A stretch of DNA of 64,000 nt from contig CM020618.1 in the NCBI GenBank assembly GCA_009829735.1, forward strand, positions 41,779,030 to 41,843,029, written 5' to 3'. The notes beneath the pieces were generated by a model. It made no database searches. It was given only the letters and a program-made list of their open reading frames with translations, and had not been told where the DNA came from. Both the position numbers and the translations under genes were made by a program. The stretch comes from Pyropia yezoensis (Eukaryota > Rhodophyta > Bangiophyceae > Bangiales > Bangiaceae). This document shows, one piece after another, positions 1 to 64,000 of the stretch (the stretch's first letter is position 1; each line of letters opens with the position of its first letter).

Positions 1-3000
1 CGAGTAGCGACCCGAAGTCCGGAAAGGAGAAGCACCAAGCCAAGTCGGCCGCCTCTCCTCGGCCCCATGTGAACATGGAGGGTGTTCCACCCAGGTTGAG
101 GGTTCAAGTTGAACGCCTCTTGGACCAATACCACAGGTTGTGGGACGGTCAATTGGGACTCATGAGAGCCACCCAACACCGGATCGAGTTGAAGCCCGGT
201 GCACCCCCTATACGCCAACAACCGTATAGGGGAGGACCCCGTTCAAGGGCCCTCGTTAAGGAGCAAGTTGCTCGCATGGAGGCCCTCGATGTGATCGAGG
301 CCAGTAACGCCGAGTGGGCGAGTCCGGTGGTTATCGTCCCCAAAGTTGATGGGACCCCACGGTTCTGTATCGACTACCGTAAGCTCAACGAGAGCACGGT
401 GAAGGACAGTTATCCCCTACCTAGGATTGATGACTGTCTGGACTCTCTGGGGGAGGCAAACGTGTTCTCTACCCTGGACTGTAACGCGGGGTACTGGCAA
501 ATTCCCATTGCCCCGGAGGACAGGCATAAAACTACCTTTACCTGTCACTGTGGTACCTACCAGTGCAAGCGCCTACCGTTTGGACTGTGCAACGCGCCGG
601 CAACTTTCCAGCGCGCTATGGACATGATTCTGGCCGGAGTACGGTGGCAGATCTGTCTCGTGTACCTAGACGATATCATTGTGTTCTCCCGAAGTCCGGA
701 GGAACACATTGGCCATCTTGGCCAGGTGTTCAAGCTACTTGCTGACGCCGGTGTGTCACTGAAGGCGAGTAAGTGCCACCTCTTCACTCAAGAGGTGGAA
801 TACTTGGGACATGCTGTCCGTCCGGGGCGCCTCAGTGTCAACGAGAAAAACTTGATGGCCATCCGTAAGGCTCAGTACCCCCGGACACAGACCCAGATGA
901 GGAGCTTCCTCGGGATGTGTAACGTGTACCGACGTTTCACCAAGGGCTTCGCCAAGGTGGCGAAGCCGTTGAATGAGCTAGTGAGCTCAACGCTACCGAA
1001 GAACCTGCCTCCCCCAAGTCGGGTGGAGCAGGAATCCTTTGAGACTCTTCGGGACCTTCTGCTGAAGCCCCCTATCCTGGCTATTCCCAGGTTGGGAGGC
1101 CACTACATCCTGGATGTGGATGCTAGCTACGACCAACTTGGTTGTGTGTTGCTTCAGCAGCAGCCGGACAAGGAGTTCTTGCCGGTGGGATACTTCAGCA
1201 AGGGGCTGAACTCGGCCGAGAAGAACTACGGAGTCACCGAGTTGGAAGGACTCGCAGTGGTGTGGGCGGTGACGTCACTTCGTCACTACCTGGAGGGTGA
1301 GAAGTTCCTCATCCGCTGTGACCACCGCGCGTTGCAGTTCATCTTCAAGACGGATTGTACGAACACTCTTCTCAACCGGTGGAGGGTGCGACTGGCACCC
1401 TTCAACTTTGATATTGAGTACCGACCTGGCAGGCAACATGCCCTGGCCGACGGCCTTTCTCGGGTACCTACCGAGGGGCTGGACACTAACCCAGTCGATG
1501 AGGACATCCCTATCGGGGGGGTAGTCACGCGCTCGGGTCAGGCGTTGAACCCCGAGGCGCCAGGGAACAAGAAGTACTTGCCCTTGTCCCTGGACGAGGT
1601 GGTGAAGGCCCAGGCCAAGGATCCCTTCTGCAAGTCGCAGAGGGATACACTGGATACAGTGGCGGAGACGCGGTTCTTTTTCGGAGACGATGGCCTCCTC
1701 ATGAGGAGGGGGGTATTCCAGGGGACCGAACAACTTGTCGTCCCCGCATCCCTCAAGGACAGTATCCTTGAGAGGGTGCATAACGCTCCCACAGGTGGAC
1801 ACCTGGGGTCTAGTAAACTGTACCAGACCCTGAGGACCAGGTACTACTAGCCGTCCATGGTGGTGGACATCTACAGTTGGGTGGCTGCCTGCACAAGTTG
1901 TGCACAGAACCGCATGATGGAACGGCGGCCTAGTACGGCTATGCTATTGTTCCCGGCCAAGGAGCCCTTTGCCGCGTTGGCGATGGACATCCTTGGGCCA
2001 CTGCCAGTGACCGAGGAGGGCAACCAGTACCTCCTGGTCATCTGTGACCGCTTCACGAAACTTACGCGAGCGATCCCACTGGCAGAGATCACGGCCATGT
2101 CGGTCGTGACAGCCTTCCTAGATCACTGGGTTGCCGCGTATGGCATTCCGGATAGTACACTATCGGACAATGGACCGCAATTTGCGTATGTACTGTTTCA
2201 GGGAGTGCTGGATATGTTGGGGGTCAAGGCAACTATGCTACCCCCTACCACCCACAAACTAATGGGCAGGTGGAGCGCTTCAACAAAACTATTGTTCGGC
2301 AGCTGCGCTGCTACGTGAGTGAGCACGTGAAACGTGGGACCAATACATTTCTATTCTTACCACTGCCTACAATTCGCAGGTTCACTCATCTACCGGGGAA
2401 GTACCCCTTGCTTTTGTGACCTCCCACCGCGTGCGGTCTATTGCCGTGCGGCGGCCGCTCCCAACTAGGGAGGATGGTGGCAGTACGCCTACTCCTACTG
2501 AGAGTAAGGCGGAGTTCGCTGCTAGGCTTGAAGAACTCATCCCTAAAGTCAGGGCTGAGATGGACAAAGCACAAAAGCACTACAAGCGTACCTTTGACAA
2601 AAAGGTGCGCAATGCTAAGCATGTCCCCGAGCAGGGTGACTGGGTATTGGTTCACTCACACACCCCAACTGGGGGTAAGTTGGTATTCCAGACGAAGGGG
2701 CCGTACCAGGTCCTTCGTACTGAAGGGCGGCGCTTCACCATCGAAAGTGACGATGGGGTCCGCACAGTGAACGGACAGGACGTGGTCAAAGTTGCACCAC
2801 CGCCTGCAGGCGACCCAGCTTGGGCGCGTGCGTTGGAAGCGTGGCGCCTCCCCTCGCTTCCTGCGGCCAAACAGGGCCCACAGGAGTACGTGTTCGATAA
2901 GTTCATCGACCACGGCTGGGATGAGGACACTGACCGCCTCATGTTGAGGGTGCGTTGGTTTGGCTACAAAGCCAAGGATGATACGTGGGAGTATGTGGAG

Positions 3001-3075
3001 GACCTTCCCGCTGAGAGGTTCCGGGCATACTGTGCCCGGAATGAGATAGACCCTAACAGCCCTCCCTCAACGTGA
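1..3075 (+). pseudogene. pol: Ty3/gypsy pol (RT-RNase H-integrase-chromodomain), decayed
   Basis: The reading frame is open from the left edge (codon phase starting at base 3). It encodes a reverse transcriptase with the YLDD catalytic box near 662-676, then RNase H (DVDAS near 1117-1131, TELEGLAVVW near 1237, RCDH near 1315). The integrase zinc finger (HLGSSK, then CTSC near 1890) and integrase core (MDILGP near 1983, LSDNGPQF near 2164) follow, and a chromodomain (about 2880-3040) ends the protein. Three lesions break it. An in-frame TAG at 1848-1850 replaces the Trp codon present in the other copy. One-base losses near 2230 and near 2331 shift the frame twice, so the last catalytic Glu region of integrase is out of frame. 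The final frame runs 2416-3075 and ends at the same stop as the right copy. It is probably non-autonomous. Confidence 0.92.
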
Positions 3076-3186
3076 GGGAAGGCCGAGTAACTGTGCCAAG
3101 AGAGTGCTTCAAGTCGAAGTGGTACGCAGAGTGGCTTTTAACTACAGCCCTAACCCTCACACTCTCACAACAAAGGCAGCTGCCAA

Positions 3187-5130
3187 CTAGGCATGCATGC
3201 TAGACTCTCCAACCCCACGGCCCTCGCCCTCACGTGGAGGCGAGCGGCGAGACCCACGGCGATAACGCTCCCCACCAGTCGGCGGGGCCGGCGCCTCCAA
3301 GTCGGAACCGTCGCGCCCCTCACGGTCGTGCAAGTGGCGACGACCGCGGCTGCCCTTCTGTTTATTCTTGCGCGCAAGTTGGCGACGCAGACGCCGGACC
3401 GACTCCGACTCTGACGGAGTCGAGGACTCCGAGACGGAGTAAGACAACTCGTCTTCCGACACGGAGGGAGAGCGCCGCGAGCGTCGGCGACGACGGCGAG
3501 GAGGCGAGTATGCCCGGCTCGCACGACGTTTGCCACGCCCAAGTGGGGCTGGCTGGGGCATAATAGCCCCAATGCGAGCCAACTCGGCCGTCATAAACTC
3601 CGCCACCGACTCGCAACTCGCGGTCGCCACTGCAGTACGAACGCGCTCCTCAAGTTGAGGAGTCTCGGAAGTTTGAAGGGTTGCGGTCGACGTCGCCAAC
3701 CAGGAAATGGTGCGCACCAACGTGGTGATCATCATCTCTGAGGTTAGAGGCGCGGGCGGTAACACCAACTTGGGGTACACCGTCAGGAGGGAGGCCCCCA
3801 AGTTGGGGGACATCGGGGTGGACGACTCAACGGCCACGCTAATCGGGATGTCCCCGTGCGGCTGGTAGGGGACAGGAGGAAGTAGAGGGGCACGCCGAGG
3901 TGGCGGTACCCGGATGTAACTGCGACCCCGACTTGGGGCCCCCGCAGTGGGTTGAGTCATATGGTCATCATGTGAGGGCACGGCCATAACTATGGCCTTG
4001 TCCGGGGGTGGCGCAGTGTGGCGATCCACCCCCGGGGCATACGGGTAGTCCCCGATGCCCAACCCCTCTCGTAGGACCACACGGCCGTCGTGAAGTTCAC
4101 GAGCGACCCACACGAACTGGCGAAGTGCGCCATCGTCCTTGGGCCCACGAGTGGGGCGGCGCAACTTGTGCTCAATGCTCTCCCACTCGATAAACTTGTG
4201 GAGGCGGAGCATCTCCTCAAGTAGAGTGAGTTGTCCTGATGAGCACCCGTCAGCAACTAGCTGAGGGGTGAGCTGTTCCAAACCTTGCATAAGCCGGAGG
4301 GGGAGATGCCAGAGCATCCCCCGCCGCTGAACACAAGACACCCAGGTCGACATGATCTCGAGGAGCCACTGGGTGGCCAACATGGCCCACACCAGATGAT
4401 CCGGGCTAGCCGTCAACATGACGGAGCCGAAGTGGTCGAGCAACCGTGGCAGCAACGCCGGGAACCCGTAGGGGACCTCAACTTGAGGCCACCACTCGGG
4501 CTTCTTCGGATAGTACTGCTCCTTACTGGCGGAAGACTGCTGAGGAAACTCAAGTTGAGCCGAGGTCACCAAGTAGGGACCTCGCCGGAAGTCCTTCTCC
4601 ATCCGCACATCAAAGTGATGAGTGTGCGGATCGGCCTCGTGAAGGTACGGGGGGCGAATTGCCACCGCGTCCCAAGTAAAGGTCGGCAAGTCGCCGGGAC
4701 CCGGGATAGTTCCCCCGCGGTCCACCATGGCCTTGGCCCGCTGTACGTCTTCGACCTCCTCGTCGTCCAGGAAGGCAAACTGGTCCGTCCTGAAGCCGGC
4801 AGGGAACCCGACCCTACGGGGATACTTCTCCCGTAGGCGGTCCCATACCCGACCAATCGCTGCGCCAAGTCTGCCACAGCGAAGAACAGTCAACCCCTCC
4901 TCATACAGAGGCCAAGCGGGATAAAACCACCGCCCCAAGGCCTCACGCGGGACAACTTGTCCCGCCTCCGGGGGAGATCCCGCCGTCAACCCAAAGCCGG
5001 GTGACGCGGGAGTCCCATCCCCCGGAGCGATCGCGGAGCCCCCGCCGGAAGTCCCGGCGGGCGCTGCACCGTAGGAGGTGTCCTCCATACGTTCATCGAG
5101 AGAGTCCGTCTCCACCCCCGGGGTCGCCAT
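3187..5130 (-). CDS. Antisense ORF of the chromovirus (aORF), 647 aa, function unknown
   Basis: This ORF lies between pol and the 3' LTR on the strand opposite to pol. The first ATG (5128-5130, MATPGVETDSLDERMEDTS) gives 647 codons. The frame is open further upstream to 5301 without an ATG. The right-hand copy encodes an ORF of exactly the same 647 codons, with only substitutions between them, whereas pol in both copies is broken. The protein has a Gly/Ala/Pro-rich N-terminus, a central folded-looking region (about residues 80-350, rich in Trp, Leu and His, with motifs such as PYGFPALLPRLLDHFGS and FIEWESIEHKLRRP) and a Pro-rich linker. A C-terminal Arg/Ser tract (SPPRRRRRRSRRSPS, then VRRLRRQLARK) resembles SR or nucleic-acid-binding tails. 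I recognise no family. Antisense ORFs in this position are known in some plant Ty3/gypsy elements (Tat lineage, for example Grande), but I see no proof of homology. Confidence 0.75.
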   Translation of the reverse strand: MATPGVETDSLDERMEDTSYGAAPAGTSGGGSAIAPGDGTPASPGFGLTAGSPPEAGQVVPREALGRWFYPAWPLYEEGLTVLRCGRLGAAIGRVWDRLREKYPRRVGFPAGFRTDQFAFLDDEEVEDVQRAKAMVDRGGTIPGPGDLPTFTWDAVAIRPPYLHEADPHTHHFDVRMEKDFRRGPYLVTSAQLEFPQQSSASKEQYYPKKPEWWPQVEVPYGFPALLPRLLDHFGSVMLTASPDHLVWAMLATQWLLEIMSTWVSCVQRRGMLWHLPLRLMQGLEQLTPQLVADGCSSGQLTLLEEMLRLHKFIEWESIEHKLRRPTRGPKDDGALRQFVWVARELHDGRVVLREGLGIGDYPYAPGVDRHTAPPPDKAIVMAVPSHDDHMTQPTAGAPSRGRSYIRVPPPRRAPLLPPVPYQPHGDIPISVAVESSTPMSPNLGASLLTVYPKLVLPPAPLTSEMMITTLVRTISWLATSTATLQTSETPQLEERVRTAVATASCESVAEFMTAELARIGAIMPQPAPLGRGKRRASRAYSPPRRRRRRSRRSPSVSEDELSYSVSESSTPSESESVRRLRRQLARKNKQKGSRGRRHLHDREGRDGSDLEAPAPPTGGERYRRGSRRSPPREGEGRGVGESSMHA

Positions 5131-5455
5131 GGCTCTCCCCGAGTTGGGGAGAGACGCCCTGGCTATAGCGGCACGAGACCCGCCTCGAGTTGAGGGGGAC
5201 TCGGATCGTGGGCGGACGGGTGGCCTCCCCAGCGTGGGGCGGCCCTGGGGAAGGTGACGGGGATGTGGTGGTGATGGTGAAGTGCGAACCGGGGAGAGCA
5301 AGCTGCCGAGTGGGCAAGCTTGAGGAGAGGGGCGGTCAACGTGACCGCCTCCATATCCGCGTTACGTACTCAAGGGGGGACAGCAAGTCGCGCCCCCAAC
5401 GCCGAGACGTGCGTTTACGCACCCCCTCACAGGGCCGACCGGGTCGGTCGGCACT

Positions 5456-5468
5456 GAGGAGAGGGGAG
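5456..5468 (+). other. Polypurine tract of left chromovirus
   Basis: This 13-base all-purine run (GAGGAGAGGGGAG) immediately precedes the TGTGGCA start of the LTR, where plus-strand priming is expected. The right copy has the same tract at 56158-56170 on the other strand. Confidence 0.85.
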
Positions 5469-5936
5469 TGTGGCAGTATTGACCCCCAGGTAGGGGGGCA
5501 ACACGTGCCATGCAAGGGGCGGCAGGCCACTGGCCTGATCCGTTCCTCCCCCTGCATTTGAGTCCATATTCCTTAAGTTTGGGATAGTTAGCTTAGTAGT
5601 AAATCCAACTTGGATTTGAGGGTTTTCTGCATTTATCGTCTTGAATTTTCGTGTGGCCCGATGGGCAGGTGCTGGGGTGGGAGATTCTGAGTGGCGAGAT
5701 TCTGAGGGGACCCTGAGGGGATAAGGGGAGGGACAGCGGGGCTTGGCCCTGCGTCCCCGTCCCGACCAAGAAACTGTTGGACCACACACCATCTTCTTGT
5801 TTGTCAGTGCGGAGATTGCCCCACAACAGGAATAGAGTGTGTGCGACTTGCACTTCTTCCGGTTCCCCCGACACGGGAGGCAGCCCTTGTACACCGCCCC
5901 AACTTGGGTGCCGTGTGTGCGAGTGTTTTTGCCACA
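5469..5936 (+). repeat. 3' LTR of left chromovirus (468 bp)
   Basis: The repeat starts TGTGGCA directly after the polypurine tract and ends TGCCACA, a perfect 7-bp terminal inverted repeat of the TG...CA type. The matching LTR of the right copy is 55689-56157 (469 bp). Homology between the two copies stops exactly at this boundary. A 17-bp odd palindrome lies inside at 5601-5617. Confidence 0.9.
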
Positions 5937-6073
5937 GGGGCGGGCGTGCGCCCCCAAGGGGGGCGGCACCAGACCGCCCAAAAACCCAGGGGTAGAACAG
6001 GGTCCGGCGGGCGGCGCCTAGCGCGCCGCACCAGCCGGTTCCCGACGCCAGTCGGCCATATATTCCGACCGGC

Positions 6074-6563
6074 TGTAAGGGCCAGCATGGCCAAATTCAA
6101 TCAATCCCTTGGTCGGCCAGCCAGTCACCAACCAGCTGGCCGAATTCAGTCAATCCAGAAGCCGGCGAGCCAGTCACATCGCACTCAGCCGCCAGCGAGG
6201 ATAGTGCTGTCCTCGGGTGTCGGTTAATCGTGTGGCTCGTTCTTGATGCCAGCCTTCAACCAGCGCAGAGAATAATGTTCTGGCAGCACAGAGAGGGATG
6301 TCCGCCCGTGGTTGGTCCACTATGTGACTCGTTCCTCGTTGTCAAGTTTTGACGTCCATGACTAAGTTCCGACAGTGGGTTGACGGCGGCTTTCGTGCGG
6401 CCAGCCGACGTCCGCAAAATGTCAGGGGTACAGCGTGGTGTCGCCCAGAGTAGTTGGGAGTTGATGTGTCTTAGGAGGAGTTAGCAGGGCAGGACATGAA
6501 AGGAGAGGTCCCAGTCCATATCCCCTGGGTTCCAGGCGTGGATTTGAGGGGCAAATCCTTACA
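6074..6563 (-). repeat. 3' LTR of truncated chromovirus (490 bp)
   Basis: On the minus strand the repeat begins TGTAAGG (6563-6557) just after a purine-rich tract (6564-6574) and ends CCTTACA (6080-6074), giving a 7-bp terminal inverted repeat. No second LTR is present in the window. The boundary was inferred from the termini and the tract, not from a repeat comparison. Confidence 0.75.
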
Positions 6564-7923
6564 CCTCTCCCCCCATAGGACGCGCGTCGAAGAAACGCGT
6601 CCAAAACTTCAGGGGCGTACGCAAGGTCTTGCTTCGTCAGCCAAGAGTTCTCGCTGACGTCGCAGCCTTTCCACTTGACAAGGTACTGCAGTCGTCCACG
6701 GCGCTTTCGTGACCGTATAATGGAGTCCACTTCATACTCGACCGAGCCATCCGCAAATGAAACCGGGGGTGGACCGGGAGAAAGTCGACCATACGGATCA
6801 GCGCGGTACGGCTTCAGTAGGCTGGCATGGAAGGCGTTGTGAACTTTGCGATCGAGGACAGCTTGAGGTAGATCGAGACGGAACGTGACGTCATTAATGC
6901 TCTCCGTGACTTTTTAGGGTCCAGAGTACTTGGGCATCAGCTTACGAGCGCCATGATAGGCGTCGGGCAAAAGGTTCTTGGTGCTAAGGAGCACGAGGTC
7001 GCCCACAGTGATCGTGCATGGTCGGCGATGACGGTTTGCATACGCCGAGCGTGACTCATTGGCGCTCTGGATGGCTGCAATAGCCGTCTTTTGAGCATCG
7101 TGGAGGCTAGTTAGCCAATCCGACACAGCAGGTAGGTTTGATTCCCTGCTGTTGAGGATGTCCATAGGCACCGTCCTTGGTTCGAGTCCGTAGTTCAAGA
7201 AGAATGGAGAGTACGTGGTTACGGCATTAGGTGACCGGTTGTACGCAACTTCCATAGCAACGAAGAAAAGATCCCAGTCGCCTTGATGATAGTTGACGAA
7301 GTTTCTGGGGATTTCTTCAATCTTCTTGTTCATAATCTCAGTTTGGCCCTCCGTCTGCGGGTGGTAGGCCGAGGAGGCCTTGATCTTGACCTTGAGAATT
7401 CCCGTCAGTGACCGCCAGAAGTTGGAAAACAGATTGGGTCGCGGTCGCAGACGACTTCTTCAGGTAGGCCGTGGTTGCGATAGACGTGATCGTGGTAGAG
7501 CTGAGCTGTGACCGGCGCTGTACATTCCTGCTTCATTGGTGCCAGGCGAATCATCTTGGTGAGTCGGTCTATAACGACATAAATGCCGTTGTGGCCTCGT
7601 GGTGTCAGTGGCAGTGGGGTGATAAAGTCCATGGAGACACTTGCCCATCGTTGGCTCGGTGGATCGAGGGGTTTGAGGTGACCCAGAGGTGAATGGGTGC
7701 TAGCCTTGTTCCGCTGGCACGAATCACATGATTGTACGTATCTTTGGATGTCCTGCCGCATAGTCTTCCAGTAGTACGTGGAAGCAATGGCCTTGGTGGT
7801 TTTCTTTACTGCCATGTGTCCTTGGCACGGGACGTCATGGTAGTCGTGGAGTAGTCTGTGGCGTAGAGTACCAACGGGGATGCACGTACGCCCCCTCCAA
7901 TTCTGGCATGCCTCGTGAGGCAC
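6422..7923 (-). pseudogene. pol: Integrase-chromodomain fragment of Ty3/gypsy pol
   Basis: Read on the minus strand, it starts with an integrase HHCC zinc finger (LLHDYHD, GHMAVKKTTK, then CDSCQRNK), the core Asp motif SMDFITPLP and a second Asp motif CDRDP. A frameshift near 7410 then moves the frame to NFWRSLTG and YHPQTEGQTE, with the catalytic Glu, continuing to 6914. An in-frame TAA at 6914-6916 interrupts it, and the same frame continues through a linker into a chromodomain (LQYLVKWKGCDVSENSW, near 6640-6690). The frame stays open through the polypurine tract and into the LTR, stopping at 6422. The C-terminal pol residues are therefore encoded by LTR sequence. RT and RNase H are absent. 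Confidence 0.85.
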
Positions 7924-8765
7924 CTGCTGGGGTGGGGCTGGCGACGGCGGTCACCGATGTGTAGCGCCAGCCACGCGCCACGCCGGCACGGTATGGCTTC
8001 CACCGTCGTCGTGACCATCGCCGTCGCGCCCATCGTTCTCGCGTCCATCATTCGGCCCAACGCCGCCACGCCCATCTGCATGCCCGTCACCGCCGCTGCT
8101 GTCGTCACCCCCTCCGCGCTAGCGCCACTGGTGAGGCCCCCGCACCGGTAACCGGCAACAACGGTGCCCGAAGGTGCCCGACGGCGCTCGAAGGTGCTCG
8201 ACCGTGGAAGCGGTGGTAGTGGAGGTGGTGTACCGTACGTTCCGAGCTGACGGTGGTCGCGGTGACGGCGGCGGCGTACACGTCCGCAGCCACCCTCCCA
8301 CCCCACCCCCCCCCCCCCCCCCCCCCCCCGGGACTCGATCGGAACAGGAGCCGCCCCGTCGCTCGCAAGCACACTACCTGCGGTACTACGAACGCCCAGG
8401 GACACAACAGAGCGAGTGCATGGATGCTCCGAGCGTCGGACCGGTCACGGGAGAGGAGAGCGGGGGGGGGGGGGTGGGGCGGGGGAGTGGGTTGGCATGG
8501 CAGCCTTCGCCGTAACGGGCGCCAGTCGCCAAGCCAACGACCGCATACACGCACTGAGGGACCTTCCGGAGGGTCCGGAAACGCGACAGCGTGCGCGCTA
8601 CTCTGCAAGGTCTTCCCTCTCGGCCCGGTCTTCCAGGCTCATTCGCCCCACAGTTGGGCCGTACACTACTGATACATAGTGTGCGGCCAACGCCCACGCC
8701 GACGGCTGTCAGCATGCCTGTACAAATCCGAGAGAGCCCCCCCCCCCCCCCCCCTGACGCCCCCC

Positions 8766-8941
8766 CTGGTGTCGTCCAGTGATCGTGCTCCCGCGAATTC
8801 GAAATTCGACACCCCCTCTGACGCCCCCTCTGGTGACGCCCCCTCTGGTGTCGTCCAGTGATCGTGCTCCCGCGAAGTCAAAACTGCCAGTCCACCCCCG
8901 CTCCCGCCCCACCTGGTGCAGTCCAGTGGTCGTGCTGCGCG
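8766..8941 (+). repeat. Three dispersed copies of a ~32-bp repeat
   Basis: Copies start at 8766, 8845 and 8913 (CTGGTGTCGTCCAGTGATCG core). The first two are identical over 32 bp and the third is diverged. The DNA between copies contains further CCCCCTCTGG(T)GACG units, so the block looks like a decaying tandem array. Confidence 0.7.
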
Positions 8942-9279
8942 TTGTTCATACTCAATTCCCCCCCCCCACCATAACTTACTCTCCTGCGGGGGGCGGGCGG
9001 GGGAAGGGAGGAAAAGAGCAAGGAAGTGGACCAGCGGCCGTGGGGCAGGGGCGCGGCTCGGGGGCAGCACACCAGCAGCGGTGCCGGCGCGGTTCAAAAA
9101 CCACGCCGGCCGTGCTGGCGCAACCTGCTCCCCCTCCACCCACAGAGCCGCCGCGCCCGTGCTCCCCCCCGGCCAGCCGACGATCCTGCACCCCGAACCC
9201 GCCCCCTCCCCCCCCCCCCCCCCCCCCAGCGAAAAGCCACACACCCCAGCGGCCGCCACAACTTACCCTTCTGCTGGGG

Positions 9280-9540
9280 GAAGAGGGAGGCCCCGCGACG
9301 GCTTGAAGCACGTCAGCGGAACAAGGGGGAGGAAGGAAGAGGCCCCGCGACGGCTGAAAGCACGTCAGCAGAACAGGAGGGGGAAGAGGGAGGCCCCGCG
9401 ACGGCTAAAAGAACGTCAGCAGAACAGGGGGGAAGGAAGGGGGAGGCCCCGCGATCGCCAAAAGCACGTCAGCAGAACAGGGGGGGGAGAAGGGAGAGGC
9501 CTCGCGACGGATAGAAGCTCCTCAGCAGAACAGAGGGGGG
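9280..9540 (+). repeat. Minisatellite, five ~52-bp units
   Basis: The anchor GGCCCCGCG (or GGCCTCGCG) occurs at 9289, 9341, 9392, 9445 and 9498, giving periods of 52, 51, 53 and 53 bp. Each unit continues with ACGGC..AAGCACGTCAGCAGAACA and a variable G-rich spacer. The period is not a multiple of three, so it is not a coding repeat. Confidence 0.88.
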
Positions 9541-12232
9541 GGGGGGCTGTCTATTTTGGCAGGCGGCGGTGGCGGGGAACGGTCGTGACGGGCGTCTCCC
9601 GGCCCATTTTTCCCGTCGCCCTGATTCTCACCGGGCCCGGCGTCTGGATGGCGGGGGAGGGGAGCGGATCGGTCGCATCGGGCCCCATGCCACGCCCCCC
9701 TTCCCAGCCGCCCAGAATTGCCCCCCCCCCCCCCACCCCCCCAAAAACCGCTGTCTGGGCGGGGGAGAGCGGGGGGGGGCGCCCGGTCGCGTCTCTCCCC
9801 CCCCCCCCCCGCCCCACCCTGCAATTCGGCCCGACGCCCCGTGTCGTGCGTGTCGTGACAGGGGGGATGGGGGAACCGGTCGCACCGGGCCCCCCCCCCG
9901 CCACCTTTCCCCGCCCCCCTGATTCGCCCCGCCCCCCCCGCACCCCCCCCAAGACGGCCCCGTCTGCGTGGGTGGGGGGGCATCGTCACGTTCGCCGCAA
10001 GCAGAAATCGCCCGCAGGTTGCGTTAGGGCAGCAATGCACCAAAAACGCCTATCTTGGCTGTGATGGGCCTTGATGGGGCCGCGACATTGGAAGCCCCCG
10101 CCAGGGAGAGAAAGGCTGATAGCAATGTGCTTTGCACACACAGCAGGACGAAGTCGAAGTCTTCGTCATTAGTGTGACTGTAATGAACTCCCAAGTGCGA
10201 AATACCCAACACCCTCCTCAAGGAGATCATGTGGCAGGGGCCACGTGGAGCTTCGCGGACCGGCTGGCAACCAGAAGCACAACACAGCGGTGTGGTCAGC
10301 AGTTGTTTTTTTTTCCCTCTTCTTTTCCTGCCTGCCTGGGGCATACGTCTCTCGGCGGTTACTCCAATACATTGCCCCTGCTGGTCATAGCCCACCGGTC
10401 GCCAACGTTCCCAGAAGCGCGGCCGGGCCGCCTCCCCCACTACTGTAGCAGTCCCCCCGCGCCGCCCCGCTCCGCCCCCCGCCGCTATCCACCCAGCCAC
10501 AGCCGCCCCCTACCTCGAACGAACCCGCACCCCACCGCTGCCCGCAGCTGCCACCCGAGGCGGCGGCCACCCACCCCCCGGCAGCAGCCAGCCCCCCCCC
10601 GCGACCACAGCCGGCCCCCCCCCCGGCAGCGACCGCCCGCCCCCGCCGCCCTAAAGCGCCCTCCGCAGCGGCACCCGCCCCCCCCTACCCCCCGGCCGCA
10701 GCCGCCCCACCTCACGCAGCGGCCGCCAATCCCCCGCCCCCGACCACCAGCGGCCTCCCCGCCCCAAGCAGCAGCCACCCCCCACCCAGCACTGGTCGCC
10801 CACCAAATGCCCTCAGCCGCCCGCAGCCGCAGCCCCCCTAGAGGCAGCAACCACCCGACCCCCTCCTCCAGCCGCCAGTGGTCGCCCCACCCCCATCAGC
10901 GGCCGCTCTCCCCCGGGCAGCAGCCGCCCCCCCCTCAGCTGCCACCGCCCCACCCACGGTGCGGCGGCCGCCCGCTCCCACCGCTAGCCGCCTGTGGAAG
11001 CCCCCTCCCCGGAAGAGGCCGCCCCACACCCGGCCTCAGCCGCCGCTCTCGCGGCCGCGGCCGCCCCCCCTACCCGGCAGCGGCCACACCCCGCATGAAC
11101 GCAGCCCCCCAACGCCAGGCAACCGCCGCCCCCTCCCCCCCGCAGCATCCGCCCCTACTCCGGCCGTAACTGCGCCCCCCCCAGGCACAGCGGGTGACCC
11201 CCCGCCCCAAGTCCCCCTTCCCCCTCCCCGACCAGGCCCTCCAACCTCCCGAAGCGAGCGGGCACCACAAGGCAACCCCGACGAGGGCCGCCCGCAGCTG
11301 GATAAGACCGACGGCTCGCTGCATCGTGCCACTCGAGCCATACAGGTGCAACTTGTGGCTGGCAGCAATTTGACATTACCAATACGTGGACCAACCAAAG
11401 GGCGTTAGATAGCGCGACAACAAGCGTGGCTGCTTCATTTCGGAGCTTCGCTAATAAATGTTCCTGGCATCTCTGTCCCACTACCTCTGGCTGCCGGCAC
11501 CAGGCCCCGCCCCGCCGTCGCCGGCCGCTTTCGCTGTGGCCACTGCGACGGCGGCGCCGCCACAGGGCGCGGGTGTTTGTCGCAGACGCGGCGGTGGCCC
11601 AGCACTCGAACGCCAAGCACCGGGGGCTGCCGGTGCGAGTCGTCGCCGCGGCGCCTCGCTGAGCGGGCCGGCCGCTACTGCCGTGGGCGCCCGCCGCGCG
11701 CTGAGAGGACAGCCGCCGCCCTGCGCACGCGCCTGCCCCCGCGGCGGCCGCCCCGCCGCCCGCCGCAGTGGGGGTAGCTGTGGCGTGCCGCGCCGCCGCC
11801 GCCGCCGCCCACCATCGTCGGCCGGCGCTGCCGACGGGCAGCCGGGCGGTCGCGGCGGCGGCCAGGCGGCAGCCGCCGCCGCCCGCGGCACCCCTTCCTT
11901 TCTCTGGAAGAGGGGTCTCCGCCGGCGGGGCGGCGCCGCCTGGCGGGCGCATCGCCGCCGCGCGGCGCTTCGGCGCGCGCCCGCCGGCCGGTGGCGGCTG
12001 CGTCGCGACGTGGCGGCGAGGGGGGGCGCTCTACGACGCCGCCGCGTCTCCTCCCTGTCGCTTGCGCGCCACGGGGGGGACCCCGGCACCCTCGTAGATG
12101 AGCTCCTGACTGGCTGATGTCCAACGAGGTGGCCGTGCGTTGGCTCTGCTCGCCCCAAGGGGTTCGTCGCCCCGTACTTCTCCGTCGCTGCTGCCATTCC
12201 CGGCGGCGGCACCAGCGGCGGCGGGGGAGCAC

Positions 12233-12335
12233 GCCTCCGCCGCCGCCGCCCCCGCCGCCGCCGTTGCCTCTGCCGCCGCAGCCGCCGCCGCCGCTGCCTC
12301 TGCCGCCACCGCCGCCGCCGCCGCGCCGCGTCTCC
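12233..12335 (+). repeat. GCC-type trinucleotide tract
   Basis: This is a run of CCG/GCC triplets with a few CTG or TTG interruptions. It gives Ala, Pro or Arg homopolymers depending on frame. No surrounding gene supports a coding role. Confidence 0.8.
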
Positions 12336-12984
12336 GCTGCCGTCGCCGCCGCGGCGTGGGGTTTCCACTATTGAGTGCCCGCCGGTGGACCACGCTCCGA
12401 CCGACGGGAAGCCGCGACGGCTGGCAGCGGCGGCGGCGGTGATGCGACGGCCGTCAGGGAATGGCGCTGCCCCCTCCTCATTCTTCTTTCCACCGTCTCC
12501 CTTTTGGCCGGTTTCTCCCCCGGCCGACCACCAGGCCGCCGCACTACGCGCTGCTACCGACGACAGCCTGACAAGGGAGAAAATAAAATGCCCGAGGCTA
12601 GCCCGTTGCTTTCGTGGACCCCGCTGTTGCACAACAAAAACGAAAAGAGAATCACGCGGCTGCTCGAGCCGCCCCGCCTCCTCCCCACGCCCCCGCCACC
12701 GCGCCAGCGAGCAGGCAGGCAGGCAGGCATGCCTGTCGCGTGTGTGGCGGCGCGCCAGTCCCACTCCCCCACTCTTGGCCGAGTCTAACCGCCCACCCAC
12801 CGTAGCGGCAGGCGGGGACGGCGCGGCTTCTTTTCCCGCCGTGCCTTTGGCGTGGGCCACCGGCTGTGCGGCGGCCGTATGTACCCCCCCCCCTGCGTCG
12901 TGGTCGCTGCTGGCAACCGCCGTGGCCCGTGGAGGCGGTGGGGGGCCGGCTGCCGTGGATTGTTGCGGAGGGGAGACGCGCTGA

Positions 12985-13074
12985 TTCGGTGCTGATGACA
13001 TGCGATTGGTGCTGATGACGGGCGGGTGTCGGTGCTGAGGACGGGCGGATGTCGGTGCTGATGTCGCCGTATGT
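12985..13074 (+). repeat. Short tandem repeat, four ~22-bp units
   Basis: Four imperfect units begin with TCGGTGCTGATGA or TTGGTGCTGATGA and differ mainly in their last third. The array ends at GTCGCCGTATG. Confidence 0.7.
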
Positions 13075-13308
13075 ACCCAATCTTGCCACAGGCTTCTCGG
13101 CTGACTCGCCGCACGTTCCCTGCAGCCCAGCAGGAGCCCCCCCACTTCCCCTCCTCGGCCCCACCCCTCTCTTCATCGCCGCCGCCCCGACCGACCTGCA
13201 CCCGCCCCCGCCGCCCCACCCCCTTGCGGCAGAGCTCCGCCTCCCACTCGCCCACCTCTGCGCGCCCCAAAACGCCAGCCGGTCGGTGTAGCGGTCCCCC
13301 CCCGTGGC

Positions 13309-13530
13309 TACCGACGCGAGGTCATCGCGGACGCCCTCGGCGGCGGTTGCCTCGTACGCCGCCCAGTCGGCGCGGTCCTCGACGGGGCGGTACCCCTGGA
13401 CGTGACCGCCCTGGCGCGGCACCCCGCCGCGGCGCTGGACGTGGCCGCCGATATGGCCGCGGCGCTCGCGTATGTGCACGGCCAGGGGGTGGTCCACAAC
13501 GACGTGCGGCCGGCCAACGTGCTCGTATCT
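13309..13530 (+). pseudogene. Protein-kinase catalytic-loop fragment
   Basis: This plus-strand segment of about 74 codons encodes a piece resembling kinase subdomains V to VIb. It runs from YRREVIADALGGG to the end, with AYVHGQGVVHNDVRPANVLV matching the H-x-D-x-x-x-x-N catalytic-loop pattern (HND, then N five residues after the Asp). No Gly-rich loop, VAIK Lys or DFG motif is in frame nearby, and after VLVS the sequence stops resembling a kinase. I infer a truncated copy or an isolated exon of a kinase gene. If it is an exon, its partners were not found on either side. Confidence 0.5.
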
Positions 13531-14143
13531 CATGCAACTTGTCGTGGATGTTCTGCAAGACCCCCTGCGTTCTCTCGGCCATCGGGGCTGACAACGACTC
13601 CACCCAATGTTGGCTGGCGCCGGGATGAGGGGGGCGGTCCAGGACACTACACGCCACAGCCAACAGGTCCATGTCGGGCAGCGCCAAGTGTGCACGGATG
13701 GGGGGGTTGACAGTAGAGCCAGCATCACCCGACGCGCCGTGGCGACGGTCGCTACCACTGCTACCACCACCACAATCACCACCACCACTACCAACGGCAC
13801 GGGCGGCACCGCCACTGCTGCCGCCACCGCCGCCACCGCTGCCGCCACCGCCACCGCAAACGGCGTCCCCACCGGGCAACGACGTCATCTCCGACACGCC
13901 GTCTGTCGCGCAAACGGCCGCCAACGTTGCGGCCGCCGCCGCGATCACCGCCTCCGCAGTGCGCTCATCGTTGCTACCGCCGTCGCCCCCGCCACCGCCG
14001 CCGTCGCCGCCGCTGTTGCCGCCGCGGCTGCCGCCGCCCAGGCGAGGCGGTTGGGGCGGTGGTGCCAAGGACCCCGGGGGAGCAGGGGACGAAGAGGACG
14101 AGGAAGAGGACGACGACGACGAGGACGAGGACGACGACGCCAT
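13322..14143 (-). CDS. Hypothetical Ser/Gly-rich protein or exon
   Basis: Starting at the ATG at 14143, the frame gives a poly-Ser run, a Pro/Gly-rich linker, an Ala-rich helix-like segment (AEAVIAAAAATLAAV) and Gly-rich spacers. A more ordinary stretch follows (HLALPDMDLLAVACSVLDRPP, then ERTQGVLQNIHDKLHE) that ends near 13535. The final ~70 codons lie antisense to the kinase-like fragment and are Arg/Pro-rich, so the real coding part probably ends before them, possibly at a splice site I cannot place. I recognise no family. A mediator-like or regulatory protein is possible but unsupported. Confidence 0.4.
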   Translation of the reverse strand: MASSSSSSSSSSSSSSSSSPAPPGSLAPPPQPPRLGGGSRGGNSGGDGGGGGGDGGSNDERTAEAVIAAAAATLAAVCATDGVSEMTSLPGGDAVCGGGGGSGGGGGGSSGGAARAVGSGGGDCGGGSSGSDRRHGASGDAGSTVNPPIRAHLALPDMDLLAVACSVLDRPPHPGASQHWVESLSAPMAERTQGVLQNIHDKLHEIRARWPAARRCGPPPGRAHTRAPRPYRRPRPAPRRGAAPGRSRPGVPPRRGPRRLGGVRGNRRRGRPR

Positions 14144-14653
14144 GGCGCTGTGCCCCCCCCGCACCGCCGTGTCGCCAACACACCACGGTAGCGTCCGAGC
14201 AACCTGTCAACGGGGGGAATGTCAGGGAGATGGAGGAAGGAAAAAATGAAATAGACCATGATGAAGAACACGTGGCCAACGTCGACACAGCAGGACTTGT
14301 GCTGTACCGTGGAATTCGGTCGACTAGGCTGAGCGCTGCCACGGGGTCCGCGTCCCCGCTGACGGCCACCGGTGGCGGTGCACCACGGTGCGCACCGCCG
14401 GAACGCCGAGTGGGGGTGTGTGCGCGGCACGGCAACAGGGCATTGCCCGACTGGGGGTGCTGGGTGGGGCGTCCCCTTCCGCTGCCTTTCTGGATTCACC
14501 CCTCTGGCGTGGACGGCAGTCCTGCCTCCGCTCTGTACGCCCACCGCCGCGCAGACCCAAAACTCTGGTAAGCTGCGCCCCTCTCCCCTCTCTGCGCCCC
14601 CCCCCTCTCCCCCCTCCCCCCTCCCCTCTCGCCTACCAGCGCCGTCTGTGGCC

Positions 14654-16891
14654 ATGCCAGGCGCTGGGGAGACCCCCGCCGGGGTCGCCGTCGACGCGCC
14701 GGCAGGTACGGAAGCCGTCGCGGCATCCGCCCCCGCGGCTGCGCCTGCTGCCTCGCCCGCACCCCGGACGGAGCGGTACCCATGGCTGTGCCCCTGGACA
14801 CTGGGGGAGGGACGTGACTGGGGTGGTGCCAAGGGGGACGCTGCAGGCGCCGATACCCCCACCGACGCCCCCGCCAACAACCTGCACATCCTCAACAGCC
14901 TGACTGGGGAAAAGGAGCCGTTCCGCCCCCGCCATGGCCGCGCCGTCCGGTGGTACACGTGCGGCCCGACCGTGTATGACGTGACGCACGTGGGCCACGC
15001 GAGCAACTACGTGTCGCTGGACATCCTCCGCCGCATCCTCACCGATTACTTTGGCTACGACGTCACCCTCCAGATGAACGTCACGGATATTGACGACAAG
15101 ATCATCAAGCGGGCGGCGGAAGCGGGGGAGCCGTTTGCCGACCTGGCCCGCCGCTACGAGGCGGCCTACTTTGAGGACATGCGCTCCCTGGGCGTCCGCC
15201 CCCCGGACCTCGTCACCCGCGTCAGTGAGTATGTGCCCGACGTCATTGCCTACATCGCCGCGATTGTGGACCGGGGGATGGCCTACGCCGCGGGTGGGTC
15301 CGTGTACTTTGACGTGGCGGCCTTTCGGGCAGGCGGGCACCACTATGCTAAGCTCGAGCCGGGCTCGGCAGGCAACGCCGCCCGCCTGGCCGAGGGCGAG
15401 GGCGGCCTCGACGGCCTGCCCGCCGCGTCTGTGGATGCGCCCGAGGGGGCTGCCGCCGCGGCAGAGGCGGCGGCGGCGGCGGCTCGCGGGGCGGAGAAAA
15501 AGTCCCCGTCAGACTGGGCGCTGTGGAAGGCGTCACGGCCCGGCGAGCCACACTGGGACTCCCCGTGGGGACCCGGTCGCCCCGGCTGGCACATTGAGTG
15601 CTCGGCAATGGCGTCGGCCGAGCTGGGCGGGCAGGTAGACATCCACTCCGGCGGCGTGGACCTTAAGTTTCCCCACCATGACAACGAGTTGGCCCAGGCC
15701 GAGGCTTACCACGGGTGCCCCCAGTGGGTCGACTACTTCATCCACACGGGCCACCTGCACATTGACGGCCTCAAGATGTCCAAGTCGCTCAAGAACTTTA
15801 TCAGTATCCGCTCCGTACTGAGTCGGGTGTCGTCGCGGCAGCTGCGCCTCTTCTTCCTTCAGCATCGGTACGACGCACCGACGGTGTATGCAGAGTCGGC
15901 ACTGGCAGAGGTTGTTAACGTCGACCGGGGGCTGGTCGACTTCTTCGGCGCCGTCAAGGCGGCCTTGCGCGAGGCGGCCGCGACCGCCGCCGCCCCTTCG
16001 ACTGTTGACGGGGCGGGCAGCCTCCGGCCAACCGCGGCGGCGTCCTCGCTGCTGGCCGAGCTAGCCACCACCCGCACCGCTGTGCGGGTGGCGCTCGAGG
16101 ACAACTTCAACACCCCCGCCGCGTTCTTGGCCCTCCTTGGGCTCGTCAAGGTCGTCAAGGCCTACCTGGGTGCTCCTGGCAGCGGCGGCGTGAACGCACC
16201 CGTTGTGCGCACGGCCGCCCGCTATGTCACCTTGATGTTGCGGGTGTTTGGTCTTGGTGGCGACGCTGGGGAGGAGCTTGGCTATGGCGCCGCCGACGGG
16301 GAGGGGGAGGCGTCTGCCGAGGCGGTTCTGACTCCCGTTCTCGACGCCCTGAGCACCTTTCGTGACGCCATCCGCGGCGCTGGTCGGGAGGCGCTCGCGG
16401 CGGGGAGCGGCGGCGGGAACGGCGGCGCGGCGGCAACGGCGGCCATCAAGCGCATCCTGGTGGCGTGCGACGAGGTGCGCGACACGGTGCTGCCGCCACT
16501 GGGGGTGCGCCTGGAGGACCGCCCCGACGGGCGGGCGTCCCTGTGGAAGCTGGTGGACCCCGCCGAGGCGGCGGCCGAGGCCGCCCGCCTCGCCGCCGAG
16601 GCCGAGGCGAGGGAGGTTGCCAAGGCGGCGCGCGCGGCGGTGGCGGCGGCCAAGGCGGCGGCCGAGCTGGAAGCCGGCCGCATCCCCCCTGCGGACCTCT
16701 TTCGGGTGGGCGAGGAGTACGCGGGCAAGTATAGCGCGTGGGACGACGACGGCCTGCCGACGGCCGACGTGGCGGGGGCGGAGCTCCCCAAGGCCGCCCG
16801 GAAACGGCTGGCCAAGGCGCGGGAGCGACAGGTCAAGCTGCACCAAAAGTGGCTGACCGCCCAAGCGGCCTCGGGGGGCGGCGCCGCGTAG
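14654..16891 (+). CDS. CARS: Cysteinyl-tRNA synthetase, eukaryotic cytosolic type
   Basis: The enzyme charges tRNA-Cys with cysteine using ATP. The ATG at 14654 is the first one after a pyrimidine-rich leader and gives 745 aa. An upstream extension of the frame to 14372 looks non-conserved. A low-complexity N-terminus of about 85 residues precedes the class I core. WYTCGPTVYD (residues 100-109) carries the first zinc-ligand Cys, HVGH at 112-115 is the HIGH box, and GWHIECSAMA and KFPHHDNE supply the other metal ligands. KMSKS is at 374-378. An Ala-rich insertion sits before SDWALWKASRPGEPHW, as in eukaryotic enzymes. The C-terminus has an Ala/Glu helix and a segment like the cytosolic tail (IPPADLF, then KYSAWDDDGLPT near residue 676). 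The gene has no introns. Very high GC3 matches the neighbouring genes. The N-terminus could include an organelle targeting signal, but none is clear. Confidence 0.95.
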   Translation: MPGAGETPAGVAVDAPAGTEAVAASAPAAAPAASPAPRTERYPWLCPWTLGEGRDWGGAKGDAAGADTPTDAPANNLHILNSLTGEKEPFRPRHGRAVRWYTCGPTVYDVTHVGHASNYVSLDILRRILTDYFGYDVTLQMNVTDIDDKIIKRAAEAGEPFADLARRYEAAYFEDMRSLGVRPPDLVTRVSEYVPDVIAYIAAIVDRGMAYAAGGSVYFDVAAFRAGGHHYAKLEPGSAGNAARLAEGEGGLDGLPAASVDAPEGAAAAAEAAAAAARGAEKKSPSDWALWKASRPGEPHWDSPWGPGRPGWHIECSAMASAELGGQVDIHSGGVDLKFPHHDNELAQAEAYHGCPQWVDYFIHTGHLHIDGLKMSKSLKNFISIRSVLSRVSSRQLRLFFLQHRYDAPTVYAESALAEVVNVDRGLVDFFGAVKAALREAAATAAAPSTVDGAGSLRPTAAASSLLAELATTRTAVRVALEDNFNTPAAFLALLGLVKVVKAYLGAPGSGGVNAPVVRTAARYVTLMLRVFGLGGDAGEELGYGAADGEGEASAEAVLTPVLDALSTFRDAIRGAGREALAAGSGGGNGGAAATAAIKRILVACDEVRDTVLPPLGVRLEDRPDGRASLWKLVDPAEAAAEAARLAAEAEAREVAKAARAAVAAAKAAAELEAGRIPPADLFRVGEEYAGKYSAWDDDGLPTADVAGAELPKAARKRLAKARERQVKLHQKWLTAQAASGGGAA

Positions 16892-19800
16892 CCGGATGAC
16901 TAGGTGAGAGGGGAAAACAGAGACTTATTTTTTGGGGGGGGGGGAGGGTGGGACGGTCGACGGGCAGACAGGTTGCGTTGATGTGGGATAAGTGGGGGTC
17001 ATATACAGACATTCTGTTGGTGGGGTCGGTGATGAGGGGACAGTCGCGGGTGAAGGTGGGGCATTACTCATGTCCCGTCCTCATCCCATGAGAGATGGTT
17101 ATGGGCTGAGGGAGAGCGCAAACGACGCGGTGACGCCGCTCCCCTGCGCCCCTGTCTTGGAATGCCTCGCAAAGAGAGGGGGCGGCAGCGGCCAGGGGGG
17201 GGACGTCGCTCCCACGAGACGCCGCCGCCGAGGCGGCGGGGGGCGACGAGAGACGCGGGGCGCCCCGTCGCCCAACGAGGCGGCGGTGGCGCTCGGGCTA
17301 TCCCTCCTTCGGTGTGCCCCCCCGTCCGGCGGCCCAACCGGTGCGCGCTGGTGTGCACCCAACGCGTAGGAGAGCGCGTTGCCCACCAGACGTCGTCGGC
17401 CGCCCAGACAGGCGACCGCCTCGTCGTTCCCCTTCACTCGGCCAGGGTGCCCCCTGCCGCCCCCGGCCGTCGCGCGCCGTCCCCACTCCCCCCACCCCCA
17501 CGTGCGCTCCGGATACGCCTCCCCGCCCGAGCCACCGGAAGAGCAAATGTGCGTGGCGCCCACACGCACCACCGCGTGTGTGTGCCCCGCTGCCCTGCGG
17601 CAGGCCCCGCCTGTTGCCGCCGCGCGTGAGCGTCAAACCGAAGTCTACGCAACGTGCCACCTCCCCCCCCCCGCCCCTCTTCTCCCCCCTCTCGCGTCTG
17701 TTTTTTCTCTTTTGTCTTCTCCGCGTGACGCTCGTGGCGGCGGCTCGCGGGCGGGCACAGGGTGCGCGCTCCACAGATGGACGCGGGTGTGGCCGCCGGC
17801 AGAGGACGGCGCCCGCACGGGGGGTGAGCGAGAAAGAGGGTTGAGGGGTGCAAGGGGGGTGAGACGCCAGGGGGGGGGGGGTGCCGTGTCGTGTCTATCG
17901 CCGGCGCGCCTCGTCACCACGCGCCCCCACCCCCCCCCGTTGCCCGTCAAAAATAGAGACACAGACGGTTTGTTTCTGTACGAACAATTCCGCTCGGACA
18001 GACGCGGAGCGCAACGGCAAGCACAGCGGGGGGCGGTGTGGTGCCGCCCCATGGAACGAGCCCCACCCCGAGCCACCGAATCGGCAACACGGCTGCGGAG
18101 ACCACCACACATTCCCTCGCCATTCAATGGGCGGTGCGTCCTCCTACCCCCGCCCCCCCACCACGTCCCGCCCGTTGGATTTGGACTCTCGGTGATGATG
18201 AGAAGACACTGCCACAACCAAGACGAGGGGGAGGAAGCGTATGTTGCGCAAACGGCCGGGCGACTTGTACACCCCCCCCCGCCCCGCCTCGCGAGCCCAT
18301 TGGTCCACCCCGCGCCACGCGCAGAGACAGCGGGTGCCGCCTCGTCCTCCAAACGGCGACACCCCCCGCTGCGCGCACCTGCGCCCCAATGGGCCGTGGC
18401 GGCGGCGGCAACGTTGCCGCCCCCTGCCGGCCGGCATGCCGGCCCTGCCGTTGACGCGTGTGGCGGGGCCCGTGCATCGAGGGGGGGGGATGGATCACGG
18501 GGTGGGATCGCCGTCGAGGCGGTCTTCCTTCCTCCCCGGCCCCCCCGGCCCCCCCGGCCCCCCCGGCCCCCTTCCCCTCCACGTCTGTTCCACCCCCCAC
18601 CGCACCATCGGTTTTCATTGTAGGAGCGCGGCGGGGCCTCCGCGCGTCGTGCGGGCGATCAAGCGCCCCAGTTATCCATGATTGTTGCCGAGCGCAGGGG
18701 GGGGGGGTTGCCGTGGCCGACGACGCGGGGCGGCACATGCTGGCGCCCCCGCGCCCCATCTTGCCCGTTCTCCCTCTCTCCTAGCCACTGCAGCAACCTC
18801 CCCCCCCCCCCCCCCCCCCTCGTCCCGCCCCCGGCGAACTCCCACGCTCCTCCCGCGGTCCCGCTCGGTGCCGACTTGCGGGCGGGGACAGGCCGGGAGT
18901 GTGTGTGGTCACCACTGGTGGGGGTTGTTGTCGTGGTCGCGGTGGGCGGGTGCGGGGGTTGCCGTCCCCATGACGGGCGGCGACGCGGGAGGAAGCGTAG
19001 CCGCCCCCACCCCCTCCTCCCCCCCCCCCGCGTGGCGGCCTGTCCCCCCCGAGCCACCCACCCCCCCGGCCGTCATGCTGTCCTCGCGAGCGCCGGCAGG
19101 CGGCCGGCGCGTCTGCCCCTCCCTCCCCCCCCCCCGCTTCTCCCTCCACCGCCGTCGAAGCACACTCCCGCGCCACCGCCCTTTTTGCGCTGCGCGGCGC
19201 ATCGGTGGCCGTTGATGACACACACCCCTCCTCCCCCCCCCGCACCCACCCACCCCCCCCGCCGCCTCCCAGGCGGGGCGCGCGCGTCTCGACGATTCCG
19301 TGGGGATGCGCGCCCCCGGCCACGCGGCGGCGAACGCCCCCCGCCGCCAAGGGGGGTGGCCGGCAGGCACGGGCGGGTGGCGGCCGTCCGCCCGCGGGCG
19401 CTCCCACGGGTGGGCCCTTCGTATTTTTGGGGGGTGCTGCCCTGCGGCGACCCGCCCCTGCGCCCCCCCTGCCCCCCCCCCCGCCCCCCCCCCCCCCCCC
19501 CCGCTTCCCCCGCTTCTCCTCCTCACGGGTGTGCCTTCCCAGACACCGCCCTGCCGCTGCTCTCTCGGCACCTTGCCATCGCCACGCTGAGCCTCACAGA
19601 CATTCATTCGTGGCATGCCCGTTGGATGGGGCGCCCAACACGCCGTTGTATGCATACGAATGTGCGGTACACACAACGTGCATACGAATAGGCCGCCAGA
19701 GACGGGTTGGGGGGGGGGAAGGGCAGCACCCCCCCCCCACGGTACTGTACTGTGCATTCATACAGGGGCCGTCCCATCCAAACTGGGGCAACCGCGCGGG

Positions 19801-20627
19801 GGCCCGTCGGCGACGGCGGGCGCAGCGGCGCCCGCCGTTGCGAGTGCCCCGCTCCGGCAACTGTGCGGTGGCGGTCGCCGCCAGAACCCCCCCCCCCGCC
19901 CCCCTTGCAGACGACTTGCGCAATAGTGAGGGGCGGGGGAGGGGGTGGGTACCCCCCTCCGCCCTTTCCCCCCACCCATCCCTGTCCCACCCTCCACTGA
20001 TGTCCGAGTCCACCAGTTCCACCACTGTCCCACGTCCACCAGTGGCATGCTGGGGCGGGCACGCTGCGTTTCGGTGTGGTCTGGGTGGGGGGAGGGAGAG
20101 GACAGCGGGAGAGGGGGTCACGTCGGGGAGGACGGCCACCGCTGCTGAGGCTGCCCCGTGACGCGTCTTGCCAAGCGCGCTGCGTGGGCAGCGCAGCGCA
20201 GGCGGCCCAGCGGCTGGGCGGCCGCCCGCCCGACGCTGCCGCGCCTCGGCGCGAGTGCCGCCACTGGGCGCGCCGCGTGGGACGGCGGGCAGCCAACGGC
20301 GGGGCGCCACCCCCCTCCAAGTCGTAGCGTGGGTCCGACCGTACAAGAGGGCCCTCCGCCGCCCCCAGCCAGCCACGAGACAAGCTGGCTCACAGCCGCA
20401 GACCGCGCACACCAAGCACCCGCCCACCCACCGCTCCCATCACCAACTCCTCGCTCTCCCTTCGCGACCGGTGCCCACTCCCTGCCAAGACAACCCACCT
20501 GTGCGCTCCCTGTCTCTCTGCCCACCTCCTCCCTCGCTGCCAGTGTATTTCGTGGTTGCCAACCCTTCCCCCGCCCACGATTGCTGGTTGCCTTCCGCCC
20601 GCCCTCCTCCCCTCGTTAGCCTACACC
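16892..20627. other. GC-rich spacer between CARS and carbonic anhydrase
   Basis: The first ~200 bases are a T/G-rich probable 3' region of CARS. The rest contains overlapping Pro/Arg-rich frames on both strands and C runs at 18800-18819 (20 C) and 19484-19502 (19 C). It also has a four-fold CCCCCCGG repeat near 18539-18568 and direct/inverted short repeats around 19640-19770. I see no domain. The last ~150 bases, less biased and ending CCTACACC, are the likely promoter and leader of the carbonic anhydrase gene. Confidence 0.55.
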
Positions 20628-21518
20628 ATGGACATGGCGCGTCGCCCGCTGTTGCCGCTCCTCTCCTTCACCGCCGTCCTTGCCGCCGCCGCCACCGCCG
20701 CCATCCTCCCCGCCGCTGCAGGCAGGCCGGTCCAGATGGGCATGGGCGGCGGCGGCGTCAAGGTCGAGTGGGACTACTCGGACGGCCCCAAAGGCCCCGC
20801 CCACTGGGGGGAACTCCACCCATCGTTTAAGCAGTGCGGCGTCGGCAAGCAGCAGTCGCCCATTGACATCCCGGCGTGGAAGCAGCGGCAGGCGCGGGGC
20901 AACAGCACCATGAACGACATCCTGGCGATGCCCCCGTCGCTGACGCTGGTGCCCCACGAGGGGCGCATCAACATGGCCACCACCTGCGCCACGTTTGGGC
21001 GGTGTGGCAGCTTGCGATGGGATGACCACACGTACTTTTTCACCAACCTCCACTTTCACCAGGCGTCTGAGCACCGGCGGGGCGGTGACACGCTCGCCAT
21101 GGAGGCCCACCTGGTCATGGCCACCCACGAGGCTCACCCCGCGGACGGCAAGGCGGGGGGCGCTGCCGCGAAAGACGAGCCCCGGCTGGCGGTGGTGGGC
21201 GTCTTTTTGGAGCTGGGCCAAGCCAACGCGGTGCTGGACGAGGTGCTCGACGGCCTCGAGGCGGGCACCGAGGTGCCCGTCGGCGACCTGTGGGACAATC
21301 TCCTCGTCCCTGACTCGGGCTACTGCGCCTGGCGGGGCAGCCTCACCACCCCGCCCTGCACCGAGGGCGTCCAGTGGCTGATGCAGACCGAGCCGGTGCG
21401 CGCGTCGCGGGCGCAGCTGGCCCGCTTTGCCGTCGACATTCACGAGGGCTCGGACGGGGTCAACCGGCCGGTGCAGCCCATCAACAACCGGGATATTCAG
21501 TGCTTCGCTTCGCACTGA
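20628..21518 (+). CDS. Alpha-type carbonic anhydrase, secreted
   Basis: It should catalyse CO2 + H2O to bicarbonate and a proton. The ATG at 20628 gives 296 aa and puts a typical signal peptide first (MDMARRPLLPLLSF plus an Ala/Leu/Val core, cleavage probably near residues 30-33). A second Met, two codons later, is an alternative start. Alpha-CA landmarks follow in order: WDYSDGPKGPAHWGEL, QQSPIDI, LHFHQASEH with zinc ligands His142 and His144, and EAHLVM with the third ligand His161. VVGVFLELG, then GSLTTPPCTEGVQW and NNRDIQ complete the set. Cys near SLTTPPC and an N-terminal Cys could form the usual disulfide. There are no introns and the length is normal. Location could be periplasmic, extracellular or plastid-lumenal via the secretory route. 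A role in inorganic carbon supply is inferred from the family. Confidence 0.95.
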   Translation: MDMARRPLLPLLSFTAVLAAAATAAILPAAAGRPVQMGMGGGGVKVEWDYSDGPKGPAHWGELHPSFKQCGVGKQQSPIDIPAWKQRQARGNSTMNDILAMPPSLTLVPHEGRINMATTCATFGRCGSLRWDDHTYFFTNLHFHQASEHRRGGDTLAMEAHLVMATHEAHPADGKAGGAAAKDEPRLAVVGVFLELGQANAVLDEVLDGLEAGTEVPVGDLWDNLLVPDSGYCAWRGSLTTPPCTEGVQWLMQTEPVRASRAQLARFAVDIHEGSDGVNRPVQPINNRDIQCFASH

Positions 21519-24372
21519 AGGGAGTGAGGCAAGGCGGGCGGGTGGTGGCAAGCAGGGGAGTGGGGGAGGCGTCGAGGCTGTAGGAATAGCAGTGGGGAGG
21601 GACGGGCCCGCCAGGAGGGGGTTGCGCCAACCGAACACAAAGCACTCAAAAGATATCGTACTCTCCGTGCCCCCGTCGCCATGAGGAAGAACTGCAGAAG
21701 GGAGAAAGGTCACAGCGTGATCCCCATTGCGGGTGTCCCTCCCTCGGCCACATTCTTTCAGACGCCATCGCCCGCCGCACCGCTACGAGTGATGCAGCTT
21801 TCGCCAAAATCTGCCCGGAGCTTGGGGACGCGGTTGCGACTGCAAAACCGAAATCACAGCCATCCACACGTTTCGAAGCCTTCGGGAGCCAGTCTCCCGC
21901 ATTGGACGCGGTCGAGGGGCAACAAGAGCAGGGTTGTCCGATGCGGGCGACCCCCCCTTCGACTGCGACTCATGGATCGAGACGTGCCGGTGACCAGCCT
22001 GACCAGACTCGAACCCACCCTCACCTGCACGTGTGGGCGACAGGGAGAGGGGGTGGAGGAGTGCGCCCGCCATGCAGGGGCAAAGAGCAGCGCGAGTGGG
22101 GACCTCCGCACGGTTCGGATGTGCTGCGGGGGGCACGCTCTAGTCCACGTCGCTCCTTTGTTGCCTCTCCTGTGGGAAGTGACGACGTGGTACCGCGCCG
22201 CGCCAGCAGTCACTCCCTTTTGCCAAAAGGCATGGCACTGCTTCCAGAACTCCCGCCGCTAGCACGGCTGCTCCGGTGCTGGAGGCATCGTGGATTGCCG
22301 TCACGTCGTCGACGGCGACGACGTCCTATCCGGCTTAGTTGATGTTGCTGCTTGGTTCTGGATGAGGTGGCAGGCATGACGCACCTGATCCCCTCTCTGC
22401 GCAGCACAGCTTATCGCCTGTCAAACTTTTCTTGCTTTTTTGGGAAATTCTCGAGCAAAAACCTGCATAAAACCTGCATTGACCCCCCCTCAAGGCATCA
22501 TAGACACCGCTTTTCCCCCCTCTTCTTGCTTTCTGCCTATAACAGCTCGGGCGATTGGTGGTCACCACCTCCCTTGGTATGACCGGAAGCGCACGAGGCA
22601 GGAGAGCACTCTCGTGAAGCGCAAAGAAGCGACCGACCATCGCTGCACCTGGGTGCAATGTTTATACAATCGCGTTTAAAAACCGCGCAATCTCTCGCAC
22701 TGGTTAAGCAAAAACCTGCGCGACGACAGCTTTCAAGGGTCTGCTTGGAAAAATCTCTCCACCTTGCTCGACATCTACGGCGTCAATTCTGACCAATGGA
22801 ACGCTCTATCCAGCAAACAGCAGCGCCACCGCTGTTGTCATTGGTTGACAGAACACCGACAGCGGCCGGCGTGTCGGTCATCCTGTGGGAGATTCTTTGG
22901 CCTCAGCCCAGCCCCTCGATCAGAAAAGCAAAATCGTTCTCGAGCTGATCATTTTCGTGCTCGAGCAGGGCAAGAATTTGCACAACGAAGCAAGAGATCT
23001 GGCCAAAATCGGGCTTGTATCTTGACAGGGGATATGGTGCTTTTCCCAAAAATGGCCACCTCGGTGTGGGAACGCAACCTTCGATGCAAACAGCAACATT
23101 ATCTGGCCCACTTGATCGCGGGACTGGTCCACATCACGTGCAGCCAATAGTAGGGCACGGAGCGCGCAGATCGCACCGGCCACAGGCTGAGATGCATGTA
23201 CCTCCAGAGAATGTGACGGTTGGGCACGTCATTTAGGCCATCTGCCCACGCATGCTGAGCAATCAAATCAGCACACGTTGCAAGACAAGCCTCGTGATTA
23301 CATTGACCAATCGCATGCTCGACACGTCTTCGCAGGTTGCCGGAAGCGTCCGCAACCAGCACTCGCAGGCCGCAACCCGGACTGGAAGACCCGGCCTGGT
23401 TTCACGGAACGACTTGGGTCCGCCTCTGAGATTCAAACGGCCAATAACCATGAAGGCCTGAGGGGGTCGTGAGGCCACATAGTTAACAACCCGAGGCCCG
23501 CATTAGCACACCAGACTGGAACCACCTCGCCCATTTCACCGGTCCTCAGCAACCCACGGCAACCTGTGACACGGTTTGCGCAGTGGTCCCCGGAAGCCCG
23601 CAAACTGGCCATCGCCGAGCACGTGACCCCCACAGCTAGCACTCCTTACCAACACAATCGAGCTCCCCGAAAGTCTGGCGGACGTGTGACACGCCTGGAA
23701 GACCATCCAGGGGCGGTGTCGAGGTCCCGTCAAAGGTTGCATTCCACACCGATGTGGCCATTTTTTGGAAAAGCACCATAAGCAGTGCTGCGCTGTGGGA
23801 GAGGTGCAAGACGGCCGGTTTTGTCCCCCAACTGGCCGCCGTAGAACACGATCAAGATTCAAACCTTTCCAACTACAGTGACACGTGTGGGGACATTATC
23901 CGCCACGTGCGCAAAATTCATGTTCGGCGTCCGTGTGAGTCGACCCTCATTCGAAAACTGAAACCGAACCCGACCACCCCCCTCCCCAACCATCATGGTT
24001 GTGGTCTTGATGACCACACCCCCCTCCCCAACTCCGAGCCACCCCCTCCGACCGCTGGGAGGGGCGTTGGTGCCCTGGATGCTCCCGTCCTGCGTAGGAC
24101 CCCTGCCAGCAGGGGAGAGGACGCCCACCTGCCCCCGCCCACCCGCCCAACCGCCAGCCCGCTCACCCGCTCGCCTGCGCGCCGGCTGTGACGCGACGGC
24201 ATACGGGCAACAAGGGGAGGAACGCCCACAACGACGGAAATAGGCGGGCGGCCGCAGCACGGCCGCCGTCCCTTGGCCATCCCAGCAGTGCTCCCACAGC
24301 GCGCCACCCCTTCGCCCCCCCATCCCACCAAACGCAGCACCCCCCTACGCAACCCGCCCCCCTCGGTTGTCC
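21519..24372. other. Gene-free interval with an inverted-repeat pair
   Basis: Composition falls toward average GC between about 21700 and 23900 and no frame carries a recognisable domain on either strand. It contains the 48-bp inverted repeat described separately and short AAAAACCTGC repeats near 22455-22475 and 22710. The last ~400 bases become GC-rich and lie just downstream of the NUP62 stop. Confidence 0.5.
23034..23779. repeat. Inverted repeat pair (about 48 bp arms, 651-bp interior)
   Basis: The left arm 23034-23081 (ATGGTGCTTTTCCCAAAAAT...) is the near-perfect reverse complement of 23733-23779, with about four differences. Similarity stops sharply on both sides. The arms could be terminal inverted repeats of a small non-autonomous DNA transposon, but I see no clear flanking duplication and no transposase between them. 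Confidence 0.7.
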
Positions 24373-27014
24373 TCACCTCCTGCCACCCAGGCGGCGCCCC
24401 CCACCCCCTGACGCGCGCCCCCGCTCGCGCCCCACCTCCTCCACCGCCGACCGCACGCGACGGACCTTGCGCTGCAGCGCCGCCGCATTGTCTTCCAGGT
24501 ACTCAAGGCTGTTAAGGTGCGCGTTGAGCACCGCCACCACCTGCGGCAGCACGTCGCCCGACGCGTCGGTGGCAGCAGCGGCGGCGGCAGCGGCGGTGGT
24601 GCCACCGCCGCCGCCGCCGCCACCCTCCACACCATTCATCTCCTTGACCAGCTCCGCCACGTCCTCGGCGAGGCCGTCTAGCTCCCGCTGCACCCCCGAC
24701 GCGGTGTCGTAGAGGCGGCGGCGCTCGCCCGCGGCGCCCCCGCCACCGCCGCCGTCCCCCCCCGCACCACTTCCGACGCCGCCATACACTCGGGCGGCCT
24801 CGGCCTCCATGGCGCCAACGAGGGCGCCCAGCTCCTCCTGCTGCGCCTCCACGGCATCCAGCTCGGCCCGCAACGCAGCCTGGGCCTCAGACACGACAAG
24901 CGCGTCGCGGTGGAGAGAGGTGACAGCCGCCTCGGACGCCGCCACCGCCGCATCCCAGCGGGAGACGGCCGCGGCCGACGTGCGAAACGCAGACGACAGA
25001 GAGGCCACCTCGTCGCCCCACTTGTGCACCAGCTCCCCAACCGACAGCGACCGGATGTCGCTGGGAACCTCTAGCGCCGCGCCGGCCGTCGCTGCCGTCG
25101 CCACCGCGCCACTGGCCAAGGTTGTGGCATTCGCCGCCGCCGAGGCGCCACTGGTGGTGGCGGGCGGCGCCGATGCTGAGGGTGCTGCCGCAGCGGCCGT
25201 GGACGTTGCTACGGGGGGCGCCCCGGCCGTCGCGAGCGCGTCCGACGTGGCCGCAGGGGCGCCGTTAGACGTGGCCGCCGGCGCAGACGTCGCCGCATCC
25301 GTGGCTGACGCGGCGGCTGGCGCCGCCTTCGCCGCCGAGCCGTCGGGAGCACCGGCATCCGTACTCCCCCCCCCCCCGCGGGCGTGGACGATGAAGCCGC
25401 CGGCGCCGACGCGACCGCAAACGAAAAGCCGCCCGCTGCGGTGGGTGCGGCCAGCGCTGTCGACGAGGCCGGCACGGCCGACGATGCCGGCGACGCCGCC
25501 GATGCCGGTGCCGTCGCCGATGTGGCCACCCCACCCCTGTCGCCGGTGCCAGCGGCCAACGAGAAGCCGCCCGCCGAAGACGATGGCGGCGGGGCCGCCG
25601 ACGCCGCCGACGCAGGCGGCGGGGCGCCCAGGCCAAAGCCCCCCAGGGAGAGTCCCCCCGAGCGCCCTGCCGATGTGGGCACCGCTGTCGACGCGGCGGG
25701 CGCCGACGCCGACGCGGCGGGTGCCGCCGCCGGCGGAGCGGCGCCAAAGAGGCCCCCCAGCGACGGTGCAGCGGCGGCCGACGATGCCGGGGGTGCCGAC
25801 GTGACGGGGGGTGGCGCCGCAGACGCCGCCGCGGGGGGCGCGCCAAACCCGCTGCCTGCCGGCGGGGGCGCGCCAAACAGGTTGCCACTACCGCTCACAG
25901 GGGCTGCGGGTGCCGCTGCCGCTACCGCCGCCGCCGCCGCCGACGTTGCCGGCGGGGGTGCACCAAAGAGATTCCCCGCCGCGGCAGGCGTGGCGGCGGG
26001 AGCGCCAAACGCACCACCGGAAGGCGCAGCCGCCGACGCGGCCGGCGCGGGCGCGCCAAAGAGGCCGCCTGCGCCCGACGCAGGGGCGGCCGCCGACGCG
26101 GCCGGCGGGGGCGCGCCAAACAGGGCTCCCGCGGAGGCGGCCGCCGCCGATGCCGCCGGTGCGGGCGCCGCCGGTGCGGGCGCGCCAAAGAGCCCCCCGG
26201 CGGCGGCCGGCGCGGCCGCAGACGCAGCGGGCGTCGCCGCTGCCGCCGACGTTGGCGCGGGTGCCCCAAAAAGCGCCCCCGCCGCCCCCGACGCAGGGGC
26301 GCCCGACGCGGCGGGCGCGGGAACGCCAAACGCCCCAAAGGCCCCCGCCACAGACGTGGCAGGCGCCGCGGCAGCGGGGGCGCCAAACGAAAATGCACCC
26401 GTCGCCGCGCCGAGTGACGGGGCGGCTGTGGACGCGGGGGGGGCCCCAAAGGCGGGGACCCCCGCTCCCGCCCCAAAGGCGCCGGTAGTCGACGCGGGGG
26501 TGCCAAAAAGGCTGCCGCCCGCCGCGGGGGTGGGGGCAGCACCGCCCGCGGGAGCGCCGCCCGTCGCGGCGGGGGTGCCAAACAGGCTTCCAGGCGCAGA
26601 GGCGGCGGCGCCGACCGGCGCCGCCGACGCCGCCGGGGGGGCGCCAAAAGAAAAGGCGCCGCCCGCTGGTGGGGCGGCGGCAGCGGCGGCGGGGGCACTC
26701 GCGGCAGGAGCGCCAAACAGGCTGCCCCCCGCGGGGGCTGCCGACGCGGAGGTGCCGAAAAGGCTACCGCCGCCGCTGCCGGCGGCGGGCGTGGCAAAGG
26801 GCGTGCTCCCCGCCACGGACGGGGCGCCAAATGCCGGCGCCGCGCCCGCCGCGGCGGGGGGGGCGGCCCCGAACGCAGGGGCGGCCGCCGCGGCGGGGGC
26901 ACCAAACGCGGGGGCGGCCGCCGCGGCAGGAGCACCAAACGCGGGGGTGGCACCTGCACCCGCGACGGGGGCGCCAAAGAGGCTGCCCCCCGCCGACGGG
27001 GGGGGGAAGGCCAT
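24373..27014 (-). CDS. NUP62: FG nucleoporin of the Nup62/Nsp1 family, frame broken at a G run
   Basis: This is a central-channel nucleoporin that would bind transport receptors through FG repeats and anchor in the Nup62-58-54 trimer. The ATG at 27014 starts MAFPPPSAGGSLFGAP. About 540 residues of FG/SLFG/AFGAP repeats with Ala/Pro/Gly spacers follow. The C-terminal Nsp1-type coiled coil lies at 25120-24373 (SVGELVHKWGDEVASL..., DTASGVQRELDGLAEDVAEL, LNSLEYLEDNAAALQRKVR). The two parts are in different frames. The switch falls at a run of 12 C on the plus strand (25366-25377), where the run must be one base longer or two shorter for a continuous protein. I favour a homopolymer length error or polymorphism over true loss, because both sides remain open and well composed. 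No intron consensus is needed. Confidence 0.85.
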
Positions 27015-27489
27015 GGCGAGGCAGGCGGGCAGGGGGGCGGCGGCCGGGGGGGGCGACCGATAAAAAGTGGATGGGCACAACGGGATGGGGTTGTGCACAG
27101 TGGTATTGGGGGGGCGGCAAGAGGAGGACAGCGGAAGAGGGAGAGGAGAGGGGAAGGCGACAAAGCTGGTCACAAGAGGGGCGAAGGTGGGCAGGGGGGG
27201 CGGGCGAGACGGGGTGCGTCTGTACCACGCCGATCGCGCGGGCGGGACGACGCGCGCGGGCGCAGTCGGGCGCCAATGTCCAAGTGGTTTGGACAACTGG
27301 GAAAAAGTCCTATGTCCAGAAATAACACACAAAGCATCGTCCGAATGGGCAACTGGAGAACCCCGTGAGATACTGTGATGACACGTGCCACAACTTAAAG
27401 ACTGGATGAGCTTGTATGTACAGTACAGTATCTATATGGATGGAGCGCTGTGCTCTGTACACAGCACACTGTACACCCCTATCCATGTA

Positions 27490-28848
27490 CAGTCATGACC
27501 CGGTTGTAAGCGTCCCAGTTATATGGCACCCTGCCATATAACTGGGAGCATCGCGACCGTCGTCCTTCATGGACTCGATCGCCACTCTGTACGATCGTCC
27601 TGCATACAGTGCAAACAAATGGAATGAAATTACCTGGAGAGCAAGGGGGCACGAAATCGGGGACCATTGGTGCACCCGCCATCGAGGACCCCAGCGTCGT
27701 CGACCCCTGCGTCATCCACCCCACCCCAGCCGTCCTCATCCTAGCGCTCCTCCTCGTGCCTACTTCGCGCGCACGGGCGGCGTTCGACGGTCGTGGATCT
27801 CTTGAGGCAGGATACATGCTTGGGGTTCATTGCGGTGGGATCTTTCATGTGCCTCACCTGCATGCGTTGTTCGTTGTGGGCTAGGGTAGCCTACCATTTG
27901 TGCGTATCCCATTCCCGTCTTTTTTTTTGTTGGCTGGGTTCCTCTTCCCAATGAATGTTGGTCTTTTTGCGTTTGTTTTTGAGCTTTGTGCTAGCCTGTG
28001 CGCCTCTGTCGTAGTGGACCCCTTTCCCCCCGGTCTGCCCCAGCCCGTCCCGTGAGACGGTGCAGGTCATCAAGATAGCCGCTCGTGCAGCAACAGCAGC
28101 CACGGCGACGGCACTCGGGGGGGACCCCATGCAGCTCTCGGACGTACCCTGGGGGGCATCCCCCTGCAGGGAGCAGTGCATGGCGGGTGCGGGCGCGGTC
28201 CCGCGCGGTCTAGCCAGTACCGGCGACGAGCAGGCCAGCGCGCACGGTGGGCGGGACGGCGGGAGCGCCGCCGGGCAGGGCAGCAGCGGAGGGGACCGGC
28301 CACGGTAGACGCCATCGTGTTTGAGGAGGGGGGAGCAGACGCCGTGGACGGCATTGACGACGGTGCGTCGTCCACCAGCGACAGTGAATGACCGGATTTT
28401 TTTCTCTTTGTTTGCCATCGTGTTCCCTGTGCGCGCGAGTTCCAGCCGCGAAAATTCCTTGTGGGTGGGGGAGGGAGTAGAGGTAGGGGCGACAGTGCCG
28501 GGGGGGAGGGAGGCGGGGGAGGGGAGGGCCGTCCCGAGACCTGCACCGCCAAGTCGAATGGCTCGCAGCACGGATGTGCATCGAGCCTTGCAGTCGCAAC
28601 TGTTGCGGGGCAGCTGACGTGACGTCATCCAGAAACATACAAAATACGGAATTGGGCCGCTGCCCAGCGGTCGACCGATTGTACACTGTCCAGCTCGGCC
28701 TCAGATTCACGCGATCGACAATGATTTTGGACCTTGATAAGCAGTCGAAGAGGACACGATCGCCGGCGAGCCGGCGACGTCTGGAAGCGGACGCCCCGCC
28801 ACTGGGCTACAAAGTGCACAAGGGTGCCATATAACCGGGTCATGACTG
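27490..28848. mobile_element. Tc1/mariner-like non-autonomous element (TIRs with TA duplication)
   Basis: The ends are inverted copies of CAGTCATGACCCGGTT..ATATGGCACCCT, each flanked outside by TA (27488-27489 and 28849-28850), the signature of Tc1/mariner insertion. The right end is continuous. The left end has a 15-base insertion between CCCGGTT and ATATGGCA, followed by a perfect hairpin. The interior (about 1.3 kb) has no recognisable DDE/D transposase on either strand, so I call it a MITE or internally replaced copy. Confidence 0.7.
27514..27546. repeat. Perfect 15-bp hairpin inside the left TIR
   Basis: CCCAGTTATATGGCA (27514-27528), the loop CCC, and the exact reverse complement (27532-27546) form a 15-bp stem with a 3-base loop. 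The stem sequence matches the inner part of the element's own TIR, so the left end looks like a TIR that was partly duplicated and inverted. Confidence 0.9.
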
Positions 28849-29218
28849 TATTTATGTCGGACCCCATGCAGTCTTCATGTTGTGGCACGTTTACAGTACC
28901 TGCCGGCTCGTCACCAACCCGGGCTCGTGAAGTGCTTTCGTCCGAAAGAGACAGCACCAAGGGCGAAATGGACTCCACCCTTCTCATCCCCGCTTTGAGG
29001 ATGCGTGCGTCGTGCAAAAGTTTTGATGCCATGAGCGACTATGATCGCCCCCATGCCGATGGCTTGGTGGCGGCTGCGGACGTATTGGCGCTCGCGCGAG
29101 ATGCGCACATCGCGCGCTGCGTTAGCGGCCAGTGACAAACCAGGACAACGGAGCTGTCGAAAGCCGGCAGAAGGGTCGAAAGCCGGCAAAAGGGTTCCAC
29201 GTGAAACTTGTGCGAATC

Positions 29219-30601
29219 TCATGAAAACACCCACGCAATCCCTGTCCCCGCGTCCCCCAAGCCGACGGCGCCAAGCAGAAAAATGGCGCTGACGAGACCC
29301 AGCCGCCGCCGCCCCCACCACCCAAACACCTCTCCCGACGCCACAACCGTCTCCACCACCGCCACCACCACCAGCCGCAGGGACCGCGCGCGTGCGGCCC
29401 GCTGCCAGTCGGCAATGGCGGGCGACTCGGCGGTGGCGCCTGCCGCCCGCGCCGCCGCAAGGCGGCTGGCGCCCGCCGCCGCGGCCGCCACCGCCCCCTC
29501 TGCGCCAAGCCGCACCGCCGCTGGGACCGCCAGGGCGGCGAGGGCGGCCGCGAGCACTCCGCCGGGACGGACGAGCGACCCCCAGTCCGCGGGATCCCAG
29601 TATGGCGTCACCGTCTGGGCGTGGCCGAGAAGCGCCGCTACCCACGCGGCACCGACGGCGGCACCCCACACCAGCGGAACCGCCGTGACATCCGCCCATG
29701 GCCCACCACGGGAGGCCATGACGGTGCCGGCGGCGGCGGCGGTCAGCCCCGCTGCGGCCGCGGACAAGACCGTGCGGGGGGGCGCGGCGGCGGCACTTAC
29801 GACGGCGGCGGCACCGCCGCCGCCGCGGCCACCGCTGCCGTCGCCGACGACTTCAGGCAGGCTGACAGGGAGAGAACTCCTCCACTGGCCTGCCGCTGCG
29901 GCAGCCCCCCCCGCCACCGCGCCCGCCGCCACCCGCACCCCCCCCGACGCCACCCCACCTAGAGTCCGCAACACGCCCGCCACGCCCGCACCCGCGGCAG
30001 CGGCCAAACACACCTGCGCCATAACCTGCCAGAGGTGGCTTGTGGCGGCTGCCGCCCCCTCGGCAGCGGCAGCACCACCGGGGGAGGCAGGGGGTGCCCC
30101 CGCGTCGCCGCCACCACCGACGGCGGCGGTTCCTGCAGTGGTTGCCCCCCCCAACCAGGCAGCGGCGTAAAGCCCCCCCCACACACCCAGCGCGTAGACA
30201 CTCCAGACGGACATGAATCCCAAGAACGAGGTCACCACAGCCAACAGCAGAGTGTCCACAACTGCAACGCCCACCGCAAACACCACCATCGCGGCAGGCA
30301 TCTTGACGTATCCGCCCAACGCTGCTGGGGAGCCGGTCGAAGCGGACGGCGCCGTGGCTACAGCGGCGACGCCTCCGAGCGCCGGGTGGGGGGCGTACGT
30401 CAGGAGGGGCGGCGCCAGCCGTGCCACGCCTAGCAACAGGGGGAGCGCCGTCAAGGATCCAACGGCAAGCGCCCCCGGCCAGGTGGGGGAATGGCGGAGG
30501 GCCACCGCTGCCAGAGCGCTCGGCAACAGAGTGGCGAGAAGGAAGAGACGCTTGGCTGGGGCAGGGAGGGGGGGAGGGAGAGGAGGCGCTACCGGGGCCA
30601 T
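29219..30601 (-). CDS. Orphan polytopic membrane protein, 460 aa
   Basis: The ATG at 30601 (MAPVAPPLPPPLPAPAKRLF) gives 460 aa. The sequence alternates hydrophobic Ala/Val/Leu/Gly-rich stretches, roughly eight plausible transmembrane segments, with Gly/Ala-rich loops. Hydrophobic segments include FLLATLLPSALAAVAL, AAMVVFAVGVAVVDTLLLAV and LVSAIFLLGAVGLGDAG at the C-terminus. A short conserved-looking aromatic stretch (GFMSVWSVYALGVWGGLYAA) lies in the middle, and WDPADWGSLVRPG in a loop. Codon use and GC3 match CARS and the nucleoporin. I recognise no family, and low-complexity composition could exaggerate the membrane prediction. No introns are obvious. Confidence 0.55.
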   Translation of the reverse strand: MAPVAPPLPPPLPAPAKRLFLLATLLPSALAAVALRHSPTWPGALAVGSLTALPLLLGVARLAPPLLTYAPHPALGGVAAVATAPSASTGSPAALGGYVKMPAAMVVFAVGVAVVDTLLLAVVTSFLGFMSVWSVYALGVWGGLYAAAWLGGATTAGTAAVGGGGDAGAPPASPGGAAAAEGAAAATSHLWQVMAQVCLAAAAGAGVAGVLRTLGGVASGGVRVAAGAVAGGAAAAAGQWRSSLPVSLPEVVGDGSGGRGGGGAAAVVSAAAAPPRTVLSAAAAGLTAAAAGTVMASRGGPWADVTAVPLVWGAAVGAAWVAALLGHAQTVTPYWDPADWGSLVRPGGVLAAALAALAVPAAVRLGAEGAVAAAAAGASRLAAARAAGATAESPAIADWQRAARARSLRLVVVAVVETVVASGEVFGWWGRRRLGLVSAIFLLGAVGLGDAGTGIAWVFS

Positions 30602-31889
30602 CCCGACAAAGGGGGGACAGCGATGGGCTTCGGCACACAAAACTACGGAGGGCAGATTTCAGAAGACGCAGGATGTGCGTCGGGCTTGGGAAAGGAGACG
30701 AGACGGCTGCGTGTGGGGAAGGTTGACCACGAGACGCCCCGAGACTCCCAGAGACATGGTGCCCGACACCAAGGTTCCGACAGGATCAGGAGCAAGAAGC
30801 TCGTCCGAGGTGACGAAGTGCAGAAGAGAGACGATGCATATTGTGGACTAAGTTTATTTGGGAATGGTGTGTACTTGTCACTCACTGCGGCCCTGTCCCT
30901 CAAAGACGCCACTTTCGCGCCATCAAAGGCAGAAGCGCACGGGCGTTTCCCCACACGACCTCGCTGGTTCGTCCGCAAGGCAGACTCTGGCGTATGGGCA
31001 GATGACTGAGTCGACGAGCGCCGTCACCGAAACTGTCCCGACCGAGAGCGCTACCTGCTCTGCACCTGCTGACATGCCGAAATATTTGAGCCCCCCACCA
31101 CGATGGCCCAGCCAGCGACCGAGACCGCGGCGTGGTCCGCCACCACACCAAATGTCCACGTTCAGGCGGCTATGGATTGGAAGCAGTGGCGTCACTGGGT
31201 GAAGGACGGCCCCCCTTGGAACCCTCTCCCCACCTCACCTCCCGGGACGCTCGCCGGGCTCGCCTGTACCAGCCACTTACGTGTGAGGCTTGATGAGCTG
31301 CCGGCGAGACTCACCAGCGCTGTGGACAGCGCGCCACGATTGCTGGGCGCTGGGGACTGGCTTCGTCATCTTTCCCAAGCTCCTCACCACCGCACGCATT
31401 GACCGCCCTGTATGAGACGCTCTGAGTGGCCGCACGGAATGGCTCGCCCGCCGCCAGAACGGCGAGCCTCGACTGCCACTACGACCATACCTGCAGAACC
31501 TTGCCTGCCAGCGTGGGAAATTTTCAGGCCCCCTGCTGGGTGGGCAGCCTGGGCTGCTTGCAGGTCCTCGCAGCAAGCTCGCCCTTGGCGGAAGCCTGCC
31601 TGGCAGGGCGTCCCGCTGCCAACACGCGTCGTTCACGCAAGAAGGGGGGCCATACGATGTGTTGCTGCGTCGCAAGCGAGAGAACGCGTGTGGGCTGCGC
31701 CGAGGTCCTGACAGCCTTTGGACGCTGTCCGGAGGGCACCCTTTACCAGGCGTCAAGTGGTGGCTGGCAACCAGAGCTCCCCTCACCCAGGGCTCTCACC
31801 ACTTCCTCTTTCCTACTCCTTCCCCACCTCCCCGCCTCGAGCGTCGTACACTCGTCACCATCGCGACGTCGGATCATACGGCCTTCATT
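30602..31889. other. Divergent intergenic region
   Basis: It separates the minus-strand membrane protein gene from the plus-strand phosphoprotein-like ORF, so both promoters should lie here. Composition is mixed and no frame shows a domain. The last ~80 bases before 31890 are pyrimidine-rich, like the leaders of the other genes. Confidence 0.5.
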
Positions 31890-32771
31890 ATGGACTTTCC
31901 CAATGATGCGAAGCCGGATATGTCAGCTGCGGATGGAGCGGACAACGATCACCCACCGCCTGCCGCTGCACCCACCCCCGACCGCGTCGACTACGATACG
32001 GCGGCACCGGGGACTGCTGCCACCCCCCCAAAGCGGATGGGTAGCTCCCCTCCTCCCTCCCCCGCAGATGTCAGCCGCGCCAGCGTCTGGAACAGCAGCG
32101 GCTGCCGCAGCGGCGAGGAGACACCAGCGGTCGGCTCAATGGTGCGGAAGATAAGCGGTGGTGGGACCCAGCGGCCCGCCCCCGAGGGTGGCAACCTGCA
32201 CTTTATGGAACGTCAGGTCCGGCATAGGATGCGCAAGGCGGTTGGGTCGGTGGCGGGCCTCGTCATTGACGAGGTGGGCATTGGTGAGTCTGAGGACGAG
32301 GACGCGTTCGTGACGCCGCAGCTGGCGCCCACCCTTAGCGCCCGCAAGTCGCGGAGCACCTCACAGGCACCCGGTGCTCGCGGGCGCACCACGTCGGTGG
32401 CACCACGCGCGGGTGCGCGCTGCCGCTCCGTGTCGATTGCGGCGCGCAACGGAACGGGCGGCAGCCTGTTTGGGGACAATGGCGGGGGGCGAGGCTTTGG
32501 CGCCGCCGCTGCTGCGAGCGCAGCCGCCAACTCTTTGGGCGCAGTCGCAGAGGACAACGAGGCGGGCGACGAGGACGACGAGGGGGGACAAGAGTCTCGG
32601 ATCTTCAAACCAGAATACCACCGCTTCAGCAGAGTCAGCGCCGCGACAGGCGACTGCAGCCGCCCAAAGAGGCGGTCGACAGTGAGCATGGTGCCTGCTG
32701 ACGCGGCCGTACGGGACATCCCCAAGAGGCGGTCGACAATGACTCTCGGCGCCGGGCAAGCGGCGCCTTGA
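31890..32771 (+). CDS. Hypothetical basic protein with paired KRRST motifs
   Basis: The ATG at 31890 (MDFPNDAKPDMSAADGADND) gives 293 aa. The N-terminus is acidic and Pro-rich, and the middle has a conserved-looking helix (NLHFMERQVRHRMRKAVGSV) followed by an acidic patch (ESEDEDAF). An Arg/Ser/Thr-rich stretch and a second acidic block (DNEAGDEDDEGG) come next. The C-terminus holds PKRRSTVSM and, 20 residues later, PKRRSTMTL, both good basophilic kinase sites (RRxS/T). Composition suggests an intrinsically disordered nuclear or cytoskeletal phosphoprotein. No family is recognised. The frame is open upstream without a better start. Confidence 0.55.
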   Translation: MDFPNDAKPDMSAADGADNDHPPPAAAPTPDRVDYDTAAPGTAATPPKRMGSSPPPSPADVSRASVWNSSGCRSGEETPAVGSMVRKISGGGTQRPAPEGGNLHFMERQVRHRMRKAVGSVAGLVIDEVGIGESEDEDAFVTPQLAPTLSARKSRSTSQAPGARGRTTSVAPRAGARCRSVSIAARNGTGGSLFGDNGGGRGFGAAAAASAAANSLGAVAEDNEAGDEDDEGGQESRIFKPEYHRFSRVSAATGDCSRPKRRSTVSMVPADAAVRDIPKRRSTMTLGAGQAAP

Positions 32772-33899
32772 CCGCTTCAACTGATGGGGCGGCGGGCCGA
32801 CCTGCGATCCTGGCACCGCCACGCCATGCCTGCGGACTGCCAAGTGCATAAGAGTAGGAAAAGCGCAGACCTTGATAGTGTGGCAAGTGTGCACCCACGA
32901 CAAGGTCAAAGAAATGAACAAGGAGACAGCCGCAGGGGAGGTAGACAGAGGTGGGGGAGGGGCGATACATGGTGGGGAAGAGTGAGTTGCACGGGCAGGC
33001 GGGCGAGAGGGGTGGTGGGGGTGGGGGTGGACAAGATAAAAAGAAATGTGCGCAAGCGGGGCGTGACCACTCCGGCGGAGAGGGAGAGCGAGAGAGGTGC
33101 GGGGGTCACCGAGAGTGGGGGAGGTCGGGAAAGAAACACAGCCCCTCAGTCTGCAGCACAGAGACCATCGTTATTCTGCACACACAAAAAACGATGGCGA
33201 GACAGATACGACCGACAGAGAGAAATCAGCGTTAGCATTCGCTTCTGTCAACAACGCGGGCCAAGCAAGACCAGCACAGGGGAGCAGCGTGAGCGGACCA
33301 TCACTGTGCGTGCAAGAGTTCGATGCCCGCCGCGACAGTGAGCGAGTGACCGGTCGGTGGCTGGGCAGGTAGCTTTCCGTAATGACCTGTACCGTTCGTC
33401 TAATACAACTGAGCGCAGGTCGCTGATGAGACAGCCACCCGTGAACGTGACAAAGACAACAGCAGGAAGAGGTGGCGATAACGCATGGACACGCGAACGA
33501 GCCAAGCTCGCCACCTGGCGCGCAGTAATCAAGAACCCAGGCACGCGGGGATCAGGGAGCAGGCGTGCAGTGAAGCAGACAGCGCTTGTGTCCAAGACAC
33601 AGCGAAAAGACCGAGACAACGGACCGCACTGGTCTCGACCGCAGACACGGACCGTTCCAGACTCCCAAGGCCAATGCACATATGGAACCACACAACAGAG
33701 ATGCCATGACGGCCGATGATGCAAACGTGCACACACAGGTGCGGGCGCTGAGGCCCGCCGTCGCAAAACTGCCCCGACGGCGGGCAGGTGAGCCCCGTGA
33801 CGGAGCAACATTGTGCAGGAGGGAAACAACTTTTCACTTCTACGCCAACCAATGGTGCACCGCAGCGTGCAGGGCCGTATAAGCAGGGCTCGCGCTTCT
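32772..33899. other. Intergenic region between convergent genes
   Basis: It lies between the 3' ends of the KRRST protein gene and RPS15. Purine-rich stretches (about 32930-33140) alternate with mixed sequence. Overlapping ORFs on both strands have no domain signature. I see nothing else. Confidence 0.5.
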
Positions 33900-34630
<731 letters not shown>

Positions 34631-35601
34631 GACGGCAACAGGTCGAGACGGGGCGGCGAAACGGCCAACCGACGTGCTGCAACAGAGGTGGCCGTGCAGG
34701 GGAGGAAGACGCGCAATGCCGCCAACACCACCGAGACGGACCGCGATGCAGTGCCCAGTGCCTCAGTCACGGCGGCCGTGTCGTCGGAAGGCGATCCGAA
34801 CAAAGTGGCCCGCCATGCCGTGCTAAACCATGTCAGTTCAGAAGTTGTCAAGACAGTTGTCGTCGTTCGATCAACCTCGGTCGGATCGATCCGACATGAG
34901 ATCCGTACTTCGCCCCGGGAAAATTCTTTTCAAGTCTCGCTATGATGACAAGTCGTTATGGGCGCTCCGCGTGGTCGAAGTGGCGGTCTCCGCGTCGCGA
35001 GTGGCTGCGCGTGGCACTATGTATTTCATACCTGCGAGTCCATGGTTTTTGAACTGGAACACATTGCACTTGCACGAGGCGGGAAAAAAAAAAAGTGATT
35101 TTTGGTGAGAAACGCCTCAAAGGCGCGAGTGGGCTCGCGGAGTCGGCTCGGCATGTCTAGCGGGTGGGGAGCTGCGACGGCAGTTGGGCGAGCTGGGCTA
35201 GCGGCAGGCAACGCGCCTACGTACTGTACAGAGCATATGGTTCGCCCACAGGAATGCAAGGGCGATGCGGGAGGGGGAACCACCAGTGGCGCGGTCTGGC
35301 CGGTATTTTTGTCCCGGGACGCCCATGGTGCCTGCTGTCTGTGTGCGTATTGGCCCCATGCCCGTAGTGACGGTCCGCCACCAACGGTGACGCAACCGTG
35401 GTGAGGGGGATCTTCGGTGAAAGGGCGGTCACGGACTCAGCTTGCTGGCGGCCACCGTCCGCAAGACCCACTCCCGCCTCTGCCCCCCAAGCACACTCCC
35501 GCCTCTGCCCCCAAGCACACTCTCGCCTCTGCTCCCCAACCACCCTTCCTTCCCAGACGACGCCGCCCCCCCTTTCACTTCCCTCCCCTTGTTCGCTCCT
35601 C
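34631..35601. promoter_or_regulatory. Bidirectional promoter region of RPS15 and the LPMO-like gene
   Basis: This 971-bp spacer lies between two divergent start codons. It contains a perfect 16-bp palindrome at 34880-34895 (GTCGGATCGATCCGAC) in a lower-GC stretch. Three ~24-bp tandem units (35468-35540, core CACTCCCGCCTCTGCCCC) lie about 60-135 bp upstream of the LPMO-like ATG. No TATA box stands out. A regulatory role is inferred from position only. Confidence 0.5.
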
Positions 35602-36712
35602 ATGGTGCGCCCACTGTGGGTAGCTGCGGCCACCGCTGCGCTCCTGCTACTGGGCACCACCATCCTGGTGTCCTCACCCCTCCCGTCACAGGCCCACTCG
35701 ATGCTCTATAGCCCATCGCCCAACCACCCCGCTGACTGCACGGACCCAGGCAAACGGCAGTGCCTCGGTCATGGGGACACGGCATGCCCACCCAGCAAGG
35801 ACCCTGACGGGGAAGGCGGCTCGGCACGGCGTCCCGCGGCCGTCTATGCCCGCGGCCAGCGGGTGAGGATGCTTTACTATAAGAACAACCATGCGGGTGT
35901 GGGCTTTACCCGCTGGTCCTTGGTACCAGCCGCACGGTACATGTCCGTCAAGGCGCACCAGCGGTTTGCTTTTCACTATAACTGCTGGGGGAGCGACTAT
36001 CACAAATGCACGGGGAAAGCGTGCGGGACGGACAAAACACACCACGCGTGGTCGGCGCTGGTGACCATCCCCACCTCCATTCCTGACGGCAACTATGTGC
36101 TTGGCTGGGGTACGTTGGTTGCGCGCCACCCTACCGACAGCGGGGAGGGGTCGGAGTCCTTGTCGCCATTGGGGCGGTGCGCCCCCACGTCCGCCGAAAA
36201 CCCAATGGTGCCTCTGATCGTGTTTAACCCCGCACTCCTCTCTAACCCCGCTCTCCTCTTGCGCCTTTGCCGGTAGGGCATCCCTTGGCGTTTCTTTCCT
36301 CCTCATCTCTAATGAAGTCTGGTATGGCGGCGGCAGTAGCAAATGCGGTGCAAGGCTTCGCTGGTCCGCCTACTGGTCGTGCTCCTTTGTACGCATCCAG
36401 GGCGGCCCGCAGACGCGGTCGTGGACTCCTCGCTTCGTACCAAATAGCGGCCGCACCGAGCCCGGCACGCGGGGCACGGCCACGCAAAAGCGACACCAGT
36501 GCCTGTCTGGGGTGGACCGCCTGGGTATCTGTGATCGGATGACGGCCTCGTGCAAGCGCCGGCGGGTGGTCTACCAGACCCCGTACGAATTTGCCGGCGG
36601 CCGAACGCCCGCGCCGTTGACCACAGAGATGTACCAAGACGCGGCAGGGCCGCCCGATGGGGGCAAGGGGCGGAGTCGCCACGGCCACGCTTCTTCCGGT
36701 ACGTGCACCTGA
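35602..36712 (+). CDS. Secreted LPMO-like copper protein, two exons
   Basis: Exon 1 is 35602-36109, the intron 36110-36317 (GTACGT donor, AATGAAG acceptor, 208 bp) and exon 2 36318-36712 (TGA). The spliced product is 300 aa. A signal peptide (residues 1-31, ending LPSQA) is followed at once by His32 (HSMLYSPSPN). Cleavage there would expose an N-terminal His, the first ligand of the LPMO histidine brace. His97 in NNHAGVGFTRWSLVP is the likely second ligand. The splice joins IPDGNYVLGW to a V-W-Y-G-G segment, followed by AYWSCSFVRIQGG, the usual LPMO/chitin-binding type-4 end strands. Many Cys suggest disulfides. Family knowledge suggests oxidative attack on a wall polysaccharide. The substrate, and even catalytic activity, are inference. 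Unspliced, the frame ends at 36276 without these strands. Confidence 0.68.
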
Positions 36713-39700
36713 CGAGGTGATGGGATGAGGTGTGGAGGTTTATGCTATGTCTATATAGATACTTGTTCTTCATGCTATTTGGCTTTCCACATGCTACTTG
36801 GCTTTCCACCTTTTGGAGATATCTATTGCAGTTCCCCGAATTTTGTCTCATGTCTCATGGAGGCAAGAGCAACAGCGTGACATTAAGGCCATGAGCCAAC
36901 CGCGTGCTGGGAGCTCGCAGCGGACCAATAGCGTGCTGCGGGGCATTCCTTTCGATCAGACTATGATTGGCTGCAGTTGCGGAGGATCTGGTACCGAACG
37001 ATGGTTGGTCAGATAGCTGTTGTTTTCTCTCACAATCTCGGCGGATTTCCCTCTATCTCGGCCCGATCCACTCAAGAGCACTGAGAGAGGTCGCAGCTGG
37101 TTCCTGGGATGCCTGTTCCCTCATCGATGTGGGCAGAAATCTCGAGAAAGTCCCAGATCGCACTGTTTCCACACTAACGCGGAGCACTCATTGGCCAGTG
37201 GTTCGCCATCTGAGGCATGCCATTGGCCTGTTGCGGGTCTGTTGTTGTTATTGTCGCCATGAGACAAAATTCGGGATACTGCAATATCTATTATTTATCT
37301 ACACACACCACACAGCAATTTGTATGCATTTCATGGGGGCTCAGAACAACCAATTTGGAACAGTGGTGATAACGTATTTTGCGACCTCTCCGTCGTCATC
37401 CTCAGATCACCATGGTGCCATGCATGGAAGGAGAACAATTTAATCACATAGATAAGATATTTACTGTTCATACGAGAGTATCTATTCATCCCAAGCTTTC
37501 CACGACACAATGTATCAAGCTTCTTCCCAAGAAAGAGCAATAAAATGTACATGAATGTAGACAGCACTCTTTTTGATGCGCCTGAGCTTCGTGTTATCTC
37601 ATGTAAGTAGATGCAGTTTGGCAAGCTCTTTCTTGCCATGCTCCTTCTTCTCTCCCACTTCTTAGCTCTCCCTCACCGCCAATTATTTCGAGAAAATCGC
37701 CCTATACCTTCCAACGGGCCGCGGACAGAGCCGAGTACTATTGAATCGAGGCAGTCCACTGCTCAGCGCATTGATTTTCTTCGTGATCCTGGCCGAAACA
37801 CGAACGACATCATAAATGCAATAAAGCGCCCCAACTATTTATTCGCGGAAGCTGAACTTCTTCGTTGTCAGCAGCCCCATGTGGGGAGACATTGGCATGG
37901 CCACTTGTTTCCTTGAAATTAGAGAGAATGCAAGGGCGACTTATTGCACGTCCGCCAAAAAGTATACATGCGCGGGTCTCAAGACGCGCATCAAACTTTT
38001 TTTTGATCTCGCGTTCGAGTCGCTGTCTAATGAGAGGCCGAGCCAAGTACCCCTGTAGCGGACCATGCCAGGATCTGATTGCTACCTCCGTTAGTGATTG
38101 GACCATGCCCTTCTGACGGTCATCCAGTGGACCTGCGGGCCTGCCCGTCGGAACGTGCCTTCTAAAAAGGCCATCAACAGATGATCCCGTGAGGACCACC
38201 GCTTGTCGTCTCACCAATCCGAAGCACCCCTGCGAGCCACCAGCCGCCCGAGCCCTTCCCTGACAAAAAAAACACCCTCCAAGTTAACCCAGGAAACGCA
38301 ATAGTTTCTGAAAAGAATAGGTATCAGCGTTGGGCCCGGCCAGCCTAATTTGAGACCTCCCCACGTCCAAGCCTGGATTAGGACATGCCTCGGTTGCTCA
38401 ATGCTCGAGGAGCAATAGTTTCTGGAGAGTTCTCTCTCGGCTCTGGTCCTAATCACAGTGGTCCCCCCACAGGGGCGCGCAGGACGACAATTAGGCTGCT
38501 GGCTGGATGGAGGGCCCACTCATGTACATCGAGACTGCGACGCTGTCTGCAGACCAAAGCCAAGTTTCTCCTGGCCTGCGGATGGCGAGGCATCCATGGG
38601 GGGAGGATTTCCAGGTCATTCTCCGCATGTATACTTTTTGGCGGACGTGCAATAGGCCTGTGCGGGCACTTCAGTCAGGGAGTCGGTCCTAGAGGCAATT
38701 ACGATTTGCTGGGAGCCTCTCTGAAGAGTAAGTCTGAGTCCCCCAGGACAGAATTCAGAAACCAGCAGTCGGTACGTATTGCTGAGTGCCCAGTTTTCGC
38801 CGATCGGGACATGAACACGAACTAACTGCTGATGACCAATGACATGATTCACATGATGCGAATTTGCCTACAGCTGGTGCAGCTCCAACGAGAGGCTGCT
38901 CCGCATCGGTGTCCTTTGCTCTGCATCAAAGGGAGCTGAGATTTCCGAGGGATTTCCGACGACCACGGCAAGCTGCACAACTCATTATGAGTTGATGTCG
39001 CAAGACGAGGGACATGATGAAGAAGGAGCAAGGGAGAATGCACGATAAAACAGCAGTGTTCTGAACAGACACATTTCAGGTCGAGACCGACTGTCACGGC
39101 AGCCAATCGTCTGCCTCCAGGGATCTGTGCGCCAGAACGCGATATTCGTTTTTTTTTTCAGCTTCTCGCACGTGATTGGCTTGTGCTCTTATTCTTGCAC
39201 TTGTGCTCGTGTTCGGATCGGCCAAAACTCCGCACTCAGCAATATATCGGTCTTTGATAGTCGAGAAACAATCTGCCATTATGTATTCAAACGTATTGTT
39301 GTAGATCGATTTTGACTAATTTCTGTTCCACTATTGAAGAAACAAGAGAACGGAAGCAAGTGTGCAGGTGCGGGACCTTCTCATACTCAGGCCGGGAGTT
39401 AAAAGTTAGCCACTTAACGTCCAGAAATGATCACGTGTCGAATTAGGAGAGCCATCCAAACAAGTTGCGATTCACCTAGAAGTAGAGCTAAAAAAGATTA
39501 TTTCTTTGCAATCGCCGATAGCTGTTTCGATGAACTTGACGTCGGACGTAGCAATAGCAAACAGTTAGTCGGACCAGGGAACAGTTGCATAAAAAGTTTG
39601 CGGGTGCTTATTTCATGGTGCTCAGATGTTTTGGCACGATCTTCTTTATCTGATGTTTTCCGCTCCCCCTGAGTTAATGAGACCTTTGTCCAAACGCCGA

Positions 39701-41763
39701 CATCCACATGTGTCCTCATCATGCGCACAGCATGTGCCAAAATTTAACCAGCGAGCAAACATGGAAAGCATTGTCAAATGTTTTTTGAGAAGAAAATGAA
39801 CAGAAGAAGGTTTGCTCCCCTCTCGCTTGGTCTACAGGACAACCCCAGACTCCTGATGAATATGTGGTAGGTTATTTCACGAGCGCGACTCGCTCTTGTG
39901 CTCCCTTGGAACGCACTTGCACAGAAGAAATAAAGAATCCGCCCCGCCTACCCCGTTAACTTGTCAACAACAGAAACAACCTGCCTTGCCGAGATACTCC
40001 CTCCATTGGGTTGTAAAGCTGGTTGGCCTTTCCTCCCTAGCAAGTGAAAATAACTCCATATTCCCAGAGTGTAGCCAGGCAGTACCGTGAGGTGACACTT
40101 GCGCACTGCATCGAGAAACAGTTTGGGGAACTCGAGAGCGGCATTGGTGTCAGTCGAAAGCGGAATGCCAGGTACCAGTCTTGGCTGCCTCTGCAAACTC
40201 CCTAAAAGAAAGTCCCACTTGCGTGAGTGCGTTGCCAGCTTCGTCAGCATGCCCTGAACGTAAGGGTGTGCACCGCGCCCAGGGACCGCTCTTGTAGCCG
40301 CCACAATCTGGCGTTGGATCGATGTTAGGAACAGTGATCCCACTGACTGGTTAACAAGGTATTTCTCTTTAGTTATCTAGTCGCTTGCGACTCCTCAATG
40401 TGCTACTATTTCAAGTAGATACGTCGGTTGGGACGGTCCCATTTTGACCAGCAAGTGAGGAGTGCTCACTTTGGCCTCTCCGAAGGGAACACAAGTGCAA
40501 GAACAAAAGCACGAGCTAATTGCGAACTGGAAGCTGTTAGCTAGTTAATCGCTCTTCGAGGCGCTTGGATCCCGGCAATGCATCATTGGCTGGGGCGAGA
40601 GCGGGTCTACAGCCGAACACTGATCCGTCAGAGCGCGAATCTGTTTTCGGTCAATCTCGCTCACTTTTTGGCCATCTCCGACCATATCTCGCTATATCAG
40701 TTGTGTGGCGTTCATGTGTGCCTGCACGCCCGCCGTTTTGTTCGGGATCGCCGAACAAGTCAGAGATCCACCTGTTTGCACAGCAATGGACCGCCATGAG
40801 GAGCAATCATTAATGGTGTGTCTTCTCAGGCACGTGATATGTCATCTATTGTTTCTTCGTGCTCCTATACCGATCAGTCAAAATTGAGCACACGGCGATA
40901 CTGCTGGACTCTAAATTCGGTCCTGGGAGACTGCGACTGACTATCTCACAGAGGCTCCCAGCCAATAATACTCGCCCCTCGAACCGCGTCTCTGACTGAT
41001 GTGCCCCCCACAGACGAGATTCTCGCTTAGTTTCCCGCAGATCGTCAAGGAAACAAGTAATCCTGCCAAGGTCCTCCCAGATGCGGCTCCTCACGGTGAA
41101 AGAACCTCATCTGGTAAAAAACAGAACAAAACATTGGCAGTTGTTTACAGAAGACAATCGATAGTTGAGACAGTCTTCCGAACAGTCCTGAACCTCAGAA
41201 ATACTGGCGAAGGATCGCTCAGCATCAACGTCGAAAACTGTTCTTTCCGCGGAACGCGTCATTTATAGAACTGTTTTTATCCGTCTTCTCTGTAGACGGC
41301 CAAAAGTACAAAGACGTAGATTACCTTGGACGATCCTCACAAGAGTTTTCAGAACCCGCCCAGGATGTTCTTTAAGAACAGCTCAAGTGATACAGCCAGA
41401 AAGGAAATTAGGAGCAATCGTAGAGGAACATTGCAAGATGTAGTATTGAAGTTTCTGCTTTTCATTGAACTGAGACTTGTCATACGTCCAGCAGATTACC
41501 TTCAATAACGTCGCTAATACTAGGCACTGAGGATGTACATCGCGAGCCACCGTAATCGTCCTTCTTATCGGACAACACCAGCTCAGGCTTGATGCGTGGG
41601 GAGTTGTGAGACTATGACATAGTATTTGAATGCCGACTCAGGCTTTCGCTGTTCCTGAGATTGTGCGAATGGTAACCGTGTGCTGCGCCAGGACTGGACC
41701 GACTAAGCCAGAGATAGTTCATTCAGGAACGAAGACCACTGAATTGTGACGTATTCAAGACCG
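36713..41763. other. AT-richer, gene-free region
   Basis: About 5 kb of clearly lower GC than the gene-bearing DNA, with short ORFs only and no domain recognised on either strand. It contains a perfect 31-bp inverted repeat (37942-37972 and 38624-38654). A shared GCAATAGTTTCTG motif occurs near 38299 and 38410. I suspect old, decayed transposon DNA, but nothing is identifiable. Confidence 0.5.
37942..38654. repeat. Perfect 31-bp inverted repeat, 651-bp interior
   Basis: Arm 37942-37972 (TATTGCACGTCCGCCAAAAA...) and its exact reverse complement at 38624-38654 enclose 651 bp. Similarity ends at the arms. It may mark the ends or subterminal part of a non-autonomous DNA element. No transposase remnant is visible. 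Confidence 0.8.
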
Positions 41764-41795
41764 TTACTCCTGCCTGCCATACGCGGGTGTGCCAG
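41764..41795 (-). repeat. Split direct repeat B2 (32 bp), partner of B1 at 42238-42269
   Basis: This is an exact 32-bp direct copy of 42238-42269 (TTACTCCTGCCTGCCATACG...). B1 encodes the last residues and the stop codon of the recombinase. B2 forms the outer 3' end of the element. Confidence 0.88.
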
Positions 41796-42035
41796 TTGGT
41801 ACAGTTTAATACGGCCAGGTCCAGGGTTGTCGATGGGCCCGTCGGGTCGCCAACGACAGCCTGGCCGGCCACTGGGCGTGAGCGTGTTCACGTCCCCCAA
41901 TGAGGGTAAACAGCGTGCCACCTTGGAGGTAGGCAGGCAGATAAGAGAAGCAAAAAGAGAGAGAGGAGAGAGAGAGAGCGACAAGAAGGCGGCTGAGATG
42001 GCCGCCTACGGGCGTCAAGCCGGGAAGGTGGGTGG

Positions 42036-42239
42036 GGCGCGAGGGCAAACGAACGTGCCGGCCGACGACGGCCGGTGCGTGACCCCCCGCGCCTCGCCTC
42101 TTGAACACCGTCGGGCGGCCAGGTGGCCGCACTGCGCCGGATACCCCAAGTAGCCCGTCCCCCCCCTCCGCCGGGGAGATCGGGATCCCACCCGCTAGGC
42201 GGACGCATAACGCCTTAAACCTCACAAGCAAGACACATT
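42036..42239 (-). repeat. Split direct repeat A2 of the YR retroelement (204 bp)
   Basis: A near-identical direct copy of A1 at 47097-47300, of equal length (204 bp) with a handful of substitutions. The internal ORF begins inside the region next to A1, and the YR stop codon lies at the B1/A2 border. Confidence 0.93.
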
Positions 42240-43440
42240 ACTCCTGCCTGCCATACGCGGGTGTGCCAGATGATGGAGATGGCCGCGCGGGGTGACGCCC
42301 CTCGGGGGCGGAGCGCAGCCAGCGGCCGCAAAGGCGCAGCGCCGCGGGGGAGAAGGGTGCCAGCACTGACACGTACTTGGCGATGGCGGTGCGGGTGTCG
42401 TTGTCCTTGTGGCCCAGCATTGCCGCGACCGCTACCATAGGCACGCCGATAACGTGCAAGGCGGTCGCTCCCCCTGCCCGGCAGCTGTAGGACGAGTACA
42501 GCACGCCGGGCGGGGGGGCGGCGCCAAGCGCCGCCATGGCCTTGTGGAGCCATGAGGTCAGGTCGTCCACCGTCGGGGCGCGGTGGACGGACGGGGTAGA
42601 GAAGACCATGCGGTTGGGCGGGGCGGCCTCGGCGACCAGCTCGTCGCGCATGGTGCGCAGCAATGCCAGGACCGGGTCGTGCACCAGCATGGGGTCACGT
42701 GGAATGGTGTACACCAGGCGGCGAGGGTCGTCACGTCCCTCCGTGTTCTTGTAACGGTTGACGTGGATGGAGAAGGCGCCGTCCGCCAGCACGAAGATGT
42801 CCTGGAACTGCAGCTCGATGACTTCGGATGTACGGCGGCACACGAGGAAGCAGTGGACAATGGCGGTCAGCTGCCGCCGCCAGTCGGGGTCCGTCGTGCG
42901 TGTGGCCAACTTGAGGATGTCCCAGGCATGCTCGGGCGAGAGGGGCCCGCGGGCCGTTGGCAGCGAGTTGGTCTTGTCGGCGACCATGCGGGCCCAACCC
43001 TTACGCAGCTTACCGACCAGCGGGCCCGCGGCCGGTTTGTCGAAGCCTTTCGCCGCGTGCATATTGTTGACCGACGTGAGGTAGCTGCGCATCGTCGACG
43101 GCTTGAGCCCGCGGTCGCACATAGTCGCAAAGTAGCACGAGATGGCTGCGTCGGTGGTGGGCAGCGCGGGCCACCCGTTGGCCTCGCAGAAGTCAGCGTA
43201 GTACACCCACTGGCGGTTGTAGCCGGCCGCCGTGCGGTGGGTGATAGCAGAGTCAAGGATAGCGCGGGCCGTGGCGGCGCCGGCACTCACATGGCCGAGG
43301 GCGGCCACGGTGTTGGCCTCGGTAAGGTCCCGCCACGCGACACTGTGTGCGCAGGGCCGCTGCAATCGATCCACAGTGCGGCCGTCCGCCAGTACGGCTG
43401 TCTGCCGCGCCCTGCCCAGCGGCCGTGCGTGAAGAGGCGC
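42238..43440 (-). CDS. Tyrosine recombinase of the YR retroelement
   Basis: It would catalyse integration of a circular DNA copy through a covalent 3'-phosphotyrosine. A SAM-like N-terminal domain (AILDSAITHRTAAGYNRQW, FCEANG) leads to the catalytic part. The first Arg lies in CRRTSEVIELQ, the second in SYSCRAGGATALH, then LGHKDNDTRTAIAKYV with the nucleophilic Tyr codon at 42373-42375. There is no ATG between the end of the RT/RNase H domain and this region. The frame is -1 relative to RT/RNase H and overlaps it. Expression therefore probably needs a -1 frameshift or a spliced RNA. The start coordinate given is the approximate domain boundary. The frame is open (as shadow) up to 45459. No inactivating change is seen within the domain. 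Confidence 0.85.
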   Translation of the reverse strand, partial: APLHARPLGRARQTAVLADGRTVDRLQRPCAHSVAWRDLTEANTVAALGHVSAGAATARAILDSAITHRTAAGYNRQWVYYADFCEANGWPALPTTDAAISCYFATMCDRGLKPSTMRSYLTSVNNMHAAKGFDKPAAGPLVGKLRKGWARMVADKTNSLPTARGPLSPEHAWDILKLATRTTDPDWRRQLTAIVHCFLVCRRTSEVIELQFQDIFVLADGAFSIHVNRYKNTEGRDDPRRLVYTIPRDPMLVHDPVLALLRTMRDELVAEAAPPNRMVFSTPSVHRAPTVDDLTSWLHKAMAALGAAPPPGVLYSSYSCRAGGATALHVIGVPMVAVAAMLGHKDNDTRTAIAKYVSVLAPFSPAALRLCGRWLRSAPEGRHPARPSPSSGTPAYGRQE

Positions 43441-46400
43441 GCTGACCTCGGGAGGTAGACCGCCGTGCGGGCGGCCGCCAGGAACTGACGCCACCAAGGG
43501 AAGGCCGGCCACTCGGGAGCGATGACGAGGGCGGCGGCTCTGTCCCTCTGCAGCTTGGGGAGAACCAAGTCCAGCTGCGAGATGGGCGGGTTGACATAGT
43601 TGGAGTGCCCCCCCCACGGCTGCGCCCACGCGTTGACGGCCTCCGTTCCCGCCGACATGTAGAGGCTGTTGAAGCCGGGGAGGTGGCGGTTCTCCGCCGT
43701 CGCAAAACGATCGATGTAGAATGGTCCCCACGCGCGGGAGAGGGCGGCAAACACGTCCGGTTGCAGGCGCCAGTCGGAGGAGTCTTTGTCCCGAGAGAGC
43801 TTGTCGGCGCGTGCGCTGGCCAGTGAGGACAGCCAGGTGGCCTCCGCGCGGAGCCCGCGGGCGGCCAGCTTGTGGACGATGCGGTCGAGGACGACCTTGA
43901 GGGCCGGCGACCGGGTAGTCATGTTGTTGATGACTGCCACGTTCACCGTGCTGTCCAGCCGGAGGCGAAGGACCCCAGGACCGCGGGTGGACGGGAAGCA
44001 GTCCAGTGCCTTGTCGAGGGCGGCTAGTTCCTGCACGTTGATGTGGTCGGCTTGTTCCTCCAAGGAGAAGAATCCCCGAGCGGGCACCGACCGGTTCAGC
44101 TCTGCCCCCTACCCGTAGTTGCACGCGTCGGTCGTCAGCTCGGCCACGATCGGCTGCTGCCACAAGGCCCGCCCCACTTCGGTGGATGTACCCAGCGCCG
44201 TCCACCAGGTCGTCTCCGTCAGCGCTGCGGACGTCAGGCGTGTTTGCGACCGGCCGTTGGCGTCGGCGAAGCAGCGGTACAGGGCGTGCAAGTAGAAGCG
44301 GGCGAGGGGGACGGCCGCCGAACAGGATACTGCCAGGCCGCAGAATCGCTGGAGCGCGCGGACCCGGATCCACCGGCGGTGGGATGAGGCCGCTCGGAGG
44401 AGGTAGTGGGCCGCCCCGACCACCGCGTCGAGGCGGCGCGGCGGGAGGAGGAGGAGGCGGCGGACCGTGTCGATGCGGAACCCCAGCAACTCCAAGGACG
44501 TCGTGCCGGTGGCAGCTCCCTTGGGGGGGTGGACTTGTATGCCCAAGCGTCGGAAGAGGGAAATCGCGCGGCGCCGGCCAGACGTGGCGGCGGACTTGGA
44601 TCCCAGGCGGGCGCCCGTGGCCACCGACGCGAAGTCGTCCATGTAGCCGATGAGCGCAAAACCCCGCGAGCGCAGGTGGGCCAGAACCGGGCGGAGGACC
44701 TTCGTGAGAGCCCAAGGGGCGAGCTTGAGCCCGAAGGGGAGGGACAGGGGGAAGTAAAGAACGCCCGCCACTTCGAACATCAGGCGCGCGCTGTCGGCCG
44801 GGTCGAGCAAGATGTGGTGAAACGCGTCGGAGATGTCCCATGACACCATGTGGTCGCCCGGCTTCAGCTGGGTGACGAATGACGCCAACGACTCGTACCG
44901 GAAGGGGCGGTCCTCCAGGTAAGAGTTGATCACCGACAGGTCCACCACCAAGCGGAGCTTCCGGGCCGCGCCGGTCACAAAGGTTGCCGCGCGCCACGGG
45001 GCTTGGCGCGCTTCGGACGCCTTCGCCTTTCGCACGAAGCCGCGCCGCGCCCAGCGCGCGATCTCGGTTGAGGCCCACCGTGCCTCCGCCGGTGGCTGCC
45101 GGATCGGGCTGGCACGATACGGGGGCGGTGGCGAGCGCCACGGGAGGGTCAGCCCGGAAGAGAGGACAGAAAGAACCCAGTGGCTTGCGCCGATAGTCCG
45201 CCAGGCCGAAAGACAGGCGCGGACGGACTGATACGGCGGCGGCTGGCCCGGCGGGGCGTCCGGCTTGTCCAACAGCACGTGCGGGGCGGCCGGGGGGAGG
45301 AACGTCCCGTCGGGCAGATCCTCCGTGGTTGGAGGGGTCGGAGGATCCGCAGGCGATGGGGGGTCGGTGGTGGAGCCGACCGGGTGCAGCGCTAAGGGCG
45401 CTGCTCCTCTGCCCAGTGCGGCCTTGGGCGGGGGGCCTGGGCAGCCGCCCCCCGCACAAAAACCCGGCATATCAGCCGGTCTTCGGCTTACCGCCGGCCT
45501 TGGCCGCTTGGGCAGCGGCTTTGGCAGCGGCGATGCGGGCCGCTTTCCGCTCCGCACGGGCGCGCCCGCGTCCGTGGTCGTCGTGCCACCCGCCGCCGCG
45601 GCCGGTGTCGCCGCGCCCCCGCCACGTCCGCCGCCACCGCCGCCGCGAGCCCAAGCGGGCGGGAGGGCGTCCCAATCGCCGGGCGCTGCGGGGAGGCGGG
45701 CTAGGACGCGGCCTTGAGCGCGCGCGACGTGCATGGCACGGTCGCGAGCGGCGAGCTCGTGGTAGCCAGCCGTGGCGGCGTTGGTGAACGGCGTATGGTT
45801 GGACTCGAGTACGGCCGCGTGCAGGGAGGCGGCGTAGGTTTGGTCCGTCCGCCAGCGGAGGAGAACCTCGTAGCGAGTGGCGAGCAGGCTGTAGATCTGG
45901 TAGACGTGCGTGCGGGCGGAAGCCGTGACGTCGAGCGCGGTGGACAGGGCGGGGGTGGTAGCGTTGGCGGTGGACTCGTAGTCGGCGATGGCGTTGTTAA
46001 GGTTCTGGAGCCACGCACACGCCATGTAGAGCACACTTGCCTCCTTGGCGTTTCGACCGCCGCCGCCAAACTCGGCGGAGAAGTCGGCGTCACCGCTAGG
46101 CTTGAAGGGCTCGGGGAAGACGCCCGCATAGGCGAGGCGGGAGGGGAGTTCAAATCCGTCGATGCGGGGGCGGCCGTCGTAGACCGCGTCCACCGCGGCA
46201 CGGGAAAATGCGGCGCGGGGGCCACCACGCCCGGCGCCACTGGCGGCGGAGCCGGCACCGTCGTCGACGATGGCCGGCGCAAAGCGGCCGCCGCGCGGGC
46301 GCGCCCGCGACGGCTGCGCCGGCTCCAGTGCCCAGTCGTCATCGTTGTTCACGTCCACGGGCGCCATAGGCCCCGGGGGGGCCGGGCCGCGAGGGGCAGT

Positions 46401-46925
46401 CGGTCCTGCCACCGCCGCCGGAGCCGCCGGCTGGGCGAAGGCCCGAGCAAGGGCCGCAAGCGTCTCGGGCGTGAAACCCCGTAGGGGATCAACCGGCGAG
46501 GACGCCGCACCGGCGGCCGACGTGACGCGCTTGCCCTTCTTGCGCGGGGTGGTCGGGGGGGTCGTAGCCGCGGACCCCCGGAGGCGGGAGGCCGCCGAAC
46601 GAGGGGGAGCGGGGAGGTCGTCCACGGCGACGACCTCGTCCGACGGGGCGGCGCTGGGCACCGCCGGAGGGGGAGCCGCCTTGTCCGCCGCGGCGGAGGT
46701 CGCCGCGGCCGCCGTGGACGAAGAGGGAGCAGAGGATGCCGAAGATCCGGACGTCGAGGACGCCGAGGAGGGGGTCGCCGACGAGGCGGCCGATGCCGCC
46801 AGCGCCGCGGCCGCCGCCGCCACGACCTCCGATCCCGGGCGGGAGCCCGGCTCCGACGCGGCTACCGGTTCGCCGGAGGCGGGGGCGCCGCGGGCGGACG
46901 AGCGTCCCGACCGGGTGGAGGGCAT
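43287..46925 (-). pseudogene. Gag-RT-RNase H polyprotein of the YR retroelement, one in-frame TAG
   Basis: The ATG at 46925 starts MPSTRSGRSSARGAP. A Ser/Ala-rich region leads into a Gag-like helical domain (about 46190-45680, SVLYMACAWLQNLNNAIADY). A Gly-rich linker and a short basic Cys-containing segment (ADMPGFCAGGGCPG) follow, and then the reverse transcriptase: LRLVVDLSVINSYL, SWDISDAFHHI, LPFGLKLAPWALTKVL and the YMDD box at 44634-44645. RNase H begins at ELTTDACNYG, where a TAG at 44109-44111 stands in place of the expected Trp (family pattern GWGA). The same frame then continues through EQADHINVQELAAL and LRLDSTVNVAVIN to 43287. If not suppressed, the stop separates RT from most of RNase H, so I class this copy as defective. 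Confidence 0.85.
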
Positions 46926-47096
46926 GACAAACGTCGTAGACGACGGGGGAATGATCCCTAACGCTGCTACCGTCAGGCGGGAGCAGCAAAGTGTGTACCA
47001 AGCGGCCTTGAAGAGACGAGCCGAGAGCCCGAGCGCCGATCCGCCTCCCGCGGCCACACGACTGCGTCGGGGTGGCCACGCACGCGGGGGGGGTCT

Positions 47097-47300
47097 GGCG
47101 CGAGGGCAAACGAACGTGCCGGCCGACGACGGCCGGTGCGTGACCCCCCGCGCCTCGCCTCTTGAACACCGTCGGGCGGCCAGGTGGCCGCGCTGCGCCG
47201 GATACTCCAAGTAGCCCGTCCCCCCCCTCCGCCGGGGAGATTGGGATCCCACCCGCTAGGCGGACGCATAACGCCTTAAACCTCACAAACAAGACACATT
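47097..47300 (-). repeat. Split direct repeat A1 of the YR retroelement (204 bp)
   Basis: This is the outer 5' repeat of the element, matching A2. Its outer edge (after GACACATT on the plus strand) marks the right boundary of the insertion. It probably holds the element's promoter, by analogy with the family. Confidence 0.9.
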
Positions 47301-50300
47301 CTTTTGAGTTCGTCACTTGCACCAGACGCGGTGTTCGACATGCAGTTCAGATGCGTACAGTAAGGAAGTGCACTGTACTCATATTCTTTAGGTACTTCCA
47401 GATTGTGTACCTTGACGACGTCAATCGCCAACTCGACTACGGTAGGGATTTGGCCTTGGATCAGGCAGCGGTGGGGAGGAAGTGACGACGGCAAGGGTTG
47501 CGGCGCCCGAGGCGGCGTCGGATCCCCATGGGGGAGAGGGCAAATGAAGAAGGCCCGGCCGTCATGCTAACGATGCGCGGCCGCAGCGTCTCCCGAGCGA
47601 CTGTGCTAGGGGGGTGAGACGGCACTGAGGTGGAACAAGAGGCTACCGGAAGAACGAATAACACTGGTGACAGCAGTGCAAGAAGCACTCATTTTCTACG
47701 CACACAGAAGCGCGGTCGTGCGAGGTACCGTACCAGCTAGTGTGATGTGAAGCAAGCGGGCGCCTGTCTACTTCTTGTTCTGAGGGCGATCCCACGGAAG
47801 AGCTGCGGAGACTTTCTCAAGACCGTTTTGGAATATTCTGCTAGCATACCACGTGCTTTAATGGAGAACGGCTCTACGACCGTGCCCGGAGCAGTCCGTG
47901 AAACGGTTCCTGTCGATCTTCCAGGATAGGTACGAGTTCTGCTATGACGCTTTTCGAGATTATCTCCTTGAAAAACTCGGGGGCGCGCCTCAAACGGTTC
48001 TTGGATTGACTTTCAGCAAGTCATCTGACTAAAGATAGTGACAGGTATCGTTCGTGGGCGACCACAGAACTCTATGAAGCTATCCTTTGTTGATCCTCAA
48101 TATGACTCGGAAGCAGCATGAGAAACAATCAAAGATTATCCTGAGGACTATTATGCAGCGCCCGATATCAGTTTCCACGAAACGGGGAGCAAAACGCTGG
48201 GCCACTTGCTCCTCGGAAATGCAGTGACACCGATCATGTTCAACTCGTGTCTAATGGGAGTGTCAGATGATGCCCCAATCGCGCCTTCAGAGCCAGTGCG
48301 AGTCGGGGTGCAACGCGCCCTATTCACGCCTTTGCAGCGCCGAAAGGACGACCTCCAAGAGCGCCTTGGGCGATTTGCTCAGCCCGAGATACCTGATCGT
48401 GATGTGGCGCCCTGTCCAGACCGACCCACGAGATATCGATTTTTTTTTATCTAAGGGCTGCAAAGGTCGTATGCACCGTTCCATAGTGAACCATGTACGA
48501 TTTAATGGCTCCTATTTTTGAAGAACAATTCGCGTTATCCCAGACCAGTCACTGCATCCAGTAGGTCGGCGATGTCCATTAGTGGAGTACCGGTGTCTGC
48601 GTCGATCGGCTGGACATTCGAGTGCTATGTCCCGTCGGTGGGCAATTATTTTTTGTTGGCAACTGAGAACGTCGGCAGTGTTCCGTGACTGCGCTCTCTA
48701 AGCTGATACAGCCTCGTGTCGGCGACGGCATCTCTTTAAATTAATTCGACCGTGCGTGCTCGGGTTTCGGGCTGAAGCTTGTTATGGAGATCGGTGCTGC
48801 TTTTGCCAGTTCTTGTCAGCTCAAAAGGAAAGCATTCGTGCAGGTGTCAGAACCTCAGGCGGAGAAGGCAGCCCGGGGCCGCTTTATAACTCCTAATCAC
48901 GACTTCAGATCCGAGAACGACATCTCAGCGACGACCCACTTTGGTCGACTGTCATGGCTGGTCTCACAAAAGTAATTGGATCCGGAAACAATCCACAGCA
49001 GGGTGAAGCAACCACTTAAGTACGCGTTGTGCTCGCATCTATTGGAGCGTCGCCCACGGCGCACTCCCAGCCTTAACGGTCGTATCTAAAATCACCCCGC
49101 ACCAGCGACCCCCTCTGCCCTGCCTCAACTGAGGCAGGCGCATCTCCGTGTGCGGCCCGGCTTTGTATCGGGCGCACCATTGGTGGTGTAGCCCCCGTGC
49201 TGTGCAGTCTCCGCGAGCCCCAACAAAGTCGGGTTTGTAACTCCCAAGTCATTTTGTTGTGAGCGCACATTTCTCTGCTTTTGAAGTTGGACAAGTGGAT
49301 TCCCGCAACCAACTAACTGAATGCGCATTCTTGGCCCCTGCGGGGGCTAGGCGCCGGACGCATAGGCGCCCAACACGCGCCTCAAACGCGACCGACAAAG
49401 CGCCCAAAAGCAGCCCCTGGAGCGCGCGATCCAACTCTCAAGTGAAACGGCTCGGCGAGGCCCGATGCACTGCCCGGGAAATACTGCGGCCAAGAACAGC
49501 GCGCTCGGTGTGGAAGCTTTGCAGGATATGAAAAGAAATATAGCGGCGCTCAAGATTGAACGCGTTGGTACACTCGTTTTTCCTCGCCCCCTGGTAAAGA
49601 GACACGAGCGCACCGTTTTTTTCTGCAGACTGACTACGCAGTGGTGCTGAAGGGTCTCCCAATGTTCATGACAGGCAAAGCCATTTGCACGTCAAGAAGG
49701 GGTCCATCAAGACCGTAAACCCTCCTTGCAGGCCCAGCAGGTGCACGGAAAGCAGAATAATATGTGCAGACATCCTGCTTTCCAGCGCACCAGTCGTTCT
49801 ATCGATTGACGTGTTTTTGTTTGTGGGGGTAAACGTGAATAAGAAGTAGGAGGTGCGGTTCATGAGTCGCACACGAGGGTCAGACAATTTTCATTTGCCA
49901 GTATGGCCGTCAGCGACGTCCCGCAAGCTTGGCAATCACGCCTGGTAACGATGGTAGGAAATGACCCGTGGCTGGGAAACAGCAAAGCATGACAAAGGAA
50001 GACGCATTCGCGCTTGACTGTATTCCTGAGACGCTTGTCGCTGTGCGTCCCGCATGAATGAAAACATCGAGATATGTATGCCTATATTTTCGCATCCCCC
50101 GACGTATTAGTCCATGGCTCACTCTATTTCTAAAGATTCATGTATTGAATCCCATTATTCAAAGAAATTCATTGTTTTATTGCTGGCTCAGAACTCGCCT
50201 GCAGGCCGGTGAGTCGTTCGCGCCCCCGTGGTGGTGTTGGATGTGGCTTTTGGGGGTGGCAGGAGGATGGCGTCGACGGTGATCGTCAGGGGCGGATTGG

Positions 50301-52312
50301 GGCAGAACACTTTTTCATCGTTGTTTTCATGAGCGCGCTGGGGATGGCACTGCGGTGGCGGCGGTGTGATTCTTAGCCTTGGACTGGCGGGTCGGGGGCG
50401 GTGGCTGTGCTCTTTCTTGCGCCGTTCGGGGATGGACGACGGCGACAGTGCGCCACTGGGACTCTTTGGCGATGCAACGATGGTGGTGGACGAGTGGGCG
50501 GCCACCCGACGGGCCCTTGCCGTTGTTCAGCGGGCTGGCGGACAGTCCTTGCGGCACTGGGAGGGGGAGGGGCACGGGCCACGGGGGTGTGACACGTGGC
50601 CGCCGGCCTTCCCCCCACCATCGGCGTCGGCGCTGCCACCCCTCTTCGCCGGGCCGCGCCTGGCCGTGACGCCAACGGGGCGCCGGCGGCCGACGACCAT
50701 GGCGGGACGCGAGCGGCCGTCGGCCGCGCGTTTGCAAAGGTGCTGTAGGGCGGGTGTCGGCGTGCAGGCCGTCACTGCCGACCGTTGGACGCGGCGGGTG
50801 GGGCTGGACGTGGGATGTCGTGGCGGATGGGGGCGCAGGCCCAACGTTTGTTGCTGCCCGTCTACCCGCCCTGGTGCCGTCGTTGCCGCCGTCCCCCCCT
50901 GGCCGACGCCGCAGCTGAACATAGAGGCGGGGGGCGGCGGCAGTGCCTGTCCCGCCCCGCCAAAGCCGCTACTGGTCGTGCCGCGCGGCGCAGCCAGCGG
51001 TGCCCGGGGCAGTGGGGCGGTGGCGGCCCTAGGCGGCCGTCTACAAGGCGACTTCGACCGGCGGCGGCGTGCCGGCGAGTGTGGGGCACAAGAGGTAAGG
51101 GCGGCGGCCCGTGGGGAGCACGACGCGGCATCGACATCTGCGGACGGCACGCCGGCGAACGGGTCCTCCTCGGCTCGGACGGCAGACTGGCGTCGTCCAC
51201 CAGCCGAGCAGCGGGCGTTTGGGGCGGCAGACACCGATCGGCGAGTGCCACACCCGCGCCCATGTGCGGTGGAACCATATCCGGCCAGAGGGTGGGGTTG
51301 CGGGGAGGGACGCGCTCCCCTCCTTCCGCTTCAGGGCCGAACCTGAGAGGTGGCGACGCAAACGCCTGTGCGGTCGCCCACGGGTGGCGGCACCGCGCGC
51401 ACCCCCCTGCGGGAGAGTGCGGTGCCTCGGCGGCGGGGAGGGCGGGGGGGCGCCGCCGCAACGCCCGCGATGAGGGGGCGACACTAGGGCAGTTTGCGGC
51501 GCTGGCGGGGGTAAAGGGGGGTGGGTTGACGAAGAGCGCGTTCCTTCCGCTCGAGGCACGTTTTAGGAGGTGGGGGCGGGGTGCGGGCAGGAGGGTAAAG
51601 GAGGTGGGGTACGGGGGGGGGGGGGTGGGAGAGTCGGGCTGGGGATGCAAATTGTGGCGCAGAAGGCCCGTTTTCTTGCTACGTGTCCCGGCGAGACATA
51701 CGGACAGTGGGTGAGGTGGAGTAGCCGGTCAGCGATGCCTTACTGCCTGCCCTCCTGCCGCCCTGCTTCGTGTGGACGGCGAGGGGGTGGTGGGTGGGGG
51801 GTGGGGCGGGCATTGAGTTGGTGCCGACAAGCCCCGTGGGGCCCCCACCACCACGGCGCGGATGGGGGCGTCGGCCTCTCCGCATCAAACGGCGCGCCGC
51901 CGCCAACGTTGGCCACCCACACCCCTCTTCCCCTACACTCGTGTCCCCACAGCCGTTTGTGGCATGGGATACGATACCCGCCTGTCTGCGCGTCCCGTCA
52001 TGCGCGTCCCGTCATGGGCGCACGCGGTACCCACCGGTCGACGTGCACAAGAGGTCAAGCATGGGCGGACGCCCCAAGCTGCGGTTGCAGCGCTGACCTG
52101 TCTCACCGACTGACACAGTGACATCGTTGGTACTACGAGCGCAGGCGGGTGCGCACAGCAGCCCGGCCTGCCAATCTTCTACATGCTGCCCCCCTCCTCC
52201 CCTCTCCTCATGCACACGCGCTGGAACTTCGCGGTGGGGAGCAGCTGTGTCCAACAGCACCCCTCCACGCACCCCCTCACTACCCCCCCCCCCAGGAACA
52301 CTTTTCCACACC
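47301..52312. other. AT-richer gene-free DNA grading into GC-rich spacer
   Basis: 47301-50200 resembles 36713-41763: lower GC, short ORFs, no domain. From about 50200 GC rises steeply. Frames on both strands at 50366-51714 are long but Pro/Arg/Gly-rich and mutually overlapping, and I do not accept them as genes. 51900-52310 holds short direct repeats (GCGTCCCGTCATG at 51987 and 52002) and a C run near 52276-52285. Confidence 0.5.
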
Positions 52313-53287
52313 TCACCGCTGCACGCCCTCAGTCAGGATGCACGACACCCGCCCATGCTCCGTCACCAGCGTTGCGTACAGGAAGCCGTCCATCGCACAC
52401 ACCACCACCTGCTCCGCGTCGTCACTGCCGACACGGGCACTGCCAATCCGAGACACCGCCCCGAGCGCGCACCGCAGGCCATTCCACACGGCCACGACCG
52501 ACCCGCCCATCACCTCCACGCTCGCCTGGCCGAGGCCACACATCGCGGGCTGGACCACCGGCTGTCCGCCCACAGGGAGCGGGGGATTCAGACGCTGTTG
52601 GTCCCGGCGCCGCTGCTCCCTGCGCCGCTGGTCCCGGCGCCGCTGCTCCCGGCGCCGACGCTGCCGGCGCCGACTCTGCTGGCGCCGCCGGTCCCGACGC
52701 CGCTGTTCCCGACGCCGCTGTTCCCGGCGCCGCTGGTCCCGGCGCCGCTGGTCCTGGCGCCTCTGGTCCCGGCGCGCGGGCTTCTTGCTCGGACGGTTCG
52801 TGCTTGGATGTTTCTTGCTCGGGCGCTGCTTGCTTGGGCGTCTCTTGCTCGGGCGCTTGTTGCTAGGGCGCTTCTTGCTCGACCGCTTCTTGGCCGACCG
52901 CTTCTTGCTCGACCGCTCCTTGGTCGCCGACTCCTCGTCGACCGACATCTTGCGCGCCTGTGCCCCGGGGGGGGCCGGCTCCGGCTGCGCCGGCGCGCCG
53001 TCGTGGCCCGTCTTGGCCGCGGGCTGCAACGCAAACCGCGTCAGCGGCGGCGGCGCGACTACCGCCACGTGCACCGGCGCGTGTCCCACCGCGGCGGCGG
53101 GGTGGAGCTCCTCGCCATGGGCGGCCGTCCTGTCGATGACCGGCACCCCGTGGGCGGGCCCCCCGCGGTGGGCGGGGGCCCCGTAACCGGGCGCCCCGTG
53201 CGTCAGCGGCGCGTGCTGGGCAACCGCCACGATGGCGGAGGAGGCTAACACGAGCGCCGCCACGACGGTCACGGTGGCTGTCTTCAT
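52313..53287 (-). CDS. Secreted protein with Lys/Arg-rich 5-residue repeats
   Basis: The ATG at 53287 (MKTATVTVVAALVLASSAIVAVAQ) gives 324 aa with a clear signal peptide of about 24 residues. A His/Ala/Gly/Pro-rich segment comes next (HAPLTHGAPGYGAPAHRGG). About nine RPSKK-like pentads with SSKKR variants follow, then some twenty RRRDQ/RRREQ pentads. A Cys-containing, ordinary-composition C-terminus (about 85 aa) ends it. Its end (AEQVVVCAMDGFLYATLV) faintly resembles a final beta-propeller strand of WIPI/Atg18 proteins, but I would not assign that. The extreme positive charge and signal peptide suggest an extracellular matrix or acidic-polysaccharide-binding protein. This is inference. The tail could instead belong to another gene spliced elsewhere. 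Confidence 0.5.
   Translation of the reverse strand: MKTATVTVVAALVLASSAIVAVAQHAPLTHGAPGYGAPAHRGGPAHGVPVIDRTAAHGEELHPAAAVGHAPVHVAVVAPPPLTRFALQPAAKTGHDGAPAQPEPAPPGAQARKMSVDEESATKERSSKKRSAKKRSSKKRPSNKRPSKRRPSKQRPSKKHPSTNRPSKKPARRDQRRQDQRRRDQRRREQRRREQRRRDRRRQQSRRRQRRRREQRRRDQRRREQRRRDQQRLNPPLPVGGQPVVQPAMCGLGQASVEVMGGSVVAVWNGLRCALGAVSRIGSARVGSDDAEQVVVCAMDGFLYATLVTEHGRVSCILTEGVQR
52591..52930 (-). repeat. In-frame 15-bp minisatellites encoding basic pentads
   Basis: Two adjacent arrays share a 15-bp period. About 52591-52780 has units like CTGGTCCCGGCGCCG (RRRDQ/RRREQ on the minus strand). About 52785-52930 has units around CTTGCTCGGGCGCTT (RPSKK-type). The period is a multiple of three and every copy stays in the same frame, unlike the 52-bp minisatellite at 9280. 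Confidence 0.85.
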
Positions 53288-55688
53288 CTTGGCGTTGCAG
53301 CGGTGGGACGCTGGTGCTGTTGGCGGGGGGGGCGACGACGGCGAACGGGGATGGGCTGCGGCGGTACTGGTCAGTGCTGGATGGAGGGCGGGCGGCGCCC
53401 CCGATGGTCGATGCTGCCCGTGGCCTCTGCGCGGATGCCGTCGGTTGGGGGGCTGGGCACTAGGCGGCGGCGGAGGGGACTCTTGTACCCCACGGTGCGC
53501 ACAGAGGGCGGCCGCTACCACTTGTGAGCCCGCCCCGTGGCCGCCCTTGACGTCGCTGCCGCCAGACGGCGGCGCGGCGAGGCAGACGCGCTGCTGCCGC
53601 CGCCAAGACGGGCGTGACGCGACGCTACGCGACGCGCCGGCAGAGGGCGGTGACTATGTTTAGCTGGGCGCTGCCCACCTGCTGCCTCCACCGCCCACGG
53701 CAGCCACCCGCCCCACCCACCCTCCCTTCGACGTGGGATCACCCCGCATGCAGTACAGTACATGCGGTTGTCGGGGAGTGTGCGCGGTGCGGGGCCCGCG
53801 CGGCAAGGCGCCTGGCGGGGGCGGGCGGGGAAGAGCCCCGCCCGACGAGAATCTTGCAAAGGGGGTGACGCACCCATCCTTCCCTGGCCCGGCTGTCTGG
53901 CTCACCCCCCACCCCCCCCCCCCCGCCCCCCCCCCCCCGCCCCCCCCCCCACTCGCCCTGCTCACACCGCGACGCCGTCGTCGTCGACGGGGCCCCTTGC
54001 GTAGCGGCAGCGGCCATCGCCGGCGTCACGGGGGGGTCCAGTCATTGGCCCGAAGTTTTTGGGACGCCGGACGGAACGGCCGGCCGCCTCGGGAGCGGTG
54101 GAAAACGGGTGAAGGGGAGGGGTGGGGCCGGCAGGCGAGGGCGGACGGAAAGGACGGCAGCCCCCGTGGGCTCCCCCACCGACGTGTGCTCGATGGGGCG
54201 CTCCTCCCTCAAGGTAACGAAAGGGGGCGCGGGCTCGGGCGGGGGGAGTGTCAGGAGGCGCCGCTGCCCGCCCTAGAGGCCGCTGATCCATGGGCTGGCG
54301 CTGGTGGTGGGCTCCGCGTGGCGGCGCGCGGCGCGAGCCCCGCGACCTCCCCTCCGGTCATCATGATGGGGGCTGCGCCCCTTTTGGGCATCCCCGCATG
54401 GCGGCAACCAGCCCCAGCCGGGGGACCCGATGCGATCCAGACCCCCCCCCCGGGTGGCCGTCACAAGCAGGCCCATTCGCCACGCCCGCACGCACAGCCA
54501 CCCTGCTCGGGCACGGTGGGCAGCATCGTGACGACGCTGGGGACCGCAGCGTGCCAGCCCTATGGGCAGCAACGTGCCGCCGCTGTGGGCTGCAGCGTTC
54601 CGCCGCTGAGGGCAGCAGCCCTGCCGCCGCTGTGGGCTGCAGCGCGCACCGGCTATGGAAAACGGCGAGAGGCCGCCCCACCCCCCGCTTTCTTGGGGGG
54701 GGGAAAGGGGGCTGCGGGGCCCCGTTTATGGCCCGCCACCTCCTCCCCCAGTCGAGGCCCTACAGGCGCCCTTCTGTGGCGGGTGGGACCATCGCGGCCT
54801 CGTCCACTCTCGGCGGGCGTCGGCGTTCCCTCCCATACGTTTCCGGCTGGCTCGCAGGCAGCGCCGCGGTCAAGGCGTGGCCGTGACGTCGACGTTTATC
54901 TGTTGGTGGCAGGGTGGCGCAAGCCCGCCCACCCAATGAGCAACGGGGCGGGTCCTGTCCTAAGAACGGAGCATCATTGTCAACAGGATGGTGTGTCACG
55001 CCGCAGCCTCACCGCTCATCGGGCCCAATGGATCTTCCGCTGGTGGTGTTGCCGTCGCCAGTAGGCTGTTTCACGATCCCAAATCCGCATGGGATCCGCG
55101 CCGGTACCAACGACCCTAGAAGTATGAACAAAAAACCTAAACAGAATACTGTCAAATTGAGATTAGTGGTCACCCACAAGGCGCACCTCTCAACTCACTG
55201 GCCATTCCATCGCAAAACCGTTTCGTCCTACAGCAATTCTCCATTGCCACGCGCATCTACCGAAAGACGTCCATGCGGTGGCAATGGCCCCATCACTGCT
55301 GCTTTGCGTGTGAACGTGGGTTCGTGTAGCAATGTGGATGACCGTATTGTGACCCTAATACAGGGGGACTACTTCTAACCCTTAACTTTCAATTTGGGAG
55401 TCAGTATTGGTCACGGTATCTATAAGGCACGTATGACCAGAGAGACTTGCATCTTGGGGTGGAGGGTAGTTAGTAGTGTCTCCGCGGGTTTATAAGGAGG
55501 GGGCCGGCGGCGAATCCACCGCCGGCCATGGTAGAACAACAAACCCCTCCCATTTGGGCTCCCATCTTGGTCCCGTGGCTTGCGCTCCAAGGACAGCAGC
55601 CTTGGCCTCCCGGTGACGTTGGTGCCGATCCCCCTTGGTGAGTGTTCCCTAAGAGTGGACGTGCAGCGGTTCCCTATTGTACAACAGT
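53288..55688. other. GC-rich spacer, then mixed DNA next to the right chromovirus
   Basis: Three C runs separated by single G (about 53911-53951) and GCCGCTGTGGGCTGCAGCG-type repeats (54540-54650) mark the first part. The ORFs there are low complexity. From about 55070 the composition is ordinary. A GGCCGGCGG/CCGCCGGCC 9-bp hairpin sits at about 55503-55528. I see no gene. Confidence 0.5.
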
Positions 55689-56157
55689 TGTGGCAAAAAC
55701 CACTTGCACACACGACACCCAAGTTGGGGCGATGTACAAGGGCTGCCTCCCGTGTCGGGGGAACCGGAAGAAGTGCAAGTCGCACACACTCTGTCCCTGT
55801 TGTGGGGCAAACACCCCACTGACAAACAAGAGGATGGTGTGTGGTCCAACAGTTTCTTGGTCGGGACGGGGACGCAGGGCCAAGCCCCGCTGTCCCTCCC
55901 CTTATCCCCCCAGGGTCCACTCAGAATCTCGCCACTCAGAATCTCCCACCCCAGCACCTGCCCACCGGGCCACACGAAAATTCAAGACGATAAATGCAGA
56001 AAACCCTCAAATCCAAGTTGGATTTACTACTAAGCTAACTATCCCAAACTTAGGGAATACGGACCCAAATGCAGGGGGAGGAACGGATCAGGCTAGTGGC
56101 CTGCCGCCCCTTGCATGGCAGGTGTTGCCCCCGTACCTAGGGGTCAATACTGCCACA
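55689..56157 (-). repeat. 3' LTR of right chromovirus (469 bp)
   Basis: On the minus strand it starts TGTGGCA (56157) right after the polypurine tract GAGGAGAGGGGAG (56170-56158) and ends TGCCACA (55689). It matches the left LTR. The flanks beyond the two LTRs are unrelated, as expected for independent insertions or a breakpoint at the LTR edge. Confidence 0.9.
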
Positions 56158-56494
56158 CTCCCCTCTCCTCAGTTCCGACCGACCCGGTCGGCCCTGTGAG
56201 GGGGAGCGTAAACGCACGTCTCGGCGTTGGGGGCGCGACTTGCTGTCCCCCCTGGAGTACGTAACGCGGATGTGGAGGCGGTCACGTTGACGGCCCCTCT
56301 CCTCAAGCTTGCCCACTCGGCAGCTTGCTCTCCCCGGCTCTCACTTCACCATCCCACCACCTCCCCTTCACCTTCCACTGGGCCGCCCCACGCTGGGGAG
56401 GCCACCCGTCTACCCACGATCCGAGTCCCCCTCAACTCGAGGCGGTTCTCGTGCCGCTGTAGCCAGGGCGTCTCTCCCCAACTTGGGGAGAGCC

Positions 56495-58438
56495 ATGGCG
56501 ACCCCGGGGGTGGAGACGGACTCTCTTGACGAGCGCATGGAGGACACCTCCTACGGTGCAGCGCCCGCCGGGACTTCCGGCGGGGGCTCCGCGATCGCTC
56601 CGGGGGATGGGACTCCCGCGTCACCCGGCTTTGGGTTGACGGCGGGGTCTCCCCCGGAGGCGGGACAAGTTGTCCCGCGTGAGGCCTTGGGGCGGTGGTT
56701 TTACCCCGCTCGGCCTCTATATGAGGAGGGGTTGACTGTTCTTCGCTGTGGCCGACTTGGCGCAGCGATGGGTCGGGTATGGGACCGCCTACGGGAGAAG
56801 TATCCCCGTAGGGTCGGGTTCCCTGCCGGCTTCAGGACGGACCAGTTTGCCTTCCTGGACGATGAGGAGGTTGAGGACGCTCAGCGTGCCAAGGCCATGG
56901 TGGACCGCGGGGGAACTATCCCGGGTCCCGGCGACTTGCCGACCTTTACTTGGGACGCGGTGGCAACTCGCCCCCCGTACCTTCACGAGGCCGATCCGCA
57001 CACTCATCACTTTGACGTGCGGATGGAGAAGGACTTCCGGCGAGGTCTCTACTTGGCGACCTCGGCTCAACTTGAGTTTCCTCAGCAGTCTGCTGCCAGT
57101 AAGGAGCAGTACTATCCGAAGAAGCCCGAGTATTGGCCTCAAGTAGAGGTGCCCTACGGGTTCCCGGCGTTGCTGCCACGGTTGCTTGACCACTTCGGCT
57201 CCATCATGCTGACGGCTGGCCCTGATCATCCGGTGTGGGCCATGTTGGCCACCCAGTGGCTCCTCGAGGTCATGTCGACCTGGGTGTCTTGTGTTCAGCG
57301 GCGGGGGATGCTCTGGCATCTCCCCCTCCGGCTTATCCAAGATCTGGAACAGCTCACCCCTCAGCTATTTGCTGAGGGGTGCTCATCAGGACAACTCACT
57401 CTACTTGAGGAGATGCTCCGCCTCCACAAGTTTATCGAGTGGGAGAGCATTGAGCACAAGTTGCGCCGCCCCACTCGTGGGCCCAAGGACGATGGCGCAC
57501 TTCGCCAGTTCGTGTGGGTCGCTCGTGAACTTCACGGCGGCCGTGTGGTCCTACGAGAGGGGTTGGGCATCGGGGACTACCCGTATGCCCCGGGGGTGGA
57601 TCGCCACACTGCGCCACCCCCGGACAAGGCCATAGTGATGGCCGTGCCCTCACATGATGACCATATGACTCAACCCACTGCGGGGGCCCCAAGTCGGGGT
57701 CGCAGTTACACCCGGGTCCCGCCACCTCGGCGTGCCCCTCCGCTTCCTCCTGTCCCCTACCAGCCGCACGGGGACATCCCGATTAGCGTGGCCGTTGAGT
57801 CGTCCACCCCGGTGTCCCCCAACTTGGGGGCCACCCTCCTGACGGTATACCCCAAGTTGGTGTTACCGCCCACGCCTCTAACCTCAGAGATGATGATCAC
57901 CACGTTGGTGCGCACCATTTCCTGGTTGGCCGCGTCGACCGCAACCCTTCAAACTTCCGAGACTCCTCAACTTGAGGAGCGCGTTCTTACTGCAGTGGCG
58001 ACCGCGAGTTGCGAGTCGGTGGCGGAGTTTATGACGGCCGAGTTGGCTCGCATTGGGGCTATTATGCCCCAGCCAGCCCCACTTGGGCGTGGCAAACGTC
58101 GTGCGAGCCGGGCATACTCGCCTCCTCGCCGTCGTCGCCGACGCTCGCGGCGCTCTCCCTCCGTGTCGGAAGACGAGTTGTCTTACTCCGTCTCGGAGTC
58201 CTCGACTCCGTCAGAGTCGGAGTCGGTCCGGCGTCTGCGTCGCCAACTTGCGCGCAAGACTAAGCAGAAGAGCAGCCGCGGTCGTCGCCACTTGCGCGAC
58301 CGTGAGGGGCGCGACGGGTCCGACTTGGAGCCGCCGGCCCCGCCGACTGGTGGGGAGCGTTATCGCCGTGGGTCTCGCCGCTCGCCTCTACGTGAGGGCG
58401 AGGGCCGTGGGGTTGGAGAGCCTAGCATGCATGCCTAG
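56495..58438 (+). CDS. Antisense ORF of the right chromovirus copy, 647 aa, function unknown
   Basis: This is the counterpart of 3187-5130, again on the strand opposite to pol and intact for 647 codons from ATG 56495. Amino-acid differences are scattered: ATRPP versus AIRPP, RGLYLAT versus RGPYLVT, EYWPQ versus EWWPQ. The Arg/Ser-rich tail is kept. A 21-bp odd palindrome ends two bases before this ATG (56472-56492), in the same place as in the left copy. The absence of stops or indels here, while pol has three lesions, suggests either recent selection or chance. A dN/dS estimate would separate these. Confidence 0.75.
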   Translation: MATPGVETDSLDERMEDTSYGAAPAGTSGGGSAIAPGDGTPASPGFGLTAGSPPEAGQVVPREALGRWFYPARPLYEEGLTVLRCGRLGAAMGRVWDRLREKYPRRVGFPAGFRTDQFAFLDDEEVEDAQRAKAMVDRGGTIPGPGDLPTFTWDAVATRPPYLHEADPHTHHFDVRMEKDFRRGLYLATSAQLEFPQQSAASKEQYYPKKPEYWPQVEVPYGFPALLPRLLDHFGSIMLTAGPDHPVWAMLATQWLLEVMSTWVSCVQRRGMLWHLPLRLIQDLEQLTPQLFAEGCSSGQLTLLEEMLRLHKFIEWESIEHKLRRPTRGPKDDGALRQFVWVARELHGGRVVLREGLGIGDYPYAPGVDRHTAPPPDKAIVMAVPSHDDHMTQPTAGAPSRGRSYTRVPPPRRAPPLPPVPYQPHGDIPISVAVESSTPVSPNLGATLLTVYPKLVLPPTPLTSEMMITTLVRTISWLAASTATLQTSETPQLEERVLTAVATASCESVAEFMTAELARIGAIMPQPAPLGRGKRRASRAYSPPRRRRRRSRRSPSVSEDELSYSVSESSTPSESESVRRLRRQLARKTKQKSSRGRRHLRDREGRDGSDLEPPAPPTGGERYRRGSRRSPLREGEGRGVGEPSMHA

Positions 58439-58549
58439 TTGGCAGCTGCCTTTGTTGTGAGAGTGTGAGGGTTAGGGCTGTAGTTAACAGCCACTCTGCG
58501 TACCACTTCGACTTGAAGCACTCTCTTGGCACTGTTGCTCGGCCTTCCC

Positions 58550-61500
58550 TCACGTTGAGGGAGGGCTGTTAGGGTCTATCTCATTCCGGGTACAGTACGC
58601 CCGGACCTTCTCAGCGGGAAGGTCCTCCGCATACTCCCACGTATCATCCTTGGCCTTATAGCCGAACCAACGCACCCTCAACATGAGGCGGTCAGTGTCC
58701 TCATCCCATACGTGGTCGATGAACTTATCGAACACGTACTCCTGCGGGCCCTGTTTGGCCGCAGGCAGTGAGGGGAGGCGCCACGCTTCCAAAGCACGCG
58801 CCCAGGCTGGGTCGCCTGCAGGCGGTGGTGCAACTTTGACCACGTCCTGTCCGTTCACTGTGCGGACCCCATCGTCACTTTCGATGGTGAAGCGCCGCCC
58901 ATCAGTACGAAGGACCTGGTACGGCCCCTTCGTCTGGAATACCAACTTACCCCCAGTTGGGGTGTGTGAGTGTACCAGCACCCAGTCACCCTGCTCGGGG
59001 ACATGTTTAGCATTGCGCACCTTTTTGTCAAAGGTACGCTTGTAGCGCTTTTGTGCTTTGTCCATCTCAGCCCTGACTTTAGGGATGAGGTTTTCAAGCC
59101 TAGCAGCGAACTCCTCCTTACTCTCAGTAGGAGTAGGCGTACTGCCGCCATCCTCCCTAGTTGGGAGCGGCCGCCGCACGGCAATAGACCGCACGCGACG
59201 GGGGGTCACAAAAGCGAGGGGTACTTCCCCGGTAGATGAGTGAACCTGCGAATCGTAGGCAGTGGTAAGAATAGAAATGTATTGGTCCCACGTCTTCACG
59301 TGCTCACTCACATAGTGGCGCAGCTGCCTAACAATAGTTTTGTTGAAGCGCTCCACCTGCCCATTAGTTTGTGGGTGGTAGGGGGTGGCATAGTTTGCCC
59401 GCACCCCCAACATATCCAGCACTCCCTGAAACAGTACAGACGCAAATTGCGGTTCATTGTCCGATAGTGTACTATCCGGAATGCCATACGCGGCAACCCA
59501 GTGATCTAGGAAGGCTGACACGACTGACATGGCCGTGATCTCTGCCAGTGGGATCGCTCGCGTAAGTTTCGTGAAGCGGTCACAGATAACCAGGAGGTAC
59601 TGGTCGCCCTCCTCGGTCACTGGCAGTGGCCCAAGGATGTCCATCGCCAACGCGGCAAAGGGCTCCTTGGCCGGGAACAATAGCATAGCCGTAGTAGGCC
59701 GCCGTTCCATCAGACGATTCTGTGCACAACTTGTGCAGGCAGCCACCCAACTGTAGATGTCCACCACCATGGACGGCCAGTAGTACCTGGTCCTCAGGGT
59801 CCGGTACAGTTTACTAGACCCCAGGTGTCCACCTGTGGGAGCGTTATGCTCCCTCTCAAGGATACTGTCCTTGAGGGATGCGGGGACGACAAGTTGTTCG
59901 GTCCCCTGGAATACCCCCCTCCTCATGAGGAGGCCATCGTCTCCAAGAAAGAACCGCGTCTCCGCCACTGTATCCAGTGTATCCCTCTGCGACTTGCAGA
60001 AGGGATCCTCGGCCTGGGCCTTCACCACCTCGTCCAGGGACAGGGGCAAGTACTTCTTGTTCCCTGGCGCCTCGGGGTTCAACGCCTGACCCGAGCGCGT
60101 GACTACCCCCACGATGGGGATGTCCTCATCGACTGGATTAGTGTCCAGCCCCTCGGTAGGTACCCGAGAGAGGCCGTCGGCAAGGGCATGTTGCCTGCCA
60201 GGTCGGTACTCAATATCAAAGTTGAAGGGTGCCAGTCGCACCCTCCACCGGTTGAGACGAGTGTTCGTACAGTCCGTCTTGAAGATGAACTGCAACGCGC
60301 GGTGGTCACAGCGGATGAGGAACTTCTCACCCTCTAGGTAGTGACGAAGTGACGTCACCGCCCACACCACTGCGAGTCCTTCCAACTCGGTGACTCCGTA
60401 GTTCTTCTCGTTAACACTGAGACGCCCCGGACGGACAACATGTCCCAAGTACTCCACCTCTTGAGTGAAGAGGTGGCACTTACTCGCCTTCAGTGACACA
60501 CCGGCGTCAGCAAGTAGCTTGAACACCTGGCCAAGATGGCCAATGTGTTCCTCCGGACTTCGGGAGAACACAATGATATCGTCTAGGTACACAAGACAGA
60601 TCTGCCACCGTACTCCGGCCAGAATCATGTCCATAGCGCGCTGGAAAGTTGCCGGCGCGTTACACAGACCAAACGGTAGGCGTTTGCACTGGTAGGTACC
60701 ACAGTGACAGGTAAAGGTAGTTCTATGCCTGTCCTCCGGGGCAATGGGAATTTGCCAGTACCCCGCGTTACAGTCCAGGGTAGAGAACACGTTTGCCTCC
60801 CCCAGAGAGTCCAGACAGTCATCCATCCTAGGTAGGGGATAACTGTCCTTCACCGTGCTCTCGTTGAGCTTACGGTAGTCGATACAGAACCGGGGGGTCC
60901 CATCAACTTTGGGGACGATAACCACCGGACTCGCCCACTCGGCGTTGCTGGCCTCGATCACATCGAGGGCCTCCATGCGAGCGACTTGCTACTTAACGAG
61001 GGCCCTTGAACGGGGTCCTCCCCTATACGGTTGTTGGCTTATAGGGGGTGCACCGGGCTTCAACTCGATCCGGTGTTGGGTGGCTCTCATGAGTCCCAAT
61101 TGGCCATCCCACAACTTGTGATATTGGTCCAAGAGGCGTTCAACTTGAACCCTCAACCTGGGTGGGACACCCTCCATGTTCACATGGGGCCGAGAAGAGG
61201 CGGCCGACTTGGCTTGATGCTTCTCCTTTCCGGACTTCGGGTCGCTACTTGCGCCCGCGTTGAGGGTGGCCGCTACTACCGGTCCCTCATGTTGGTCGAT
61301 ATAGCCGAACTTGGCTCCCGACTTGAAGTACTTGGGCGACGAGCTCAGGTTCATAACCTGGATCCTCCACGGGACTCCGGCTTTGGAGTCCATCGTGCCA
61401 AGGGCGACATGCACTTGGTGCTTGCGAGCAAGACGGGGGTGAGGGTGCACCAACCCGTTCCCCGTATAATCAGTTACAACATCAACGTGCGCCACCGAGT

Positions 61501-62158
61501 TGGGGGGCAACGTGACTTTACGGGCTAAACGCAGGGTAGCAGTAAACCCTTCCCTCACAGAGCAAACAGGCTTCGACTGTGAGACTGTCACAGGAGCCAC
61601 AGACTTTCCCTTACCAAGGATGGGGATAGTCTCCCCATTCATCAACTTGACCCAGTACTCAGGGCCACAAATCAAAGGCACTTGTGTAACAACATAAGGG
61701 GTACCCAGAAGCTGGGGTACCGATATATTCTCAACTACACCATAGGTCACGTCGACCTCATGGGTCCCCAACCTAGTTGGTAGGGTTACGGCACCAACGA
61801 TGGGAAGTACCCCACCATTGATATCGATCAGATGGTCAGCTTTAGACTTCCAGCGTTGGAGCTTCATCTCCTTTGGTTATAGCGACTTGCGTATCAAGGA
61901 GGCTCCTGACCCGGTATCAAGTACGATACGGGCACAACAGGCGCGGCCGGGGGCAAGTTGCACCCGTCCAGCCACCTGAAAGTTCTCAACCGTCACCACC
62001 GCGATGACCCGACGTGGGTTTACGTTCTTGGGAAGTCCTACCCGAGGTGGGCGGACTCCCTTAGGTCGCCGCAGTATCCGGCACAGTTGGTTCGTCCTCC
62101 TGGCCCACTTGGCCGAGGCTGCCGTTGTGAGCTTCGGACGGCCAGCTCCAACGGTCAT
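58550..62158 (-). pseudogene. pol: Protease-RT-RNase H-integrase-chromodomain, decayed
   Basis: The frame begins at ATG 62158, overlapping the gag stop. An aspartic protease motif (VLDTGSGASLI, near 61910) is followed by an in-frame TAA at 61877-61879, then RT sequence. A TAG at 60989-60991 replaces a Glu codon seen in the left copy. RT with the YLDD box continues to a fused AACGAG/AAGAAC junction at 60401-60412, where 375 bp (125 codons) present in the left copy at 852-1226 are missing. That removes the RT connection region and the first RNase H catalytic Asp. Downstream, integrase keeps its zinc finger and all three catalytic motifs (MDILGP, LSDN, GQVERF), and the chromodomain is intact to the stop at 58550. 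The frame is otherwise continuous. Confidence 0.92.
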
Positions 62159-64000
62159 TCGTTTCCCGCCGACTTGGCGTCCGAATCTGAGGACAAAGGG
62201 GAAGACGACGAGTCCGAGGACGACGTGTCCGCCCCCTTCGTCGAGGGTGTGGCGACCGCTACCACCGGTCGAGACCCACCCTCGCGGCGTGAACGTACGT
62301 CGTTCGTAACCAACTTCTTACTCGCGTTCCTAACAAGTTGTTTGATGCGTTTACTCAACTTGGGGCAGTCATATGCCCAGTGTCCGTCGGAGTTGCAGTT
62401 CCAACACCGATTGTCAGTTCCCGGAGGGGTCTTCCCAACTGGGGAAGACGAAGAGATACCCTGGGAAGTTCCCACGGCAGCTACCACCCTCTCCTTGCGG
62501 ATTCGGCGTGCCTCTCTCAGCTCTCTGGCCTGGCGCGCCTCCTCCCGTTCCTTGGCCAACTCGGCTTGACGCTCCTGGCGTTGTTCCTCCCGCAACTTGC
62601 GGTAGGCCTCGCCTCTGCGGTAGGCGAACCTAGCCAACTCGGACAGGGTCGCCCGGGCAGTGTTATGCTCCCGGGTCTCCATCCGGACTGACCAATGGAG
62701 TCCCTCCACAAACCGACTCTTCACCACAGCTTGTGGATGAAGAAACCCACAAAGATTGTTGAGCTTACGGACTCGCTCCGCAAAGGACAACTCGTCCTCC
62801 GCCTCTTCCTGATGGGCTTGCGTAGACTCCTCGACTTGAGAAGCCAACGCCGCTTCATCAACCATGGCCCTCAACAACCAGTTGACGAGCTCCAAATAGG
62901 ACGTCACCTCCCCAGCGCCTCCACTTGAGGAGCTGGGCATGACGGACATAAGTTCTGTCCGTAGGTCGCCCTTCGTAAACTCCTGTAGCATGTAAAAAGC
63001 CATGCCTTCACTTATGGCATTGTCGTCACAGGCTTTTGTGAAACGACGTAGGAACTCAAAGACACGGAGGGGGGGAGTTCCATCCCACTCCGCTTTGTGC
63101 CCAAAAGAGTGAAGTGCATTCTTCTTGGCACGGCCCATGGCTCGGGCCTGGTCAGGACCATACGCCACCGACTTGTTGTGGAGGGCGTAGGTCTCACAAT
63201 CAAAGATCCTCTGGTAGACCGGGTTGGCTACCTGGATCTTGGGCGGCACCTCACGTTGAGGGAGCAGCCGCTGTGGCACTGGGGTAAGTTCACCCTCAGT
63301 GCCTGTAGTCCGGCGCGGCGCGCTTGGTGTAGCCGCCGGCGTTGCCGGGGGGAACTCCCCCATGAAGGGCGTATGCCCCACCGAGTATGGTGTGGCTCCC
63401 TCGTTGGGAGTCACAGGTGTCGCCCCCTGTTTGGGGCGACCCGAGATAGGCGTGAGGGGGGATCCCCCCTGCGCCTGCGGGCTCGAAAGCCCCGATCCGG
63501 TCTGGACATTAAGGCCATCTGGCAAACTCGCCACAATCTGATTCAGAATAGTATTCGTCATCGTGACCACCAGGTCCGGCAAAGTCTGCCGCAACACATT
63601 GGTCGCCTCCCGACGGACAGTTTCCGCGAGGAGTGGATTGACGACTCCAGTTGAGTCTCGGTCCGCCTCCGGGAGTCCACCTGAGGGGTAACCACGATCC
63701 TCAGGGGTCTCAACCGGGTGCATGGGCGCGAGCCCATCGCCGACCAACGGAGGTCCGCCGTCCTCCGAAAGCCTAGTTGGCGACGGCTCCAAGCCAAAGT
63801 TGGCCTCATCCCGAGTGGAACCCGCGGGGACAGTCCTCACCCCTTGGGACGTTCCCGTTGAGTATACCACACGGTGGCCAGACTTCGGCCCACCCACATC
63901 AGAAGTGTCACCCGAGTGAACTCCCGACTGAGTCGGGGTGGCCTGTTGCCCGCCCGTACTTCCAGTCCTGCTGGCTTGAGGGACCTCCAGTCCCTCTGCG
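62155..64000 (-). CDS. gag: Gag of the right chromovirus (N-terminus beyond window)
   Basis: The frame is open from the right edge to a TGA at 62157-62155. A Pro/Gly/Ser-rich N-terminal half leads to a capsid-like helical region (about 63300-62580: FLRRFTKACDDNAISEGMAF, SYLELVNWLLRAMVDEAAL, VKSRFVEGL). A charged coiled stretch (REEQRQERQAELAKEREEAR) follows, then one CCHC zinc knuckle (CWNCNSDGHWAYDC, near 62420-62380). The C-terminus is Ser/Asp-rich. The stop overlaps the pol ATG as ATGA, with pol in the -1 frame. No lesion is seen in the part present. Confidence 0.85.
   Translation of the reverse strand, partial: AEGLEVPQASRTGSTGGQQATPTQSGVHSGDTSDVGGPKSGHRVVYSTGTSQGVRTVPAGSTRDEANFGLEPSPTRLSEDGGPPLVGDGLAPMHPVETPEDRGYPSGGLPEADRDSTGVVNPLLAETVRREATNVLRQTLPDLVVTMTNTILNQIVASLPDGLNVQTGSGLSSPQAQGGSPLTPISGRPKQGATPVTPNEGATPYSVGHTPFMGEFPPATPAATPSAPRRTTGTEGELTPVPQRLLPQREVPPKIQVANPVYQRIFDCETYALHNKSVAYGPDQARAMGRAKKNALHSFGHKAEWDGTPPLRVFEFLRRFTKACDDNAISEGMAFYMLQEFTKGDLRTELMSVMPSSSSGGAGEVTSYLELVNWLLRAMVDEAALASQVEESTQAHQEEAEDELSFAERVRKLNNLCGFLHPQAVVKSRFVEGLHWSVRMETREHNTARATLSELARFAYRRGEAYRKLREEQRQERQAELAKEREEARQARELREARRIRKERVVAAVGTSQGISSSSPVGKTPPGTDNRCWNCNSDGHWAYDCPKLSKRIKQLVRNASKKLVTNDVRSRREGGSRPVVAVATPSTKGADTSSSDSSSSPLSSDSDAKSAGNE

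What the first reader, a model, noticed from the sequence alone, without database searches (positions are those of the whole stretch)
55689..64000. Dispersed mini-hairpins with a near-invariant C(AASTT)G loop throughout one retroelement family
Almost every AACTT/AAGTT in this chromovirus sits at the centre of an odd palindrome of 11-21 bp. Read as hairpins they have perfect 4-8 bp stems of unrelated sequence, a C-G closing pair and a pentaloop AASTT. Clear cases: 56472-56492 (stem CTCTCCCC), 56660-56678 (stem GCGGGAC), 56009-56025 (LTR, stem AAATCC), 57816-57830, 57963-57979, 57066-57076, 59723-59737, 61138-61150, 62332-62342 and 62590-62602. In the left copy: 102-114, 261-273, 1132-1142, 3646-3662, 3795-3809, 4947-4965, 5601-5617. 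More than twenty others keep the stem and change one loop base (GACTT, CAGTT, TAGTT, AACTC, AACTG), for example 62429-62449 (stem GTCTTCCC, loop AACTG). They lie in gag, pol, the antisense ORF and the LTR, in different codon phases, so neither codon use nor protein motifs explain them. In the unique DNA between the copies, the few AACTT/AAGTT sites I checked (11349, 13535, 29204) are not palindromic. They could be protein or Gag binding hairpins, replication or packaging structures, small-RNA precursors, or footprints of tiny palindromic insertions.
Basis: seen in the sequence. Interest (0 to 1): 0.88.

Follow-up and report, generated by a model that had tools for sequence, protein, structure and literature searches.

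The report
Selected hairpin arrays in algal retrotransposons
A jumping gene present in hundreds of copies in this genome carries dozens of tiny perfect hairpins along its length that evolution appears to have kept, and two related jumping-gene families carry similar arrays with a different loop, so the hairpins probably do a job that is not yet known.

Summary
In the right copy 46 of 304 NA[CG]TN pentaloops sit on perfect stems of 4 bp or more; 500 dinucleotide shuffles average 1.1 (maximum 5). All 18 listed palindromes check out. The rule needs correcting: loop bases 2-4 (AST) are the conserved part, bases 1 and 5 vary, the closing pair is usually C-G, and stems of 3 bp already count (about 70 per 8.3 kb). 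The inner pairs are strictly Watson-Crick, and both strand orientations occur.

They are not insertions: in pol they lie in alignable codons. Mutations private to single copies break hairpins freely (47 of 671). Changes shared by several copies rarely do (2 of 246), and 5 create them. That points to selection on the replicating lineage.

Two related families in the same genome carry dense arrays with 4-nt loops at unrelated positions. Fifteen random loci without the family, and ten loci of other LTR elements, show NASTN stems only at background level.

Best reading: many dispersed recognition hairpins read by a co-evolving element protein, perhaps for RNA packaging or compaction.

The parts
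55689..64000 (-). right element copy, cut by the window end; 46 NASTN hairpins with stem >=4, 74 with stem >=3
55689..56157 (-). 3' LTR (TG...CA, 469 bp)
56291..58438 (+). antisense ORF, 715 aa; 15 hairpins with stem >=4
58553..60988 (-). pol part with RT, RNase H, integrase and a sub-cutoff chromodomain match; 12 hairpins with stem >=4; lacks 375 bp present in the left copy
60992..61876 (-). upstream pol frame, no Pfam match; 3 hairpins with stem >=4
62158..63999 (-). gag with one CCHC zinc knuckle, open at the window end; 10 hairpins with stem >=4
1..5935 (+). left copy, inverted, 36 NASTN hairpins with stem >=4
56009..56025 (.). LTR hairpin AAATCC(AAGTT)GGATTT
56472..56492 (.). hairpin, stem 8; closing pair mismatched in five of six older copies
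56564..56584 (.). hairpin, stem 8
56660..56678 (.). hairpin, stem 7, built stepwise from older to younger copies
57355..57381 (.). hairpin, stem 11; loop ASTs intact in most copies, changed to AAATA (sense) in this copy
57816..57830 (.). hairpin, stem 5
57963..57979 (.). hairpin, stem 6
59723..59737 (.). hairpin, stem 5, in the integrase zinc-binding region
59855..59875 (.). hairpin, stem 8
60226..60244 (.). hairpin, stem 7
60454..60476 (.). hairpin, stem 9, in conserved RT codons
61620..61638 (.). hairpin, stem 7
62429..62449 (.). hairpin, stem 8, loop AACTG

Best explanation
The element carries an array of roughly 60-70 short hairpins (at least 3 Watson-Crick pairs of any sequence, usually closed by C-G, around a pentaloop n-A-S-T-n) through LTR, gag, pol and antisense ORF. 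Shown: the array and its loop rule; that pol hairpins lie in alignable codons and so arose by substitution; that mutations shared between copies spare them while private ones do not; that two related families carry dense arrays of their own with 4-nt loops at other positions. Inferred: that selection on the replicating lineage keeps them; that each is one of many weak recognition sites for a nucleic-acid-binding protein of the element (the Gag zinc-knuckle region or the basic antisense-ORF protein) whose preference differs between families; and that together they drive selective packaging or compaction of the element's RNA (or first-strand DNA), as dispersed packaging signals are proposed to do in RNA viruses.
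For: 46 of 304 against 1.1 by shuffling, also against codon shuffles. Shared changes hit 7 of 304 stem and loop 2-4 sites against 237 of 2864 flank and other sites, p = 4e-5, while private changes hit stems, flanks and the rest alike (0.206, 0.219, 0.208 per site); loop bases 1 and 5 vary freely (8 of 44). Losses 2 of 246 shared against 47 of 671 private changes, p = 4e-5. Stepwise building of 56660-56678 with changes in both arms. Related families L021 and L016 have arrays with another loop size, z 25 and 12, at non-coinciding pol positions. Dispersed stem-loops sharing a loop motif read by coat protein are the packaging-signal model (PMC6281560, abstract and passages).
Against: No G-U tolerance at the three inner pairs and no clear strand preference, odd for a sense-RNA hairpin. 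No compensatory stem change seen. Stems against flanks alone is only p = 0.07. Gains are p = 0.017 by change but p = 0.12 by hairpin.
Confidence: 0.42

Rival explanations
1. Both-strand or DNA structure: the hairpins must form on sense and antisense transcripts (the element has an antisense gene), for instance to keep the two from annealing into double-stranded RNA, or they act as hairpins in single-stranded or supercoiled DNA. The loop motif then reflects loop stability or loop-loop contact.
For: Inner pairs are Watson-Crick only, G-U 2 and A-C 3 against about 31 each if tolerated; ACT and AGT centres both common (29 and 45, p = 0.08); loop motifs of the L021 family are strand-symmetric too (TA, CA/TG); folding scores are low on both strands. 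Antisense transcription is known for plant elements with antisense ORFs (PMC7264820, passages).
Against: A small lean of folding to the sense strand in all three families, each non-significant. Stems of 3 bp cannot extrude as cruciforms (recalled). Antisense transcription was not observed here.
Confidence: 0.27
2. A copying process writes palindromes: during reverse transcription the growing strand folds back at preferred loops and copies its own arm, so perfect arms appear without function; the loop preference belongs to each family's reverse transcriptase.
For: Perfect Watson-Crick arms of any sequence, strand symmetry, no length change, family-specific loop size, absence from ordinary host DNA.
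Against: Such a process should often carry a mutation from one arm to the other; none was seen in 22 loci x 18 copies or 28 hairpins of the L021 family (by eye). At 56660-56678 changes within one step fall in both arms. Conserved RT and integrase codons carry long hairpins with the protein kept.
Confidence: 0.17
3. Footprints of tiny palindromic insertions.
For: Palindromes with one core and unrelated arms.
Against: 11 of 12 pol hairpins align with the seven relatives displayed without a gap.
Confidence: 0.01
4. Composition or codon usage.
For: GC-rich DNA favours stems: other loops give 72 of 7919 with stem >=4 against 31 at 1/256, and several GC-rich host loci show a mild hairpin excess.
Against: Dinucleotide and codon shuffles, mirror and register controls, host loci and other LTR loci stay near background for NASTN.
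Confidence: 0.01

Closest known systems
Multiple dispersed packaging signals of RNA viruses (MS2 model; PMC6281560, abstract and passages read)
   Same: Many dispersed stem-loops with variable stems and a shared loop motif, under selection.
   Different: Here strictly Watson-Crick inner pairs, no clear strand preference, stems down to 3 bp, and an LTR retrotransposon; no binding protein shown.
Genome-scale ordered RNA structure of viruses (recalled; only a search listing seen)
   Same: Folding scores below shuffles along much of the element.
   Different: Here the excess is tied to one loop length and motif per family and is almost as strong on the antisense strand.
Ty3 genomic RNA structure and dimerisation palindromes in yeast (PMC11381356, passages read)
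   Same: Ty3/gypsy element; short palindromes, one in a hairpin loop, serve RNA dimerisation.
   Different: The passages describe six palindromes at the 5' end, one functional, not an element-wide array; 'loop motif' and 'packaging signal' do not occur in its text.
Plant LTR elements with antisense ORFs between pol and 3' LTR, such as Grande and Retand (PMC7264820, passages read)
   Same: An antisense ORF in the same place, of unknown function.
   Different: Homology to those ORFs was not tested; 'hairpin' and 'secondary structure' do not occur in that review's text.

Membership tests
Dispersed packaging signals | Many stem-loops with a shared loop motif along the genome | tested here: met
   46 of 304 against 1.1 expected; 69 of 268 fixed sites with three fixed pairs
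Dispersed packaging signals | Motif under selection in replicating genomes | tested here: met
   shared against private changes, with the reservations given
Dispersed packaging signals | Acts on the packaged sense RNA | tested here: inconclusive
   no G-U tolerance, both loop orientations, weak sense lean in folding
Dispersed packaging signals | Bound by coat or Gag protein and promotes assembly | not testable with these tools
   needs binding and assembly assays
Genome-scale ordered RNA structure | Folding energy below shuffles along the genome | tested here: met
   mean z -3.13 sense and -2.60 antisense in 27 windows, host -0.43 and -0.70
Ty3/gypsy chromovirus | RT, RNase H, integrase order | tested here: met
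   Pfam matches in this order
Ty3/gypsy chromovirus | C-terminal chromodomain | tested here: inconclusive
   E 4e-5 but 23.9 bits against a cut-off of 25.1; over the cut-off in the related L016
Tiny palindromic insertions | Length difference against relatives at the site | tested here: not met
   11 of 12 pol hairpins without gap

The most novel reading that the evidence does not exclude
A lineage of chromovirus-like elements with an antisense gene has evolved a genome-wide, strand-symmetric hairpin code: dozens to over a hundred short, strictly Watson-Crick hairpins per element, with a loop size and motif that is a family dialect (pentaloop nASTn; tetraloop nYRn closed by G-C; a third tetraloop family), read by a co-evolving element-encoded protein that tells own from foreign nucleic acid and works on both strands.
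Probability: 0.3. Interest if true: 0.92.

Novelty: new variant of a known kind. Interest (0 to 1): 0.8.

Why it matters
Dispersed packaging signals are proposed for RNA viruses but are hard to prove from single genomes (the second half is my own judgement). Here one nuclear genome holds three related element families with different loop rules and many copies (a hairpin of each occurs 889, 630 and 37 times), and neutral decay of dead copies is a built-in control, so the rule can be read statistically and tested. If a protein reads the loops, the families are natural specificity variants for finding it. If reverse transcription itself writes palindromes, that would be a mutational process worth knowing.

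Tried and rejected
Tiny insertions and composition or codon use were rejected. I looked at whether the loop motif mirrors integration targets: the nine 5-bp LTR flanks I could read show no AST rule, and only one solo LTR (L015) showed the duplication (ATACT) on both sides. Comparing copies with the right copy as reference gave a misleading 2.5-fold drop of divergence in stems (0.015 against 0.038), because the hairpins were defined in that same copy; pairs of other copies showed little difference, and I then separated private from shared changes. The locus list keeps hairpins present in at least 5 of 18 copies, a mild bias of the same kind; one search has no such list. The lower stem divergence between L021 and L018 (17 of 319 against 175 of 1619, p = 0.002) may be due wholly to that bias (a hairpin counted if intact in either copy) and is not used as proof. 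A wobble test in L021 found A-C over G-U (62 to 22) against 964 to 586 at distant spacings, and in L016 50 to 20 against 802 to 451; suggestive of the antisense strand at most. Relatives: none in viral contigs; in prokaryote genome contigs none, then two distant loci without arrays. The antisense ORF has one close database relative; a single-sequence fold of its residues 59-715 was poor (mean pLDDT 40.6), so no fold search was made. Literature: ten searches listed nothing describing such arrays; the library is open-access only. A slip in my notes: entry 2 gives 4/888 for L037-L046; sums to 3 of 888.
Full report
WHAT IS THERE. The right element (55689-64000) is a Ty3/gypsy element read on the minus strand: 3' LTR 55689-56157, antisense ORF 56291-58438 on the plus strand, pol 58553-60988 and 60992-61876, gag from 62158 to the window end. 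Its chromodomain match is just below the curated cut-off (23.9 against 25.1 bits). The left copy (1-5935) is inverted and about 97% identical. The genome held has 107.5 Mb in 11 contigs. A 19-bp and a 27-bp hairpin of this family (the second with one free loop base) have 786 and 889 exact matches in it.

OBSERVATION. All 18 listed palindromes are correct. Of 38 AASTT sites in the right copy, 14 have a stem of 3 or more and 10 of 4 or more. The loop class is wider: NA[CG]TN, 46 of 304 with stem >=4, against 1.09 +- 1.04 in 500 dinucleotide shuffles (maximum 5); other loops 72 of 7919, NA[AT]TN 1 of 67. Synonymous-codon shuffles average 0.4-0.9 per ORF against 3-15 observed. Mirror symmetry gives 1 of 302, shifted arms 0-11. 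Stem length has a threshold at 3 bp: k=2 16 seen and 15.5 expected from other loops, k=3 28 and 4.5, k=4 23 and 2.0. Across copies 69 of 268 fixed NASTN sites have three fixed pairs; density is 8.5 per kb in the LTR, 11.2 in the antisense ORF, 7.8 in pol, 7.0 in gag, and none in the 132 bp after the LTR.

THE RULE. Closing pair C-G in 30 of 46; oriented to ACT, loop base 1 is mostly A or G and base 5 mostly T; loops whose bases 1 and 5 would pair other than A-T give 0 of 64 in the right copy and 1 of 48 in the left. The three inner pairs are Watson-Crick: 2 G-U and 3 A-C seen, against about 31 each if they were tolerated like Watson-Crick pairs (G-U figure, A-C by the same arithmetic). Sense-strand centres are G 45 and C 29, p = 0.08. 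Spacing is slightly more even than random subsets of NASTN sites (CV 0.73; 2.9% of 2000 draws as low).

WHERE ELSE. Of 20 random 10-kb loci, three hold family copies (L022 52 of 329 NASTN with stem >=4, L023 45 of 325, L028 32 of 324) and two hold an LTR end or solo LTR (L014 6 of 146, L015 3 of 112); the other 15 together give 30 of 2401. Ten loci found with the integrase HMM and not of this family give 3 of 888. L016 and L021 are related elements (RT 58% and 62% amino-acid identity over 196 residues) with antisense ORFs alike in sequence (E 6e-8 and 3e-10 for the single comparisons). They have NASTN stems at background (3 of 238, 1 of 233) but are full of 4-nt-loop hairpins: with stem >=5, 108 in L021 (z = 25) and 42 in L016 (z = 12). 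L021 prefers G-C closing (136 of 185 with stem >=4) and a TA, CA or TG centre; L016 leans to C-G closing (65 of 124) and an AT centre. One hairpin of each occurs 630 and 37 times in the genome. L018 is partly a second copy of the L021 family (89.7% over 1834 bp). Against a clean contrast: several GC-rich host loci show a milder general hairpin excess (L015 z 4.2, L009 z 3.7 for 4-nt loops), L024 shows z 5.5, partly in G/C runs, and one other LTR locus, L038, has 10 five-nt-loop hairpins with z 7.5 although its NASTN count is 1 of 92; none was pursued. Hairpin positions in pol do not coincide between families (1 of 6, 0 of 9, 3 of 33, against 0.6, 0.3 and 1.7 expected).

HOW THEY AROSE. Eleven of 12 pol hairpins with stem >=4 align with the seven relatives displayed without a gap; the twelfth (59158) lies at a length-variable spot. 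Residues under hairpins agree less with relatives than others do (386 of 803 against 5004 of 8190), as if some protein positions gave way, or as if hairpins settle where the protein is free.

SELECTION. Eighteen copies over the 3' 3.2 kb form a ladder with mostly longer terminal branches in the older copies, as expected of one active lineage leaving dead copies (midpoint root). Dropped: L033 (same place as L004), L001 and L029 (the window and L028 again), L014 and L015 (LTR only). The copies are two sets of search hits, the window's two and three random ones, not a random sample. Private changes fall alike on stems, flanks and the rest (0.206, 0.219, 0.208 per site). Shared changes: stems 6 of 238 sites, loop bases 2-4 1 of 66, loop bases 1 and 5 8 of 44, flanks 21 of 351, rest 216 of 2513; stem plus loop 2-4 against flank plus rest p = 4e-5, stems against flanks alone p = 0.07. 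By effect: 671 private changes make 2 hairpins and break 47; 72 old-to-young substitutions make 5 and break none; 174 other shared changes make none and break 2. Losses 2 of 246 against 47 of 671, p = 4e-5; gains 5 of 246 against 2 of 671, p = 0.017, but p = 0.12 if counted as three hairpins. Three of the five gains are in 56660-56678, whose old, intermediate and young states improve step by step through changes in both arms and the loop. Sites shared by descent are not independent, so the p values are optimistic. A pairwise test showed little. No compensatory pair was seen by eye.

MECHANISM. Many weak dispersed sites fit the packaging-signal model (PMC6281560, abstract and passages). Lack of G-U tolerance and both loop orientations do not fit a simple sense-RNA hairpin and keep open a role on both strands or in DNA. 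Folding scores lie below shuffles on both strands (mean z, sense and antisense: this family -3.13 and -2.60, L021 -2.51 and -2.33, L016 -1.03 and -0.86, host window -0.43 and -0.70; one 1-kb piece -10.2 and -7.8), with a small lean to sense that is not significant in any family (p 0.10, 0.23, 0.10).

VERDICT. The array is real, is not explained by composition or insertion, shows signs of selection, and has counterparts with another loop in two related families; the function is inferred only.

Noticed in passing
L021 and L016 (whole loci): Related elements with dense 4-nt-loop hairpin arrays and other closing and loop preferences.
   Followed up: partly
window 56291-58438 (+); L016 2872-5511 (+); L021 2696-4147 (+): Antisense ORFs alike in sequence in all three families, without Pfam match; the window's one has a basic, serine-arginine rich C-terminal part.
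   Followed up: partly
window 60404 against left copy 1222: The right copy lacks 375 bp of pol that the left copy has.
   Followed up: no
L038: Ten five-nt-loop hairpins with stem >=5 (z 7.5) in another LTR element, with a NASTN count at background.
   Followed up: no
L024 4500-10000: Excess of 4-nt-loop hairpins (z 5.5), partly in G/C runs.
   Followed up: no
L015 5653-6121: Solo LTR of the family with a 5-bp target duplication ATACT.
   Followed up: no
L034 3679-4386: A stretch 39% identical to the family's pol, on the strand of the family pol's opposite orientation, next to the family copy.
   Followed up: no
window 42027-42239 and 47088-47300: A 213-bp direct repeat, 97% identical, 5061 bp apart.
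   Followed up: no
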